A stretch of DNA of 64,000 nucleotides from Streptomyces sp. NBC_01197. Lineage in GTDB: Bacteria > Actinomycetota > Actinomycetes > Streptomycetales > Streptomycetaceae. Location: NCBI RefSeq assembly GCF_036010505.1, contig NZ_CP108569.1, forward strand, positions 6,650,001-6,714,000. The letters are read 5' to 3'. This document shows, in pieces, positions 1-64,000 of the stretch; the first letter of the stretch is position 1, and every line of letters begins with the position of its first letter. Both the position numbers and the translations under genes were made by a program. Under the pieces are notes generated by a model that had not been told where the DNA came from, made no database searches, and worked only from the letters and a program-made list of their open reading frames with translations.

Positions 1-2938
<2,938 letters not shown>

Positions 2939-3014
2939 AGTTGCTCGCGTCCACTGTGTTAGTTCTGAAATAACGAACGACCGTGTAGTTACCGGTGTTG
3001 GTTAATTTCATAGT

Positions 3015-3134
3015 GTTTCGGTGGTCATTGCGTTAGGGAAACGCCCGGTTACATTCCGAACCCGGAAGCTAAGCCTTTCAGCGCCGATGGTACTGCAGGG
3101 GGGACCCTGTGGGAGAGTAGGACGCCGCCGAACA
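3015..3134 (+). rRNA. rrf: 5S ribosomal RNA
   Basis: A 120-base 5S rRNA starting GTTTCGGTGGTCATTGCG and ending GACGCCGCCGAACA. The two ends pair to form helix I, and the internal CCGAACCCGGAAGCTAAG segment is the standard loop B/helix III region. It closes the rrn operon and lies just before a strong hairpin terminator. Confidence 0.97.
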
Positions 3135-3141
3135 ATTTTTA

Positions 3142-3178
3142 GCCTCAGCCCCGGACCGTTATGGTCCGGGGCTGAGGC
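3142..3178 (+). terminator. rrn operon terminator
   Basis: A perfect 16-bp inverted repeat (GCCTCAGCCCCGGACC and its complement) around a 5-base loop, with a short T-rich stretch before it and ATTTCT after it. It sits 8 bases after 5S rRNA and is the expected intrinsic terminator of the rRNA operon. Confidence 0.9.
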
Positions 3179-3307
3179 ATTTCTGCGTCCACCTGCGGTT
3201 TCACATCCAGGCCGGCATCTGTCCGCTGACCCCTGTGACTTGGCCGGGCGCCGCTGAGGGTAGGGTCAGGGAGCATCGTTCGTACGTTCCTCACAGGAGG
3301 CCCCCGG

Positions 3308-3916
3308 GTGGAGGTCCAGGAGACCCGTGTTCAGACGGACCGGGTACTCACCATCCCCAACATCCTCAGCATGGCCCGCCTCATCGGTGTGCCCGTTTTC
3401 CTGTGGCTGATTCTCCGCCCCGAGTTCGGCGGGCCCAAGAGCGATGGCTGGGCATTGCTGGTACTCATGCTCAGTGGTGTGAGCGATTATCTCGACGGCA
3501 AGCTGGCCCGCCGCTGGAACCAGATCAGCAAGCTGGGACGGCTGCTCGACCCTGCCGCGGACCGTCTCTTCATTCTCTCCACCCTGGTTGGTCTGACCTG
3601 GCGGGAGATCCTGCCGATTTGGTTGACCGCGGCACTATTGGCCCGTGAGCTGATGCTTCTGGTCATGGTAGGAATCCTGCGCAGGCACGGCTATCCGCCG
3701 CCCCAGGTGAACTTTCTGGGCAAGGCAGCTACCTTCAACTTGATGTACGCGTTCCCGTTGCTCCTGCTCAGCGACGGCAGCGGCTGGCTGAGCACCCTGG
3801 CGTCGATTCTCGGATGGGCGTTCGCAGGGTGGGGTACAACGCTCTACTGGTGGGCAGGAATCCTGTATGTAGTACAAGTCCGCCGACTTGTGAAGGCGGA
3901 TGTAGTAGCCGACTGA
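3308..3916 (+). CDS. CDP-alcohol phosphatidyltransferase, probable cardiolipin synthase
   Basis: Integral-membrane phospholipid synthase of 202 aa. The family signature is complete: D60-x2-D63-G-x2-A67-R68-x8-G77-x3-D81-x3-D85, the metal and CDP-diacylglycerol site. Several hydrophobic helices follow. The GTG start is preceded by AGGAGG. By position beside the nucleotidyltransferase gene and the DUF881/Sbp block it corresponds to S. coelicolor SCO1389, described as a eukaryotic-type cardiolipin synthase (from memory); the mycobacterial positional equivalent is called PgsA2. It would join phosphatidylglycerol to CDP-diacylglycerol. A phosphatidylglycerol- or inositol-phosphate synthase cannot be excluded from the motif alone. 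Confidence 0.85.
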   Translation: MEVQETRVQTDRVLTIPNILSMARLIGVPVFLWLILRPEFGGPKSDGWALLVLMLSGVSDYLDGKLARRWNQISKLGRLLDPAADRLFILSTLVGLTWREILPIWLTAALLARELMLLVMVGILRRHGYPPPQVNFLGKAATFNLMYAFPLLLLSDGSGWLSTLASILGWAFAGWGTTLYWWAGILYVVQVRRLVKADVVAD

Positions 3917-4029
3917 ACTCGTCGATGCGCGCCGCGCAGCGTGGCCGGATTGCGTATGACGCCAGAGTGTCCTCACCGGACGGGTGAAGTCGGCTGGACT
4001 GTCGACATCTCAAGGAGGGCGCTTCCGAC

Positions 4030-6525
4030 ATGAAGGCCGTCGTGATGGCTGGTGGCGAAGGCACACGTCTTCGCCCTATGACCTCAAGTATGCCCAAGCC
4101 GCTCCTGCCGGTGGTCAACCGACCGATCATGGAACATGTGCTGCGGCTGTTGAAGCGGCATGGGCTCAGTGAAACGGTCGTCACCGTGCAGTTCCTCGCA
4201 TCCCTGGTCAAGAACTACTTCGGCGACGGTGAAGAGCTCGGTATGGAGCTCACATACGCGAACGAGGAGAAGCCGCTCGGCACAGCGGGGAGCGTCAAGA
4301 ATGCGGAGGAGGCGCTCAAGGACGACACCTTTCTGGTGATCTCCGGGGACGCGCTCACCGATTTCGACCTGACGGATCTGATTAATTTCCATAAAGAGAA
4401 GGGCGCACTCGTCACGGTGTGCCTGACCCGGGTGCCGAATCCGCTGGAGTTCGGCATCACCATCGTGGACGAGGAAGGAAAGGTCGAGCGCTTCCTGGAG
4501 AAGCCGACCTGGGGCCAGGTCTTCTCGGACACCGTGAACACGGGCATCTACGTGATGGAACCCGAGGTATTCGACTACGTCGAGGCAGACGTGTCGGTCG
4601 ACTGGTCCGGTGATGTCTTCCCCCAGCTGATGAAGGAGGGGAAGCGGGTCTACGGCTATGTCGCCGAGGGCTACTGGGAGGATGTCGGCACTCACGAGAG
4701 CTATGTGAAGGCTCAGGCGGACGTCCTCGAAGGCAAAGTCGACGTGGACATCGACGGCTTCGAGATCTCTCCGGGTGTATGGGTCTCCGAAGGCGCCGAA
4801 GTGCATCCCGATGCCGTACTCCGCGGCCCGCTCTACATCGGCGACTACGCCAAAGTGGAAGAGGGCGTGGAGATACGGGAGCACACCGTCGTCGGCTCCA
4901 ATGTGGTCGTCAAGACGGGCGCTTTCCTGCACAGGGCTGTCATTCACGACAACGTGTACATCGGCCAGCAGTCCAACCTGCGTGGCTGCGTGATCGGAAA
5001 GAACACCGACATCATGCGTGCGGCCCGCATCGAGGACGGCGCCGTCATCGGTGATGAGTGCCTCGTCGGTGAGGAATCCATCATCCAGGGCAATGTGCGG
5101 GTGTATCCGTTCAAGACCATTGAGGCCGGTGCCTTCGTCAACACATCGGTGATCTGGGAATCCCGGGGCCAGGCACATCTCTTCGGCGCTCGCGGAGTCT
5201 CCGGGATCCTCAATGTCGAAATCACCCCGGAACTGGCCGTACGGCTGGCCGGTGCGTACGCCACCACGCTCAAGAAGGGCTCCACGGTCACCACCGCACG
5301 TGACCACTCGCGTGGTGCGCGTGCCCTCAAACGGGCAGTGATCTCCGCCCTCCAGGCCAGTGCCATCGATGTACGGGACCTGGAGAACGCACCGCTGCCG
5401 GTGGCCAGACAGCAGACAGCCCGCGGCAGTGCGGGCGGCATCATGATCCGGACCTCGCCCGGTGTGCCCGACTCCGTGGACATCATGTTCTTCGACGAGA
5501 GCGGAGCAGACCTCTCGCAGGGCCGGCAGCGCAAGCTGGACCGGGTGTACGCCCGCCAGGAGTACCGCCGCGCCTTCCCCGGTGAGATCGGGGACCTGCA
5601 CTTCCCGGCGAGCGTCTTCGACTCGTACACCGGCGCCCTGCTCCGCAACGTGGACACCAAGGGGATCGCGGACGCCGGGCTCAAGGTAGTGGTCGATGCG
5701 TCCAACGGCAGCGCCGGGCTCGTCCTGCCCAGCCTCCTCGGACGGCTCGGTGTCGACGCGCTCGTCATCAACCCGGGACTCGACGAGTCGAGGCCCACGG
5801 AGACCGCAGACACGCGCCGGGCCGGGCTCGTCAGGCTCGGCGAGATCGTGGCCTCGGCACGGGCCGCCTTCGGAGTGCGGTTCGACCCGGTGGGCGAGCG
5901 CGTCTCCCTCGTGGACGAGCGCGGCCGGATCATCGAGGACGACCGGGCTCTGCTGGTGATGCTGGACCTGATCGCGGCCGAGCGGCGCAGCGGACGCGTC
6001 GCGCTGCCGGTCACGACCACGAGGATCGCCGAGCAGGTCGCCGCGTACCACGGGACCCAGGTGGAGTGGACGACTACATCGCCCGACGACCTGACCCGGG
6101 TCGGCCGCGAGGACTCCACCATTTTCGGCGGTGACGGGCGCGGTGGATTCATCATCCCCGAGTCCAGCAGTGTCTTCGACGGCACCGCCGCCTTCGTCCG
6201 GCTGATCGGCCTGGTCTCCCGTACACAGTTGACGCTCAGTCAGATCGATGCCCGGATTCCGCGCGCCCATGTGCTCCGTCGTGACCTGGCGACCCCCTGG
6301 GCCGTCAAGGGTCTGGTTATGCGCCGGGTGGTGGAGGCGGCCGGCGACCGGTCCGTGGACACCACGGACGGGGTCCGGGTCGTCGAACCCGACGGCCGGT
6401 GGGTGATGGTGCTGCCGGCCCCGGCCGAAGCCGTCACTCATCTGTGGGCGGAAGGACCGGACGACGCGTCCGCGCAGGCGCTGCTCGACGAGTGGTCGTC
6501 GATCGTGGACAGCGCAGGTCAGTGA
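4030..6525 (+). CDS. Mannose-1-phosphate guanylyltransferase with degenerate phosphomannomutase domain
   Basis: An 831-aa fusion. Residues 1-235 are a sugar-phosphate nucleotidyltransferase with the [11 protein letters not shown] signature, the [11 protein letters not shown] motif and the metal-binding SGDALTDFD segment. Residues 250-370 are left-handed beta-helix hexapeptide repeats. Residues about 400-831 match the alpha-D-phosphohexomutase fold. In that last domain the phosphoserine loop (normally TASHNP) reads RTSPGVP (474-480) and the metal loop (normally DGDGDR) reads FDPVGER (618-624), so mutase activity looks lost. The N-terminal domain should make GDP-mannose, needed for glycans and lipoprotein O-mannosylation. 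The start has AAGGAGG eleven bases upstream. A perfect hairpin follows the stop codon. Confidence 0.88.
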
Positions 6526-6533
6526 GGTCGTAA

Positions 6534-6575
6534 CGGTGTACCGGACGGCATGACTCCGTGCCGTCCGGTACACCG
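6534..6575 (+). terminator. Hairpin terminator after guanylyltransferase gene
   Basis: A perfect 17-bp inverted repeat (CGGTGTACCGGACGGCA and complement) with an 8-base loop starts 8 bases after the stop codon. There is no T-run, which is usual for Streptomyces terminators. It separates the guanylyltransferase gene from the DUF881 operon. Confidence 0.75.
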
Positions 6576-6613
6576 ACGGGGCCATTGGGAGCCTGCGGCT
6601 GCGACGTGCGACG

Positions 6614-7546
6614 ATGTGCGGCATGCCGAAGCAGCCCCCCGTTCGGAGCGCAGCCTCCCCGCCGCCGCGCCCCGATGCGTCGATGTCGCTGCTCAACAAC
6701 GTGATGGATCACAGCCTCGACGACGGCTACGCCGAGGCGACCGCCCGGCGGCGGGCCGAGGGCAGCGTGGGGGTGCCGCGTCCACTGCGGGCCAAGCTCG
6801 GTCTTGCCGCGGGGCTGGTACTTGCCGCGGTCGTGGTCACCGTGGGCGCCGCTCAGGCCAGAGTGACGGCGCCGGTGGTCGCGAAGGAGCGCCAGGAGCT
6901 CATCGACCGTATCGACTCGGAGACTTCGTCCGCCGACGCGGAACAGAAGAAGGTCGACGGGCTGCGCGACTCGGTGGGTGAGCAGCAGCGCAAGGCGCTC
7001 CAGAAGCACGGGGGCGACCAGGGCGGTCTTGTGGCCCTGCTGTCCGGCGCGACAGCGGTGCACGGTCCCGGCGTGAAGCTGGTCATCGACGACGCCAAGG
7101 ACAGTTCTCAGAGCGACGGCGGCGGTCCGCGCGAGAGCCCCGGATTCTCCGACACGGGGCGGGTGCGGGACCGTGACATGCAGCAGTTCGTCAACGCTCT
7201 CTGGCAGTCGGGCGCCGAGGCGATCGCCATCAACGGACAGCGTCTGACCGCTCTGTCGGCGATCCGCGCCGCCGGTGACGCCATACTGGTCGACAACAGG
7301 CCGCTGGTACCGCCGTACACGGTGCTGGCGGTGGGGGACGGGAAGCACTTGCTCAGCGAATTCGACGACAGTGTCGGCGGGCAGTACCTGAAGGTTCTGA
7401 AGGACAGCTATTCCATCCGCACCAGCAGTTCCGACCAGGCCGACGTGCGCCTTCCTGCGGCCGCGAGCCTGATCGTACGTACAGCAAAGCCGAAGGCCGC
7501 CGGCACCGACCAAGGCGCGGCCGACACAGGGAAGGGCACATCGTGA
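6614..7546 (+). CDS. DUF881 family membrane-anchored protein
   Basis: A 310-aa protein with one membrane segment at about residues 58-80 (KLGLAAGLVLAAVVVTVGAA), a short coiled coil at about 85-130 and an extracytoplasmic DUF881 domain (HGPGVKLVIDDA, then ALWQSGAEAIAINGQRLT). Function is unknown; the family clusters with sbp in Firmicutes and Actinobacteria and has been linked to envelope or division biology. The stop overlaps the GTG of the next gene (GTGA), so the three DUF881/Sbp genes are translationally coupled. The start could also be the ATG at 6623 or the one at 6683; none has a strong ribosome-binding site. Confidence 0.85.
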   Translation: MCGMPKQPPVRSAASPPPRPDASMSLLNNVMDHSLDDGYAEATARRRAEGSVGVPRPLRAKLGLAAGLVLAAVVVTVGAAQARVTAPVVAKERQELIDRIDSETSSADAEQKKVDGLRDSVGEQQRKALQKHGGDQGGLVALLSGATAVHGPGVKLVIDDAKDSSQSDGGGPRESPGFSDTGRVRDRDMQQFVNALWQSGAEAIAINGQRLTALSAIRAAGDAILVDNRPLVPPYTVLAVGDGKHLLSEFDDSVGGQYLKVLKDSYSIRTSSSDQADVRLPAAASLIVRTAKPKAAGTDQGAADTGKGTS

Positions 7547-7875
7547 TCGCCGTACTGGGCCTCGTCGTGGGAGTCGTGGTCGGACTGTTGGTCCGGCCCG
7601 AAGTGCCGGCGATGGTCGAGCCCTACCTCCCCATCGCCGTCGTGGCCGCTCTCGACGCGGTCTTCGGCGGTCTGCGGGCCATGCTCGACGGAATCTTCGT
7701 GGACAAGGTCTTCGTCGTGTCCTTCCTGTCCAACGTCGTGGTGGCCGCGCTGATCGTGTTCCTCGGCGACAAACTGGGCGTCGGCGCGCAGTTGTCCACC
7801 GGTGTTGTGGTCGTGTTCGGCATCCGCATCTTCTCGAACGCCGCGGCCATTCGCAGGCATGTGTTCCGGGCGTGA
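7543..7875 (+). CDS. sbp: Small basic protein (Sbp, DUF1290), membrane protein
   Basis: A 110-aa membrane protein with three or four hydrophobic segments. The central YLPIAVVAALDAVFGGLRA stretch and the VVFGIRIFSNAAAIRRH end are characteristic of the Sbp family. The gene lies between two DUF881 genes, the arrangement also seen as Rv1823-Rv1824-Rv1825 in M. tuberculosis. The GTG start overlaps the previous stop by four bases, and its own stop overlaps the next GTG the same way. The role is unknown; B. subtilis Sbp lies upstream of ftsA-ftsZ. Confidence 0.88.
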   Translation: MIAVLGLVVGVVVGLLVRPEVPAMVEPYLPIAVVAALDAVFGGLRAMLDGIFVDKVFVVSFLSNVVVAALIVFLGDKLGVGAQLSTGVVVVFGIRIFSNAAAIRRHVFRA

Positions 7876-8834
7876 GGCCGATGGGTGACGAGCCGATGAG
7901 CGACGACGAGAACCCGCCCGACCCGCGGAACCCGGATAATTCGCAGGACCCGGGCAGCCCGCCTGATCCGGATGGTGGTCCGCGGAGCCCGCAGGGGTCA
8001 CCGCCCGACGCCGGTGGCAGGCCCGGGCGTTTCCCCGGCGCGCTGCCCGAGGAGAAGCCCGCGCAGACGCCGCCGGGAGATGCCACGGGGGCGACGCCTG
8101 CGGTGCAGTCGAGGCAGGCCGGCCGGCAGCGGCTGATCGCAGCCCTCTGGCCGCCCCGGGTCACCAGGGCGCAACTCGTCGTCGCCCTGCTGCTGTTCGT
8201 ACTGGGTCTGGGACTTGCCATCCAGGTCCGCTCCAACAGCGACAACAGCCCGCTGCGCGGGGCACGCCAGGAGGACCTGGTGCGGATCCTCGACGAGCTC
8301 GACAATCGCACCCAGCGCCTGGACGACGAGAAGCAGCGTCTGCAGAGCCAGCGCAGCGAGTTGGAGAGCAGTTCGGACCAGGCCGAGGAGGCGCGTAAGC
8401 AGACGAACGAGAAAGCGCGTCAGCTCGGCATCCTGGCCGGCACGGTCGCCGCCCAGGGCCCCGGTATCACCCTGCTCGTCAACGACCCTCACAAGACGGT
8501 CCAGGCGGACATGCTGCTCGACACGGTCCAGGAGCTGCGGGCGGCCGGCGCCGAGGCGATTCAGGTCAACGGCGTCCGGGTCGTGGGTGACACCTACTTC
8601 TCCGACGTGGGCGGCGGGATCCAGGTGGACACGGAGAAGATCAGCGCGCCGTACACCTTCAAGGTCATCGGGAAACCGGCCGACTTGGAGCCCGCGCTGA
8701 ATATTCCGGGCGGAGTGGTGCAGACTCTGGAGAAGGAGCAGGCCACAGCCACTGTGACGCCTGCACAGAAGATCGTTGTGGACGCCTTGCGACCGGCGAA
8801 GCGGCCTGACTACGCTCGGTCCTCCTCACAGTGA
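7872..8834 (+). CDS. DUF881 family membrane-anchored protein (second copy)
   Basis: A 320-aa paralogue of the gene at 6614. A proline/aspartate/glycine-rich cytoplasmic stretch (about 1-95) precedes one membrane helix at about 98-117 (LVVALLLFVLGLGLAIQV). A strongly predicted coiled coil follows at about 125-185, then the DUF881 domain (QGPGITLLVND, ELRAAGAEAIQVNGVRVV). The GTG start overlaps the sbp stop; ATG codons at 7881 and 7896 are alternatives. In mycobacteria gcvH follows at this position; here a 190-base gap leads directly to the FHA gene. Confidence 0.85.
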   Translation: MRPMGDEPMSDDENPPDPRNPDNSQDPGSPPDPDGGPRSPQGSPPDAGGRPGRFPGALPEEKPAQTPPGDATGATPAVQSRQAGRQRLIAALWPPRVTRAQLVVALLLFVLGLGLAIQVRSNSDNSPLRGARQEDLVRILDELDNRTQRLDDEKQRLQSQRSELESSSDQAEEARKQTNEKARQLGILAGTVAAQGPGITLLVNDPHKTVQADMLLDTVQELRAAGAEAIQVNGVRVVGDTYFSDVGGGIQVDTEKISAPYTFKVIGKPADLEPALNIPGGVVQTLEKEQATATVTPAQKIVVDALRPAKRPDYARSSSQ

Positions 8835-9024
8835 GGCGGGGGCGCGTGAGGGCCGGGGGACAAGGCCACGAGGTTGCGGGGGGTCGGCGCACGGATAGCG
8901 GGGTGTGTGGTGGAAACTGTCTGGGGGGTACGGACGTTGTAAGGATGTCCGGTTCGGCAGGTGTGTTCATTGAGAGTTCGTCCTGCCCCACGGGCGGGTC
9001 TGTTTCGGTCAAGGGGAATCGCCC

Positions 9025-9849
9025 GTGAAGTTGTTTGGGAAATTGTTCGGCAAGAGCGCACGTGAGGACAGCGCGCGACACCGCGCCCCGCGCCATGTGG
9101 AGGGCGAGGACCAGGGTGGCGACCGCCCGCTGTTCCGGGACGAGGTGGGTCGGCCCGGTCGCGACATTTCGGGTGATCAGGGTGCGTCGTCTGTTGACCC
9201 TGCGGGTCAGGGCCGCATAGGTTTTGGGGAAGCATCACCCTCAAGTACGGGTCGAGGGTTGCCCTCCGATCCGTACGCAACCAACGCCCACGCAGGGCAG
9301 TCGCGGCAGGAGGATGCATCCATGCCGGTTTGCACGAGGTGCGGCCACCGCAATGCCGAGGACAGTCGGTTCTGCTCCAACTGTGGAGCGCCGTTGCGCG
9401 CCGGGGTGCCCGAGCGGCCCTCGGAGACCACTTCGACGATCTCCATCTCCGGCCTCGAGGCGTACGAGGCTGAGGTGACAGGGCAGACCGCTTCGCCCTC
9501 GCTCTCTCCTGAGGCCCAGGCGGCCGTCGACGCCCTGCCCCTCGGCTCCGCGCTCCTCGTCGTCCGCCGCGGCCCGAACTCGGGGAGCCGCTTCCTGCTG
9601 GACGGCGATCTGACCACGGCCGGCCGCCATCCGCAGAGCGACATCTTCCTCGACGACGTCACCGTGTCGAGGCGGCATGTGGAGTTCCGCAGGGGTGCCG
9701 ACGGCGGTTTCACCGTCTCGGACGTCGGCAGCCTGAACGGCACGTACGTCAACCGTGAGCGTATCGACGCCGTCGTGCTCGCCAATGGTGACGAGGTGCA
9801 GATCGGCAAGTACCGGCTGGTCTTCTACGCGAGCCAGCGGGGCGTGTGA
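9025..9849 (+). CDS. garA: GarA/OdhI-like FHA protein with zinc ribbon
   Basis: A 274-aa regulatory protein. A short amphipathic N-terminus (MKLFGKLFGKS) and a disordered stretch precede a four-Cys zinc ribbon at about 103-120 (CTRCGHRN, then CSNCG). The phosphothreonine motif ETTST follows at about 136, then an FHA domain at about 170-270 with GRHPQSDIFL, VSRRHVEF and SLNGTYVN. In GarA/OdhI a Ser/Thr kinase phosphorylates the ETTS threonine, which then occupies the FHA pocket and relieves control of 2-oxoglutarate dehydrogenase and glutamate metabolism. I infer the same here. The GTG start has AAGGGG upstream. The following MerR gene begins at the stop codon. Confidence 0.88.
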   Translation: MKLFGKLFGKSAREDSARHRAPRHVEGEDQGGDRPLFRDEVGRPGRDISGDQGASSVDPAGQGRIGFGEASPSSTGRGLPSDPYATNAHAGQSRQEDASMPVCTRCGHRNAEDSRFCSNCGAPLRAGVPERPSETTSTISISGLEAYEAEVTGQTASPSLSPEAQAAVDALPLGSALLVVRRGPNSGSRFLLDGDLTTAGRHPQSDIFLDDVTVSRRHVEFRRGADGGFTVSDVGSLNGTYVNRERIDAVVLANGDEVQIGKYRLVFYASQRGV

Positions 9850-9866
9850 CCCGTCAGGGAAGGCCC

Positions 9867-10610
9867 ATGCGGCAATCATCGACAGGCGGTGCCGGCGACG
9901 GCACCGCCACCGACGACGACCGGCTTGTCAGTATCGGCACGGTCCTGAATCTGCTCCGGGAAGAGTTTCCCGAAGTCACGATCTCCAAGATCCGCTTTCT
10001 GGAGGCCGAAGGGCTGGTCGAGCCGCAGCGTACGTCGTCCGGGTACCGGAAGTTCGGTACCGCGGACGTCGAGCGGCTGGCTCAGGTCCTGCGGATGCAG
10101 CGCGACCACTATCTGCCGCTGAAGGTCATCCGGGACCACCTCGACGCACTGGGCCGGGGCGAGCAGATCCAGCTGCCCGCCCCCGGTGCCGTCCGCGAGC
10201 CCGCGGACGGAGCGCCGGACGGCGGCGCTGGCGGGCCCACGGCGTCCCGGGTCGGCCGGGAAGAGCTGCTCGCGGCCGCCGGGATCAGCGCTGACGACCT
10301 CGCGGAATGGGAGTCGTACGGCCTGCTGTCGCCGCTCCCTGAGGGCGGATACGACGCGGAGGCCGTGAATGTGGCCGGGCTTGTCGCGGACCTGGGCCGA
10401 TTCGGTCTGGAACCGCGGCATCTGCGTGCCATGAAAGCGGCCGCCGACCGTGAGTCCGGGCTGATCGAGCAGGTCGTCGCCCCCCTTCGGCTGAACCGCA
10501 ATCCGCAGACCAGAGCGGACGCGGATACGACCACGAAGGACCTGGCAGCACTGACCGTGCGGCTTCACGCGGCGCTCGTGCAGACCTCTCTCCGGGTCCG
10601 GTTGTACTGA
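9867..10610 (+). CDS. ftsR: FtsR-like MerR family transcriptional regulator
   Basis: A MerR-type regulator of 247 aa from the ATG at 9867, which has GGGAAGG upstream; a GTG at 9846 overlapping the previous stop is an alternative. The winged helix is at about residues 15-80 (SIGTVLNLLREEFPEVTISK, EAEGLVEPQRTSSGYRKF). A second HTH-like block follows at about 130-175. It occupies the place next to the GarA/OdhI gene held by FtsR in Corynebacterium glutamicum, an activator of ftsZ, and by Rv1828 in M. tuberculosis, so FtsR orthology is likely. No cysteine-based effector motif is seen. Confidence 0.82.
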   Translation: MRQSSTGGAGDGTATDDDRLVSIGTVLNLLREEFPEVTISKIRFLEAEGLVEPQRTSSGYRKFGTADVERLAQVLRMQRDHYLPLKVIRDHLDALGRGEQIQLPAPGAVREPADGAPDGGAGGPTASRVGREELLAAAGISADDLAEWESYGLLSPLPEGGYDAEAVNVAGLVADLGRFGLEPRHLRAMKAAADRESGLIEQVVAPLRLNRNPQTRADADTTTKDLAALTVRLHAALVQTSLRVRLY

Positions 10611-10663
10611 TCACGGGGGTGCCCGACTACCCAAACCTGCCGGGCACGTCCTAGGGTTGCTGT

Positions 10664-11137
10664 GTGAACGAGCTCGACGTTGTGGGTGTCCGGGTGGAAA
10701 TGCCCTCCAACCAGCCGATCGTGCTCCTGCGTGAAGTGGGAGGCGACCGGTATCTCCCTATCTGGATCGGCCCTGGTGAGGCGACCGCGATCGCCTTCGC
10801 CCAGCAGGGCATGGCTCCAGCAAGGCCGCTGACCCATGACCTCTTCAAGGATGTCCTCGAAGCGGTCGGCCAGGAGCTCACGGAAGTGCGCATCACCGAT
10901 CTGCGCGACGGGGTCTTCTTCGCGGAGCTGGTCTTCGCGAGCGGGGTCGAGGTGAGTGCGAGGCCTTCCGACGCCATAGCGCTCGCTCTGCGCACCGGGA
11001 CGCCGATCTACGGCAGTGACGGAGTGCTCGACGATGCGGGAATCGCCATTCCTGACGAGCAGGAGGACGAGGTGGAGAAGTTCCGCGAGTTCCTCGACCA
11101 GATTTCTCCGGAGGACTTCGGGACGAACAGCCAGTGA
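10664..11137 (+). CDS. Bifunctional nuclease (BFN) domain protein
   Basis: A 157-aa protein made almost entirely of the BFN (DUF151) domain: LPIWIGPGEATAIAF, RPLTHDLFKDVLEA and SARPSDAIALALRTGTPIY are the family motifs. Plant members have been reported with RNase/DNase activity; the bacterial role is unknown. It lies between two MerR genes as Rv1829 does in M. tuberculosis. The GTG start lacks a good ribosome-binding site, so initiation may be leaderless or coupled. Confidence 0.85.
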   Translation: MNELDVVGVRVEMPSNQPIVLLREVGGDRYLPIWIGPGEATAIAFAQQGMAPARPLTHDLFKDVLEAVGQELTEVRITDLRDGVFFAELVFASGVEVSARPSDAIALALRTGTPIYGSDGVLDDAGIAIPDEQEDEVEKFREFLDQISPEDFGTNSQ

Positions 11138-11243
11138 CGCTCCGCTCGGGTCGTCAGCGCATCCGGCAAGCCTTTCCCCGGAGAGGGGCACGCGAAACCA
11201 CTCCTGGGGTGATTATCACTCGGCGTGCCGAGTGTGGCGATCG

Positions 11244-11272
11244 TTGACGCACCTCAAGTGACTGCCTACCGT
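11244..11272 (+). promoter_or_regulatory. Vegetative-type promoter for second MerR gene
   Basis: TTGACG at 11244-11249, a 17-base spacer and TACCGT at 11267-11272 match a Streptomyces HrdB-type promoter. It points at the MerR gene starting at 11303 and leaves a leader of about 25 bases. Confidence 0.5.
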
Positions 11273-11302
11273 CGAGTGGGCAGTTCAAGGACGGAGGTCG
11301 GC

Positions 11303-11896
11303 GTGAGAAGCACCGGCGAAGATGTGGCAGGGGATCTCCCCGGACTGGGTCCGGGGGACGGAGTGCCGTATCCGCTTCACGGCTCAGCGGCCGAACCGAC
11401 GACCGACACCGTCGGCTACCGGGGGCCGACCGCCTGCGCGGCGGCCGGGATCACTTACCGGCAGCTCGACTACTGGGCGCGCACGGGACTGGTCGAGCCG
11501 AGTGTGCGGCCCGCCCAGGGATCGGGCACCCAGCGTCTCTACAGCTTCCGGGACGTGGTCGTCCTCAAGATCGTGAAGCGGTTCCTGGACACCGGTGTGG
11601 CCCTCCAGAACATCCGTACGGCGGTCCACCACCTCAGAGACCGCGGGGCCTGCGACCTCGACCGTATGACGCTGATGAGCGACGGCGCGACGGTGTACGA
11701 GTGCTCCTCGCCCGACGAGGTGGTCGGCCTGCTCCAGGGCGGCCAGGGGATCTTCGGAATCGCCGTCGGGGTCGTGTGGCGGGACGTGGAGAGCGCCCTC
11801 TCGCAGCTGCACGGCGAACGGGTCGACACCGGCGAGACCCTGATCGGCCACAACCCGGCCGACGAACTGGCCAGGCGCCGCAACCGCGCTGTCTGA
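11303..11896 (+). CDS. MerR family transcriptional regulator (Rv1830-type)
   Basis: A regulator of 197 aa from the GTG at 11303, chosen because GGAGG lies five bases upstream. The MerR HTH is at about residues 38-105 (CAAAGITYRQLDYWARTGLV, GTQRLYSFRDVVVLK). The C-terminal part (DGATVYECSSPDEVVGLLQG, FGIAVGVVWRDVESAL) is the conserved effector/dimer domain of this actinobacterial subfamily. It is the positional equivalent of M. tuberculosis Rv1830, second of the MerR pair around the BFN gene. The target is not evident here. Confidence 0.82.
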   Translation: MRSTGEDVAGDLPGLGPGDGVPYPLHGSAAEPTTDTVGYRGPTACAAAGITYRQLDYWARTGLVEPSVRPAQGSGTQRLYSFRDVVVLKIVKRFLDTGVALQNIRTAVHHLRDRGACDLDRMTLMSDGATVYECSSPDEVVGLLQGGQGIFGIAVGVVWRDVESALSQLHGERVDTGETLIGHNPADELARRRNRAV

Positions 11897-11952
11897 CGGG
11901 CCAGCGCACCGCAGAGCCCCGATTGTCAGTGCCGTGAGGCAGCATCGGTGGT

Positions 11953-13545
11953 GTGAGAGCTGTACCGACCATCCTGCATCTGGACATGGATGCCTTCTTC
12001 GCCGCCGCGGAACAGGCGGCGAAGCCGAGCCTGCGCGGGAAGCCGGTGGTGGTCGGCGGGCTGGGGCCGCGCGGAGTGGTGTCGACGGCCTCGTACGAGG
12101 CCCGGATCTTCGGGGTGCATTCGGCGATGCCGATGGCGCAGGCCCGTCGGCTCTGTCCGAACGCCGCCTATCTGGTCCCGCGCTTCGGGCTCTACCGCGA
12201 GGTGAGCGGCCAGGTCATGGAGCTGCTCCGGCGGCTCTCGCCGCTGGTCGAGCCACTGAGCCTGGACGAGGCCTTCGTCGACCTGGAGGCGGGCGGAGTC
12301 GCCGACGGCAGCCGGTCGGCCCGGCGCGCCGGTGAGCAGCTGCGCAGGGACATCCTGGCGGTCACGGGGCTCAGCGGGTCGGTGGGCCTCGCCGGCTCCA
12401 AGATGCTGGCGAAGATCGGCTCGGAGCGGGCCAAGCCGGACGGCCTGGTCCTGATAGAACCGGGCACCGAGCGCGAGCTGCTCGCCCCCCTCTCCGTACG
12501 AATTCTGCCGGGCGTGGGGCCGGCGACCGGTGAGCATCTGCGCAGGGCCGGGATGACCACCGTGTCCCATCTGGCAGAGGCGGGTGAGGACGAGCTCGTC
12601 CGGCTGCTGGGCAAGGCGCACGGCGCAGCGCTGTACCGGATGGCGCTCGGCCACGACGACCGGCCCGTGGTTTCGGACCGGGACGCCAAGTCGGTCTCGG
12701 TCGAGGACACCTTCGACGTGGACCTGCACGACCGGGTACGGGTGCGGGCGGAGGTGGTGAGGCTGGCCGGCCGGTGCGTGGAGCGGCTGCGGGACGCCGG
12801 ACGGTCCGGGCGGACGGTGGTGCTGAAGGTCCGGCGGTACGACTTCTCGACGCTGACCCGTTCCGAGACGCTCCGGGGGCCCACGGACGACCCGGAGGTC
12901 GTGCGCGAGGCCGCGGGACGGCTGCTGGAGGCCGTGGACACCACGGGCGGCGTGAGGCTGCTCGGGGTGGGCGTCAGCGGCCTCGCGGACTTCACTCAGG
13001 AGGATCTGTTCGCGCAGGCGGCCACGGAGCGGGCGGCCACCGAGCGGGCGGCCACCGAGCGGGCGGCCGTGCTGGAGCTCGCGGCGGAAGAGGCGGTGCC
13101 CGGCCCCGCGGCGCCGCCGGAGCCACTCGTGGACGAGCCGCCGCCCGGCACCGGCCGCCGCTGGCTCGCCGGGCACGATGTGCGCCATGACGAGTACGGC
13201 GCGGGGTGGGTGCAGGGCAGTGGCGTGGGCCGGGTGACGGTGCGGTTCGAGGATCCGTACGCGACCGAGCCCGGCCGGGTGCGGACCTTCAGGGTCGACG
13301 ACCCCGCGCTGCAGCCGTCGGATCCGCTGCCGCTGGTCCGGGCTGCCGCGACTGCCCCGGGCGGGCCGGACAGCCCGGCCGTGGGGGAGGAAGCGGACAC
13401 CGGTGAGAGGCAGCCCGGGCGGCCCGGGGAAGCAGCGGCTGCCGGGGCGGAGCCGGAGGCTCAGGCGCGTTCCTCTTCGCCCGCGAGCCGGCCGAAGTCC
13501 CGGTCGGGAGGCGGCGGCGTGGGGGCCGAGATACCGAGCCCGTAG
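11953..13545 (+). CDS. dinB: DNA polymerase IV (Y-family) with C-terminal extension
   Basis: A 530-aa translesion polymerase. Catalytic motifs are present: LDMDAFFAA (D11, D13) and LSLDEAFVDLE. The helix-hairpin-helix (ILPGVGPATGEHLRRAGM) and the little-finger region extend to about residue 350. Beyond the family's usual end lie a (ATERA)3 tandem repeat at about 357-371 encoded by 15-bp repeats, then a Tudor-like module at about 402-455 (GHDVRHDEYGAGWVQG) resembling the UvrD/PcrA C-terminal domain, then a low-complexity tail. No canonical beta-clamp QLxLF end is seen, though EDLFAQA at about 350 may serve. GTG start. Its 3' end overlaps the convergent PRC-barrel gene by 85 bases. Confidence 0.9.
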   Translation: MRAVPTILHLDMDAFFAAAEQAAKPSLRGKPVVVGGLGPRGVVSTASYEARIFGVHSAMPMAQARRLCPNAAYLVPRFGLYREVSGQVMELLRRLSPLVEPLSLDEAFVDLEAGGVADGSRSARRAGEQLRRDILAVTGLSGSVGLAGSKMLAKIGSERAKPDGLVLIEPGTERELLAPLSVRILPGVGPATGEHLRRAGMTTVSHLAEAGEDELVRLLGKAHGAALYRMALGHDDRPVVSDRDAKSVSVEDTFDVDLHDRVRVRAEVVRLAGRCVERLRDAGRSGRTVVLKVRRYDFSTLTRSETLRGPTDDPEVVREAAGRLLEAVDTTGGVRLLGVGVSGLADFTQEDLFAQAATERAATERAATERAAVLELAAEEAVPGPAAPPEPLVDEPPPGTGRRWLAGHDVRHDEYGAGWVQGSGVGRVTVRFEDPYATEPGRVRTFRVDDPALQPSDPLPLVRAAATAPGGPDSPAVGEEADTGERQPGRPGEAAAAGAEPEAQARSSSPASRPKSRSGGGGVGAEIPSP

Positions 13546-13838
13546 TGGTGGTAGAGCTGGAGTTCCTGTTCGGGCGAGAGATGGCGGCCGACGCCGAAGC
13601 CCGGTGCTTCCTTGATCAGGTTGCGGTCGAAGGGCACTCGCAGGGCTTCCCTGACCAGTTCGCTCGGCTTCAGCGGGACGAACGCGTCCCGGCTGAACAG
13701 TCCGGTACGTACCGCGGCCCACTCGGGCACCCCGGTGGCGTCGTCGAGGTAGACCTCGTCAACCGTGCCTATCTTGAGGCCATTGAGGTCGAACGCCTTG
13801 CGGCCGATCAGGCTGCGCGGATCTATGTCGCTCTGCAC
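13461..13838 (-). CDS. PRC-barrel domain protein
   Basis: A 125-aa protein with an N-terminal PRC-barrel at about residues 5-85 (LIGRKAFDLNGLKIGTVDEV, PEWAAVRTGLF, FVPL) and a C-terminal segment with the LSPEQELQLYHHYGL pattern common to actinobacterial PRC proteins. The GTG start is chosen because GGAGGG lies just upstream; the frame extends further but reads into poor sequence. It is convergent with dinB and overlaps it by 85 bases. These proteins are often stress-associated; no function is assigned. Confidence 0.82.
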   Translation of the reverse strand: MQSDIDPRSLIGRKAFDLNGLKIGTVDEVYLDDATGVPEWAAVRTGLFSRDAFVPLKPSELVREALRVPFDRNLIKEAPGFGVGRHLSPEQELQLYHHYGLGISAPTPPPPDRDFGRLAGEEERA

Positions 13839-13982
13839 GGTCCCTCCAACTGATCGCAACGGATCACCATGTCTCCCGCCCCCGGCGAAGGTCTCCCTCT
13901 CAGGGAAGTCCAGAACCGTGGCATCGGCCACTCGAACACCGTGCGAAGTGGCTCGCTGGTAGGCTGGCCACTGGCTGCTGAC

Positions 13983-14201
13983 CCCGCGCGGGAGAGCTCT
14001 TCGGACGCGTTGTCCGGGGGCGCCGAAGGAGCAAATCCTCCCCGGAATCTCTCAGGCACACGTACCGCGCGGACGAGGTCACTCTGGAAAGCAGGGCGGG
14101 CGTCGGGCGGGCACGCCCGGATCCCTACCTCACCGACGGTGAAAGCGGGCGCGTCGAGCGGCGGGCCGGTGAAACTCTCAGGTTGAGATGACAGAGGGGG
14201 A
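13983..14201 (+). promoter_or_regulatory. Tandem glycine riboswitch upstream of gcvP
   Basis: Two glycine aptamers in series. The first has GCGGGAGAGC, GGCGCCGAAGGAGCAAA, CTCTCAGGCA and ACTCTGGAAAGCAG. After a short linker the second has CACCGACGGTGAAAGC, GGCCGGTGAAACTCTCAGG and ATGACAGAGGGGGAGG. These are the conserved junction and loop sequences of the family. It ends about 65 bases before the gcvP ATG, so glycine should switch on the glycine cleavage gene. Boundaries are approximate. Confidence 0.92.
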
Positions 14202-14264
14202 GGCCGTCCGGGTACCCGTGCCGTGGTACCCCTCGCAGGTCGTAACGACCAGGAGGCCTCCGCC

Positions 14265-17150
<2,886 letters not shown>

Positions 17151-17162
17151 CGGACATGCGGG

Positions 17163-17197
17163 AGGGCCGGTTCGGGGATGTCTCCCGGGCCGGCCCT
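17163..17197 (+). terminator. Possible terminator after gcvP
   Basis: AGGGCCGG and its complement CCGGCCCT bracket 19 bases that can partly pair, 12 bases after the gcvP stop and before the convergent DUF5999 gene. There is no T-run. Confidence 0.5.
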
Positions 17198-17238
17198 TCG
17201 TCGGCTGTGCCAGTTCTGTTCCTCGGTACTGAGCAGGG

Positions 17239-17442
17239 TCAGGCGGCGGTCGCCAGTCCTGAGCCCAGTGGGCGGTGCGGCGCGATGATCTGGCCGTCGG
17301 GCAGCAGTTCACCGGTGTCCTCGAAGATGAGAACGCCGTTGCACAGCAGACTCCAGCCCTGCTCCGGGTGGTGCGCCACGAGGAGCGCGGCCTCCCGGTC
17401 GGCAGAGGTGGCTGACGGGCAGGTTGGCTGGTGCTGGCACAT
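17239..17442 (-). CDS. DUF5999 family small protein
   Basis: A 67-aa Cys- and His-containing protein starting MCQHQPTCPSA, with the conserved GWSLLCNGVLIFEDTGELLP core that I associate with DUF5999 of Streptomyces. Two N-terminal Cys with neighbouring His, plus a central Cys, could bind metal, but that is speculation. The internal ATG at 17442 is used because homology begins there. It is convergent with gcvP. Function unknown. Confidence 0.8.
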   Translation of the reverse strand: MCQHQPTCPSATSADREAALLVAHHPEQGWSLLCNGVLIFEDTGELLPDGQIIAPHRPLGSGLATAA

Positions 17443-17742
17443 GGATGCGTTCTTTCGCTGCGTTGTAGTGAGTGTCCTGCGGCTCGATGCGGATTTCATG
17501 GCCGCCCCCCGATCAGTCGGTGATCCCAGTGTTGCCCTACGGGCGTCAATCCGCAGGGATTTCACGGCAGCACTTGCTACAGCATAAGGACGCATCACCC
17601 GTGCGGACGGTTCAGGTCAACTTGACTGCCTGTTCGGGTGGTTCGGAGGTGGCCCGGCCGGGCTAGACCGGATGGGCAGAAAGAGCGCCGCGCCCCGCGA
17701 CCTGTCGGTGGTCGCGGGGCGCGCGGTGCTGGCCGGCAGCCG
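17443..17742. other. Intergenic, no gene seen
   Basis: 300 bases between the start of the DUF5999 gene and the end of the next minus-strand gene. It presumably holds the DUF5999 promoter. No conserved small frame, RNA gene or strong hairpin was recognised. Confidence 0.5.
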
Positions 17743-18333
17743 TCAGGCGGGAGAGCCCAGCAGCGGGGGTGACAGCCTCATAGTCATCACCGGCAGCAGT
17801 TCCGACACCCGGTGGGGGCGGTGCGCGGCGATGCCGGGTGGTGCGGGTGCGAGGGGCACCAGCAGGTCCGTGGGGGCCGGCATGGTGCCGGAGACCGAGG
17901 CGTCGGCGCCGGTGTCGCCGTGCAGCCACAGTGTCAGCATGTAGAGCTCAGGCACGGACAGCAGCCTGGGCTGGAACGGTGTGTCCATCGCCTCGGCCCG
18001 GCGCAGTGCGCTGCCGGTGGCGGTGGCGTAGGGGCCCTCGAAGAAGTGCGAGAAGGTCCAGCCGTCGGCGGTGAGCTTGGTGTCCGCGGCGGCCACGGCG
18101 TGGTCGCCGCTGCGGATCAGGAACCGCCAGCCGGTGAGCCGGGTGCGTGGGGTCCCGCCGCTCGGCATGATCTGGTCCAGTACGTAGACGGGAAGGGGCA
18201 GTTCGGGGGTGAGTGGCCCCGGGGCGGAGCGGAGAGCCGGGGTTCGGGCCTCGCGTACGGCAGTGGGGGAGCCGAGTGCCGCGAGGACGCTGCGCAGGGC
18301 CGGCGCGGGAGCCGGAGGGACATACAGCGGCAT
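17743..18333 (-). CDS. Conserved hypothetical protein
   Basis: A 194-aa protein not recognised. It is rich in Pro, Ala and Leu, lacks membrane segments and signal peptide, and has a central part (GWRFLIRSGDHAVAAADTKL, GWTFSHFFEGPY) that looks like a folded alpha/beta domain. The ATG at 18333 is preserved by GAGAGG upstream. It is divergent from the glutamate-cysteine ligase gene across 514 AT-richer bases. G/C-dominated third codon positions support real coding. Confidence 0.65.
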   Translation of the reverse strand: MPLYVPPAPAPALRSVLAALGSPTAVREARTPALRSAPGPLTPELPLPVYVLDQIMPSGGTPRTRLTGWRFLIRSGDHAVAAADTKLTADGWTFSHFFEGPYATATGSALRRAEAMDTPFQPRLLSVPELYMLTLWLHGDTGADASVSGTMPAPTDLLVPLAPAPPGIAAHRPHRVSELLPVMTMRLSPPLLGSPA

Positions 18334-18847
18334 GATGTGGTCGCCTCTCACTTCGGAGACACGTTGATGCGTGGGCTGTGCGGACAGCACTGTCAGCAGG
18401 CAGGGGCAGAGGGGGGCCGTGGGGCATGGAGGGGTACCGCACTCTCCGGGGGCCGGGGCGCCAACTCTCTGCCTCGTCTGCGGAGTTTATACGACACGTG
18501 TTCACGCGGGGTTTCAACTAGCTGACGTGGATATTGCAAACAAGTTGCTATCCGGTCTTTCTTCTGCGGAGATTATCCCGATTTAACGTATGCGCGCTTC
18601 TGTGGCCTCACGGTTCTTCATGTGAGTGGTCGGCCGAAAACCGTCGGTCGTTTTCACCGTGCCCACCGGGCTTCACACGCTTGGAAATTGCTCCAGGCGT
18701 CTGCCTGGTGAATGTGCCACACGTCATCTTCTCGTAACCATACTCGCTCCTGACTCCGGGTGGGGAGTTACGGATCGCAGACTGTGGGCATTATCGACCG
18801 TGACCCGGGCGGCCGCCGTGGCCGCACACTCGTGGAGGGGTGCAGCG
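18334..18847. other. AT-richer divergent regulatory region
   Basis: 514 bases without a gene between two divergent genes, clearly less GC-rich than its surroundings between about 18480 and 18780. An imperfect palindrome at 18530-18552 (GATAttGCAAacaagTTGCTATC) could be an operator. No coding frame with Streptomyces codon use was found. Confidence 0.5.
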
Positions 18848-20371
18848 ATGGGGGAGAAGCTGGAGGCCGGCGGTGTCGATCCGTCGGGTCGGCAGCAGTA
18901 CCGGAGAAAGCTACAGCAGTGTCTGGAGGTGCTGGAGCGACTATTGGAAGAGAAGAGGTTCGACAGCCCGAGGAATCTCATGGGGATGGAGATCGAACTC
19001 AATCTCACGGGCGCCGACGGCATGCCCCGGATGGTGAATGAGGAGGTTCTCGACCGGATCGCCAGCCGTGATTTCCAGATGGAACTCGGGATGTTCAATC
19101 TCGAAGTGAATATTATCCCGCACCGGTTGGGCGGACGGGTCTTCGACCAGCTGGCCGAGGAGCTCCGCACCGGTCTCGCGTACGCGCACAGAAAAGCAGC
19201 CGAAGTCGACGCCGGGATCATGATGATCGGAATCCTGCCGACACTCGACCCGCAGGATCTCGTCAGCGCGAACCTCTCGTCGGCCGACCGCTACGCCCTG
19301 CTCAACGATCAGATGTGCGCGGCCCGCGGTGAGGACTTCGACCTCGACATATCCGGTGTCGAGCAGCTGACCTGCACCTCCTCGTCGATCGTGCCCGAAG
19401 CGGCCTGTACGTCGGTGCAGTTGCACCTTCAGGTCACTCCGGCGCGCTTCGCCGATGTGTGGAACGCGGCGCAGGCCGTCGCCGCCGTGCAGGTCGCGCT
19501 GGGCGCCAACTCGCCCTTCCTGTTCGGCAAGGAGCTGTGGCGGGAGTCGCGGCCGCCGCTCTTCCTCCAGGCGACCGATGTGCGCCCGCCGGAACTCCGG
19601 GCCCAGGGGGTGCGGCCGCGGACCTGGTTCGGCGAGCGCTGGATCGACTCGGCGTACGACCTCTTCGAGGAGAACCTCCGGTACTTTCCGCCGCTGCTGC
19701 CGCTGTGCGACGACGAGGACCCGCTGCGGGTGCTCGACGACGGCGGGGTGCCGCGCCTCCAGGAACTCGTCCTGCACAACGGGACCGTCTACCGCTGGAA
19801 CCGCCCGGTCTACGACGTGGCCGACGGCGTACCCCATCTGCGGGTCGAGAACAGGGTGCTGCCCGCCGGGCCCACCGTCATGGATGTGATGGCCAACGCG
19901 GCCTTCTACTACGGGCTGGTGAGGGCGCTCGCCGATGCTCCCCGTCCGGTGTGGCGGCGGCTGCCCTTCGAGGCCGCGGCACGTAACTTCGACGCGGCCT
20001 GCCGGCACGGAATCGACGCCGGACTGGAGTGGCCGAGGGCAGGGCGCTCCGGCGGCGTCACGTCGGTGCCCGCGGTGCGCCTCGTCCGGGACGAGCTGCT
20101 GCCGCTGGCCGCCGCGGGGCTCGACGCCTGGGGTATCGAGGCCGCGGACCGCGACCGCTGCCTCGGTGTCATCGAGGAGCGGTGCAGGCGCCGGACGAAC
20201 GGTGCCTCCTGGCAGGTGGACACGTTCCACCGGGCGCTGGAGGCGGGGCACGGGCGGCGCGAGGCGCTGGCGCTCACCACCCGGCGGTACGCCGAGCTGA
20301 TGGCGGGCGGCGAACCGGTGCACTCCTGGCCGGAGGGTGTGCCGGCGACGGTGGCGGCTTGCGGCCTGTGA
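18848..20371 (+). CDS. Glutamate-cysteine ligase family protein (GCS2-like)
   Basis: A 507-aa ATP-grasp-like carboxylate-amine ligase relative. Early MGMEIELNLTG, then ARGEDFDLDISGVEQLTC, SIVPEAACTSVQLHLQV and FLFGKELWRESRPPLFLQA are typical of the actinobacterial glutamate-cysteine ligase group. Members join glutamate to an amine using ATP; streptomycetes use mycothiol, not glutathione, so the substrate is uncertain. The ATG has GGAGGGG eight bases upstream; longer in-frame readings lack a ribosome-binding site. Confidence 0.78.
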   Translation: MGEKLEAGGVDPSGRQQYRRKLQQCLEVLERLLEEKRFDSPRNLMGMEIELNLTGADGMPRMVNEEVLDRIASRDFQMELGMFNLEVNIIPHRLGGRVFDQLAEELRTGLAYAHRKAAEVDAGIMMIGILPTLDPQDLVSANLSSADRYALLNDQMCAARGEDFDLDISGVEQLTCTSSSIVPEAACTSVQLHLQVTPARFADVWNAAQAVAAVQVALGANSPFLFGKELWRESRPPLFLQATDVRPPELRAQGVRPRTWFGERWIDSAYDLFEENLRYFPPLLPLCDDEDPLRVLDDGGVPRLQELVLHNGTVYRWNRPVYDVADGVPHLRVENRVLPAGPTVMDVMANAAFYYGLVRALADAPRPVWRRLPFEAAARNFDAACRHGIDAGLEWPRAGRSGGVTSVPAVRLVRDELLPLAAAGLDAWGIEAADRDRCLGVIEERCRRRTNGASWQVDTFHRALEAGHGRREALALTTRRYAELMAGGEPVHSWPEGVPATVAACGL

Positions 20372-20407
20372 AGGTGCGGCGGGCGCTCTCCCAGGGGTGC
20401 GCCCGGG

Positions 20408-22182
20408 TCAGCGCCAGCCGAGCGCCATGACCGCCTTCAGCAGGACCGAGTTGATCTGAGAGGGGTCACTCACCTGGTACCCCGCGCCCCCGTCGCCCCG
20501 GCGACCTGCTCGACCTCGGTCCTGTCCGTGTCGGGGCCCACCGCGATCATGATCAGCGGCACGGGGCGCCGGGGGTCGGTGAGTTCCCGGAGCTTGGCGA
20601 TCAGGGCGCTGCGGGAGATGCCGTGGTCGTCCTCGTTGACGCCGTCGGTGAGCACCACCACCGCGTTGAACTTCCCGCGGGCATAGGTCCTCCGGGCGTC
20701 CTGGAACGCCGCCGGCGTGGTGTCGTACAGACCGGTGGCACCGCCCGGTACGGGCTGCAGCGCCGAGAAGGCCGCGGAGAGCCGGTCGCGCTGGGTCCCG
20801 CCGCCCTTGACCGGACCGCCGAGGCGGACCGTCGGCACCCGCTTGCGGTAGTCGTGCGTGCCGTCGAGGTGCGTGGCGAAGTCCCAGAGCCCGATCTCGT
20901 CCTCCGGCGTGAACTGGTCGAGGGCCTTGAGCAAGGCCGCCTTGGTGATGTCCATCCTGGTCTGCCCGCCCTTCCCCGGCACAGGGGTGGACATCGAGCC
21001 CGACGCGTCGACGACGGTGGTCAGCCGGGCGCTCTGGACCGTGATGGTCCACATGCCGAGCGTCTCGTCGAGGACGTCGTCGGACGGAGGCTCCGGTGAG
21101 GCGTCGGTGTACGGCTGCGGGGTGCGCCCGCCCGCCGCCTCCACCCGGCTCGCCGTCGCGGGGCGGTCCGGGAGTCTGAAGCCCCGCCGGTCCAGCTCGG
21201 CGCGGCTGGCGCCCTCGCGGAGGTAGGTCATGAACCGCATCGCGGCCCGGCTCTGATGGGTGGTCGGCTCCGCCTCGTCGACCACCGTGTACGGGTAGTC
21301 CAGCTGGGGTGTGCCGTCCTTGGGGTAGAACAGCCGCAGCTTCTGGGCGCTGCCCCGCGCCGTGTTGTGCGCGAAGGCCGCCTGCTCGGACGGGACCAGG
21401 GGCTGGTTGTGGTGGGGGGCGTCGTCCTTCTCCGTACCGGACCCGTCGTGCGCGAGTGTGCCGAGCACCTTGGAATCCGCGTCCGAGGTGCGCCGGGACA
21501 GCACTTTGGCGGTGGCGGCGACCTGGGTGTCGCCCCCTGCTGCCCGGCCCGGTGACTGGGCGATGCTGCTGAGCGCGAGCAGCCCGGTGGCGCTGCGGGC
21601 CGGGTCGGCGGTGCCGATATGGATCCTGCCCGAGCCGGTGGCCGCCGCGGTGAGCCCGGCCCAGGTGTAGGTCTTGTCCGGCCAGCCCAGCGCCTTGGCG
21701 GCCGAGGGCACCATGGCCAGGGTGACCGGGGACTCCGCGATGCTGGAGGCAGGGGTGAGAGGACGTTCTCACCGGTGTCCTGGACCCGGCCCGCCCACGC
21801 CTCGGAGTCGGGCAGCCATATCTCGTACCCCGGTCTGGCGGTGGTGGTGCCCAGTTCGTGCGCGACCCCGGTACGAGTCGCGTGCTGTGACCGCGATGTC
21901 CAGGCACCGGCCGTCGGACCGCACATGGTCCCTGCGGGCCCGCTCGGCAGCGGTGCGTACGGCCGGGACGATATCGGGCGATGCCACCGTGCGCAGTTTC
22001 ACCGCGGACCCGTGGCAGGGGCCGGAGAGCCCGAACATGCCGCGCTCGACAGCCACGTCCGTACCCGCCGCCACACCGAGGACAAGCACGGTGGCGATGG
22101 CGACCGTACGACGCCGCCGTGCACCGGAACGGGGCCGGGTTGCCGGTGCCGTGAGGTCATCGGGCAAGCTGTGACGTCCCAT
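20408..22182 (-). pseudogene. VWA / solute-binding membrane protein gene with three frameshifts
   Basis: Reading three frames in turn gives one protein. The start is MGRHSLPDDL (ATG 22182) with a membrane segment VAIATVLVLGVAAG, followed by a bacterial solute-binding fold and a C-terminal von Willebrand A domain with the MIDAS motif DASGS and TDGVNE. Frame changes are needed near 21872 (one extra base), at the G-run 21752-21755 (one base missing) and at the C-run 20487-20491 (one base missing). The intact C-terminus then reads GYQVSDPSQINSVLLKAVMALG. Two of the three sites are homopolymers, so sequencing error is possible; otherwise this is a pseudogene. Role unknown; such proteins are extracytoplasmic and metal-dependent binders. 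Confidence 0.72.
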
Positions 22183-22344
22183 GCGGTGGTGTTCCTCCCC
22201 TGAAGGTGAACCAGGAAAAGGGGGAGCGCGCCATCGAATTGGCGCCCGTCCCCCGGCCTGTCGTCCGCGACCTTCGTACCTGTATTCGAGACCCTGGTGG
22301 CACGGTGGTGGGGATGAGGCGCGATTGGCCAACTGGAGGCAGGT

Positions 22345-23145
22345 GTGCAGGCGGAGGGCGAGCGCGTGGCTGATTTTGCTCCCACAGAGGGGGCGCCGCA
22401 GCGGTTCTTGCGGTCCGAGACGGTGCTGGTACTCGCACTCTCGCTCGGCGCGAGCGGCGTTTCGGCGCTGATCAGCTTTATCGGGGCACTGACGAAACCA
22501 GGAGGGCTCAAACACCAGGCCGCCAATCTCAACGGGTCGTACGCGCCGGGGCGGCCATGGCTGGATCTCGCCTGGCAGCTTTTCGGAATCGCGACGGCCC
22601 TGGTGCCGGTCGCGCTGGTGGTGCATCTGCTGCTGCGCGAGGGGTCGGGGCTGCGCGCGATCGGCCTCGACCGGACGCGGCTCCGGGCCGACATCGGCCG
22701 AGGGGTGGTGATCGCGGCGGGGATCGGCAGTGTGGGCCTCGCCTTCTACCTGGGCGCGCGGGCCACCGGGTTCAATCTGACTGTGGTGCCGGAGTCGCTG
22801 CCCGATGTGTGGTGGAAGATCCCGGTGCTGATCCTCTCGGCGGTGCAGAACGCCGTACTGGAGGAAGTCATCGTCGTCGGGTATCTGCTGCGCAGACTGG
22901 GGCAGTTCGGATGGACCCCGATGGCCGCCCTGGCGGCGAGCGCGGTGCTGCGTGGTTCGTACCACCTCTACCAGGGGGTCGGCGGGTTCCTCGGAAATGT
23001 GGCGATGGGTGTGGTGTTCGTGCTGCTCTACCGGCGGTGGGGGCGGGTCGGGCCGCTGGTCGTCGCGCACTCGCTGCTCGACATCGGGGCGTTCGTCGGA
23101 TACGCGCTGCTCGCCGGGAAGGTGGGGTGGCTGCCCACCGGGTGA
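22345..23145 (+). CDS. CPBP family intramembrane metalloprotease
   Basis: A 266-aa polytopic membrane protein. The CAAX-processing/bacteriocin-processing motifs are present: LEEVIVVGYLLRR (EE-x3-x-x-R type), RGSYHLYQG (motif 2 His) and HSLLDIGA (motif 3 His). Roles in this family range from prenyl-protein processing to regulator proteolysis; the substrate here is unknown. The GTG at 22345 follows GGAGGC with good spacing. It ends before a strong bidirectional terminator shared with phzF. Confidence 0.85.
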   Translation: MQAEGERVADFAPTEGAPQRFLRSETVLVLALSLGASGVSALISFIGALTKPGGLKHQAANLNGSYAPGRPWLDLAWQLFGIATALVPVALVVHLLLREGSGLRAIGLDRTRLRADIGRGVVIAAGIGSVGLAFYLGARATGFNLTVVPESLPDVWWKIPVLILSAVQNAVLEEVIVVGYLLRRLGQFGWTPMAALAASAVLRGSYHLYQGVGGFLGNVAMGVVFVLLYRRWGRVGPLVVAHSLLDIGAFVGYALLAGKVGWLPTG

Positions 23146-23185
23146 GCGGCTGCCGCGGGGCCGGCGCTGCGGTGATCCTGCGGTG

Positions 23186-23228
23186 CGGTGAAGGGGGCGT
23201 ACGGGACTGCCGTACGCCCCCTTCACCG
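23186..23228. terminator. Bidirectional terminator between CPBP and PhzF genes
   Basis: A perfect 18-bp inverted repeat (CGGTGAAGGGGGCGTACG and complement) with a 7-base loop, followed by TTTTC on the plus strand. It lies between convergent genes. Confidence 0.88.
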
Positions 23229-23278
23229 TTTTCTGCATGGGCGGCTTCTCTGCCGCCCTCTCCCCGTCGCCACCCTTC

Positions 23279-24088
23279 TCAGACGTGCAGTTCGCCGTCG
23301 ATGACGGTGACCGCGCTGCCGGTGAGCAGTGTGCGGTCGCCGCGCAGTGACGTCCGTACGAGACCGGAGCGTGCCGAGGCCTGGAGGCCCGTCAGGTCGT
23401 CGCGGCCCAGCCGGGCCGACCAGAACGGGGCCAGCGCGGTGTGGGCGCTGCCGGTTACCGGGTCCTCGTCGATACCGACGCGGGGGAAGAAGCAGCGCGA
23501 CACGTAGTCGTAGCCGAGCGAGGGGTCGTCCGCCCCGGCGGTCGCGATGATGCCCCGCCGGGAGTGGGCCTTCAGCGCAGCGGAGTCGGGTGACAGTGAG
23601 CGGACCGTCTGCTCGTCGGCGACCTCGACGAGCAGGTCCCCGATGTGCGGTCCGGTGTCCCGTACCCCGGTGATCCGGACGCCCAGTGCCTCGCTGAGGC
23701 CGGCCGGGACGGCTTCCTCGGTGAGCGGCGACGTGGGGAAGTCAAGCGTGATCGAACCGTTCTCGCGGGTCGTCGCGGTGAGCGGCCCGCAGCGCGCCGC
23801 GAAGCGGACGGTGCCCGTCGCCGCGCCCGTGGTGTGCAGGACGTGGGCGGTGGCCAGGGTGGCGTGGCCGCACATGTCGACCTCGGTGGCCGGGGTGAAC
23901 CAGCGCAGCGCCCAGTCGGCCTCGCCGCCGGCGGGAAGCGGGTGGGCGAAGGCCGTCTCGGAGAGGTTCACCTCCGCTGCCACGCTCTGGAGCCAGTCGT
24001 CGTCCGGAAAGGAGTCGAGGAGCAGCACCCCGGCCGGGTTGCCGGCGAAGGGGCGGTCCGTGAAGGCGTCGACGATTCGTATGCGCAT
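23279..24088 (-). CDS. PhzF family isomerase/epimerase-like protein
   Basis: A 269-aa protein of the diaminopimelate-epimerase fold. The start MRIRIVDAFTDRPFAGNPAGV and the catalytic Glu in NLSETAFA are the PhzF signature; MCGHATLATAHVL and DEDPVTGSAHTAL complete it. Most genomic PhzF proteins act on unidentified small molecules. There are no phenazine genes nearby, so a housekeeping or detoxifying role is likelier. Convergent with the CPBP gene. Confidence 0.88.
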   Translation of the reverse strand: MRIRIVDAFTDRPFAGNPAGVLLLDSFPDDDWLQSVAAEVNLSETAFAHPLPAGGEADWALRWFTPATEVDMCGHATLATAHVLHTTGAATGTVRFAARCGPLTATTRENGSITLDFPTSPLTEEAVPAGLSEALGVRITGVRDTGPHIGDLLVEVADEQTVRSLSPDSAALKAHSRRGIIATAGADDPSLGYDYVSRCFFPRVGIDEDPVTGSAHTALAPFWSARLGRDDLTGLQASARSGLVRTSLRGDRTLLTGSAVTVIDGELHV

Positions 24089-24181
24089 GGGACAGACGGT
24101 AGGCGCGTGGCAACACCGCAGGCCAAGGCCACTTGCGGGGACGTGGCCCGGAAAACATTGCCAAAAGAACAGTCCCGATAT

Positions 24182-24211
24182 ATCGTTGACGCATCGCGAC
24201 AGATCAACGAT
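24182..24211. promoter_or_regulatory. Probable PadR autoregulatory operator
   Basis: An 8-bp inverted repeat, ATCGTTGA (24182-24189) and TCAACGAT (24204-24211), extended by ATAT on its left, lies 17 bases before the PadR ATG. PadR repressors commonly bind such sites over their own promoter. Confidence 0.6.
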
Positions 24212-24228
24212 GTAAGGAAGTGAGTGCG

Positions 24229-24840
24229 ATGCGTTCCCATGGACACGTACATGGACAGGGGCACGGCGGCCCCGGCCATCACGGCGAGGGTGACTTCGAG
24301 GGGCGTCGCGGCGCCTTCGGGTCGTTCGGTCCGCCGTTCGGCGGCCCGTTCGGCGGGCGCGGCGGCAGGGGCGGGCCCCGGGGGAGGGCGCGGCGCGGTG
24401 ATGTGCGCGCGTCGATCCTGGCTCTGCTCAAGGACCGGCCGATGCACGGCTACGAAATGATCCAGGAGATCGGCGAGCGTAGTGGCGGGGCCTGGCGCCC
24501 CAGCCCCGGCTCCGTCTACCCGACGCTCCAGCTGCTGGAGGACGAAGGCCTGATCGCCAGCGAGAGCGAGGGCGGCAAGAAGCTGTTCACGCTCACCGAG
24601 CCGGGGCGCACGGCCGCCGACGAGGGGCCGGACGCTCCTTGGGAGGGGGCCGGGCGTGGCGGTGACTGGGAGACGGTGAACGAGATCCGGCAGGCCGGCT
24701 TCGGTCTGATGGAAGCTTTCGGCCAGGTCTTCAGGACCGGTACGCCGGAGCAGCGCAAGAAGGCGATGGCCGTGATCAGCGAATCCCGGAAGAAGCTCTA
24801 TCTGATTCTGGCCGATGAGGACTCGGAGGGCGGTTCATGA
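24229..24840 (+). CDS. PadR family transcriptional regulator
   Basis: A 203-aa regulator. The first 55 residues are rich in Gly and His (HGHVHGQGHGGPGHHGEG), then a PadR winged helix at about 58-125 (ILALLKDRPMHGYEMIQEI, RPSPGSVYPTLQLLEDEGLI) and a C-terminal dimerisation helix (AGFGLMEAFGQVF). The ATG at 24229 is preferred over the GTG at 24220, which sits too close to AAGGA. The His-rich tail could bind metal. A palindrome upstream suggests autoregulation. A partner transporter gene is not adjacent; the GntR island follows. Confidence 0.86.
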   Translation: MRSHGHVHGQGHGGPGHHGEGDFEGRRGAFGSFGPPFGGPFGGRGGRGGPRGRARRGDVRASILALLKDRPMHGYEMIQEIGERSGGAWRPSPGSVYPTLQLLEDEGLIASESEGGKKLFTLTEPGRTAADEGPDAPWEGAGRGGDWETVNEIRQAGFGLMEAFGQVFRTGTPEQRKKAMAVISESRKKLYLILADEDSEGGS

Positions 24841-24984
24841 GTCTTTGAGTGGTTCTGTCGTCGCCTGATGATGTGGGTACGGGTGGGATCCACCCGGCCG
24901 CAGCCGGTGGACCGCCGGGTGGCTGGGCGGGTGGACGCAGGTCGTACCCGCCCGCATGGCCCGGGGCCGCGGCGACTTCTGGGC

Positions 24985-25003
24985 AACGTGACATTGTATA
25001 CTG
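24985..25003 (+). promoter_or_regulatory. Predicted GntR operator upstream of its own gene
   Basis: ACGTGACATTGTAT at 24986-24999 matches 11 of 14 positions of ATGTGAAATTGTAC found upstream of other island genes. It lies about 30 bases before the gntR ATG. Confidence 0.5.
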
Positions 25004-25031
25004 ATGCCCACGTGTGTCTGGAGGATCGATC

Positions 25032-25736
25032 ATGGGCCATCTCTCGTCCCGCAGTGTCATTCCCGTGCAGGAGCACCTGCGCGACCAGGTGGCCAACGCC
25101 CTGCGCGCCGCCCTCATCGCGGGCGAGCTGAGGCCCGGCGGCGTCTACTCCGCGCCCACCTTGGCCGCCGACCTCGGGGTGTCGGCCACCCCGGTGCGTG
25201 AGGCCATGCTCGATCTGGCCCGGGAGGGCCTGGTCGAGGCGGTACGGAACAAGGGTTTCCGGATCACCGAGGTCACCGAGCGAGAGCTGGACGAGTACAC
25301 GGAGATCCGCGAGCTGATCGAGGTTCCCACGATCGGACGCGTCACGGCCGTCGCCGGCGCCGAGCAGCTGGAGGCGCTGCGCCCGCTCGCCGAGGAGATC
25401 GTCCAGGGCGCCCGGCGGCACGACCTGATCGCGTACCTGGAGTCCGACCGCCGCTTCCACCTCGCCCTGCTGGGCCTGGCCGGCAACGCGCACCTGGTCC
25501 ACGTGGTGGGGGACCTCCGCAAGCGCTCCCGGCTGTACGGGCTCACCGCGCTGGACGCCAACGGCCGCTTGGTGGAGTCCGCTGAGGAGCACCTCGAACT
25601 GCTCGACCTGATGCTGGCCGGCGACAAGGAGGGCGCGCAGGCGTGCATGCGGCGCCACCTCGGCAACGTCCGCTCCCTGTGGGCCGACTCCACGGAGCCG
25701 GCCCCGCCCGCCGCACGCGACCGCGGCGCGAGCTGA
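25032..25736 (+). CDS. GntR/FCD transcriptional regulator of the hydroxyproline island
   Basis: A 234-aa FadR-subfamily regulator. The N-terminal winged helix is at about residues 10-75 (LRDQVANALRAALIAGELRP, LAADLGVSATPVREAML) and the FCD effector domain at about 85-215. The metal-binding FCD pattern is visible: D and H in SDRRFHLAL, H in AEEHLELLDLM and H in MRRHLGN. FCD regulators typically sense organic acids. The ATG at 25032 has GGAGG seven bases upstream. Operator-like sites recur before five units of the neighbouring collagen/hydroxyproline locus, so I infer it controls that locus, perhaps with hydroxyproline or a pyrroline product as inducer. Confidence 0.85.
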   Translation: MGHLSSRSVIPVQEHLRDQVANALRAALIAGELRPGGVYSAPTLAADLGVSATPVREAMLDLAREGLVEAVRNKGFRITEVTERELDEYTEIRELIEVPTIGRVTAVAGAEQLEALRPLAEEIVQGARRHDLIAYLESDRRFHLALLGLAGNAHLVHVVGDLRKRSRLYGLTALDANGRLVESAEEHLELLDLMLAGDKEGAQACMRRHLGNVRSLWADSTEPAPPAARDRGAS

Positions 25737-25858
25737 CGGTCCACTGGACTGACGGGCGGTCTGAGCGGACGACGTGACAGTCGCTCGACCCCTCCGCCGT
25801 CGACACGGTGGCGCGGACGCCGACGTCCGCACCACCCGCTTCCCCGGACCGCGCGATA

Positions 25859-27301
25859 TCAGCGGGCGGCGGTCACCCACGCCTCGACGTCGGCGGCGGA
25901 CCGCGGCAGGGCCGACGACAGACAGAGGGCGCCGTCGGCGGTGATGAGGAAGTCGTCCTCGATCCGCACGCCGGTGCCGCGCAGGCGCGCGGGGACCGTC
26001 AGGTCGTCGGGTTGGAAGTACAGGCCGGGCTCGACGGTCAGGACGTGGCCCGGCTCCAGGACGCCGTCCAGGTATGCGCTGCTCCGGGCGTCGGCGCAGT
26101 CGTGGCAGTCCAGGCCCAGCATGTGTCCCGTGCCGCAGACGGTGTAACGGCCGTACAGGGACCGGTCGTGGAGGCCGGCGCCGCCCGGGCGCAGACCCCA
26201 GGAGTCCAGGCCCTCGGCGATGACGCGCGTCGCGGCGTCGTGGAAGTCGCCGAACCGCGCGCCGGGCCGCAGCGCGGCGATGCCCGCCGACTGGGCCGCG
26301 TGCACCAGGTCATACACCTGCCGCTGCGCGTCGGTGAAGCGCCCGCCGACCGGCAGGGTACGGGTCACGTCGCTGGTGTAGCAGGTGTCGGTCTCCACGC
26401 CGGCGTCCAGCAGGAGGAGTTCGCCGTTGCGGACGGGACCGTCGTTGCGCATCCAGTGCAGGACGCACGCGTGCGCGCCGGCCGCCGCGATCGTCTCGAA
26501 GCCGAGGCCGTAACCCTCCAGCCGGGCCCGCCGGTTGAACGTGCCCTCGATCCAGCGCTCGCCGCGCGCGAGCCGCATCGCGGTGGGCAGCTCGCCCACC
26601 ACGTCGTGGAAGGCGGCCGCGGTGTGTCCCACGGCCGCGCGCATCTGCTCGACCTCCCACTCGTCTTTGATCAGCCGCAACTCCGAGACGAACGCGAGGA
26701 GTTCGGACTCGGCCTCGGTGGCCGGCGGCGCCGCCGCGTCGACCACCGGGTCCTGGCCGCGCACCACCCGGGTCGGGACGTCCGACGCGAGGGCGCGTGC
26801 GAGGTCATCGCGGGGGAGAGCCGTAAGGCCCAGGGCATCGGAGGTCTCCGCCAGGGTGCGGCGTCGGCCGGCCCAGAACTCGCCGTAGCGGCGGTCGCGG
26901 TAGAACTCGGTGCCGTTCGGCCCGCCGTCGCGCGGGGAGCGCGGCCGGGCGAACACCGTGGCGTCGTGGCCGGTGCCCGTCGGCTCCAGGACGAGGACGC
27001 TGTCCGGGGCGGCGCCGGCGCCCTCGTCCGCGGTGAGGTGGAGGAACGCGGAGTGCGGCCGGAAGGCGTAGTCGAAGTCGTTGCTCCGGACCTTCAGGCC
27101 GCCGGCCGGGACCACGATCCGCTCCCCCGGGAAGCGCGCGGACAGCAGTGTGCGGCGTTTGGCCGCGTACGCCGCTCCGGGCAGTACCGGCACCGCCGGA
27201 GCCGCCTCGGCCCACCCTTGCGTGAAGCACTCCGCCAGCGGGGGCGGAACTGCGCGGTCGTGGCTCGCGCTCTCGCGCGGCTGCATGTCGTCTCGCACCA
27301 C
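25859..27301 (-). CDS. Xaa-Pro aminopeptidase (M24B), first copy
   Basis: A 480-aa aminopeptidase P. The N-terminal creatinase-like domain (RSNDFDYAFRPHSAFLHLT) precedes the pita-bread catalytic domain with all five metal ligands: the two Asp in LLLDAGVETDTCYTSDVTRT, His in GTGHMLGLDCHD, Glu in LTVEPGLYF and Glu in GVRIEDDFLIT. It removes N-terminal residues before proline, as needed for collagen-derived peptides. No signal peptide, so it acts on imported peptides. The first GTG is used because GGAG lies six bases upstream. A perfect 7+7-bp palindrome, a predicted GntR site, lies 35-53 bases before it. Confidence 0.9.
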   Translation of the reverse strand: MVRDDMQPRESASHDRAVPPPLAECFTQGWAEAAPAVPVLPGAAYAAKRRTLLSARFPGERIVVPAGGLKVRSNDFDYAFRPHSAFLHLTADEGAGAAPDSVLVLEPTGTGHDATVFARPRSPRDGGPNGTEFYRDRRYGEFWAGRRRTLAETSDALGLTALPRDDLARALASDVPTRVVRGQDPVVDAAAPPATEAESELLAFVSELRLIKDEWEVEQMRAAVGHTAAAFHDVVGELPTAMRLARGERWIEGTFNRRARLEGYGLGFETIAAAGAHACVLHWMRNDGPVRNGELLLLDAGVETDTCYTSDVTRTLPVGGRFTDAQRQVYDLVHAAQSAGIAALRPGARFGDFHDAATRVIAEGLDSWGLRPGGAGLHDRSLYGRYTVCGTGHMLGLDCHDCADARSSAYLDGVLEPGHVLTVEPGLYFQPDDLTVPARLRGTGVRIEDDFLITADGALCLSSALPRSAADVEAWVTAAR

Positions 27302-27335
27302 CGTGTGCTCCGTCCGTCGGGAACCTTTCGCGAAG

Positions 27336-27354
27336 GTACCATTTCACATGGTAC
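27336..27354. promoter_or_regulatory. Palindromic GntR operator before Xaa-Pro aminopeptidase gene
   Basis: GTACCATttcacATGGTAC is a perfect inverted repeat of 7-bp arms. Its minus-strand core ATGTGAAATGGTAC differs by one base from ATGTGAAATTGTAC found before the DapA-type gene. Confidence 0.65.
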
Positions 27355-27380
27355 GGAAATAGGGGGATGTCACTCCGATG

Positions 27381-28313
27381 TCACTCCGGCCGTGCTCCCT
27401 GCTGGTACGCCGCGACGGCGACCACCAGGTCCTCCCATCCCATCCCGGTGGTCTTGACGACCGTCGGGCGGTCGCGGGGCAGAGCGGCCTTCGAGGTGAG
27501 CAGGTCGGCCATCGTCACCAGCGTGCGCGGGTCGAGCCCGCCCTCCGCCACCGCCATGACGACGTCGCCGGCTTCGCGCAGCGCGCTCGCCCGGCCTTCG
27601 ACGACGACCGTGGCGCGTTCCATGAGCGTGCCGTCGATTTCACGCACCGACGGCTCGTGGGAGCCGACGGCCAGCACGAGCGCCGTGTCGCGTACGAGTC
27701 GCCCGTCGAGGACCGGCTCGCGGGCCGAGGTTGCGGCGACTACGACGTCCGCGGCGCGGACGCGATCGTCGACAGCCGCGCTGTCCGCGGCCAGGTGGCG
27801 GTCCGCCCAGGCCGTCGTCGCGCCGCCGCGGCGGGTGACCGCCGTGACGTGGGCGACCCGCGCATGCGCCCGGATCGTCCGGACATGCCACTCGGCCTGC
27901 GGGCCCGCGCCGAAGACCACCAGCCGCAGCCCGTCCGCGGCGCCCGCCGCGAGCTCGCGCAGCCGGTCGAGGCAGGCGGCGACCGAGACCGCAGGGGTGC
28001 GCAGCGTCGTCAGCGCGACGCCGTCGAGGATCGCGACCGGCGTCAGGGTCCGGCTGTCGTGCAGGAGATACGTCGCGTTGATGCGGTTCAGGCCGAGGGC
28101 GGCGTTGCCCGGGGCCACGGTCGCGACCTTCACCCCGAACCAGCCGCCGGCCTCGGACGGCATCAGCAGCCCCTGCCCGTTGGTCACCGGGGTGATGATC
28201 CGCGGCATGTCGCCGTCCGGGTCGAGACCCGCGGTCAGCGCGGCGTGGACGGCCCGGACGGCGGCGACCGGCCCCAGGGCGAAGACCCGCTCCGCGTCGA
28301 GGAGTTCGGTCAT
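27381..28313 (-). CDS. Ornithine cyclodeaminase/mu-crystallin family, probable pyrroline-2-carboxylate reductase
   Basis: A 310-aa NAD(P)-binding enzyme. Substrate-side motifs GQGLLMPSEAGGWFGVKVAT and the Rossmann signature VVFGAGPQAEWHVR fit the family. Members are ornithine cyclodeaminases, ketimine reductases or delta1-pyrroline-2-carboxylate reductases (LhpI). It overlaps the proline-racemase-family gene by ATGA, and that pairing, within a hydroxyproline locus, is the arrangement reported for trans-3-hydroxy-L-proline use: dehydratase gives pyrroline-2-carboxylate, this enzyme reduces it to proline. I infer that role. A true ornithine cyclodeaminase is the alternative. Confidence 0.8.
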   Translation of the reverse strand: MTELLDAERVFALGPVAAVRAVHAALTAGLDPDGDMPRIITPVTNGQGLLMPSEAGGWFGVKVATVAPGNAALGLNRINATYLLHDSRTLTPVAILDGVALTTLRTPAVSVAACLDRLRELAAGAADGLRLVVFGAGPQAEWHVRTIRAHARVAHVTAVTRRGGATTAWADRHLAADSAAVDDRVRAADVVVAATSAREPVLDGRLVRDTALVLAVGSHEPSVREIDGTLMERATVVVEGRASALREAGDVVMAVAEGGLDPRTLVTMADLLTSKAALPRDRPTVVKTTGMGWEDLVVAVAAYQQGARPE

Positions 28314-29358
28314 CGCAGCACGAACCCGGGCAGGAGTGCGTCGCGGGGATCGACGGTGAACCGGCACGTGCCGACCGCGTGCGCGGTGCCCGTCACCGCC
28401 GTGACGACCGCAGGTACCCCGTGGACCGTGGTCCGCTCGGTGATCCAGGCGTGAAACACCGAGCCCACCACGGACTCGTGCCGCAGCTCGTCGCCCGGGC
28501 GCACCTGGCCGGCGCCGGCCAGGACCGCGATCCTGGCCGACGTGCCGGAACCGCACGGAGACCGGTCGACCTGGCCGTTCGTGAACACCGTCATGTTGCG
28601 CTGCTGCACCAGCCGGCTGCCGTCGGCCCGCAGTTCGGTGGGCCCGGTCTCCTCGGTGAAGATGGTCCCGTAGATCCCGGACAGCCGCGGGTCGAGAGGG
28701 TGCTCGGCGGCGCGGGCGGCGTTCAGCGCGTCGCGGATCTCCCGCCCGACGGCGGTGAGTTCGGTGACGTCCTGCGGCCGGACGCGCAGCCCGACGGACG
28801 CGGCCGGCACCACCGCGTACATCGCGCCGCCGAACGCGATGTCGACGGTGACCTTCCCGCGGGAGGTCGGCACGTCGACGCCGTGCGCGTGGACGAAAGC
28901 GGGCACGTTGGTGAACGTGGCGTCCTGGACCTGGCCGTTGCTGGTCCGCACGCTTGCCGTGCCGCGCCCGGACGGGACGTCGATCACCACGTCGGGCAGG
29001 CGGTCGGCAGGTGCCGGGACCCGGCCCGAGGCGAAGGCCCAGGAGCCCAGGGCGATCGTGCCGTGCCCGCATGCGTGGAGAACCCGCGGTTGTGCCAGAA
29101 GAGGACCCCGAGGTGGGCGCCGGTGTCGTCGGGCGGAACCAGGAACCCGCCGTACATGCCCGCGTGGCCGCGCGGCTCGCCGCACAGCAGGGCCCGCGCC
29201 CACTGCGCGTCCTCACTCCGCGTCGCGATGACCCTGCGCTCGACAACGGTCAGCCCCTCACCCCTCACCTCGGCCGGGCCGGCCACGACGATCCGGAACG
29301 GTTCGCCGCCGGTGTGCCAGGCGATCGTCTCGATCGGCTCTGTCCTCGTCATCCGCAT
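28310..29358 (-). pseudogene. Proline racemase/trans-3-hydroxyproline dehydratase-like gene, frameshifted
   Basis: Two frames combine to a full-length proline-racemase-family protein. The first (29358 to about 29090) has WHTGGEPFRIV, EPRGHAGMYGGFLVPP and HLGVLFWHNRGFST, close to the human trans-3-hydroxyproline dehydratase pattern. The second (about 29085 to 28310) resumes at CGHGTIALGSWAF and holds the second active-site Cys in DRSPCGSGTSA. One base is missing just before the first catalytic Cys codon. As written the gene is broken. If intact it would have a Cys/Cys pair, which in this superfamily usually marks epimerases or racemases; classical dehydratases have Cys/Thr. It is the first gene of a two-gene operon. 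Confidence 0.8.
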
Positions 29359-29452
29359 CTCACTTCCAGGCAGGCGTCGACATCCTGTGCGTCGGTGTTA
29401 TGGGGCAGCCGGACACAGTGCTGGGTCCCCGAGCATTGCCCACAACTTCACC

Positions 29453-29475
29453 TCAGTGCAATGTTACATATCGCT
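29453..29475. promoter_or_regulatory. Predicted GntR operator between divergent proline-racemase and collagenase genes
   Basis: TCAGTGCAATGTTACATAT; read on the minus strand it contains ATGTAACATTGCAC, 11 of 14 matches to ATGTGAAATTGTAC. The same TCAGTGCAATG sequence recurs at 33142. It lies about 50 bases before the collagenase ATG. Confidence 0.5.
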
Positions 29476-29523
29476 GCCCGCCTCCTCGGGCGGCTTCCCT
29501 TCGCTCCCCCCACTGGAGACGCG

Positions 29524-31848
29524 ATGCACTGTCGATCCATCCTGCCCAGAGTTCTGGCCGCTGGTCTGGCGGCCGGAGGGCTCGTCGCCGGCCTGATGAG
29601 CACCCAGGCCGCCGCGGCGACGAGCAACACCAGGTATGCCTCATCAGCGGCCGCGTCGGCACCCGCCGCAGCCATGCAGGCCGCCGAACAGCACGGGAAA
29701 GCCACACCGACCGGAGCTGAGACCGTTCGGTCCCAAGCCGCCGCCACCAGAGCCAAGCCGTTGCCCGCGAAACTGCGCGGGGAGCCGACTGCCCTGGATT
29801 CGGCCAAGCCGTCCAAGCCGCACCTGTCGGCGCACGCGGCACTCCATGCGGCCGGTGCTGCCAAGTCTGCCGCCGTCACGTCGTGCACCACGTCGGACTT
29901 CTCGGGCCGGTCCGGCAGCGACCTGGTGTCGTACATCAAGACGGTGGACTGGAGCTCCTGCATCAACCCGCTGTTCAGCCTGACCGGCTCGGACGCGCAC
30001 GCCGTGTTCAACCAGTCCCAGATGCTCGCGGTGGCGAACGGCATCGCCGGCGCGGCGGGCTCCTACACCGGTGACGACTCCGGCGGCCTGAACGAGCTGA
30101 TGTACTTCATGCGCGCCGGCTACTACGTGCAGTACGGAGACCCCCAGGATGTCGGCACGTACGACTCCTCGCTCCGCAGCGCCGTCGAGAACGGGTTCAA
30201 CACGCTGTTCGCCAGCAGCCACGCGAACGACGTCAGTGCGGGAAACGGCGGTGTGCTGGAGCAGGCGTTCGTCCTCACCGACAGCGCGCAGGTGCAGGCC
30301 GACTACCTGGATGTCTACGGCCGGTACCTCAACGCCTACACCAGCAGTGCGTGGGACGCCGTCCCGGAGATGGACCGGGCGCTGAACGCGATCTACACCC
30401 CGCTGTGGCGCGGTCCGGGGATGTCGGACTTCGTCACCGCGGTCACCACGGATTCCCGTATCACCGACACGCTCTACAACTTCACCCTCAACCACCGCGA
30501 CCTGCTCGGCGGGGACAACGACGTCCTCGACTCGAACGCGGGCAACGACCTGGCCAACTTCATCCAGATACCGGCCCTGCAGAGCAAGATCCGCCCGCTC
30601 ATCAAGGGTCTGCTGGACGGCTCGTCCATTACCGGTGCCACGGACAACCTGTGGGTGCACGTCGCCTATCGGGCCAGCACCGGGGACCCGGACCAGTGCT
30701 CCTACTACGGCGTCTGCGACCTGACGAAGCAGCTCACCGCGGCGGCGCTGCCGATCAACAACGCCTGCAGCAACTTCACCATCATGGCGCAGGCGCTGAC
30801 AGCGAAGGAGCAGTCCGACGTCTGCACGAGCCTGTCGAACGAGGTCGCGTTCTACCAGAACCAAGTCAAGACCACGACGCCGATCCCTGGTGAGTACTTC
30901 AACCTGAAGATGGTCATCTTCGGGAGCAGGGCCGACTACATGACCTACTCGTGGGCGATCTTCGGCAACGACACCGACAACGGCGGCGAGACGCTGACCG
31001 GCACACCGACCGACCCCGACAACATCGCCTACTCCATCCTCTACCAATGGCCGACCGACAACGGCTTCCCGGCCAACGCGTGGAACCTCAACCATGAGTT
31101 CGCGCACGTCCAGCAGTCCATTTACGACATGAAGGGCGACTTCGGCACCCAGATCACCGTCCCGGACGTCTGGTGGATCGAGGGCCAGGCGGAGTACGTC
31201 TCGTACTCCTACCGCAACCTCACCGACGACGGCGCGCTGACCGAGGCGGCCAAGCACACCTACAAGCTCAGCCAGCTCTTCCAGAACACCTACGCCATCG
31301 ACGACGAAACCCGCACCTACCCGTGGGGTTACCTGGCCGTCCGGTACATGACCGAGAAGCACCCGGACCAGATCCAGGCCATGCTGGCCAAGATGCGGAC
31401 CGGGGACTACCAGGGCGCCTACGCCGTCTACAACAACATCGGCACCAGCTACGACGCCGACTTCGACGCCTGGCTCGACGCTCTGGGCGATGGCAGCGGC
31501 AACGGGGGTGGCTCGGCCGCGGCCTGCACCGACACCAAAACACAGGTGATGGGCCAGAACTGCTTCAGGTCGGACCAGTCCCGGGTTGCCGGTGACACCG
31601 ACTACCTGTACATCTGGCTGCCGGCCGGCACCACCACTCTGAAGGTCAACACCAGCGGCGGCAGCGGCAATGCCGACCTCTACTACGACCCGACGACATG
31701 GGCAGGCCCGTCCACCTTCACCGAGAAGTCCACCCACTCCGACAACGCCGAGAGCATCACCGTCAACAACACCGAGGCGGGCTACCGGTACATCAGCCTG
31801 TACGCGGTGACCGACTTCAGCGGGGTCACCGTCACCACGTCGTTCTGA
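29524..31848 (+). CDS. Secreted M9 collagenase with PPC domain
   Basis: A 774-aa extracellular metalloprotease. The signal peptide is about residues 1-32 (SILPRVLAAGLAAGGLVAGL, cut after TQAAAA), followed by an Ala/Pro-rich propeptide to about 115. An M9 N-terminal activator domain runs from about 120 to 360. The catalytic domain has HEFAH at 524-528 and the third zinc ligand Glu in WWIEGQAEY. After a Gly/Ser linker a pre-peptidase C-terminal (PPC) domain of about 100 residues ends the protein, a collagen-binding-type beta sandwich. It cleaves native collagen outside the cell, feeding the peptidases and hydroxyproline genes around it. ATG 29524 is chosen for GGAG upstream and the signal peptide. 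Confidence 0.93.
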   Translation: MHCRSILPRVLAAGLAAGGLVAGLMSTQAAAATSNTRYASSAAASAPAAAMQAAEQHGKATPTGAETVRSQAAATRAKPLPAKLRGEPTALDSAKPSKPHLSAHAALHAAGAAKSAAVTSCTTSDFSGRSGSDLVSYIKTVDWSSCINPLFSLTGSDAHAVFNQSQMLAVANGIAGAAGSYTGDDSGGLNELMYFMRAGYYVQYGDPQDVGTYDSSLRSAVENGFNTLFASSHANDVSAGNGGVLEQAFVLTDSAQVQADYLDVYGRYLNAYTSSAWDAVPEMDRALNAIYTPLWRGPGMSDFVTAVTTDSRITDTLYNFTLNHRDLLGGDNDVLDSNAGNDLANFIQIPALQSKIRPLIKGLLDGSSITGATDNLWVHVAYRASTGDPDQCSYYGVCDLTKQLTAAALPINNACSNFTIMAQALTAKEQSDVCTSLSNEVAFYQNQVKTTTPIPGEYFNLKMVIFGSRADYMTYSWAIFGNDTDNGGETLTGTPTDPDNIAYSILYQWPTDNGFPANAWNLNHEFAHVQQSIYDMKGDFGTQITVPDVWWIEGQAEYVSYSYRNLTDDGALTEAAKHTYKLSQLFQNTYAIDDETRTYPWGYLAVRYMTEKHPDQIQAMLAKMRTGDYQGAYAVYNNIGTSYDADFDAWLDALGDGSGNGGGSAAACTDTKTQVMGQNCFRSDQSRVAGDTDYLYIWLPAGTTTLKVNTSGGSGNADLYYDPTTWAGPSTFTEKSTHSDNAESITVNNTEAGYRYISLYAVTDFSGVTVTTSF

Positions 31849-31959
31849 CCCTCTCCTGCCCTCTCCTGCACGACAGTGACCTGATGCCCCGAAGCCGTGG
31901 CCCGGTCGACTCCGGTCGGCCGGGCCACGGCCCCGGCATGTGCCGGCGTTGTAATCCCC

Positions 31960-32925
31960 CTACGGCTGCCTCCGTGGGGTCCGGTAATGGCGGGCGGCCC
32001 ACGTCCGGAAGTGCGGTGCCCGGACGATGAGTTCCTCGTAAGCGGCCAGGGCCGCGCCGAAGAACGTCTCCGCGACCTCGTCCGGCACCCGCTCCCGGTG
32101 CCACACCAGCACATAGCGGCACCACAACGGCGTGCCGGCCAGCGGCTTGACGACCACACCCGGGTTCGGCTTGCACGTCGCCTGGACGACGGAGATCCCC
32201 AGCCCGTCGGCGATCATCCGCTGCAACTGGTCCCGGTCACCGAGGTACTCGTGCACGGTGGCGGGTGTGAAGCCGGCCGCCTGGAAGGCGTCGTAGCAGA
32301 CACCGGGCCAGCCCGCACCGTCATCGGGCGTCAGGAACCAGGCGTCCCCCGCCAGATCGAGCAGTGGCACATCCAGTTGCCCGCTCGCGGGGTGGGTGGC
32401 GGGCATGGCCACAAAGCTGGGCTCGGTGACGATGCCACGACGTACCACGGCATCCGAATGCCCCAGCTCCCGGCCGGGATAGTCGACAGCGACGGCGACG
32501 TCCAGCTTGTCGTCCTCAAGCAGCCTGATGATCTCGGCTGAGGAGTACACGCTGCTCACCTGCGTGGTCAGCGCCGGCAGGACGGTGCGCGCCCGCTGCA
32601 GGAGCCCCGGCAGGATGGGCGTATTCGTCGCGGCCACCCGCAGCACCCGGTCGGTCCCGCGGTGGCCCGCGGTGGACCGGCGCCCGATCACGCTCGCCAG
32701 CGCGACCACCTCGCGCGCCTGCACCACCACCTCGACCCCGAAGCGCGTCGGTGTCACCCCCGCACTGCCCCTGACGAAGAGGTCCTCGCCCATGAGCCGC
32801 TCGATGCGCTTCAGTTGACTACTCACCGCGGGCTGCGAGCACCCCAGGACGGTGGCCGTCCGGCCGAGGCTCATCGTGTCCGCGATCGTGCACAGCATCC
32901 GCAGGTGTCGGAGTTCGAGTTCCAT
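31960..32925 (-). CDS. LysR family transcriptional regulator of the hydroxyproline island
   Basis: A 321-aa LysR regulator. The HTH is at about residues 3-62 (LRHLRMLCTIADTMSLGRTA, SQPAVSSQLKRIERLMGEDLF), followed by the periplasmic-binding-like effector domain (RVLRVAATNTPILPGLL, DAWFLTPDD). The ATG at 32925 starts two residues before the usual MELRHLR pattern; a GTG two codons upstream is possible. It is divergent from the iminopeptidase remnant/Xaa-Pro peptidase unit, the usual LysR layout, so its target is probably that promoter. The inducer is unknown. Confidence 0.86.
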   Translation of the reverse strand: MELELRHLRMLCTIADTMSLGRTATVLGCSQPAVSSQLKRIERLMGEDLFVRGSAGVTPTRFGVEVVVQAREVVALASVIGRRSTAGHRGTDRVLRVAATNTPILPGLLQRARTVLPALTTQVSSVYSSAEIIRLLEDDKLDVAVAVDYPGRELGHSDAVVRRGIVTEPSFVAMPATHPASGQLDVPLLDLAGDAWFLTPDDGAGWPGVCYDAFQAAGFTPATVHEYLGDRDQLQRMIADGLGISVVQATCKPNPGVVVKPLAGTPLWCRYVLVWHRERVPDEVAETFFGAALAAYEELIVRAPHFRTWAARHYRTPRRQP

Positions 32926-33141
32926 CAGCACCCGTTCCAGGTCTCTCAGGAGTGTGCCAACTTTACGTCCGGTCGCTGATTTTTGGAGTTTTGGTGAGGC
33001 CGGAGACGGGTCAACTCCGGGGCGGGCTGGGATGTTGCGCTTCGCCGTTCAGCTGGGCCGTGCGGCGTCCCGGGCTTCGGACGCCCGGCACCGGACTGTC
33101 GCGGCGACCCCATTGCTGTGCGCCGAGCCTAGGGCTTATGG

Positions 33142-33162
33142 TCAGTGCAATGCCACATACCA
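33142..33162. promoter_or_regulatory. Predicted GntR operator before the second Xaa-Pro peptidase unit
   Basis: TCAGTGCAATGCCACATACC; the minus strand contains ATGTGGCATTGCAC, 11 of 14 matches to ATGTGAAATTGTAC. It shares TCAGTGCAATG with the site before the collagenase gene. Confidence 0.5.
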
Positions 33163-33186
33163 CTGAGGCTGGATGAGCTACCCCTG

Positions 33187-33491
33187 ATGTTCCGGGGGAT
33201 GGCCGAACTGCGCCTGTTCCGCGGGGCGGTGGAGCTGCTCGCCGAACGGGACAGCCGGCCGCCGCTGTACGACCTGGACCGGCCGCCAACGAGGTCCCGG
33301 TCGCCGCCGCCGTCCGCCACGACGGCATGTACATGGACGCAGTACTGCAACGGGACTCCGTGGCCCGGTTCGGCGACGCCCGGGTCCGGGCCACCAACGA
33401 GTACGAGCACGAAGGCATCGGCGACGAGCGGGTGTTCACCCGGCTCCAGCACCTGGTGCGCGACACAGGAGGAGGAATCACCGGTGACTGA
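33187..33491 (+). pseudogene. Prolyl iminopeptidase (S33) remnant, C-terminal quarter only
   Basis: Two frames together encode the last roughly 100 residues of a Streptomyces-type proline iminopeptidase. MAELRLFRGAVELLAERD and LYDLDR lie in one frame, then after a one-base loss at 33283-33284 come ANEVPVAAAVRHDGMYMD and ATNEYEHEGIGDERVF in another, to a TGA at 33489-33491. The alpha/beta-hydrolase core with nucleophile Ser is absent, so at least 300 residues were deleted. The stop overlaps the GTG of the Xaa-Pro peptidase, so the two genes were once coupled. The old promoter end now sits directly on the fragment. Confidence 0.68.
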
Positions 33492-34803
33492 GGGCAGGCC
33501 CCCGAAACTGACCGGGATACCCGCGTTCAACGCCTACATGGGCACGCGGTGGGACACCCTGGACCGCACGCCCTCGGTCGTGCCCGGCGCCGCCGCGGCC
33601 GCGGCCGCCCACCGTGCCAGGCTCGCTGAGGCGCTGCCAGGCCGGACTGTCGTGGTCGCCGCGGGCGAGGCGCCGATCCGCAGCAACGACACCGCGTACG
33701 ACTTCCGCCCGGACAGCGACTTCTACTGGCTGACCGGCTGCGCGATCGAGAACGCCGTCGTCGTGGTGCATGCCGGCGACGCCGTCCTCTTCATTCCGCC
33801 GCCCGCCTATCCCGGCGACCCGGCCTTCTGGTCCGACACCCGTTACGGCGAGCTGTGGGTGGGGGCCGCGCCCGGGCCCGAGGGCTGGGCGCGGGTGCTC
33901 GGCGTCGAGGTGCGCCCGCTGGCGGAGTTGCGCGACGAGGTGTCGGCGGACCAGGAGGCCGCCCGCACCCTCGCTTCCTTGCGGATGTACAAGGACGCCT
34001 GGGAGACCGACCAGTTGAGGCAGGCGGTGGACCGCACCGTCGAGGGGTTCGCTGAGGTTGTCCGGGAGATCCCGGCCGCGATCGCCGGCCGTGGCGAGCG
34101 CTGGCTGCAGGGCACCTTCGACCGGTACGCCCGGGCATACGGCAACGGCCCCGGCTACGCGTCGATCGTCGGCGGCGGCAAGCATGCGCCCACTCTGCAC
34201 TGGGTGCGCTGCGACGGCCCGGTGCTCCCCGAGGAACTGCTGCTGCTCGACATGGGAGTGGAAGTCGCCAGTCACTACACCGCCGACGTCACTCGCACCT
34301 TCCCGGCCTCGGGACGATTCTCTGCCGCCCAGCGGCAGGTGCACGACCTGGTGGAGAAGGCGCACCGGGCGGGACTCGCGGCCGTCGGCCCCGGTCGCCG
34401 CTTCAGCGAGTTCCACTACGCCGCCATGGAGGTGATCGCGTGCGGGCTCGCCGACTGGGGCCTGCTGCCGGTCTCGGTGGACGAGGCGCTGTCCGATGCA
34501 GGCCAGCAGCACCGCCGTTACCTGATCTGCGGCATCGGCCACCACCTCGGCCTCGACGTGCACGACTGCGCGCAGGCCGCTCCCGAGGCGTACCAGGATG
34601 CCTCGATGGGTGAGGGAATGGTGCTCACCGTCGAGCCGGGGCTCTACTTCCACGCCCACGACCTGACGGTGCCGCCGGAGCTGCGGGGGATCGGCGTGCG
34701 CATCGAGGACGACATTCTGATCACCGCCGAGGGCTCGGACGTGCTGTCCCGCGCGCTGCCGTTGGACGCCGACGGCCTGGAGGGATGGATGGTCGCCCAG
34801 TGA
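33484..34803 (+). CDS. Xaa-Pro aminopeptidase (M24B), second copy
   Basis: A 439-aa aminopeptidase P, paralogue of the one at 25859. Catalytic ligands: two Asp in LLLLDMGVEVASHYTADVTRT, His in GIGHHLGLDVHDC, Glu in LTVEPGLYFH and Glu in GVRIEDDILIT. The N-terminal domain carries RSNDTAYDFRPDSDFYWLTG. The GTG at 33484 is chosen for GAGGAGG upstream; the open frame extends leftwards only through the iminopeptidase remnant. It is cytoplasmic and acts on X-Pro peptides. The hydroxyproline operon follows after 103 bases that contain an operator-like site. Confidence 0.9.
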   Translation: MTEGRPPKLTGIPAFNAYMGTRWDTLDRTPSVVPGAAAAAAAHRARLAEALPGRTVVVAAGEAPIRSNDTAYDFRPDSDFYWLTGCAIENAVVVVHAGDAVLFIPPPAYPGDPAFWSDTRYGELWVGAAPGPEGWARVLGVEVRPLAELRDEVSADQEAARTLASLRMYKDAWETDQLRQAVDRTVEGFAEVVREIPAAIAGRGERWLQGTFDRYARAYGNGPGYASIVGGGKHAPTLHWVRCDGPVLPEELLLLDMGVEVASHYTADVTRTFPASGRFSAAQRQVHDLVEKAHRAGLAAVGPGRRFSEFHYAAMEVIACGLADWGLLPVSVDEALSDAGQQHRRYLICGIGHHLGLDVHDCAQAAPEAYQDASMGEGMVLTVEPGLYFHAHDLTVPPELRGIGVRIEDDILITAEGSDVLSRALPLDADGLEGWMVAQ

Positions 34804-34823
34804 TCCAGTGGACCTCTCTCATC

Positions 34824-34840
34824 GTATGTGAAATTGTACG
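34824..34840 (+). promoter_or_regulatory. Predicted GntR operator before hydroxyproline operon
   Basis: GTATGTGAAATTGTACG lies 67 bases before the DapA-type ATG. Its core ATGTGAAATTGTAC is the best representative of the motif shared by five island sites. Confidence 0.6.
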
Positions 34841-34906
34841 TGTGACATCACATAGGACATCGCACTGTTGAACCTTCTTTTCCACCACCAGCCAAGGAGC
34901 TGCCGC

Positions 34907-35812
34907 ATGACCAACTCCGCGAAGCCCTGGCACGGAGTCCACGTTGCCACGGCCCTGCCGTTCCACGAAGGCCTGTCGGTCGACTACGACGCCTTCGCCG
35001 AGCACATCCGCTTCCTGGCCGCCGGCGGCTGCGACGGCGTGACGCCCAACGGCTCGCTGGGCGAGTATCAGACGTTGACCGCCGAGGAGCGCGCCCGCGT
35101 CGTCGAGACCGCCGTCCAGGCCGCTCCCGACGGCTTCGGTGTGATGCCGGGCGTCGCCGCGTACGGTGCGTTCGAGGCCCGGCGCTGGGCCGAGCAGGCC
35201 GCCGAGGCCGGCGCCACCTCGCTGCTGCTCCTGCCGCCCAACGCCTACCGGGCAGAGCGGGCGGCGGTCGTGGAGCACTACCGCGAGGTCGCCAAGGTCG
35301 GGCTTCCGGTCGTGGCCTACAACAACGTGATCGACACCAAGGTCGACCTCACCCCCGACCTGCTCGCCGAACTCTTCCAGGAGGGCACGATCGTCGGTGT
35401 CAAGGAGTTCACCGGCGACGTCCGCCGGGCCTACCAGATCGCCGAACTGGCGCCGGGCCTGGACCTCCTCGTCGGCGCCGACGACGTGCTGCTCGAACTC
35501 GGCATGGCAGGTGCCGTCGGCTGGATCGCCGGCTACCCGAACATGCTCCCGCGAAGCACCGTCGAGCTGTACGGGCTGGCCACCTCCGGCGACCCGGCTG
35601 ACCTGGCCCGCGCTCTGCCGGTCTACCGCGACCTGCATCCGCTGCTGCGCTGGGACTCCAAGACCGAGTTCGTGCAGTCCATCAAACTGTCGATGGACAT
35701 CGCCGGGCTCAAGGGCGGCGCCTGCCGGCCGCCGCGGCTGCCGCTGTCGCCCGAACAGACCGCCCGGGTCACCGCCGACACCGAGGCGGTTCTCGCCAAG
35801 GGCTACAAGTGA
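34907..35812 (+). CDS. DapA-family lyase, probable 1-pyrroline-4-hydroxy-2-carboxylate deaminase (LhpC/HypD type)
   Basis: A 301-aa class I aldolase-fold enzyme. The Schiff-base lysine is in IVGVKEFTGD; PNGSLGEYQTLTAEER and AYNNVIDTKVDLTPDLL are the other family segments. In hydroxyproline catabolism this family deaminates and dehydrates 1-pyrroline-4-hydroxy-2-carboxylate to 2-oxoglutarate semialdehyde. Being first in an operon with hydroxyproline epimerase and a three-subunit D-hydroxyproline dehydrogenase makes this assignment strong. The ATG has AAGGAG eight bases upstream; the stop overlaps the next GTG. The last enzyme, 2-oxoglutarate semialdehyde dehydrogenase, is not in the window. 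Confidence 0.88.
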   Translation: MTNSAKPWHGVHVATALPFHEGLSVDYDAFAEHIRFLAAGGCDGVTPNGSLGEYQTLTAEERARVVETAVQAAPDGFGVMPGVAAYGAFEARRWAEQAAEAGATSLLLLPPNAYRAERAAVVEHYREVAKVGLPVVAYNNVIDTKVDLTPDLLAELFQEGTIVGVKEFTGDVRRAYQIAELAPGLDLLVGADDVLLELGMAGAVGWIAGYPNMLPRSTVELYGLATSGDPADLARALPVYRDLHPLLRWDSKTEFVQSIKLSMDIAGLKGGACRPPRLPLSPEQTARVTADTEAVLAKGYK

Positions 35813-36810
35813 GGTCCCGCCGCACTTTCCACGCCGTCGACTCGCACACCGAGGGCATGCCGACCCGGGTCGTCGTCGGCGGCGCGGGCACCATCCCCGG
35901 CGCCACGATGGCCGAGCGCAGACGCTGGTTCATGGAGAACAGCGACGACGTCCGCACGCTGCTGATGTACGAGCCGCGCGGGCACAGTGCGATGAGCGGC
36001 GCGATCCTGCAGCCATCGACCCGCCCCGACGCGGACTTCGGCGTGCTGTTCATCGAGGTGTCCGGGCTGCTGCCGATGTGCGGCCACGGCACGATCGGCG
36101 TGGCCACCGTCCTGGTCGAGACCGGGATGGTGCCGGTCACCGAGCCGGTCACCACCATCCGGCTGGACACCCCGGCCGGACTCGTCGTCGCCTCGGTGGC
36201 GGTCGAGGACGGCGCGGCGACCTCCGTCACCCTCGCCAACGTGCCGTCCTACGCCCACGCGCTGGACGCCACCGTCGAGGTGCCCGGGTACGGCGAGGTG
36301 CGCTACGACCTCGCCTTCGGCGGCAACTTCTACGCGATCGTCGAACTCGCCGACCTTGGGCTGCCGTTCGACCGGTCCCGGGCCGGCGACCTGCTGTCCG
36401 CAGGGCTGGCGGTGATGGACGCCGTGAATGCCGCGGATCGGCCCGTCCACCCCGAGCGCGACGACATCGCCGGCTGCCACCACGTCTACCTCAAGGCCCC
36501 CGGGTCGACGGCCCGGCTGTCACGGCACGCCATGGCCATCCACCCGGGGTGGTTCGACCGCTCACCGTGCGGCACCGGCACCAGCGCGCGGATGGCGCAG
36601 CTCCACGCTCGCGGTGAACTCGCCGTAGGGCAGGAGTTCGTGAACGAGTCCTTCATCGGCACCCGCTTCACCGGACGCCTTCTCGGAGAGACCATCGTAG
36701 GGCCGCACGCCGCGGTGCTGCCCTCCATCACCGGCCGCGCCTGGATCACCGGGACCTCGCAGTTCCACCTCGACCCGAGCGACCCCTTCCCCGGGGGGTT
36801 TCTGCTGTGA
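35809..36810 (+). CDS. 4-hydroxyproline 2-epimerase (proline racemase family)
   Basis: A 333-aa cofactor-independent epimerase. Both catalytic cysteines are present: MCGHGTIG at about residue 90 and DRSPCGTGTSARMAQL at about 252. The DSHTEGMPTRVV start and YEPRGHSAMSGAI are typical of hydroxyproline epimerases. It converts trans-4-hydroxy-L-proline from collagen to cis-4-hydroxy-D-proline, substrate of the dehydrogenase encoded next. It overlaps both neighbours by GTGA, so the operon is translationally coupled. A plain proline racemase is the less likely alternative. Confidence 0.9.
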   Translation: MRSRRTFHAVDSHTEGMPTRVVVGGAGTIPGATMAERRRWFMENSDDVRTLLMYEPRGHSAMSGAILQPSTRPDADFGVLFIEVSGLLPMCGHGTIGVATVLVETGMVPVTEPVTTIRLDTPAGLVVASVAVEDGAATSVTLANVPSYAHALDATVEVPGYGEVRYDLAFGGNFYAIVELADLGLPFDRSRAGDLLSAGLAVMDAVNAADRPVHPERDDIAGCHHVYLKAPGSTARLSRHAMAIHPGWFDRSPCGTGTSARMAQLHARGELAVGQEFVNESFIGTRFTGRLLGETIVGPHAAVLPSITGRAWITGTSQFHLDPSDPFPGGFLL

Positions 36811-38042
36811 ACGTACCCTCCACCCCCCACCTGCAGAGGCTGGGCGCCGGCCAGGGGGCTGCGGGCAGCAGGAGCGCGGACCTGGTGATCATCGGCGCGG
36901 GTGTCGTCGGCGCGGCAGCCGCGTACTTCGCGGCGCTCACCGGCCGGCGGGTCGCCGTCGTCGAGCGCGGCGCCATCGCCGGCGGCACATCCAGCGCGGG
37001 GGAGGGCAACCTGCTGGTGTCCGACAAGGAGGCCGGCCCCGAACTCGACCTCGCGCTGTATTCGCAGGCCGTCTGGCGGGAGGACCTCGCCGAGTACGCC
37101 TGCCGCTGGGAGTTCGAGTCCAAGGGCGGCCTCGTCGTCGCCACCACCGCGCAGAGCGTCGCCGCGCTGCGGGAGTTGAGCGTCCATCAGCGCGCAAGCG
37201 GCGTCGAGGTCCAGGACGTCGGGCAGGGCCGGCTGCACGACTACGAGCCGCACTTGGCGAAGGACCTGGCCGGGGCCGCGTTCTACCCGCAGGACGCACA
37301 GGTGCAGCCGATGCTGGTGGTCGCCCACCTGCTGCGCCTCGCCCGGGACAGGGGCGCGCACGTGCACACCGGCACCGAGGTGACCGGCTTCCTGCGCAGC
37401 GGGGACCGGGTCACCGGGGTCCGCACCGGCGCGGGCGACATCCTCGCGGGCGCCGTGCTCAACGCGGCGGGCACCTGGGCCGGCGAGGTCGCAGCCCTGG
37501 CCCGGGTCTCCGTCCCGGTCCGCCCCCGGCGAGGCTTCGTGCTCGTCACCGAACCCATGCCGCCGCGCACCATCCGGCACAAGGTGTACGCCGCCGAGTA
37601 CATCAGCGACGTCGCCAGTTCCGACGCAGGCCTGCAGACCTCGCCGGTGGTGGAGGGCACCGACAGCGGAACCATCCTCATCGGCGCCTCCCGCGAGCGG
37701 GTCGGCTTCGACCGCAGGGTGTCCGTGCCGGCGATCAGCACGCTCGCGGCCAAGGCCGTCGCGCTGTTCCCGATGCTGCGGCAGGTGCGGCTGATGCGCA
37801 CCTACCACGGCTTCCGCCCGTACTGCCCCGACCACCTGCCCGTCATCGGCGCCGACCCGCGGGCCCCCGGCCTGTGGCACGCCTGCGGCCACGAGGGCGC
37901 CGGCATCGGACTGGCCGCCGGCACCGGCAAGTTGATCGCGCAGGCCATGACCGGCGAGCAGCCGGGCCTCGATCTGGCGCCGTTCGCCCCCGACCGCTTC
38001 CCCGACCGGCACGAGGACGTTGCCGAGGGAGTTTCTCCGTGA
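36807..38042 (+). CDS. D-hydroxyproline dehydrogenase, DAO-type FAD subunit
   Basis: A 411-aa FAD-dependent oxidoreductase of the D-amino-acid oxidase/glycine oxidase fold. The dinucleotide motif VVIIGAGVVGAAAAYFAAL-like segment starts at about residue 27, with YHGFRPYCPDHLPVIG and ACGHEGAGIGLAAGTG at the FAD-binding C-terminus. With the small ferredoxin-like subunit and the FAD/NAD subunit downstream it matches the heteromeric D-hydroxyproline dehydrogenases (LhpB with LhpF and LhpE in Pseudomonas). It oxidises cis-4-hydroxy-D-proline to the pyrroline imine. Start and stop overlap the neighbours by four bases each. Confidence 0.88.
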   Translation: MNVPSTPHLQRLGAGQGAAGSRSADLVIIGAGVVGAAAAYFAALTGRRVAVVERGAIAGGTSSAGEGNLLVSDKEAGPELDLALYSQAVWREDLAEYACRWEFESKGGLVVATTAQSVAALRELSVHQRASGVEVQDVGQGRLHDYEPHLAKDLAGAAFYPQDAQVQPMLVVAHLLRLARDRGAHVHTGTEVTGFLRSGDRVTGVRTGAGDILAGAVLNAAGTWAGEVAALARVSVPVRPRRGFVLVTEPMPPRTIRHKVYAAEYISDVASSDAGLQTSPVVEGTDSGTILIGASRERVGFDRRVSVPAISTLAAKAVALFPMLRQVRLMRTYHGFRPYCPDHLPVIGADPRAPGLWHACGHEGAGIGLAAGTGKLIAQAMTGEQPGLDLAPFAPDRFPDRHEDVAEGVSP

Positions 38043-38407
38043 CCTACCGGATGACCTTCCGCGGCACCGGAGTCCCCGCCGAGCCCGGCCAGAGCATCGC
38101 CGCAGCCCTGGTCGCCGCCGGGATCACCGACTGGCGCACCACCCGCAGGAAGGGCCGGCCGCGCGGCCTGTTCTGCGGCATCGGCGTCTGCTTCGACTGT
38201 CTGATCATCGTCGACGGCGCGCGCGCCGAGCGCGCCTGCCTGGTCCCCGCGGACGACGGCATGCGGCTGGAGAGCGACGGCGCGGCGGAGTCGGATGACA
38301 CGCTGGACAGCGACGGCGTTCCGGAGCCGGGCGACGCGCAGCACACCCGCGACGACAGCCGTGCCGCGCAGCACGCAGAGGAGGACGGCGATGGCGCACC
38401 TTCATGA
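38039..38407 (+). CDS. D-hydroxyproline dehydrogenase, small [2Fe-2S] subunit
   Basis: A 122-aa ferredoxin-like subunit. The cluster ligands are in CGIGVCFDC with a later Cys in ERACLVP, the pattern of sarcosine/hydroxyproline oxidase small subunits. The ferredoxin fold ends near residue 78. The remaining 44 residues are an acidic, Asp/Glu/Ser-rich tail (DDTLDSDGVPEPGDAQ) not usual in the family. GTG start overlaps the previous stop; the tail overlaps the next ATG by 17 bases. It passes electrons from the FAD subunit to the NAD-side subunit. Confidence 0.86.
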   Translation: MTYRMTFRGTGVPAEPGQSIAAALVAAGITDWRTTRRKGRPRGLFCGIGVCFDCLIIVDGARAERACLVPADDGMRLESDGAAESDDTLDSDGVPEPGDAQHTRDDSRAAQHAEEDGDGAPS

Positions 38408-39959
38408 CGTGACCGTGGTCGGGGCCGGGCCGGCCGGACTCGCGGCTGCCGTCGAAGCAGCGGAAGCGGGGCTCGATGTCGCCCTGGTGGACGCTGCCGG
38501 GCAGCCCGGCGGCCAGTTCTGGCGGCACTTCGACGAGAACCACACCCGCCCGGAGGACCGCCGGGGCCACCACGGCTGGCCTGTCTTCACCGGCCTGCGC
38601 GACCGGCTGTACGCCCTGAGCGCCGCCGGGCGCGTCCGCTACTTGCCCGGCCACCAGGTGTGGCTCGCCACCCGGGACAGCGACAAGACGTTCACCGTGC
38701 GCGTCACGCCCACCGTGCCGGACCCGAAAGCCGACTGGTCCGCCGCCCCCGATCCCGTCGAGGCCGACGCGCTGATCCTGTGCCCCGGCGGATACGACCG
38801 TCAACTGCCCGTCCCCGGCTGGGAGCTGCCCGGGGTCATGGCCGCCGGCGGCGTCCAGGCACTGCTCAAGGGCCACCGCACGCTCGCCGGCCGGCGAGCC
38901 GTCGTCGGCGGCACCGGACCGTTCCTGCTGCCGGTGGCCGCCGGGCTCGCGCGCGCCGGCGCGCGGATCGCCGCGGTCGTCGAGGCCAACACCACACTCG
39001 GCTGGCTGCGCGACCCGGTCGGCACAGTCTCCGCGCCCGGCAAGGGAGTCGAGGCCGCGCAGTACGCCGCGGTGCTCGCCCGGCACCGCATCCCGTACCG
39101 GACCAGGACCGTCATCCGCGCGATCCTCGGCGACGGCAGGGTCGAGGCCGTGCGGATCGCGAAGCTGGACCACCAGGGCCGGCCGGCCGGACCCGAACAG
39201 GAGCTCGTCACCGACCTGGTGGCCCTCGGCTGGGGGTTCACCCCCTCGCTCGAACTCCCGCTCATGCTCGGCGCGGAGACCCGGCAGGACATCGACGGAG
39301 CGCTCATCGTGGCGGTCGACGCGCTGCAGCGCAGCAGCGTCGACGGCGTATACGTGGCAGGCGAGGCCACCGGCGTGGGCGGCGCCGCCCTGTCCGTCAG
39401 CGAGGGCCGGCTGAGCGCCCTCGCCCTGGCCGCTTCGCTCGGCCATGGGCACTCCGGTACGACGACAGGTTCCGGTACGGCCGCAGGCTCCGACAAAGCA
39501 GCAGGAACCCCGGCCGGGATCCGCCGGGTCCAGGGCCGCATCCGGCGGGCGCGGCGGTTCGCCACCGCCATGCACCGCACCTACCCCGTGCCGGCCGCCT
39601 GGCCGCGGTGGCTGCCGGACTCGACCGTGGTGTGCCGCTGCGAGGAGGTCACCTACGGCGACCTGCGCCACGCCCACGACGACCTCGGCGCGACCGACGC
39701 GCGCACCCTGAAGATGCTGGCGCGGCCCGGCATGGGCTGGTGCCAGGGCAGGATCTGCGGATACGCGAGCGCGGGCATCGCGGCCTGCCTCGCCGGCCGC
39801 GCGGTCACCGCGGACGACCTGCGCCCGCTCTCCGGCCGCACCCCTGCGGCACCGGTGCGCCTCGGCGAACTCGCCGCCGTCGCCGAGGCGATGACGGCCG
39901 GAACGGCTGACGGGAAACCCCAGCCGGACGAAGGAACGGCGAACCGGGACGGTGGGTGA
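38391..39959 (+). CDS. D-hydroxyproline dehydrogenase, FAD/NAD subunit with BFD-like [2Fe-2S] domain
   Basis: A 522-aa pyridine-nucleotide-disulfide oxidoreductase-type subunit. The FAD motif VVGAGPAGLAAAVEAAEAG is at the N-terminus, GGYDRQLPVPGWELPGVMAAGG in the middle and a second nucleotide motif GGTGPFLLPVAAGLARAG follows. A C-terminal BFD-like Cys set (CRCEEV, then CQGRICGYASAGIAAC) should bind a [2Fe-2S] cluster. It is the LhpE/SoxA-like partner of the two preceding subunits. ATG with GAGGAGG upstream. Last gene of the operon; a hairpin lies 120 bases later. Confidence 0.87.
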   Translation: MAHLHDVTVVGAGPAGLAAAVEAAEAGLDVALVDAAGQPGGQFWRHFDENHTRPEDRRGHHGWPVFTGLRDRLYALSAAGRVRYLPGHQVWLATRDSDKTFTVRVTPTVPDPKADWSAAPDPVEADALILCPGGYDRQLPVPGWELPGVMAAGGVQALLKGHRTLAGRRAVVGGTGPFLLPVAAGLARAGARIAAVVEANTTLGWLRDPVGTVSAPGKGVEAAQYAAVLARHRIPYRTRTVIRAILGDGRVEAVRIAKLDHQGRPAGPEQELVTDLVALGWGFTPSLELPLMLGAETRQDIDGALIVAVDALQRSSVDGVYVAGEATGVGGAALSVSEGRLSALALAASLGHGHSGTTTGSGTAAGSDKAAGTPAGIRRVQGRIRRARRFATAMHRTYPVPAAWPRWLPDSTVVCRCEEVTYGDLRHAHDDLGATDARTLKMLARPGMGWCQGRICGYASAGIAACLAGRAVTADDLRPLSGRTPAAPVRLGELAAVAEAMTAGTADGKPQPDEGTANRDGG

Positions 39960-40079
39960 CAAAGGACCACTGACGTGGCCGAGCAGGGCGGTGCCTGCGG
40001 CGTTGTCGTGCGTGCTCGCGGCGAGGACAGTGACGGCGATGACCTGGCAGTGCAAGAGCTCATGAACGACCCCGGCCGA

Positions 40080-40116
40080 AGCGGCGCCCCACACGGATAT
40101 CCGTCGGGGCGCCGCT
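40080..40116. terminator. Bidirectional terminator at the island's right end
   Basis: AGCGGCGCCCC and its complement GGGGCGCCGCT pair over 11 bp; the enclosed ACACGGATATCCGT can itself fold. It lies between the hydroxyproline operon and the convergent SRPBCC gene. Confidence 0.75.
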
Positions 40117-40126
40117 GTCGTACGAG

Positions 40127-40555
40127 TCAGGTCACCAGGCCGGCGAGTTTGTGCAGTGACTCCTGGAGCGCGGCGGTCGCCGAGTCCTTGAGCTTGCCGG
40201 CCATCAGCGACACGGCGGCACCCGTGAACTCGCCGTCGATGCGGACCACGGTGGCGTCGCCGTCGGGGGTGAGCGAGTAGCGCATCGCGAGGCTGACACC
40301 CATCGGGCCCTTGCCGCGGGTGACCAGCAGAGCCGCGGGCGCCAGCTCGTCGACCGTCCAGTTCACCTCCGCGGGGAAGCCCATGAGCTTCATGTTCTCC
40401 TCGAAGGTGGCCCCCACGGCGAGGTTGGCCGGGCCGCCCTTCGGGAAACTGGTGTGTGTCGCGTTCCACTCGCCGTACGCGCTGAAGTCGGTCAGCTGGG
40501 ACCAGACCTTCTCGGCCGGTGCTTCGATCCGAGCCTCGGCGCTGACTTCGGCCAT
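40127..40555 (-). CDS. SRPBCC family protein
   Basis: A 142-aa START-like/polyketide-cyclase-fold protein (EARIEAPAEKVWSQLTDFSA, FEENMKLMGFPAEVNW, AGKLKDSATAALQESL). The family binds hydrophobic ligands; the close group includes the Rv0910-type proteins. Function unknown. It appears to be the first core-genome gene to the right of the island. Confidence 0.85.
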   Translation of the reverse strand: MAEVSAEARIEAPAEKVWSQLTDFSAYGEWNATHTSFPKGGPANLAVGATFEENMKLMGFPAEVNWTVDELAPAALLVTRGKGPMGVSLAMRYSLTPDGDATVVRIDGEFTGAAVSLMAGKLKDSATAALQESLHKLAGLVT

Positions 40556-40810
40556 GCGACCACCCCTTCTCGTCGGGTTGTGATGTCGCGGAACGTAGCT
40601 CCTGAGCCCGGAACATTCAATACTGATGAACCGTCAGACCCTCGGACCGTTTCGCCGGTGGACGCGGAGGGGCGGGCTGTGGGGGCCCGGGTGTCCGGGC
40701 GCAGGGGGCGCGCGCCTGTTTCGCGTGCAATCGCCGTCTCATCCGTAAGGAGGAGAGTCCGGGCAGGCGTGCCCAACTTCTGTCGGAGGGGTAAATGCTC
40801 CCCGGCGGGG

Positions 40811-41389
40811 ATGTTCCGGACTCGGGTGGCTGATGAGCTGGGAGATGTGCATAGCTCTACCCAGCCGGAGGACCAGCCCGCCCCGTCCCGAGCCGACATC
40901 GAGGCCAGGCTCACCGTGGAACTGGCGACGGTCGTGGCGGGCGCACGCCGGCGTGCGCTGCGTGACGGCGACCGGCAGATCGACACGGCCCATCTGCTGC
41001 ACTCGGTGATGGAGACCGACCCCGAGGTGCGGGCCGCCTTCGAGGGCGGCCCCCAGGTGGCCAAGGTGCTCGGCTATCTCGTGCAGCGCAGCATCGGTTA
41101 CGGGCTGCGCTGGCAGGGATCGGTCGAGGACTCGGGGGCCGTTCCGGTGGTGGCGGTGGCCGAGCCCGGGGTGACCGGCTGGTCGCCAGCCGCAGTCGCG
41201 GCCATGGAGGGGGCCCTGGAGCGAGCGGGGAAGGACGGGAACCGGCGGGCGAGCGGGCTCGACCTGCTGGCTGCGCTCGCCCGCGACCGCGAGTGCCGTG
41301 CCGTGGAGGTGCTCAGCCGCGCGGGGGTGGACGCGGAACTCCTCGCGGGGCGCCTGGGGGACGGCACCCGTCAGTCCCATCGGTGGTGA
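40811..41389 (+). CDS. Clp N-terminal repeat domain protein
   Basis: A roughly 192-aa protein with two Clp-N-like repeats: ELATVVAGARRRALRDGD with DTAHLLHSVME, and AAMEGALERAGKDGNRRASG with LDLLAALARDRECRAVEVL. No ATPase domain follows, so it may be a stand-alone adaptor. The start is uncertain: the ATG at 40811 is used because the sequence to its left has poor codon use, but it lacks a clear ribosome-binding site; GTG 40847 is an alternative. Confidence 0.72.
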   Translation: MFRTRVADELGDVHSSTQPEDQPAPSRADIEARLTVELATVVAGARRRALRDGDRQIDTAHLLHSVMETDPEVRAAFEGGPQVAKVLGYLVQRSIGYGLRWQGSVEDSGAVPVVAVAEPGVTGWSPAAVAAMEGALERAGKDGNRRASGLDLLAALARDRECRAVEVLSRAGVDAELLAGRLGDGTRQSHRW

Positions 41390-41420
41390 CGCTCCTGACA
41401 GCACCTGTCATGATGTGCCG

Positions 41421-42404
41421 ATGCGTGCGTCTCAGGGAAAGAGCGTCGGCCTGGGACTCGCCCTGGCGTCGGCCTTCGCGTTCGGTGGATCGGGTGTCGC
41501 GGCCAAGCCGCTGATCGAGGCGGGGCTCGACCCGCTGCAGGTGGTCTGGCTCCGGGTGGCCGGGGCCGCTCTGGTGATGCTGCCCGTGGCCTGGCGCCAC
41601 CGTGACCTCGTGCGGCGCAGGCCCGCGCTGCTTCTGGGGTTCGGACTGTTCGCCGTCGCGGGCGTCCAGGCCTGCTACTTCGCGGCCCTCTCCCGTATCC
41701 CCGTCGGGGTCGCGCTGCTGGTCGAGTATCTGGCGCCGGCGCTCGTCCTGGGCTGGGTCAGGTTCGTGCAGCGCAGGCCGGTGACGCGCGCCGCCGCCCT
41801 CGGGGTGGTGCTCGCGGCCGGGGGGCTCGCCTGTGTGGTCGAGGTCTGGTCGGGGCTGAGCTTCGACGCCGTCGGGCTGCTGCTCGCGCTGGGCGCCGCC
41901 TGCTGCCAGGTCGGTTACTTCGTCCTGGCGGACCACGGCGGCGACGGCGCCGACCCGGCCGACCCGCTGGGCGTCATCGCGTACGGACTCCTCGTCGGTA
42001 CCGCCCTGCTGACGGTGATCGCTCGCCCGTGGCGGATGGACTGGTCACTGCTCGCAGGTGCGGCGGACATGAACGGGACGCGGGTGCCCGCCTGGCTGCT
42101 GCTCGGCTGGATCGTGCTCATCGCCACCGTCGTCGCCTATGTCTCCGGAGTGGTCTCGGTTCGCAGGCTCTCCCCGCAGGTGGCAGGCGTGGTGGCCTGT
42201 CTCGAAGCGGTCATCGCGACCGTGCTCGCCTGGGTGCTGCTCGGGGAGCATCTCTCCGCGCCGCAGATCGTGGGCGGTGTGGTGGTGCTGTTCGGTGCGT
42301 TCGTCGCCCAGTCCTCGGCCCCGAAGCCGCCTTCGGGCCCGGTGGCGGGCGCGACGCCCGCCGTGGGGGCGGAGTTGCCCGCCGCCGGCCGGAGCGTGAA
42401 CTAG
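41421..42404 (+). CDS. EamA (DMT) family transporter
   Basis: A 327-aa membrane protein with ten hydrophobic helices in two EamA halves (ASAFAFGGSGVAAKPLIEAG, VACLEAVIATVLAWVLLGEH). Family members export amino acids, nucleosides or drugs. Start at ATG 41421 just before the first helix. A short Ala/Pro tail ends the protein. A second EamA gene follows after 232 bases. Confidence 0.85.
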   Translation: MRASQGKSVGLGLALASAFAFGGSGVAAKPLIEAGLDPLQVVWLRVAGAALVMLPVAWRHRDLVRRRPALLLGFGLFAVAGVQACYFAALSRIPVGVALLVEYLAPALVLGWVRFVQRRPVTRAAALGVVLAAGGLACVVEVWSGLSFDAVGLLLALGAACCQVGYFVLADHGGDGADPADPLGVIAYGLLVGTALLTVIARPWRMDWSLLAGAADMNGTRVPAWLLLGWIVLIATVVAYVSGVVSVRRLSPQVAGVVACLEAVIATVLAWVLLGEHLSAPQIVGGVVVLFGAFVAQSSAPKPPSGPVAGATPAVGAELPAAGRSVN

Positions 42405-42474
42405 CGCCGGAGCGCGAACCGGTGCCGGAGTGAATGCCTGCCCCGGCGCGGCCGTCGTCCGTTAGGGTTTCGCC

Positions 42475-42510
42475 ATGCATCTCACCGTACTGCCGCCCCC
42501 CGCCGCATAG
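42475..42510 (+). CDS. Possible leaderless 11-aa leader peptide (MHLTVLPPPAA)
   Basis: A minimal frame with three consecutive prolines starts six bases after a -10-like TAGGGT (42463-42468), so transcription would begin about at its ATG. It ends 126 bases before the second EamA gene; a GCTCGGG/CCCGAGC hairpin lies between. This layout suggests translation-dependent attenuation, but it is inferred from sequence only. Confidence 0.35.
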   Translation: MHLTVLPPPAA

Positions 42511-42636
42511 CGCGGGCGGCCGCACCCTCTGACGGAGACCGGGCTCGGGTTGTCCCCGAGCGGCTCGTCGCTGCCCGCGCACGGAGTTCAGCGACCGCCT
42601 TTCCCCTTTCTCAGTCATCCTTCATGGAGCAAGTAC

Positions 42637-43608
42637 GTGACGCATACGCCGAACCCTGCCGCCGGGCTGTCCGTCCGCCGGAGTCTCATCTATCTGTCCG
42701 TGGCCGGAGCTGCGTGGGGTACCGCCGGTGCCGCGGCCTCGCTGCTCTACCGGGCCAGTGATCTCGGGCCCGTCTCCCTCACCTTCTGGCGCTGCGCCGG
42801 CGGCCTGGTGCTGCTGCTCGCTGTGCGGGCCGTGCGCCGCCCCCGCGGTGTGCCCCGCCCCGCCGAACCCCGCACACGTCTGGCGCTGCGCACCGCCGCG
42901 ACCGGACTGGCCTTCACGCTCTTCCAGGTCGCCTACTTCGCCGCGGTCCAGCTCACCGGGCTCGCCGTGGCCACCGTCGTCACCCTCGGCGCCGGGCCCG
43001 TGCTCATCGCCGTCGGTGCCCGGCTGACCATGGGGGAGCGGCTCGGCGCCGGCGGGACCACCGCCGTCGCGGGTGCGCTGGGCGGACTCGTGGTGCTGGT
43101 ACTGGGCAGCGGCAGCGGTGCCGTACGCCCCGCCGGGGTCGGCTGGGCGCTGCTCTCCGCTGCCGGATACGCGGCGATGACCCTGCTGACCCGGTGGCTC
43201 GGCCGGAGCGGCGGCGGTGACCCGCTGTCGACGACGGCCTGGTCCCTCGCCGTCGGTACCGCTGTCCTGCTGCCGCTCGCCGTGGCGGAGGGCCTGCTCC
43301 CGCGCACCGTCGAACTGGGCAGGGTGGCGGGCCTGCTGGCCTATGTGGCCGCGGTGCCCACCGCGCTCGCGTACGCCCTGTACTTCGCCGGGGCCGCGGT
43401 CGTCCGGTCCGCCACCGTCTCGGTGATCATGCTGCTCGAACCGGTGAGCGCCGCGGTCATCGCTGTCGCCCTGCTCGGGGAGCGGCTCACAGCGGGCACC
43501 GTCCTCGGCACGCTGCTACTGCTCGCGGCCGTCACCGGACTCGCGTACGGGGAGATGCGGGCGGCGGCCGCGCGGCGCCGGCCGGCGCCGGTCGGCTCTC
43601 CGGTCTGA
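42637..43608 (+). CDS. EamA (DMT) family transporter
   Basis: A 323-aa ten-helix EamA transporter ([39 protein letters not shown]). GTG at 42637 is chosen for TGGAG upstream and because the first helix starts soon after. It may be controlled by a short leader peptide region. The C-terminal codons run into a set of 10-bp tandem repeats shared with the convergent PPOX gene. Confidence 0.84.
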
Positions 43609-43670
43609 GCCGGTCTGAGCAAATCTGAGACGGTCTGAGCCGGTCAGGGTCGGTCAGTGCCGGTCGAGGT
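43601..43670. repeat. Seven imperfect 10-bp tandem repeats between convergent genes
   Basis: Units CGGTCTGAGC (three exact copies), AAATCTGAGA, CGGTCAGGGT, CGGTCAGTGC and CGGTCGAGGT follow each other without gaps. They span the stop codons of the EamA gene (43606-43608) and of the convergent PPOX gene (43654-43656). Confidence 0.8.
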
Positions 43671-44355
43671 AATCCGGCAGGGTGATCGTCGGGTCCAGGT
43701 CGTCCGACGGTACCGGTGCGCCGTATCCGCGGCTCACCGGTACGACACCCGACCAGTAGGGCAGGGCGAGGTCCTCGGGCTCGTCGTTGGGGCCGCCGGT
43801 GCGGACCTTGGCCGAGACCTCGTCGAGGTCCAGGCGGACCACGGCGGTGGCCGCCAGCTCCTTGGCGTTGGCCGGGCGGGAGTCGTGCGACCGGCCGGGT
43901 ACCGCCTGCTCGACGATCGCGTCGAGAGCGGTGCGCCGCTCGTCGGTGGCGGTGACCTGGCGGGCCGTGCCGTGCACCACCACGGAGCGGTAGTTGATCG
44001 AGTGGTGGAAGGCGGACCGGGCCAGGACGAGACCGTCGACATGGGTGACCGTCAGACAGACCGCTATGCCGGGATCCGCCTCGCCGGCCGCCCGCAGCGG
44101 ACGGGAGCCCGTCGAGCCGTGGACGTAGAGGCGCTCACCGACCCGTGCGTACAGCGTCGGCAGCACGACGGGCGCACCGTCGCGGAGGAACCCGAGGTGG
44201 CAGACGTACCCCTCGTCCAGGATCGAGTGGACCAGTTCACGGTCGTACGAGGCGCGCTCCCGGGAGCGGGTGGGCACGGTCCGCGCGGTCGGTACGTAAG
44301 GCGCGTCCTGCTGCCGGGGAGCGGCCGGAGCGGTCTCGGACCTTGCGTTCTCCAT
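43654..44355 (-). CDS. Pyridoxamine 5'-phosphate oxidase family protein
   Basis: A 233-aa split-barrel flavoprotein-fold protein (YVCHLGFLRDGAPVVLPTLY, HGSTGSRPLRA, RSVVVHGTARQV), close to the NimA-like/PPOX proteins that are often divergent from MocR regulators. It may bind FMN, F420 or PLP. The gene is divergent from a MocR gene 37 bases away with a palindrome between, so it is probably the MocR target. Confidence 0.82.
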   Translation of the reverse strand: MENARSETAPAAPRQQDAPYVPTARTVPTRSRERASYDRELVHSILDEGYVCHLGFLRDGAPVVLPTLYARVGERLYVHGSTGSRPLRAAGEADPGIAVCLTVTHVDGLVLARSAFHHSINYRSVVVHGTARQVTATDERRTALDAIVEQAVPGRSHDSRPANAKELAATAVVRLDLDEVSAKVRTGGPNDEPEDLALPYWSGVVPVSRGYGAPVPSDDLDPTITLPDYLDRH

Positions 44356-44369
44356 ATTGCGTTCTCCAT

Positions 44370-44387
44370 TGCATTAGTGCATAATCT
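44370..44387. promoter_or_regulatory. MocR operator and promoter between divergent genes
   Basis: TGCATTAGTGCA (44370-44381) is a 4+4-bp palindrome directly abutting TAATCT (44382-44387), a -10 element six bases before the MocR GTG. A regulator bound here would control both divergent genes. Confidence 0.5.
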
Positions 44388-44392
44388 CGTTT

Positions 44393-45724
44393 GTGCTAGG
44401 AGAGTATGGGATCGAAGGCCGCCGTGCAACGGACATCGCGGCGAGCGTGGAGCGAGCCGTCGGCTCCGGCGCGCTCGCGCCGGGTCAACTGCTTCCGCCG
44501 CTGCGGGAGTTGGCGGCGCAGCTGGGCGTCAATCCGAACACCGTCGGCGCCGCCTACCGGGCGCTCCGCGACCGCGGGGTGATCGCGACGGCGGGCCGCA
44601 GGGGGAGCCGGGTGCGGCCCCGGCCGGCCAGCACGGCGCGTGAATCCATCAGGGCCGACATCCCTGCCGGGGTGCGGGACCTGGCGTCGGGCAATCCCGA
44701 CCGCGCCCTGCTGCCCCCGCTCGCCGGGGCCCTGGCGAGCGCCGCCGCGCGCAGCGACGAGCGGGCTGTGCTCTACGGGCAGGCGGGCGTCGACCCGGAG
44801 CTCGAACGGCTGGCGCGGGCCGCCCTCGCCGCCGACGGCGTGCCGGACGGGCCGGTCGCCGTGGTGTCCGGTTCGCTCGACGGGGTCGAACGGGTGCTGG
44901 CCGCGCACCTCAGGCCCGGTGACTCCGTCGCCATCGAAGACCCGGGCTGGGGCGCCCTGCTGGATCTCGTACCCGCGCTCGGGCTGCGCGCGGTGCCGAT
45001 GGCGCTCGACGAGGAGGGGCCGCTGCCGGGGGAGGTGGAGCGGGTGCTGCGCGAGGGCGCCCGCGCGCTCGTGGTCACTGCCCGCGCGCAGAATCCCACG
45101 GGCGCCGCGGTGAGTTCAGCGCGCGCCGATGCGCTGCGGACCGTCCTGCGCGACGTTCCCGGCGTCCTGCTCGTCGAGGACGACCACGGGCACGGGATCG
45201 TCGATCTGCCGCTGAGCCCGCTGGCCGCGGTCGCGGACAACTGGGCTTTCGTACGGTCGGTCTCCAAAGCGTACGGACCCGATCTGCGGCTCGCCGTGCT
45301 GACGGGTGACGCGCTCACCGTGGACCGGGTGCTGGGCCGTCAGCGGCTCGGCCCCGGCTGGGTCAGCCATCTGCTCCAGAGCGCGGTGGTCCAGCTGTGG
45401 AGCTCGGGGGCTGTCGATGTCTCCGCGGTCTCGCTGTCGTACGGGCGGCGCCGGGAGTCGCTGGTCGGGGCCCTCGCCGAGCGGGGCATCGACGCCTGCG
45501 GCCGGAGCGGGATGAATGTGTGGGTGCCGGTGCCGGACGAGACCGGGGTGGTGGCGCGGCTGCTGCACTCCGGCTGGGCCGTCGCCCCCGGCGCCCGCTT
45601 CCGGATGGCCGCGCCGCCGGGGGTGCGCGTCACGGTCTCCACGCTGCGCCCGGACGACATCGGTCCGGTCGCGGACGCCATCGCGTCGGCGGCCGGACCC
45701 GCGCCCGGCCGGCGTTACGACTGA
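44393..45724 (+). CDS. MocR family regulator (GntR HTH fused to aminotransferase fold)
   Basis: A 443-aa MocR protein. The N-terminal GntR HTH is at about residues 8-78 (LPPLRELAAQLGVNPNTVGA); the rest is a fold-type I aminotransferase domain with NPTG, DDHGHGIVD and the PLP lysine in RSVSKAYGPDLR. The chemistry is usually replaced by PLP sensing. The GTG start is probably leaderless, because TAATCT lies five bases upstream and no Shine-Dalgarno sequence is present. Divergent from the PPOX-family gene. Confidence 0.86.
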   Translation: MLGEYGIEGRRATDIAASVERAVGSGALAPGQLLPPLRELAAQLGVNPNTVGAAYRALRDRGVIATAGRRGSRVRPRPASTARESIRADIPAGVRDLASGNPDRALLPPLAGALASAAARSDERAVLYGQAGVDPELERLARAALAADGVPDGPVAVVSGSLDGVERVLAAHLRPGDSVAIEDPGWGALLDLVPALGLRAVPMALDEEGPLPGEVERVLREGARALVVTARAQNPTGAAVSSARADALRTVLRDVPGVLLVEDDHGHGIVDLPLSPLAAVADNWAFVRSVSKAYGPDLRLAVLTGDALTVDRVLGRQRLGPGWVSHLLQSAVVQLWSSGAVDVSAVSLSYGRRRESLVGALAERGIDACGRSGMNVWVPVPDETGVVARLLHSGWAVAPGARFRMAAPPGVRVTVSTLRPDDIGPVADAIASAAGPAPGRRYD

Positions 45725-45812
45725 CCGGCCTCGGCGGGTATTACGACTGACCGCGCCCGCCGGATGCTACGGCTGACCGCGCCCGGCGGACGCTACGGCT
45801 GACCCGGCCCCC
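45710..45812. repeat. Four 26-bp tandem repeats between convergent genes
   Basis: Units starting CGG at 45710 (25 bases), 45735, 45761 and 45787 share the core TACGRCTGACCGCGCCCG. They cover the MocR stop codon and the 3' end of the convergent EamA gene, lengthening the latter's C-terminal tail (SRSVRRARSAVASGG). Confidence 0.75.
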
Positions 45813-46769
45813 GCCGTTCAGTCCACGCCTCCTCGGCCTGCTCTGTGTCAGGGCGGCGCCGGCCAGTACGATCACCGCGCCGGCGGGGGTGTTCCACCCG
45901 ATGCTCTCGCCCAGCAGTGCCACGCCCGCCGCGGTGGCGATCACCGGAATGAAGTAAGTGACCATCTGGGCGGTGGTCGGGCCGACCTCGGCCACCAGTC
46001 CGTACTGCAGCAGCAGGGCGACTCCGGTGCCCAGCGCGCCGAGGGCCGCGACGGCGAGCAGCGGCGCCACCGGGAACGACCTGGGCAGTGCGGTGAACAG
46101 CGGTGTGACCAGGGCGAGTTCGACGGTCGCGACCAGGAGCTGCGAACCGGTCATCGCGAGGTTGGAGCTACCGGTGCCCGCCAGGGTCCGCCGTACGTAG
46201 ATCCAGCCGACCGGATAGCACAGGGACGCCACCAGGGCCATCGCCGTGCCTCTGAAGTCCAGTCCGGAGAAGCCCTGCCAGACCCCGAGCACGGTCAGGA
46301 CGCCGAGGAACCCGACCCCGAGCCCGGCGACCCTGCGGCGGGTCGGGCGGTCCTCGGAGAGTGCGACCAGGGAGAGGGCCATGCCCCACAGTGGGGAGGT
46401 GGCGTTGCAGATCCCGGCGAGCGTCGAGGGGATGGTCTGCTCGGCGTAGGCGAAGAGGGAGAACGGCGCCGCGTTCAACAGGAGCGCGGCGACCGCGAGA
46501 TGCGCCCAGGTCCGCGCCCCGCGCGGCAGCCGCTCGCGCCTGAAGGCGATCGCCGCGGCCAGCACGGCTGTGCCGAAGAAGAGGCGGCCGAAGGTGACCT
46601 GGAACGGCGCGTAGCCCTCGGTGCCCACCTTGATCAGCAGAAAGCTGAAACCCCAGATGAGCGAGAGCAGGGCGAAGCGGATGCGCCAGTCGACAGCGGG
46701 TCGGCGGGTGGTGGGCGGCGGTGCGATGACCGGTGCTGACACGGTCCTGGCGGGAGTCGCGGTGCTCAT
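45741..46769 (-). CDS. EamA (DMT) family transporter
   Basis: A 342-aa ten-helix EamA transporter (LLSLIWGFSFLLIKVGTEGY, YFIPVIATAAGVALLGESIG). ATG 46769 is chosen; a GTG three codons upstream is possible. The last roughly 30 residues are a basic low-complexity tail encoded by 26-bp repeats. It is divergent from a LysR gene 75 bases away, a common regulator/exporter pairing. Confidence 0.85.
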   Translation of the reverse strand: MSTATPARTVSAPVIAPPPTTRRPAVDWRIRFALLSLIWGFSFLLIKVGTEGYAPFQVTFGRLFFGTAVLAAAIAFRRERLPRGARTWAHLAVAALLLNAAPFSLFAYAEQTIPSTLAGICNATSPLWGMALSLVALSEDRPTRRRVAGLGVGFLGVLTVLGVWQGFSGLDFRGTAMALVASLCYPVGWIYVRRTLAGTGSSNLAMTGSQLLVATVELALVTPLFTALPRSFPVAPLLAVAALGALGTGVALLLQYGLVAEVGPTTAQMVTYFIPVIATAAGVALLGESIGWNTPAGAVIVLAGAALTQSRPRRRGLNGGGRVSRSVRRARSAVASGGRGQS

Positions 46770-46793
46770 GCGGACCACTCTGGACCCGCCCTA

Positions 46794-46812
46794 TCTCGTA
46801 GCACAAGCGAGA
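46794..46812. promoter_or_regulatory. Candidate LysR binding site
   Basis: TCTCGtagcacaagCGAGA is a perfect 5+5-bp inverted repeat between the divergent EamA and LysR genes, of the size LysR proteins use. Confidence 0.45.
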
Positions 46813-46844
46813 TTACGTGGAGTAGTTGCCTTAGTATTGCTTAC

Positions 46845-47774
46845 ATGTTGAATCTGGAGCGTCTGCGCATCCTCGATGCGGTGGCCCGGCACGGTTCGGT
46901 GAGCGGAGCGGCCGACGGGCTGCATGTGACCACCTCGGCCGTCTCCCAGCAACTGGCCAAGCTGGAGCGGGAGGCGGGGCAGCCGCTGCTCGCCAAGAAC
47001 GGCCGTGGCGTCCGGCTCACGGACGCGGGGCGGCTCCTCGCCGACCACGCCGCCCGGATTCTCTCCCAGGTGGAGCTGGCCCAGTCGGATCTGGAGGCCC
47101 AGCGCGGCCGGGTGGTCGGGGAGCTGCGGATCTCCGCCTTTCCCACCGCCGCCCGCGGGCTTCTTCCCGGAGTGCTCGCCGCCCTGCGGGCGGACCACCC
47201 CCAACTGGCGGTCTGCTCGCAGGAGCTGGAGGGCGAGGACGGTGTAAGGGGCGTGGTGCGCGGCGACCTCGATGTGGCCCTGGTGCTCGACTGGTACAAC
47301 AAGCCCACGGCGATGCCCGAGGGGATGGCCAAGCGTGCCCTCTTCGACGACATCGCCGATATCGCAGTGCCCGTGGACCATCCGCTGGCCGGCGCCGCCG
47401 AGGTGGAGCTGGAGGCGTTCGCGCAGGACGAGTGGATCACCTGGCCGGAGGGCGAGTTCTGCCGTGAGTGGCTGATGTTCACCCTGGGGGGCAAGGGGTT
47501 CGAGCCGCGGATCTCCCATGTCGCGGGCGAGCACCCCACCCAGATGGCGCTGATCGCCGCCGGGCTCGGGGTCGGTGTCGCGCCACGGCTGGGACGGGGC
47601 CCGGTGCCCGACGGCGTACGGGTCGTCACCGTACGGGACGCGCTGCGGCGCCATGTGTACGCCATCTGGCGCGCCGACGCCGACCGCCGGCCCTCCATCC
47701 GGGCGGCGGTCGACGCGCTGTACGCGGCCGGTGCGGGTCTTGCGGACACGGACCCGGACGGAGCGGCCGGCTGA
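46845..47774 (+). CDS. LysR family transcriptional regulator
   Basis: A 309-aa LysR regulator with HTH at about residues 1-60 (LERLRILDAVARHGSVSGAA, TTSAVSQQLAKLEREAGQPL) and effector domain (GELRISAFPTAARGLLPGVL). The ATG is likely leaderless or nearly so: TAGTAT lies at 46832-46837 and no Shine-Dalgarno sequence is near. Divergent from the EamA gene it probably controls. Confidence 0.87.
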   Translation: MLNLERLRILDAVARHGSVSGAADGLHVTTSAVSQQLAKLEREAGQPLLAKNGRGVRLTDAGRLLADHAARILSQVELAQSDLEAQRGRVVGELRISAFPTAARGLLPGVLAALRADHPQLAVCSQELEGEDGVRGVVRGDLDVALVLDWYNKPTAMPEGMAKRALFDDIADIAVPVDHPLAGAAEVELEAFAQDEWITWPEGEFCREWLMFTLGGKGFEPRISHVAGEHPTQMALIAAGLGVGVAPRLGRGPVPDGVRVVTVRDALRRHVYAIWRADADRRPSIRAAVDALYAAGAGLADTDPDGAAG

Positions 47775-47813
47775 GCGGGGGCGGGTGCCCGGGCGCGGGC
47801 AACACCCCTGCGG

Positions 47814-48275
47814 TCAGCCGAGTTTGCGGAAGTCCCAGGACACGACCGAGTCCGGGGTCAGCCGCAGCCAGGCGTGGCGACCGTCGTACGGCATGAGGTC
47901 CATCCCGAAGTTCTTACGCGCGAACAGCTTCTCGGGGGCGTCGAGTTCGGGGCAGGGCTCTCCGGTACGGGGCGCCTCGCCGACCATGACCGCGCTGCCC
48001 GAGAGCTCCACGCCGCGCAGCTCGCCGTACTCCTCGCCGTCGTCGACCAGCACGGCCAGGCGCGGGTCCCGGGACAGCTGGGACCAGCGGCGGCTGCGGG
48101 TCAGCGAGTAGAGCCAGAGTGAGGTGCCGTCCCAGAGGAACCAGAGAGCGCCCACGTGCGGACGGCCGTCGGCCGAGACGGTGGCGACCCGGCAGGTGCG
48201 CCGCTCGCTGAGGAAGATGTCGCGCTCCGCGTCCGTCAGCATGATCCTGCGGCCTCGGCGCTGGGTGTCGGTCAT
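47814..48275 (-). CDS. PPOX class flavin/F420-dependent protein
   Basis: A 153-aa split-barrel protein (RTCRVATVSADGRPHVGALW, SRRWSQLSRDPRLAVLVDD). The family in actinobacteria includes F420-dependent reductases and biliverdin reductases; the cofactor cannot be settled from sequence here. ATG at 48275. Confidence 0.83.
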   Translation of the reverse strand: MTDTQRRGRRIMLTDAERDIFLSERRTCRVATVSADGRPHVGALWFLWDGTSLWLYSLTRSRRWSQLSRDPRLAVLVDDGEEYGELRGVELSGSAVMVGEAPRTGEPCPELDAPEKLFARKNFGMDLMPYDGRHAWLRLTPDSVVSWDFRKLG

Positions 48276-48456
48276 GGGGTCTCTCCCGCCGTTTCGGCTG
48301 TCTCCGACCAGCTGTATCCGACCATGCTGTAACTGACCAGAGCTGCACCTGACTAGGTGTCAGAAATCATGGAGTCTCTTCCTTCATGACGCAATGGGCG
48401 TTAGCCTCGCGCGCCCGGCCCTGCCCGGTGGGCCGGGCTCCAGGAGGTGAGGGCCC

Positions 48457-49107
48457 ATGCCGTCGTCCGAACAGCTTGCGCAGCAGCTCGATCCCGCCAC
48501 GGCCGTGCTGCTCACCGTCGAGTGCCAGGAGGGTGTGGTCGGCCAGGACAGCGCCCTGCCCGAACTGGCCGCCGAGGCACAGTCGTCGGGGGCCTTGGGG
48601 CGCGTCGCCCAGCTGGTCGCCCGAGCGCACGAAACGGGGGTGCAGGTGGTGCACGCGATAGCGGAACGGCGCCCGGACGGGCGGGGCGCCAATCGGAACG
48701 CCCGGCTCTTCCGGGCTGCCGGCCGGCTCCCCGTCCAGCAGCACATGGGCTCGAAGGCGGTCTGCGTCGCCGAGCCGGTCGAGGTGGCGGACGAGGACCT
48801 CGTCGTACGGCGGCTGCACGGCCTCTCGCCCCTCGCGGGCACGGACGTCGACGCGCTGCTGCGCAACCTGGGCTGCCGCACTCTGGTCGTCACCGGGGTC
48901 TCCGCCAATGTGGCCATCCCCAACGCCGTCTTCGACGCGGTCAATCTCGGCTACACGGTGGTGGTTCCCGCGGACGCCATCGCGGGGGTGCCCGCCGACT
49001 ACACCCCGGCGATGATCCGCAACACCCTCGCGCTCGTCGCGACGATCACCACGACCGAGGACGTACTCGCGAGCTGGCAGGGGCCCGCGGACCCGGCGGG
49101 AGAGTGA
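48457..49107 (+). CDS. Isochorismatase-like (cysteine hydrolase fold) protein lacking catalytic Cys
   Basis: A 216-aa protein with the isochorismatase fold (TAVLLTVECQEGVVG, CRTLVVTGVSANVAIPNAVF, DAIAGV). The canonical triad Asp-Lys-Cys appears as Glu (TVECQE), no Lys (RRLHGLSPLAG) and Ala (the A of GVSANVAIPN). Ordinary cysteine-hydrolase chemistry is therefore unlikely. The ATG has GGAGGTGA upstream. Its TGA abuts the TCA of the convergent S9 peptidase with no spacer. Confidence 0.8.
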   Translation: MPSSEQLAQQLDPATAVLLTVECQEGVVGQDSALPELAAEAQSSGALGRVAQLVARAHETGVQVVHAIAERRPDGRGANRNARLFRAAGRLPVQQHMGSKAVCVAEPVEVADEDLVVRRLHGLSPLAGTDVDALLRNLGCRTLVVTGVSANVAIPNAVFDAVNLGYTVVVPADAIAGVPADYTPAMIRNTLALVATITTTEDVLASWQGPADPAGE

Positions 49108-51228
49108 TCAGTCCAGCTCGGTCCGCTGCGCCAGTGCCCGCTTGAGGAAGTCGAGTTCCAGGGTCAGCAGCCGGTCCGCCACGCCTTCCCCGTGGACCAG
49201 GTGTCCCGTACCGGACAGCGGCAGGACGGTGTGCGGACGGCCCGCGGCCAGCAGGGCGGCCGACAGACGCAGCGTATGGGCGGGCGCCACATTGTCGTCG
49301 GCCAGTCCGTGCACCAGCATCAGCGGACGGGAGAGCCGGTGCGCGTGGGGGAGCAGCGAGGAACGTTCGTACCCATCCGGCTGGACGTCCGGGTGGCCGA
49401 GGAAGCGCTCCTCCCAGTAGCTGTCGTACAGCCGCCGGTCGGCGGGCGTAGCGCCCGCGACCGCCGCGTGGAACACGTCGGGGCGGTGCAGTACGGCCCC
49501 GGCGGCGAGATAGCCGCTGTACGACCAGCCCCGGATCGCCACCCGCCCCAGATCCAGGGCGTCGTACCGCTCAGCGGCCGCGTGCAGGGCGTCGACCTGG
49601 TCGTCGAGCACGGGCCCCAGCCGGTCGCCGACGATGGCCCGCTCCCACGCGACACCCCGGCCGGGGGTGCCGCGTCCGTCCGTGGCCAGTACGGCGAAGC
49701 CCTGCTCCGCGTACCACTGGCAGACGGCGGTGTACCAGCCACGCCCCCTGGTCACCACCTGCATACCGGGCCCGGCGTAGGGGCTGAGCAGCACCGGCAG
49801 CCGCTCCTGCCCGGGCGTGTACCAGGTGGGCAGATGCAGGCGGCTGCGCAACTCGCGTGCGCCGAGGGTGAGATGGACCGGCGCCGGGGTGACGAGCGGT
49901 TTCTCGGTGAGCACCGCGATCCGCCCGTCCGGCCGTCCGGTCCGGCGGACGGTCACCGACTGGCCGTCATCCGTCCTGCTGTCGATGACCAGCGTGGGAC
50001 CACCGGCGGCGGCCGTGTGCACACCGGGGTCCTGGGTCAGCCTGACGAACCCGGGCCCCTCCTCGTACGACCAGACATGGACCTCCGTCGGCTCCTCGCT
50101 CGCGGTGAAGAAGACCCGCTCGCCCACCGAGCCCACCACTTCGCGCACATACAGGCCATCGGGACTGACCGCCTCGCCGATCCGGATTCCGCGTACGTCG
50201 CCGCGGACCGTGGGCAGGATCCGGGCACCCGCGGGGGTGTGCGGCGGTGTGCCGGGCTGGAAACGCACCCAGGTCTCGTCGGACATCCGGGACAGCACCT
50301 CGTACCCGCCGCCCGCCGGGTCGGCGGCGATGACCCACACCGTGCGCTGGTCCCGGGTCTGCAGGACGGCGACGGGCCCGGCGCTCTCCCAGGTTGCGGA
50401 GATCAGATACTCGAAGGCGGGGGCGTGCCAAGCGCCTGGCGGGGTCCGTCCCTCGGGCGCCGCGTGGGGGAGCGGCAGGGGCGTGCGGTCGCCCCCGGTG
50501 GTGACCACGAGCAACGAGGTCTCGGCGTTGGGGGTGCCGGCCGCCGGGTAGCGGATGGCGACGGGCGGCTTCTCCGGGTCGGCGGGGTCGGCGATGTAGC
50601 GGCGCCGCACCATCGACGTGTCGACCCGGGCGACGAGCAGCGCGCCGCTGTCCGGGGACCACCAGTACCCGCGCGACCTGCCGATGGATTCGGTCGCACA
50701 GTAGTCGGCGAGACCGTAGGTGACATCGGCGGCCTCGGGCGCGGCGAGGAGCCGGTCCCCGGTCCCGTCGGTCCGTACGACGTGCAGGGCGCCGCCGGTG
50801 ACGTACGCGATCAGGGTGCCGTCGGGCGAGGGCCGGGCGTCGGTCACCGGTCCCGCGGTGCGGATACGGCACGGGGCGGCGGTGGCTGAGCCTTGCTCGG
50901 GGGTGCCCAGGGGGCTGCCGGGGCGGCGGTGATCCGGGCCGGACTCCGCGCGGACGGTCCAGAGTTCGCCGTCCACGGTGCAGGCGACGACCCGTGCGTC
51001 CCGGTCGGCGGCGTACGCGGTCACGCCCGCCGACGGTGCCGGGTGACCGGCGAGAAGACGCTCCTGTCCGTGCTCGTACATCCAGAGGAGACCGCGTGCG
51101 TCGGTGCCGCTCGCGGACCGTACGAACAGCACGCGTTCACCGTCCGGGGAGACGGTGAACTGCCGGGGGGCACCGAGGGTGAAGCGGCGGGTCCTGGCGA
51201 ACTGGCGGGGGAATCCGTTGATGTCCAT
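49108..51228 (-). CDS. S9 family prolyl oligopeptidase (DPP-IV-like)
   Basis: A 706-aa serine peptidase. The N-terminal beta-propeller (DPP-IV N-terminal type; SRGYWWSPDSGALLVARVD) precedes an alpha/beta-hydrolase domain. The catalytic triad is visible: Ser in RGWSYSGYLAAG, Asp in GLADDNVAP and His in GTGHLVHGEG. It cleaves after proline or alanine in peptides. The ATG at 51228 begins MDINGFPRQFART where homology starts; the longer reading lacks support. No signal peptide. Outside the collagen island, but functionally compatible with it. Confidence 0.87.
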   Translation of the reverse strand: MDINGFPRQFARTRRFTLGAPRQFTVSPDGERVLFVRSASGTDARGLLWMYEHGQERLLAGHPAPSAGVTAYAADRDARVVACTVDGELWTVRAESGPDHRRPGSPLGTPEQGSATAAPCRIRTAGPVTDARPSPDGTLIAYVTGGALHVVRTDGTGDRLLAAPEAADVTYGLADYCATESIGRSRGYWWSPDSGALLVARVDTSMVRRRYIADPADPEKPPVAIRYPAAGTPNAETSLLVVTTGGDRTPLPLPHAAPEGRTPPGAWHAPAFEYLISATWESAGPVAVLQTRDQRTVWVIAADPAGGGYEVLSRMSDETWVRFQPGTPPHTPAGARILPTVRGDVRGIRIGEAVSPDGLYVREVVGSVGERVFFTASEEPTEVHVWSYEEGPGFVRLTQDPGVHTAAAGGPTLVIDSRTDDGQSVTVRRTGRPDGRIAVLTEKPLVTPAPVHLTLGARELRSRLHLPTWYTPGQERLPVLLSPYAGPGMQVVTRGRGWYTAVCQWYAEQGFAVLATDGRGTPGRGVAWERAIVGDRLGPVLDDQVDALHAAAERYDALDLGRVAIRGWSYSGYLAAGAVLHRPDVFHAAVAGATPADRRLYDSYWEERFLGHPDVQPDGYERSSLLPHAHRLSRPLMLVHGLADDNVAPAHTLRLSAALLAAGRPHTVLPLSGTGHLVHGEGVADRLLTLELDFLKRALAQRTELD

Positions 51229-51649
51229 GGCTCCATATGTTTTCCGTGAGCGACCGGCGTGACCGGCCGGACTGGCGTAATCTGCATGACCGGCGTGACC
51301 GGGCGGGAAAGGGAAAAGATCGTCGTCCTCCGTCCCCGGACCGGACCCGGCGGTCACGCGCCGAAATCACAACAGCCCCTATCACGACGGTGCGTGGGAG
51401 GGGCTGCTTCCGGGGATCGTCGGAGCCGACGATCTCGGTGGGTACGTCATGGGTACGGGTTGTACGTCACTTGGACGGGCTGCCGGTGCGAGGCGCCTGA
51501 ACGGGCGGGCTGTCGCTGCGGCGGGCCGCTTGGCTGTCCTGAGTGTGCTGCACAACCTATCGGTGGGGCTGCTTGACCGCGTGACCGGGTCCGCCGGCCG
51601 GTCCCGTCCGGCGGTGCGATCTCCCGGCCCAGGCCGTCCAGCATGAACG
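51229..51649. other. Intergenic, no gene seen
   Basis: 421 bases upstream of the S9 peptidase gene with no frame of convincing codon use. It should hold the S9 promoter. No RNA gene or strong terminator recognised. Confidence 0.45.
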
Positions 51650-51925
51650 TCAGACGTGCCCGAAGTCCGGTGCGTCGAGGCGGAAGACGCAATGCCCTCC
51701 GGAGAGCGCAGCGGCGAGCGAGGGGTGGCCCTCCAGGAGACCGGCGTCGTCCGCGATACCACCGCTGACGGCGGTCATGGCCGCGCCGAGTGAGTAGGAC
51801 TCCACGAGCAGCACCGCCCGGATGGCTCGCCCGGCCTCCCAGCCCGCCTCGGTGAGCCCGATCCCGACGACCTGCGCCGGCAGGCAGGCCGCTCCTTCGA
51901 CGGTGCGATCGTCGTCGGGAGCGAC
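51650..51925 (-). pseudogene. Coding-like fragment without a start codon
   Basis: About 90 codons with strongly G/C-biased third positions ending in a TGA (VEGAACLPAQVVGIGLTEAG, RAIRAVLLVESYSLGAAMTA, GHCVFRLDAPDFGHV). No ATG, GTG or TTG opens the frame at a sensible place; two 14-bp repeats (GGTGCCGGTCAGCC type) lie at its 5' side near 51946-51973. I do not recognise the family. It may be the 3' end of a truncated gene. Confidence 0.35.
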
Positions 51926-51968
51926 CTGGACCGGCCGTAGGGCCGGGTGCCGGTCAGCCGGGTGCCGG

Positions 51969-53096
51969 TCAGCTGAGTGTGCTGAGCGCGGCCGGGTCGT
52001 ACGCGGCCAGCTCGTCGAGCCGCCCCTCCAGCACCTTCGCCGCCCACTGGGGGTCGTGCAGCAGCGCACGGCCGACGGCGACCAGGTCGAACTCGTCGCG
52101 CTCCAGGCGGTCGAGAAGGTTCTCGATCCCCTTGACCCGGGAGCCCTCGCCGCGGAAGGCGCTGGAGAACTCGTTGTCCAGGCCGACCGATCCGACCGTG
52201 ATGACCGGCTTGCCCGTGAGCTTCTTCGTCCAGCCGGCCAGGTTGAGCTCGGAGCCGTCGAACTCCGGCACCCAGTAGCGGCGGGTGGAGGCGTGGAAGG
52301 CGTCCACACCGGCCCCGGCCAGCGGGGCCAGCAGGGCGTCCAGCTCCTCGGGCGTCCCGGCGAGCTTCGCGTCGTACGACTGCATCTTCCACTGGGAGAA
52401 GCGGAAGATCACCGGGAACGACGGCGAGACCGCCGCGCGCACCGCCGCCACGACCTCCGCCGCGAACCTGGTGCGGGCCACCGCGTCACCGCCGTACGCG
52501 TCGGTCCGCCGGTTCGTCCCCTGCCACAGGAACTGGTCGATGAGGTAGCCATGGGCGCCGTGCAGTTCGACCCCGTCGAAGCCGATGCGCTCGGCGGCGG
52601 CCGCGGCCTCCGCGAACGCGCCGACCACGTCGTCCAGGTCCTGCTGCGTCATGGCCTTGCCGTCGTCCCCGGTGCCTTCCGGGAGGCGGAGGCCGGAGGG
52701 GCCCATCGCCGGGGCGTCGGGGTACGGGGGGCTCCCGGCGGTGCGGGCCATGCCGATGTGCCACAGCTGGGGCACGATCGTGCCGCCCGCCGCGTGCACG
52801 GCGTCCGCGACCTTCGCCCAGCCCGCGAGCTGGTCCTCGCCGTGGAAGCGCGGGACGCGGTCGCTCTCCCCGGCCGACGCGTGCCCCACGTAGGTGCCTT
52901 CGGTGACGATCAGGCCGACACCGGCGGCGGCCCGGCGTGCGTAGTACGAGATCACGTCCTCACCGGGTATGCCGCCGGGGGAGAACTGCCGGGTCATGGG
53001 CGCCATCGCGATCCGGTTCGGAACGGTCAGGCCGTTCAGGACGACGGGCCGGGACAGGATCTGCGCCGCGCGGTCGGCGGAGGCGATGGTGGTCAC
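51969..53096 (-). CDS. NADH:flavin oxidoreductase (old yellow enzyme family)
   Basis: A 375-aa FMN-dependent TIM-barrel ene-reductase (VPNRIAMAPMTRQFSPGG, IVPQLWHIGMART, ELHGAHGYLIDQFLWQGTN). The paired residues HGAHGYL are the usual active-site segment. GTG start with GAGGAG eight bases upstream. It follows the biosynthetic operon in the same direction but after a gap of 190 bases, so it need not belong to it. Confidence 0.9.
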   Translation of the reverse strand: MTTIASADRAAQILSRPVVLNGLTVPNRIAMAPMTRQFSPGGIPGEDVISYYARRAAAGVGLIVTEGTYVGHASAGESDRVPRFHGEDQLAGWAKVADAVHAAGGTIVPQLWHIGMARTAGSPPYPDAPAMGPSGLRLPEGTGDDGKAMTQQDLDDVVGAFAEAAAAAERIGFDGVELHGAHGYLIDQFLWQGTNRRTDAYGGDAVARTRFAAEVVAAVRAAVSPSFPVIFRFSQWKMQSYDAKLAGTPEELDALLAPLAGAGVDAFHASTRRYWVPEFDGSELNLAGWTKKLTGKPVITVGSVGLDNEFSSAFRGEGSRVKGIENLLDRLERDEFDLVAVGRALLHDPQWAAKVLEGRLDELAAYDPAALSTLS

Positions 53097-53287
53097 TTGA
53101 GGGGCTCCTCGGTAAACGGCTTGAAACGGCTGGAACGGCTGACCGGAACTGGCACGCGGTGTGCCGTCGGGGTCAACCGGAGACAGCCCCCGCTCATTCC
53201 GCCGATCTGCTGTGACCCCCGGACAGGCGTGTGACCCTGGACACGTCTGTACCCCCCGGAGACACCTGGTCGCCCACCCGTACCCCG

Positions 53288-54862
53288 TCAGCCCCGCGCG
53301 CCGGAGTCCGCGCCGGAGCCCGCGCGGAGGGTGCTGCCGAGCGCCGCCCGGTCGACCTTGCCGTTGCCGTTCAGCGGCAGCGCATCCAGCCGGGTGAGGA
53401 CGGCGGGCACCATATAGGCGGGGAGGCGGTCGCGGAGCGCCACGCGGAGATCGTTCTCACTGCCGGCGGCCCCCGTGTAGGCGGCTGCGATCTCGGTGCC
53501 CGCCCGGGTCGCCAGCGCGACGGCCGCCGCGTCGCTCACGCCCGGCTGCACGCGCAACGCCGCTTCGACCTCGCCCAGTTCGACCCGGTACCCGTGCACC
53601 TGGACCTGCTGGTCGCTCCGCCCGATGTGCACCAGCGGCAGATCACGCGACCCGGCCGATTCGTCGGGCGGCAGCAGGGCGACGCGGTCGCCGGTGCGGT
53701 ACCAGTGCGCGTCAGTCAGAGCCGTGGCCGGATCGTACGGGGCTCCGTCGGCTTCCAGGAACCGGCCGGCGTTGTTGGCCGGGTCGAGATAGCCGGGGAA
53801 GCGCTGCGGGCCGCGTACGCACAGCTCGCTCCCGAACAAACGGTGTTCCATCCGGGGGTTGAGGGTGCCGATCGGCACGGTGCCGTTGGCGGGGGCCGGC
53901 CAGTGTTCCGGGTCATGGGGCAGCCGGTACGCGGTGCAGGTGACGGTCAGTTCGGTCGGGCCGTAGGCGTTCTCCAGGGAGCTGTCCGGGGCCGCCCGCT
54001 GCCACGCCCGCGCCTGCTGGAGCGTCAGTGGCTCCCCGCAGAACGTGCTGGCCCGCAGCGTCGGCATACTTCCGGGACCGAGCGCGCGCAGCCGCTTCGC
54101 GAGCGAGATGACCGACGGCACTGAGTTCCAGTGTGTGATGGCGTGCCGGTTGACGAAGCGGACCGGCGCCAGAAGGTCGGCGCGGGCCGGCACGACCAGG
54201 GCGGCGCCACTTCCCCACGCGGTGTACATGTCGAATACGGAGGGGTCGAAGGTCAGCTCGAAGGTCTGCGAGAAGCGGTCACCGGGGCCCGCCGAGCAGT
54301 GCGGTACGGCGTGGGCGAGGTAGGCGCAGATGTTCCGCTGCCGGACGGGGACACCTTTGGGGACCCCGGTGGACCCCGAGGTGAACATGATGTACGCGAG
54401 GTCATCGGGACCGGCCCCCGCGGCGGACGGCTCCGGAGCGGGGGAGCCCAGACGGCGGAGCAGCTCGCTGCCCGTCATCTGTGTGGTAAGCACGCCCAGT
54501 TGACCGGAGGGCTCGGCGGTACCGTCACTGAGGACCGCGTCGAGCGACGCCTGGCGCGCGATCCCGGCGTTGCGCTCGGCGGGGAACGCCGGACCGAGCG
54601 GGACCACGGCGGCACCGATGCGCTGGATGGCCAGGTATCCCGCGTAGGCGACGACGGTACGCCCGGCCAGCAGCCCCACCCTGCGCGGCGGCTTCCCGCC
54701 CCCGTCGCTGACCAGCACGTCGGCCAAGTGGCTAGCCAGCAGCGAGAGTTCGGAGTACGTCAGCTCGGTGCCGCCGGTCTCCAGCGCCGTACGGTCGCCG
54801 TGGACCGCGACCGAGGCCGCGAACCAGTCGTCGAGGGTGTGCCGCGGGGCGGGCATGTTCAC
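53288..54862 (-). CDS. Stand-alone amino-acid adenylating ligase
   Basis: A 524-aa NRPS-type adenylation protein without condensation or carrier domains. Core motifs in order: A3 MFTSGSTGVPKGVPV, A4 FELTFDPSVFDMY (the Asp that contacts the substrate amino group is present), A5 ENAYGPTELTVTC, A7 YRTGDRVAL, A8 GRSDQQVQVHGYRVELGEVE and A10 PLNGNGKVDRAAL. It should activate an amino acid with ATP and load it on one of the two carrier proteins encoded upstream. The GTG at 54862 is chosen because it overlaps the PPTase stop (GTGA) and has AAGGA six bases upstream. Last gene of the operon. Confidence 0.88.
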   Translation of the reverse strand: MNMPAPRHTLDDWFAASVAVHGDRTALETGGTELTYSELSLLASHLADVLVSDGGGKPPRRVGLLAGRTVVAYAGYLAIQRIGAAVVPLGPAFPAERNAGIARQASLDAVLSDGTAEPSGQLGVLTTQMTGSELLRRLGSPAPEPSAAGAGPDDLAYIMFTSGSTGVPKGVPVRQRNICAYLAHAVPHCSAGPGDRFSQTFELTFDPSVFDMYTAWGSGAALVVPARADLLAPVRFVNRHAITHWNSVPSVISLAKRLRALGPGSMPTLRASTFCGEPLTLQQARAWQRAAPDSSLENAYGPTELTVTCTAYRLPHDPEHWPAPANGTVPIGTLNPRMEHRLFGSELCVRGPQRFPGYLDPANNAGRFLEADGAPYDPATALTDAHWYRTGDRVALLPPDESAGSRDLPLVHIGRSDQQVQVHGYRVELGEVEAALRVQPGVSDAAAVALATRAGTEIAAAYTGAAGSENDLRVALRDRLPAYMVPAVLTRLDALPLNGNGKVDRAALGSTLRAGSGADSGARG

Positions 54863-55569
54863 GGTCTGTCCTTGTCGGATGTCGGAGTCCTGCCGGACGT
54901 TTCGGATCCGCACGCGCACGGTGCGGGTGGTGCGGCCGGTGCAGCCGCCGCAGTCGCTGCGGGACGCGCGGAGAACGCGCAGCTGAACGGGGTCCGTGAC
55001 CGGTCGCGCAGACTGATCCAGCGGTACACGCCCCAGTGGCCGTGCCGGGAGCCGGGGCGTACGTCGATGGCCCAGGGGCGGCCGGAGAGACCCGCGCCGC
55101 CGGCCTTCACGCACGCCTCCTGAACGGTCCACACCCAGGCGACCTCCTCGGCGGCCCGCTCCGGCGGCAGCGCGGTGACCCGGTCGGCGTGGCTGTGCAG
55201 TACCCGGCGGACGAACGGGGCCGAAACGGAGCCCGCCGGCTGCTGGAGATCCACCCCGACGGCCCGCCCGACGGCGACCCCGGCCGCGACCGCGCCCCCG
55301 CTGTGCGACACGCTGATGCCCACCCCGGGCAGCCCCTCGATACGGGGCCTGCCGCGCTCGTCCGGGATGATGCCGGCTCCGTCGGCAGCCGGGTGGACCG
55401 CGGCGATCAATCCGCGCAGAAGCCCCCGCCCGGCGAGGAATTCACCGGCACGCCATTCGGGCAGGAGGGCCGCGCGGCGCAGATCGTCCCGGTGGGTGCT
55501 CGGCGGGGTCCGGCCGGCGGCGGCCTCCGTCACCCAGACCCGGTCCGCGACCTCCAGCACGGTGTTCAC
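54859..55569 (-). CDS. 4'-phosphopantetheinyl transferase (Sfp type)
   Basis: A 236-aa Sfp-family enzyme that would prime the cluster's carrier proteins. Magnesium and CoA motifs are present in variant form: VGVDLQQP (usually GIDIE) and WVWTVQEACVKAGGAGL (usually WxxKEAxxKA). It also has the GVGISVSHSGGAVAAGVA segment. The GTG start overlaps the previous stop by GTGA; upstream readings in the same frame are non-coding in character. A dedicated PPTase in the operon supports both carrier domains being functional. Confidence 0.85.
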   Translation of the reverse strand: MNTVLEVADRVWVTEAAAGRTPPSTHRDDLRRAALLPEWRAGEFLAGRGLLRGLIAAVHPAADGAGIIPDERGRPRIEGLPGVGISVSHSGGAVAAGVAVGRAVGVDLQQPAGSVSAPFVRRVLHSHADRVTALPPERAAEEVAWVWTVQEACVKAGGAGLSGRPWAIDVRPGSRHGHWGVYRWISLRDRSRTPFSCAFSARPAATAAAAPAAPPAPCACGSETSGRTPTSDKDRP

Positions 55570-56699
55570 CGCAGTACGTCCGGCCGTGCGGGCTCGGCCA
55601 GGAGGCTCTCTGCGGCGTCGGCCAGCGCGCCGAGCACCACCTCGTTCGCGCCGCCGCCGATCCCGAACAGCGCGGCCTGGGCACGTACTTCCTGGATGCC
55701 GCCGGTGGTGAAGCCCGCGGCGCCCCACAGCTGCGCGCACTCGGCCAGCACCTCGCTGACGGTGGCGCCTGCGGCCGCCTTGAGCGTGGCGGCGGCCGTC
55801 GCGTCGTACCGGGACACCACGGACTCACCGAACTCAGCAACCAGCGCCTGGAGTTCGCGCAGCCGCAGCAGGCAGCGGGCGAACCGCTGGCGTACGGCGT
55901 CCAGGTCCCACAGGGTGCCGTCCCCGTGCGCGCGGGCGGCGAGATGGCGCTGGGTGTCCCGCAGGGTGCGGCGGCACAGGGACACGCCCCACTGCGCGCC
56001 GGCCAGCCGCTCGGTGGCGATATGGCGGGCGAAGAGCGGCAGTCCGAAACCGACCCGGCCCAGTACGTGGTCGCGCCCGACCCGTACACCGTCGAAGGTG
56101 AGGTGGCCGGCGCCCGAGTCCGCGAAGAGCGCCGATCCGGCGGGGGCCACGGCCACGCCCGGTGCGTCGGCGGGCACCAGGACCCAGGTGAAGTGGGTGA
56201 AGTGCCGCCCCGGACGGTGCCGGGCGAGGACGAGGTGGTGGCCGGCGGTGGTGGCGTTGGCGATCCAGTTCTTCCCGCCCGTCACCACCAGGGCGTCGTC
56301 CTCGATCCGCACCTCGGTACGCAGAGCGGTGAGATCGGTCCCCGCGGTGACGTCGCTCGCTGCCAGGGAGATCGCCGTCCTGCCCGCCAGTGCCTCTTCC
56401 AGGGCGGACCGGGCCGCGGGCGCCGTACCGGCGGCGAGGACCGGCAGCGCGGTGGCGAGCTGGACGCTCACCGACAGCGTGGCGGCGATGGAGAAGCGGG
56501 CGTCCACGGCGGCCAGCAGCCCGGCGAGGCCTTCGAGGTCGGCGCCCGCCCCGGCAGAGCCGTCACGGTAGGCGCGGGCGGTCAGACCGCCCAGGCCGAG
56601 CGCCGCCCAGACCCGGTCGCCGCCGGCCTCGGCGGGCAGCGCGTCGAGCGCGGTCCAGTCGGGGCCGCCCGGCCGCTCCCCTCGGGATGTGTCAGGCAA
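55566..56699 (-). CDS. Acyl-CoA dehydrogenase-like flavoprotein, first of pair
   Basis: A 377-aa acyl-CoA-dehydrogenase-fold protein. LAASDVTAGTDLTALRTEVR and VTGGKNWIANATTAGHHLVL form the central beta domain; FGIGGGANEVVLGALAD is the C-terminal FAD/catalytic helix region. The family's usual catalytic Glu position at that helix is not clearly filled, so dehydrogenation, hydroxylation or a structural role are all possible. Encoded between the second dehydrogenase (8-base overlap) and PPTase. Such enzymes in small clusters act on ACP-bound acyl groups, as in prolyl-carrier oxidation. Confidence 0.82.
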   Translation of the reverse strand: MPDTSRGERPGGPDWTALDALPAEAGGDRVWAALGLGGLTARAYRDGSAGAGADLEGLAGLLAAVDARFSIAATLSVSVQLATALPVLAAGTAPAARSALEEALAGRTAISLAASDVTAGTDLTALRTEVRIEDDALVVTGGKNWIANATTAGHHLVLARHRPGRHFTHFTWVLVPADAPGVAVAPAGSALFADSGAGHLTFDGVRVGRDHVLGRVGFGLPLFARHIATERLAGAQWGVSLCRRTLRDTQRHLAARAHGDGTLWDLDAVRQRFARCLLRLRELQALVAEFGESVVSRYDATAAATLKAAAGATVSEVLAECAQLWGAAGFTTGGIQEVRAQAALFGIGGGANEVVLGALADAAESLLAEPARPDVLR

Positions 56700-57870
56700 A
56701 GTTCACCCCCTGGTCCCGGAGCGCCAGCCGGCCGTCGGCGAGGTGGAGCCGGTCGTTGCTGTAGTTCAGCGCCGCCGAGCGCAGATCCCGCAGGGCGCGT
56801 TCGAGGTGGGTGGGGGAGTCCTTGAGATAGCCGTGCCGCAGTCCGAGCGCGGTGACCAGGCCGTCCACCGCCGCATGGCACTCGTCGGCGGCGGTGATCT
56901 TCAGCGAGTTGAGCAGCAGCTGACGGGCCGGGGCCGAGAGGTCATCGCCCGACTCCACCACTCCCAGCGCCCGGGTGAGCAGTGCGTGCACCGCCTCCAG
57001 CCGCTGCCGGGACCGGGAGATCCGGGAGAGCAGGAGCTCCGACGACAGGTCGAAGCGTTCGCGGCCCGCCGGGCTGCGCAGCAGACGCAGGACACGGGAG
57101 AGGGCGCCGGCCGCCGTGCCGAGCCACACAGCCGACCAGCCCAGATGGGCCAGCGGACCGAAGACCTGGGCGGCGATCTCGTGAAATCCGTCCTGCTCGC
57201 CCACCACTTGGCGGGCGGGCACACTGCCGGACAGCTTGAGCGGGCCGCTGTGACTGGCGCGCATACCCATCGGCTGCCACTCGCCCGAGCCGCTGATGTC
57301 GAGCTGACTCCGGTGCGCGTACACCAGGGACACATCGCTGTCGGTGACGGCGTCGGGGCTGCGCATCGTGATGAGGAAGCCGTCGGCGTACCCTCCGCCG
57401 GTCACGACCGGCGCGAACCTGTCGATCGCCAGCTGCCCGTCGCCGCCGGTCAACTGGGCCTGCGCGCTGAGCAGATGGCCGCCCTTGCCCGCCTCGGTCG
57501 TCACCGACGCCAGATAGATCCCGCCCTTGGCGATGGCCGGCAGCAGCTCGTCGCGGAGCACCCGGCCGCCGTACCGGACGATGGCTTCGGCCTGCTGGCA
57601 GTGCATCGCGAAGATCATGCCCACCGACATGTCGCTGCGCCCCAGCGTCTGCGCCGCTGCCACCAGGTCCGCCACGGTGCCACCGAGCCCGCCGTGCGAG
57701 GCGGGCACCATGAGTCCGAGCAGACCGGTGCTGCGGAGGGCGTCCAGCGCCTCGACGGGGAACTCCGCGTCCCGGTCGGTCCGCGCGGCGTGCTCACCGG
57801 TCACCGCGGTCACCTCCGCGAGCGCGGCCGTCAGGTCCAGCCGTCCGTTCGGCGCGGGCTCCGTACTCAT
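56692..57870 (-). CDS. Acyl-CoA dehydrogenase-like flavoprotein, second of pair
   Basis: A 392-aa acyl-CoA-dehydrogenase-fold protein. LGLMVPASHGGLGGTVADLV at the N-terminal helical domain, VTTEAGKGGHLLSAQAQLTG and WQPMGMRASHSGPLKLSG in the beta domain, and YSNDRLHLADGRLALRDQG at the end. The MGMRAS segment is typical of acyl-CoA dehydrogenases and related flavin monooxygenases. The ATG overlaps the ACP stop (ATGA), tying expression to the carrier protein. It probably forms a heteromeric pair with the next gene product. Confidence 0.82.
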   Translation of the reverse strand: MSTEPAPNGRLDLTAALAEVTAVTGEHAARTDRDAEFPVEALDALRSTGLLGLMVPASHGGLGGTVADLVAAAQTLGRSDMSVGMIFAMHCQQAEAIVRYGGRVLRDELLPAIAKGGIYLASVTTEAGKGGHLLSAQAQLTGGDGQLAIDRFAPVVTGGGYADGFLITMRSPDAVTDSDVSLVYAHRSQLDISGSGEWQPMGMRASHSGPLKLSGSVPARQVVGEQDGFHEIAAQVFGPLAHLGWSAVWLGTAAGALSRVLRLLRSPAGRERFDLSSELLLSRISRSRQRLEAVHALLTRALGVVESGDDLSAPARQLLLNSLKITAADECHAAVDGLVTALGLRHGYLKDSPTHLERALRDLRSAALNYSNDRLHLADGRLALRDQGVNFA

Positions 57871-58130
57871 GCGCCCACCCGACCCGCGGCTCCGTCGGGA
57901 AGCTGCGCGGAGATCACGCGCCAGAGGCTGCCCGCGGTGGCGAACGTCGTGTCGTTGAGCTCCTCGTCCGGCAGGGAGATCGCGAAGGCGTCCTCGACGG
58001 AGAACAGCAGCTCGATGGCCTGCATCGAGTCGACGCCGAGCCTGCGCAGATCCGTGTCGGGGGTGATGACGACCTCGGGCCCGGCGTTCTTCAGGAAGGG
58101 GCGGAGCAGTTCGGTGAATCGGGCGTCCAT
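57867..58130 (-). CDS. Acyl carrier protein
   Basis: An 87-aa free-standing carrier protein with the canonical phosphopantetheine site LGVDSMQAIEL (Ser35) and the FAISLPDEELND helix II-III segment. It should carry the amino-acyl group made by the adenylating ligase. The ATG at 58130 follows GGAGCC/GGGAGG sequence; the stop overlaps the next dehydrogenase ATG. Confidence 0.92.
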   Translation of the reverse strand: MDARFTELLRPFLKNAGPEVVITPDTDLRRLGVDSMQAIELLFSVEDAFAISLPDEELNDTTFATAGSLWRVISAQLPDGAAGRVGA

Positions 58131-58168
58131 GGCGGGAGCCTCTCGTGGGAGGGATGGGGAGGATGGAG

Positions 58169-59335
58169 TCAGCGGGCGATGCGGCACAGGTCGTCGACCC
58201 TGCGGAGGTTCTCCGGTACGAGGTCGGCGGCGGCGAACTCCGTCCCGAGGCTGTCCTCAAGCCGTTCGACGATCTCGATCAGCCGGAAGGAGCCGAACGA
58301 GGCGAACGAGTCGAAGGCCGCACCCGCGAGCAGTTCGGCCTCGGGGACGCCGAGCACGGAACCCGCCACGGCCGCGACCCGCAGGCGCAGCGCCTCGTCC
58401 GGCGCGGCACGGGGCGCGGACGGTTCGGCGTGGATCTCCAGGTCGGCCGCGAGTACCTCGCGCAGGCGCTCCACGAGCAGCGGCGGTTCGGCCCGGCCCC
58501 GCGAGACCCGGCGGTGGGCGAGATACGTCTGCTCGACGACCTTGTCCCAGGCGCGCAGCTGCGCCTCCTCGGCCTCGCTCGTGGCGGAGCTGCCGGAGAA
58601 GAGCTCTCGGTACTTCGCGTGCAGGCGGCGGCCGCGGGCCAGCAGCCAGGTCTCCACGGTGAGTTGCCCGACGGCGCGCGCCCGGTCCGGCCAGGTCTCG
58701 TACGCGCCGAGGTACTCCCGTACCGCGTCGTCGCCCGCCGTGAGCACGGGCGGCAGCGCGGTGAGCGGCGGCAGGTCTCCCGCGACGATCTCGACGGCGT
58801 CGGCCGGCCCGATGTCCGCCAGATCCGCGTCGGAGAGGACCCAGCGGCCGGGCACCGCCGGCCCCCAGGTCGTCTCGCTGCGGTAGGCGTCCGTGATGTG
58901 CCAGCCGTCCGGCCCCGCTGCGAGCAGGAAGCTGTGCTCCATGTGCGCGTGCCCGTGGTACGGCAGCCAGGGCAGCCGGAACGAGTCCGCGATCACATAG
59001 TGCGTGGAGCCGCGCCGGACGACGGCGTCCTGCAGTTCGGACCCGGACAGCCGCTCACGCCGCGCCGTACGCAGTCCCAGCACTCCGGGCAGCACGCTGA
59101 GCAGCTCGTCCGGCGGGGGTTCCACCGTCGGCAGCCCGTCGGCCCGCTCCCAGGTGCGGAAGTCCAGGGCCGCCCCGGCCCGCAGATGGGTCCCGGCGCC
59201 GTGGTGGTGGTCCGCCAGTACGGCCAGATTGACCTGCACACAGTCCAGCAGGCCGGTGTGGACCGAATCGAAGTCGAAGTGCTCCGGCCCACCGGGGCGC
59301 GGGGCGCCCGTACTTGGTATGTCCGTGTCCGCCAT
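58169..59335 (-). CDS. BtrH-type acyltransferase fused to a C-terminal ACP-like domain
   Basis: A 388-aa protein. Residues about 20-310 resemble the butirosin BtrH family (papain-like acyltransferase): candidate Cys in TGLLDCVQVNLAVLADHH, His in HAHMEHSFLLAAG and Asp in GWHITDAYRSE. BtrH moves an acyl group from an ACP to an aminoglycoside amine. Residues about 318-388 look like a carrier domain whose site reads GSFRLIEIVERLE (Ser349), with Gly in place of the Asp that normally precedes the modified Ser. I infer transfer of the ACP-bound acyl chain to an amine acceptor. The start is supported only by a distant AAGGA. Confidence 0.72.
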   Translation of the reverse strand: MADTDIPSTGAPRPGGPEHFDFDSVHTGLLDCVQVNLAVLADHHHGAGTHLRAGAALDFRTWERADGLPTVEPPPDELLSVLPGVLGLRTARRERLSGSELQDAVVRRGSTHYVIADSFRLPWLPYHGHAHMEHSFLLAAGPDGWHITDAYRSETTWGPAVPGRWVLSDADLADIGPADAVEIVAGDLPPLTALPPVLTAGDDAVREYLGAYETWPDRARAVGQLTVETWLLARGRRLHAKYRELFSGSSATSEAEEAQLRAWDKVVEQTYLAHRRVSRGRAEPPLLVERLREVLAADLEIHAEPSAPRAAPDEALRLRVAAVAGSVLGVPEAELLAGAAFDSFASFGSFRLIEIVERLEDSLGTEFAAADLVPENLRRVDDLCRIAR

Positions 59336-59409
59336 GTCCGCTCACATTCCTTGACTCATCGGTCTCTGCCGCCCCGGCCTGCGCCCGGCTCCCCGTCCGC
59401 CGCCCCCGG

Positions 59410-60123
59410 TCAGAGCCACGGCGGGAGTACGGGGAGTGCGGCCGTCGAGGTGAGGCCCGTCCCGCCCGACCGGCCCGCCAGCCAGGCGAGCGCGTCCGCG
59501 GATGTGCCGGTGACGGCCGGGCCGCCCGTGCCGAACCGGCCGAGCAGGTCCCCTCCGGTGTCGCGCAGGGTGAAGTCCGGTACGCCCTCGGCTTCGGCGT
59601 AGTAGCCGAGCACGTCGGCCAGGATGATCTGCCGCGCCGACGCGGGGACGCCGTCCCACCCGTAGCCGATGTCCAGGTCCACATGGTGCAGTTCGAGTTC
59701 GCGCAGCCGGATCACCAGAATCCGCTGCGGGGTGCAGAGTTCACCCGTGAAGGGCCTGACCGTCGCCTGCCACGCGGCGGCGGGCAGCGTTTCGATCACC
59801 TGCTGGAAGTGCGCGGCGCTCTCCCGGACATCGGCCAGCTGGACCGCGGCGGGACGGCCTGCGCCCGCCTCGATCTCGGCGTCGCGGGCCCTGCGGTCCG
59901 GGTACTGGGGAGTCTCCACCCCGGTACGGGCCCACTCCAGCAGCCGTTCCAGCGCGGGGGCCTGGCGTGCCAGATGGCTGAGGACATGGCCGCGGGTCCA
60001 GCCGGGCAGCCGGGAGGGCTCCGGGACGTCCCGGTCGCGGAGCCCGGCGAGCCCGGCCATCAGCCGGTCCGCCGCGGCGGCGATCTCCTGGAACGACTCC
60101 TGGGTGGGAGCGATCTCCTTCAA
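59410..60123 (-). CDS. Mycothiol-dependent maleylpyruvate isomerase fold protein
   Basis: A 237-aa DinB/MDMPI-type protein. Metal ligands are visible: His in GWTRGHVLSHLARQ (about 46-50) and Glu/His in RLRELELHHVDLD (about 142-150). Family members are mycothiol-dependent isomerases or transferases. The start codon is TTG, supported by GAAGGAG five bases upstream and a four-base overlap with the aminotransferase stop. In this operon it may catalyse a thiol-assisted isomerisation or conjugation step. Confidence 0.82.
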   Translation of the reverse strand: MKEIAPTQESFQEIAAAADRLMAGLAGLRDRDVPEPSRLPGWTRGHVLSHLARQAPALERLLEWARTGVETPQYPDRRARDAEIEAGAGRPAAVQLADVRESAAHFQQVIETLPAAAWQATVRPFTGELCTPQRILVIRLRELELHHVDLDIGYGWDGVPASARQIILADVLGYYAEAEGVPDFTLRDTGGDLLGRFGTGGPAVTGTSADALAWLAGRSGGTGLTSTAALPVLPPWL

Positions 60124-61442
60124 CGGGACTCCTTCGGCGTGCTGTCCGGTGGGGTACGGCGCGATGAACGGTGGGGCGGCCGGGTGAGCCGGGCGAACCC
60201 TTCGGCGATGGTGGACAGCGCGGCCGCGATGTGCGGCAGGCTCGCCGGGTCATCGGCCAGCAGCGCCTCGTGCTGCTGCCGCTCGTCGCCGTACAGCAGG
60301 CTGGTGGCCGCCTTGAACCTCAGGGCGTGCGGCCGGTCACCGAGCAGATGACCGCCCAGGACGACGATCCCGGAGTCGTCGAGCAGCCGGGTCGCGAGGG
60401 ACGCCGAGTCCGTGATGCCGTGCGCGGTCAGCCGGTCGCGCAGCGGCTCGAAGTCCGGATAGACGTAGAACCCGCCGACGGGCGGCCGGCACTCGGCGCC
60501 CGCATCGACAGCGATCCGGTGCACCGCCCGCGCCACGGCGCCGTGCAGCCGGGCGCTCGCCCGCTTCCTGGCGACGATCTCCGGGGGCTCCGCGAACGCG
60601 TACTCCGCGACCTGCTGCATCGGCCCGGCGAGGGTCGACCACAGCTCGCTGGCCGCGGCGGCCACGGAGTCCCTCAGCAGCTCACCCGCCTCGCCCACGG
60701 GGAACCGCGCGGCGCCGATCCGCCAGCCGCCGAGCCCCAGCGTCTTGGAGAGACCGGTGGTGACGACGGTGCGCTCAGGGGCCACATCCGCCGGGCTGAG
60801 GAAGGGCGTGGCCCGCGGGTCGTGGACGATGTCGCGGTAGATCTCGTCGGAGACGGTCAGCAGGTCCTCGTCCCGCGCGATCGCGCAGATCTCTCGGACG
60901 GCGGCGGGCGGCGCGAGCGTCCCGGTCGGGTTGTCCGGCAGGGTCAGTACCAGCAGCCGGGGGTCTCCGCCGGTCAGTCTGGCCCGCCGGATCGTCTCGC
61001 GCAGCGCGCCTGGCTCCGGCATACCGCCGTACTCCCGGGGGATCGGCACCCCGAAGACCTGCTTGCCGGCGTACGCGGCCTGCGGCGCATAGGTGTTCCA
61101 GGCGGGCTGCGGCAGCAGCACATCGCCGGGGACCGCGAGCTGTACGGCCATCAGCAGCGGCTTGCTGCCGGGGCCCACCACGATCCGGTCGGCCTCGGTC
61201 GGCAGCCCCCGGCGGGCGAAGTACCCGGCCACGGCCGCCCGCACGCTGTCGGCGCCCGCCACCGGGCCGTAAGCGGAGCGGGATGCGCCGATGGCCAGCT
61301 GCTCGGCGAGCTGCGGCAGCACCGGCAGTCTGGCCTCGCCGAACGCCAGGTGGATCAGGGTGTCCCCCTGCGCCCTGCGCCGGTCCACCAGTTGGTTCAG
61401 CGCCAGGTTCGGGGAAGGCGGTGCGAACGTCACGGCGGTCAT
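60120..61442 (-). CDS. Class I/II PLP-dependent aminotransferase
   Basis: A 440-aa fold-type I aminotransferase: LPDNPTGTLAPP, SDEIYRDIVHD and the PLP lysine in TGLSKTLGLGGWRIGAARF. The C-terminal Arg in HALRFKAATSLLYGD fits carboxylate binding. It overlaps both neighbours by four bases (ATGA with the radical SAM gene, TTGA with the MDMPI gene). The substrate is unknown; an amino- or oxo-acid intermediate of the pathway is expected. Confidence 0.87.
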   Translation of the reverse strand: MTAVTFAPPSPNLALNQLVDRRRAQGDTLIHLAFGEARLPVLPQLAEQLAIGASRSAYGPVAGADSVRAAVAGYFARRGLPTEADRIVVGPGSKPLLMAVQLAVPGDVLLPQPAWNTYAPQAAYAGKQVFGVPIPREYGGMPEPGALRETIRRARLTGGDPRLLVLTLPDNPTGTLAPPAAVREICAIARDEDLLTVSDEIYRDIVHDPRATPFLSPADVAPERTVVTTGLSKTLGLGGWRIGAARFPVGEAGELLRDSVAAAASELWSTLAGPMQQVAEYAFAEPPEIVARKRASARLHGAVARAVHRIAVDAGAECRPPVGGFYVYPDFEPLRDRLTAHGITDSASLATRLLDDSGIVVLGGHLLGDRPHALRFKAATSLLYGDERQQHEALLADDPASLPHIAAALSTIAEGFARLTRPPHRSSRRTPPDSTPKESR

Positions 61443-62821
61443 GTCCGATTCCTCTCCGGCTGCCCGTGCGCGCGGTCACCCGCGGGGCCAGGGAGCCCGG
61501 CACCGCCCGGGGTGGCGCCGCGTACGGCCGCCGCGATGTCGGCGGGGGTCGATGGGTCGATTTCGAGCTCGTCGAGCCACGCGGCGTCCGGCGAGTAACG
61601 GGCCCGGAACGGCCTGCCCACCAGCGCGGGATCGCGCGCCTGGAGCATCCGCAGCCGGAAGAACGCGCCATCGGGCGTGTCCTCCACACCGTCGACGACG
61701 ACCTTGCCGGGCGTCGCCGACATGACGGGCCCGCGCACCGTGCGGGCGAGACCGGGCAGGGTGCGGTACGCCTCGGTGAAGATGTCCACCGCCCTGGCGA
61801 GCGGCACCTTGAAGTAGTCGTACGGTCCGGTGTCCCGCTCCACGAACAGGTAGTAAGGCACAGCCCCGGCCGCCAGTTCCGCACGCCACAGCTCGCTCCA
61901 CACCCGGGCGTCGTCGTTGACGTGTCCGATCAGCGGGGCCTGGCAGTAGACGACGGCGCCGGTGGCCCTGATCCGGGCCACGGCCCGGCGCGCGAGGTCG
62001 TTCTCCAGCTCGCGCGGGTGGCTGAAGTGCGCCATCACGGCGAGCTGCCGCCCGGACGCCACCACGGACTCGAAAAGCCGCAGTACGTCGTCGGCGTCCG
62101 GGTCGGTGACGTACCGCTGCGGCCAGTAGGCGACGGACTTGGTCCCGATCCGGACCGTACGGACGGACTCGACGCCGAGCAGCGGTCCGATGTGGCCGCG
62201 CAGCCGGTCGGTCGACATCACCATTGGGTCGCCGCCCGTGACCAGGACGTCGTGCACCTCGGGATGGCCGCCCAGGTACTCGATCAGACCCGACGGGTCG
62301 GGGGCCGCGAAGCGCAGATCGGCGTCGCCGATGAACTGCGCCCAGCGGAAGCAGTACGTGCAGTACGCGTGACAGGTCTGTCCCTGGCCGGGGAAGTAGA
62401 GCACCGTCTCGCGGTACTTGTGCTGGAGGCCGGGCAGCTGGACGCCCTCCTCGCTCGGCACGTTGAGCTGCTGCTGGCCGGACGGATGCGGGTTGAGCCG
62501 CTCGCGGATCTCGCGTACGGCCTCGCGGAGCAGGAGCTTGTCCGACGGGTCGCCGGAGAGCTTGGCGAGCTGCTCCTCGTCGGAGCGCGCCAGCATGCCG
62601 CTCTGCGGGAACGTCAGCTGGAACATGGGGTCTTCGGGGGCCCGGTCCCAGTCGATGAGGTGCGACAGCACATATTCGTTGACCCGGAACGGCAGCACGA
62701 GCGACACCCTGCGCACGGTCTCCGTGATGTCTTCGGGCAGCCCGAACCGCTGGGCGATGTCGTCGATATGGCGTGGCCCGAACGCCCGGAACCTGTCGGG
62801 ATCCCTCCGGTCGGCCGGCAT
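61439..62821 (-). CDS. KamA-family radical SAM protein (aminomutase-like)
   Basis: A 460-aa radical SAM/PLP enzyme of the lysine 2,3-aminomutase family. The cluster motif is C150-x3-C154-x2-C157 (CHAYCTYCFRW), the SAM-contact motif is VTGGDPMVM and the likely PLP lysine is K373 in MSATPGKVVVDG. The two Asp that bind the lysine side-chain amine in clostridial LAM appear as Glu/Arg (FVERDTG) and Ser (VMSATPG), so the substrate may not be lysine. It should shift an amino group from C2 to C3 of an amino acid, or run related radical chemistry. The ATG overlaps the carbamoyltransferase stop by one base. Confidence 0.82.
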   Translation of the reverse strand: MPADRRDPDRFRAFGPRHIDDIAQRFGLPEDITETVRRVSLVLPFRVNEYVLSHLIDWDRAPEDPMFQLTFPQSGMLARSDEEQLAKLSGDPSDKLLLREAVREIRERLNPHPSGQQQLNVPSEEGVQLPGLQHKYRETVLYFPGQGQTCHAYCTYCFRWAQFIGDADLRFAAPDPSGLIEYLGGHPEVHDVLVTGGDPMVMSTDRLRGHIGPLLGVESVRTVRIGTKSVAYWPQRYVTDPDADDVLRLFESVVASGRQLAVMAHFSHPRELENDLARRAVARIRATGAVVYCQAPLIGHVNDDARVWSELWRAELAAGAVPYYLFVERDTGPYDYFKVPLARAVDIFTEAYRTLPGLARTVRGPVMSATPGKVVVDGVEDTPDGAFFRLRMLQARDPALVGRPFRARYSPDAAWLDELEIDPSTPADIAAAVRGATPGGAGLPGPAGDRAHGQPERNRT

Positions 62822-64000
62822 CAGACCGGGCCTCCTGTCCGGTTCGGTTTGCGGTACAGCTCGTCGCCCAGCACCAGGAAGTCGAGGTCCATGGAGCGGA
62901 ACGCCTTCACCGCGTCGGCCGCGGTGTTGACGACGGGCTCGCCCTTGTCGTTGAAGGAGGTGTTGAGCAGCACCGGGGGGACGCCGTTCCGCCGCAGGCC
63001 GTCCAGGGCCGCTCCCACCGCCGGGGCCTCGTCGCCGCGCAGCACCTGCGGGCGGGTGGTGCCGTCGACGTGCACGACACCGGGCGCGACACTGCGGCCC
63101 AGCCCGGTGGCTCTGGCAGCGCCGAGCATGTAGCGGCTCAGATGCTCCTGCTGCTCCCAGAGCAGGGCGCCGTAGTCGGGCCGGGTGACCCCCGCGAAGG
63201 GGCGCCACTGCTCACGGTTCTTGATGGAGTTCACCCGGGCGTGCACCGCCGCGGTGTCGGGTACGGCGATGATCGACCGGCGGCACAGCGCACGCGGCCC
63301 GACCTCGGCCCGGCCCTGGGCGACCGCGCCGACGTGGCCGTCGATGAGCAGTGCGGTCAGCTCGTCGATATCGAGATCGCTGCGGAGCAGACCCGAAGTG
63401 TCCGGTGTGCCGGGACCGTTGGTGTGGTCGTAGCCGTGGATGTCGGTGCCCAGATAGGGGCTGAGCACCCCGGTCCGCCGCTTCGGCGGCCGTACGGTCC
63501 AGGCGGCTCCGAGCGCGACGCCCGCGTCGTGCGGCACCGGCGGGACGTACAGCGGACCGGGGAGCGTGCCGTTGGTGCTGCAGTTCAGCGCCACGCCGCC
63601 GCTCATGCAGAGCTGTTCGACACCGGACGTCTTGCGGGTCAGCGCCGCGAGATGGCTGACGGTCTCCTCGATGAGCCGCTGCGCGGTGTAGGCGACGAGA
63701 ATCGCGTGGGGATCCTCGGTGAGCGCCTCTTCCGGGGCGCTCGGCGCGCCGGCGCCTGCGATCCGCGTGTAGCGGTCCCGCCACCGGGCGACGGTCGTCT
63801 CGTACTGCTCCTTGATCTCGTCGGCTGTGGCGTGTCCTGTGCTCTCCACCAGCGGCTCGACGGCCAGCCGGAAGTCGTCGGCCCCGATGTCGACCAGCGA
63901 TTCGACGTCGAGCCCCGCGGCGCGGCCGTACGCGGCGAGACCCATGGTCTTGCCCGCGTTGAGGAAGGAGAAGCCGAGCCAGGTGGACGCGGCGTCGTAG
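62821..64000 (-). CDS. Carbamoyltransferase (NodU/CmcH family), N-terminus beyond window
   Basis: The C-terminal 393 residues of a NodU/CmcH/TobZ-type carbamoyltransferase. Visible are CMSGGVALNCSTNGTLPG, QGRAEVGPRALCRRSII, the KNREQWRPFAGV segment and FNDKGEPVV. The frame stays open to the window edge (upstream codons read YDAASTWLGFSFLNAGKTMG), so the N-terminal Kae1-like part lies to the right. The family makes carbamoyl-AMP from carbamoyl phosphate and ATP and transfers it to a hydroxyl. It predicts an O-carbamoyl group in the cluster's product. First visible gene of the operon; more cluster genes are likely beyond 64000. Confidence 0.88.
   Translation of the reverse strand, partial: YDAASTWLGFSFLNAGKTMGLAAYGRAAGLDVESLVDIGADDFRLAVEPLVESTGHATADEIKEQYETTVARWRDRYTRIAGAGAPSAPEEALTEDPHAILVAYTAQRLIEETVSHLAALTRKTSGVEQLCMSGGVALNCSTNGTLPGPLYVPPVPHDAGVALGAAWTVRPPKRRTGVLSPYLGTDIHGYDHTNGPGTPDTSGLLRSDLDIDELTALLIDGHVGAVAQGRAEVGPRALCRRSIIAVPDTAAVHARVNSIKNREQWRPFAGVTRPDYGALLWEQQEHLSRYMLGAARATGLGRSVAPGVVHVDGTTRPQVLRGDEAPAVGAALDGLRRNGVPPVLLNTSFNDKGEPVVNTAADAVKAFRSMDLDFLVLGDELYRKPNRTGGPV

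Follow-up and report, generated by a model that had tools for sequence, protein, structure and literature searches.

The genes described so far that come closest to those analysed here supply the starter units of macrolactams, as in vicenistatin (VinN, VinO, VinL, VinM, VinK and VinJ) and incednine (IdnL1, IdnL3, IdnL4 and IdnL7), and VinM makes an amide with a β-aminoacyl-ACP that is already loaded (PMC11284099). The operon resembles them in the class of its adenylating enzyme AMP2 and in having a VinM-type second adenylating enzyme, and yet it is without a polyketide synthase (PKS), a VinK-type acyltransferase and a VinJ hydrolase; a Pfam search found neither such an acyltransferase domain nor a VinJ-like hydrolase among the operon proteins. 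Unlike the macrolactam starter genes, it carries two acyl-CoA-dehydrogenase-fold flavoproteins (ACAD1 and ACAD2), a papain-like synthase fused to an ACP, an ATP-grasp ligase, a condensation protein and a carbamoyltransferase. The dehydro-β-alanine pathways of bolagladin, AFC-BC11 and autucedine/enamidonin likewise work on a carrier-bound β-amino acid, and in bolagladin and AFC-BC11 N-acylation is accompanied by a desaturation proposed for an ACAD-like enzyme, as we propose here, but these two start from aspartate via VinN/VinO- or BtrK-like enzymes with the involvement of KAS III-like enzymes, whereas the present operon would follow a KamA route. CtaG (closthioamide), CcbD (celesticetin), AziU3 (azinomycin) and BtrH (butirosin) form amides from carrier-bound acyl groups. 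They have the papain-like fold and the Cys-His-Asp residues in common with the amide synthase of the operon, which differs from all four in that its own ACP is fused to it.

The window, a stretch of 64,000 nucleotides from Streptomyces sp. NBC_01197, contains a run of ten genes at 53288-64000, all on the minus strand. Their initial annotation as members of named families was borne out and their order is kept, beyond what chance would give, in 14/14 type I loci, three of which lack one gene each, while the overlaps of 1-8 bases that it reported occur at six of the nine junctions; the PPTase/ligase junction is a seventh when translation is taken to begin at the GTG at 54862, and a 2-base gap otherwise. 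The carbamoyltransferase gene (O/N-, NodU/CmcH family; Pfam PF16861/PF02543), of which the 3' part lies at 62821..64000, is cut by the window end and extends to about window coordinate 64500 (L010:821-2500). Beyond the window the minus strand continues upstream with a tandem ATP-grasp ligase (64530-66989) and a condensation-domain protein carrying HHIAAD (67219-68475), followed on the plus strand by the divergent AMP2 (68794-70698) and an MFS transporter (70751-71986). As the window end cuts the operon, it had appeared to be free of condensation domains, which is wrong: the carbamoyltransferase, ATP-grasp, condensation and AMP2 genes are each found in all 14 type I loci. The MFS transporter may belong to the cluster, a 67% copy lying beside the remnant in L074. 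None of the literature matches listed describes a cluster of this make-up or a product for it.

The KamA-family radical SAM aminomutase (61439..62821) has no Pfam match at E<=0.001 and matches NCBIfam TIGR00238 (2.1e-33, 115.7 bits) under its cut-off of 199.2. It scores higher with the lysine model (102.8 bits) than with the glutamate model TIGR04368 (82.9 bits, cut-off 650), all far under every equivalog cut-off of NCBIfam, and lysine 2,3-aminomutase is the only PDB entry that it matches by sequence. The CxxxCxxC motif and the PLP lysine are present in 25/25 KamA sequences, and in the same 25, by the alignment with 2a5h, D293 and D330 of the lysine enzyme, which we take to be the substrate-binding aspartates that hold lysine, are replaced by arginine and serine, respectively, the D330 position having been placed by hand. 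These replacements led us to drop a reading of the streptothricin or tuberactinomycin type, pathways of which β-lysine is a unit. Since all members of the subfamily, even those at 52% identity, have the arginine, it is no proof that glutamate is the substrate. Nevertheless, glutamate is more likely than lysine, and KamA probably acts like IdnL4 as a glutamate 2,3-aminomutase, the IdnL4 sequence itself lying outside the comparison. The earlier suggestion that KamA supplies a β-amino acid is in keeping with homology and fold, but its product probably feeds the ACP instead of forming a separate unit as had been thought.

The neighbouring PLP-dependent enzyme (60120..61442) has an aminotransferase fold; its NCBIfam and PDB matches are GntC and aspartate/DAP aminotransferases, and the PLP lysine is kept in 25/25 sequences. 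We propose that it acts as a β-glutamate decarboxylase in the role of IdnL3, yielding (S)-3-aminobutyrate. In one locus, L148, relatives of KamA (75% identical), the PLP enzyme (65%) and AMP2 (56%) share a neighbourhood with PKS genes and a hydrolase resembling proline iminopeptidase, and the AMP2-type enzyme of this locus best matches IdnL1 (618.7 bits). The L148 PKS is of macrolactam type and adjoins the KamA/PLP-enzyme pair.

The two adenylating enzymes appear to divide the work. AMP2 scores 592 bits with HitB, 565.5 with IdnL1 and 560.7 with CmiS6 in the PDB, the next protein reaching 304.3 (the entries are identified as these proteins in passages of PMC11253843), and so belongs to the IdnL1/HitB/CmiS6 class of β-aminoacyl-ACP synthetases. 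Its pocket code, DFLNLCCACK, shares 8/10 positions including L220 with the DFLNLSCAAK of IdnL1 (code taken from 5jjq), and L127 is identical in both; nevertheless the two codes are not identical, and by score AMP2 is slightly nearer to HitB (7dq5). The code could be read in only two of the 14 type I loci, L072 and L078. It is IdnL1-like where the PLP enzyme is present and different (DLFNLSSSCK) in the two type I' loci, in which KamA is accompanied by a glutamine synthetase but by no PLP enzyme. The in-window stand-alone ligase (53288..54856) had been taken for the enzyme that loads the ACP, a role that found no support: its best PDB matches, 8k4r (305.9 bits) and 6akd (283.4 bits), are VinM and IdnL7 by our assignment, although linear gramicidin synthase 6mfy follows by a small margin with 280.7 bits summed over two domains. 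As VinM acts on an already loaded β-aminoacyl-ACP, AMP2, beyond the window, is the likely loader, and we propose that the ligase would aminoacylate the β-amino group of the ACP-bound acid. Homologues of the ligase at 38-43% occur in 4/6 PKS-bearing loci with VinN/VinO-like genes. Its code, DPFNTCAVTK, differs from the DCFFFAL[IV]TK of four macrolactam-type loci.

The carrier would be the stand-alone ACP (57867..58187; PF00550; start possibly the ATG at 58130), whose Ser54 is present in 61/61 sequences, and its priming would fall to the 4'-phosphopantetheinyl transferase (PPTase; 54859..55569), which passes PF01648 with 25.4 bits against a cut-off of 25 and is encoded in 65/80 related loci. The putative amide synthase with its C-terminal ACP (58169..59335) had been called BtrH-like. 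No match to the Pfam model BtrH_N was obtained for three members even at E<=10, and it is the predicted papain-like fold of CtaG/CcbD/AziU3 type (11-17% identity to solved structures, BtrH itself standing outside the comparison) and the conserved C32/H134/D149 that uphold the name. These residues were paired with C11/H128/D144 of CtaG variants by order and fold and not by superposed residues. We propose that this protein moves the carrier-bound acyl group to an amine, and homology and fold speak for such carrier-bound chemistry and transfer, as first suggested. The gene for a protein of the mycothiol-dependent maleylpyruvate isomerase family (MDMPI; 59410..60123) is found in 12/14 type I loci; the protein matches TIGR03083 with 103.6 bits (cut-off 50), and H50/E142/H146 are kept in 15/15 sequences.

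Homology and fold also support the view that ACAD-fold flavoproteins adjoin the ACP. In ACAD2 (55566..56699) E230, presumably the isovaleryl-CoA-dehydrogenase-type glutamate, is kept in 69/69 sequences, whereas ACAD1 (56692..57870) has no glutamate at either of the classical base positions and may be an oxidase, a monooxygenase or a partner subunit. ACAD1 shares its fold, at 18-21% identity, with ColB1, which dehydrogenates tethered cysteine, and with DszC-type monooxygenases; a survey of 100 relatives gave 13 matches and nothing decisive. The best NCBIfam match of ACAD2, prolyl-PCP dehydrogenase (71.3 of 650 bits), had prompted a proline-to-pyrrole reading after PltF/PltE, which was dropped given the likeness of the adenylating enzymes to those of the VinM and IdnL1 classes. 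Deletion of the ACAD-like gene bolQ led to dihydro-bolagladins, though the authors of that study leave a later-stage desaturation possible (PMC7756342). Relatives of the window ACADs of the BolQ/AfcE kind had been expected. In six loci of Burkholderia that carry a VinN-like gene (35-39%), which we guess to be bolagladin or AFC clusters, no ORF within ~10 kb matched ACAD1 or ACAD2; for four of these no match was found within ~30 kb each way (phmmer E<1e-3), nor a Pfam ACAD N-domain within 60 kb. As no window-like ACAD was found near these VinN/VinO-like loci, the link to BolQ is unproven either way. Similarly, five loci of enamidonin type with VinN/VinO-like genes (L207-L211) have no ACAD1/ACAD2-like gene within ~10 kb, and only L211 among them has KAS III genes.

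Comparison of the related loci points to two ways into the pathway. KamA is found in 26/80 and a VinO-like gene in 43/80 loci, and both together in none (one-sided Fisher p 1.1e-12 over the 80 loci, relatedness of the loci being ignored). All 43 loci with the VinO-like gene also have a VinN-like gene, and the VinN-like aspartate loader and VinO/BtrK-like decarboxylase are absent from 14/14 type I loci. The VinN/VinO-like genes thus appear to take the place of KamA as an exchangeable entry module. In 11/80 loci neither KamA nor a decarboxylase gene lies within reach; in one of these, L089, KamA is ~12 kb from the BtrH gene. L079 is an incomplete type I locus whose contig starts inside KamA.

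We consider it somewhat more probable than otherwise that the operon encodes a PKS-free pathway that uses the β-amino acid starter logic of macrolactams, each step being deduced from the genes. KamA would turn L-glutamate into β-glutamate by shifting its amino group, the PLP enzyme would decarboxylate it to (S)-3-aminobutyrate, and AMP2 would charge the PPTase-primed stand-alone ACP with this acid. The in-window ligase would then add an α-amino acid to the β-amino group, and one or both ACADs would oxidise the N-acyl β-aminoacyl thioester, the likeliest product being an N-acyl-3-aminocrotonyl enamide. MDMPI may determine the geometry of the double bond or act on a mycothiol adduct. The papain-like synthase-ACP fusion would transfer the unit onto an amine, and the ATP-grasp ligase, condensation protein and carbamoyltransferase would finish a small carbamoylated peptide-like product. 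It is also conceivable, though unlikely, that within the same β-aminoacyl-ACP logic the ACADs oxygenate, a DszC-like ACAD1 hydroxylating carbon or nitrogen and the carbamoyltransferase using the new hydroxyl.

Other readings change the monomer or its fate. A true aminotransferase in place of the decarboxylase, so that β-glutamate or another derivative is loaded, would agree with the matches of the PLP enzyme (the IdnL3 sequence lying outside the comparison), but we regard it as quite improbable in view of the AMP2 code, which is IdnL1-like only alongside the PLP enzyme among the KamA loci read, and of the KamA/PLP-enzyme pair beside PKS genes in L148. The lysine bias of the KamA model scores and its only PDB match, together with the similarity of the ligase to ordinary amino-acid adenylation domains, would suit a separate unit such as β-lysine joined to whatever the ligase loads on the ACP; with both lysine-binding aspartates replaced in 25/25 KamA, the two best ligase matches of VinM type and an AMP2 of the β-amino-acid class with the L220 of IdnL1, this is very unlikely. 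We give hardly any weight to the idea that the operon makes a starter for a PKS encoded elsewhere in the genome, as homologous starter genes adjoining PKS genes in macrolactam-type loci (PMC11284099) might suggest. KS-type matches occur within ~10 kb in 6/80 related loci, all six type II, but in 0/14 type I loci over the same distance, and the operon proteins include no acyltransferase domain or VinJ-like hydrolase.

Returning to the PKS-free β-aminoacyl pathway, we tentatively extend it to an actinobacterial family that would build N-aminoacylated β-enamino acids on a carrier, with a swappable entry either from glutamate via KamA and the decarboxylase to 3-aminobutyrate or from aspartate via VinN/VinO-like enzymes to β-alanine. 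The branch in the window would make 2,3-dehydro-3-aminobutyrate, which appears in no natural product among the literature matches listed, with a mycothiol-dependent isomerase setting E/Z and release by the papain-like synthase with its own ACP. β-Enamino acids change peptide conformation, and light can switch their E/Z form (PMC10880069). Among the known compounds with dehydro-β-alanine are a lipodepsipeptide that binds iron, an N-acyl peptide active against fungi and lipopeptides active against bacteria (PMC7756342, PMC12186527, PMC11204786). The scheme names substrates that can be tested, i.e., glutamate, 3-aminobutyrate and N-aminoacyl-3-aminobutyryl-ACP, and a mass signature of minus 2 Da for the product. 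If true, macrolactam-type starter chemistry would operate without a PKS and in concert with a CtaG/CcbD-fold amide synthase, and dozens of loci for which we found no described product would fall into a single family whose entry module can be exchanged.

Gene and domain analysis bears out the initial annotation, which had placed ten minus-strand genes at 53288-64000 of the window (6650001-6714000 of a 7.7 Mb genome) and named their families as carbamoyltransferase, KamA, PLP enzyme, mycothiol-dependent maleylpyruvate isomerase family protein (MDMPI), BtrH-like protein with ACP, ACP, the acyl-CoA-dehydrogenase-fold flavoproteins ACAD1 and ACAD2, PPTase and stand-alone adenylating ligase, in that order. 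Beyond the window end two further genes follow on the operon strand, one encoding two ATP-grasp regions and the other a condensation domain, and a second adenylating enzyme (AMP2) and an MFS transporter lie divergently. We set the low end of the cluster at the ligase stop, 53288, because the next genes (OYE, S9 peptidase and isochorismatase) are shared, among 14 loci of the same type, only by L068, the nearest relative; L069 ends there. The nearest named locus is that of Streptomyces sp. NBC_01306, whose BtrH-like protein is 91% identical.

At E<=0.001, 40 of the 392 genomes searched within the genus have a match to the BtrH-ACP protein, in some a weak one, and a scan of 84,980 species, one genome per species, returned 88 relatives, the best 80 of which were taken as loci L068-L147. 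Genes were counted in these 80 by tblastn (E<=1e-10) to about 10 kb on each side, contig ends shortening some loci, giving ACAD1 in 76, ACP in 74, ACAD2 in 70, PPTase and ligase in 65 each, VinO-like decarboxylase in 43 and KamA in 26. KamA, PLP enzyme and carbamoyltransferase occur together in 14 loci (type I), each with its genes in the same order as in the window; no MDMPI gene was found in L072 or L078, and in L069 the ligase lies beyond the contig end. In two others (type I') KamA and carbamoyltransferase are accompanied by a glutamine synthetase in place of the PLP enzyme, and ten (type III) have KamA and PLP enzyme without carbamoyltransferase, L079 among them being a truncated type I. 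KamA is replaced in 43 loci (type II) by a VinO-like decarboxylase together with a VinN-like adenylating enzyme, both present in every case; the remaining 11 are other or incomplete. KS-type matches occur in six of the 80 loci, every one type II.

Several loci have features of their own. L074 (Streptomyces sp. CB02959, 7851-11128) carries a gene fragment for 97 residues of a condensation domain directly before an open BtrH-ACP gene, the MFS transporter (67%) being the only other cluster gene found, and appears to be what a deletion has left of a type I cluster. The type II cluster of L094 (Burkholderia multivorans WS-FJ9 scaffold 58) shows 45-72% identity to actinobacterial proteins, reflecting either contamination or recent transfer. 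A second module recurs in L067 (10570-18531) and many type II and III loci: a PALP-type PLP enzyme, present in 34 of the 80, with ACP in 31, an aldehyde-dehydrogenase-like protein in 30, thioesterase in 21, NRPS in 18 and an SDR match in 11. A conserved protein of ~345 residues (L059, 16711-17748), unmatched in Pfam at E<=0.001, is found in 49 of the 80 loci, none of them among the 14 of type I. Two modules of genome G104 (L215, L218) hold VinN-like, VinO-like, ACP and ACAD1 genes without BtrH, one adjoining a YcaO protein and ABC transporter and the other a carbamoyltransferase and radical SAM-SPASM protein; they may be hybrid pathways that employ the same unit.

AMP2 matches HitB, IdnL1 and CmiS6 at 592, 565.5 and 560.7 bits, the next protein scoring 304.3, and the adenylating enzyme of the type II loci scores 384 bits against VinN (3wvn); names for PDB entries of this class follow PMC11253843. 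The window AMP2 substrate code is DFLNLCCACK. Of the 14 type I loci two, L072 and L078, have a readable code; it agrees with that of the window apart from lacking the last position and, in L072, having A in place of one C. Nine type III loci also gave a code, with two variable positions; that of L127 is identical to the IdnL1 code, DFLNLSCAAK, and that of type I' is DLFNLSSSCK. For the ligase, the highest scores are with 8k4r (305.9 bits) and 6akd (283.4), presumably VinM and IdnL7, followed by linear gramicidin synthase at 280.7 summed over two domains. Six Streptomyces loci hold VinN/VinO-like genes together with PKS genes, and homologues of the ligase (38-43%) adjoin these genes in four (L216, L217, L219, L221); none was seen within the stretch of the other two. 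The code of these homologues is DCFFFALITK or DCFFFALVTK and that of the window ligase DPFNTCAVTK, a difference which implies that the window ligase would use another amino acid.

The window KamA retains the iron-sulfur motif and the PLP lysine, and has R and S at the positions of lysine aminomutase D293 and D330, where glutamate 2,3-aminomutase reportedly has Lys and Asn. The R also occurs in remoter relatives of 52-58% identity and is therefore a subfamily marker, which alone does not prove glutamate as the substrate; the lysine aminomutase HMM scores above the glutamate HMM on this protein. The same subfamily (52%) is present on Rhodococcus sp. DK17 plasmid pDK3 (L047, 11968-18774), where its neighbours are a cupin, a SidA-like N-hydroxylase, a class I tRNA-ligase-like protein and a saccharopine dehydrogenase-like protein, a combination known from N-N bond pathways.

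Like macrolactam starter genes, the cluster has loading and amide-forming parts. According to PMC11284099, in the shared macrolactam logic a stand-alone ACP is loaded with a beta-amino acid, a VinM-type enzyme adds Ala, Ser or Gly to the amino group of that acid, VinK transfers and VinJ deprotects; for incednine the same source describes IdnL4 as a proposed glutamate aminomutase whose activity was not observed in vitro, and IdnL3 as decarboxylating beta-glutamate. PKS, VinK and VinJ were not found in the window operon. The KamA/PLP enzyme pair recurs on a linear plasmid of Streptomyces sp. NBC_00334 (L148, 37476-42770), with an IdnL1-like enzyme and a proline-iminopeptidase-like hydrolase amid large type I PKS genes, which makes this a likely 3-aminobutyrate macrolactam cluster.

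Bolagladin offers a precedent for the proposed oxidation, as deletion of bolQ gave the beta-alanine analogue, a later-stage reaction being left open by the authors (PMC7756342). Against a bolagladin-like reading, no ACAD resembling those of the window was found near related Burkholderia loci. In the case of AFC-BC11, PMC12186527 argues that without protection the enamine might isomerise and break down, and reports units of both Z and E geometry. Because of this lability we infer that VinM-type capping of the beta-amino group would precede oxidation, and it is conceivable that the MDMPI protein has an E/Z role. All substrates, the rest of the step order, the choice between desaturation and oxygenation, the amine that accepts the unit, the site of carbamoylation and the product are likewise predicted.

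This gene set is not described among the matches listed from searches of open-access full text; a survey of macrolactam clusters (PMC10662134) had a PKS protein as one of its queries. Each enzyme type is known singly, whereas we know of no earlier case of the combination or of the predicted unit. Across the family, gene content, order, family resemblance and conserved residues are established computationally, as is the mutual exclusion of KamA and VinO-like decarboxylase, found together in none of the 80 loci, and this exclusion is consistent with two alternative routes into a single beta-aminoacyl-ACP chemistry.
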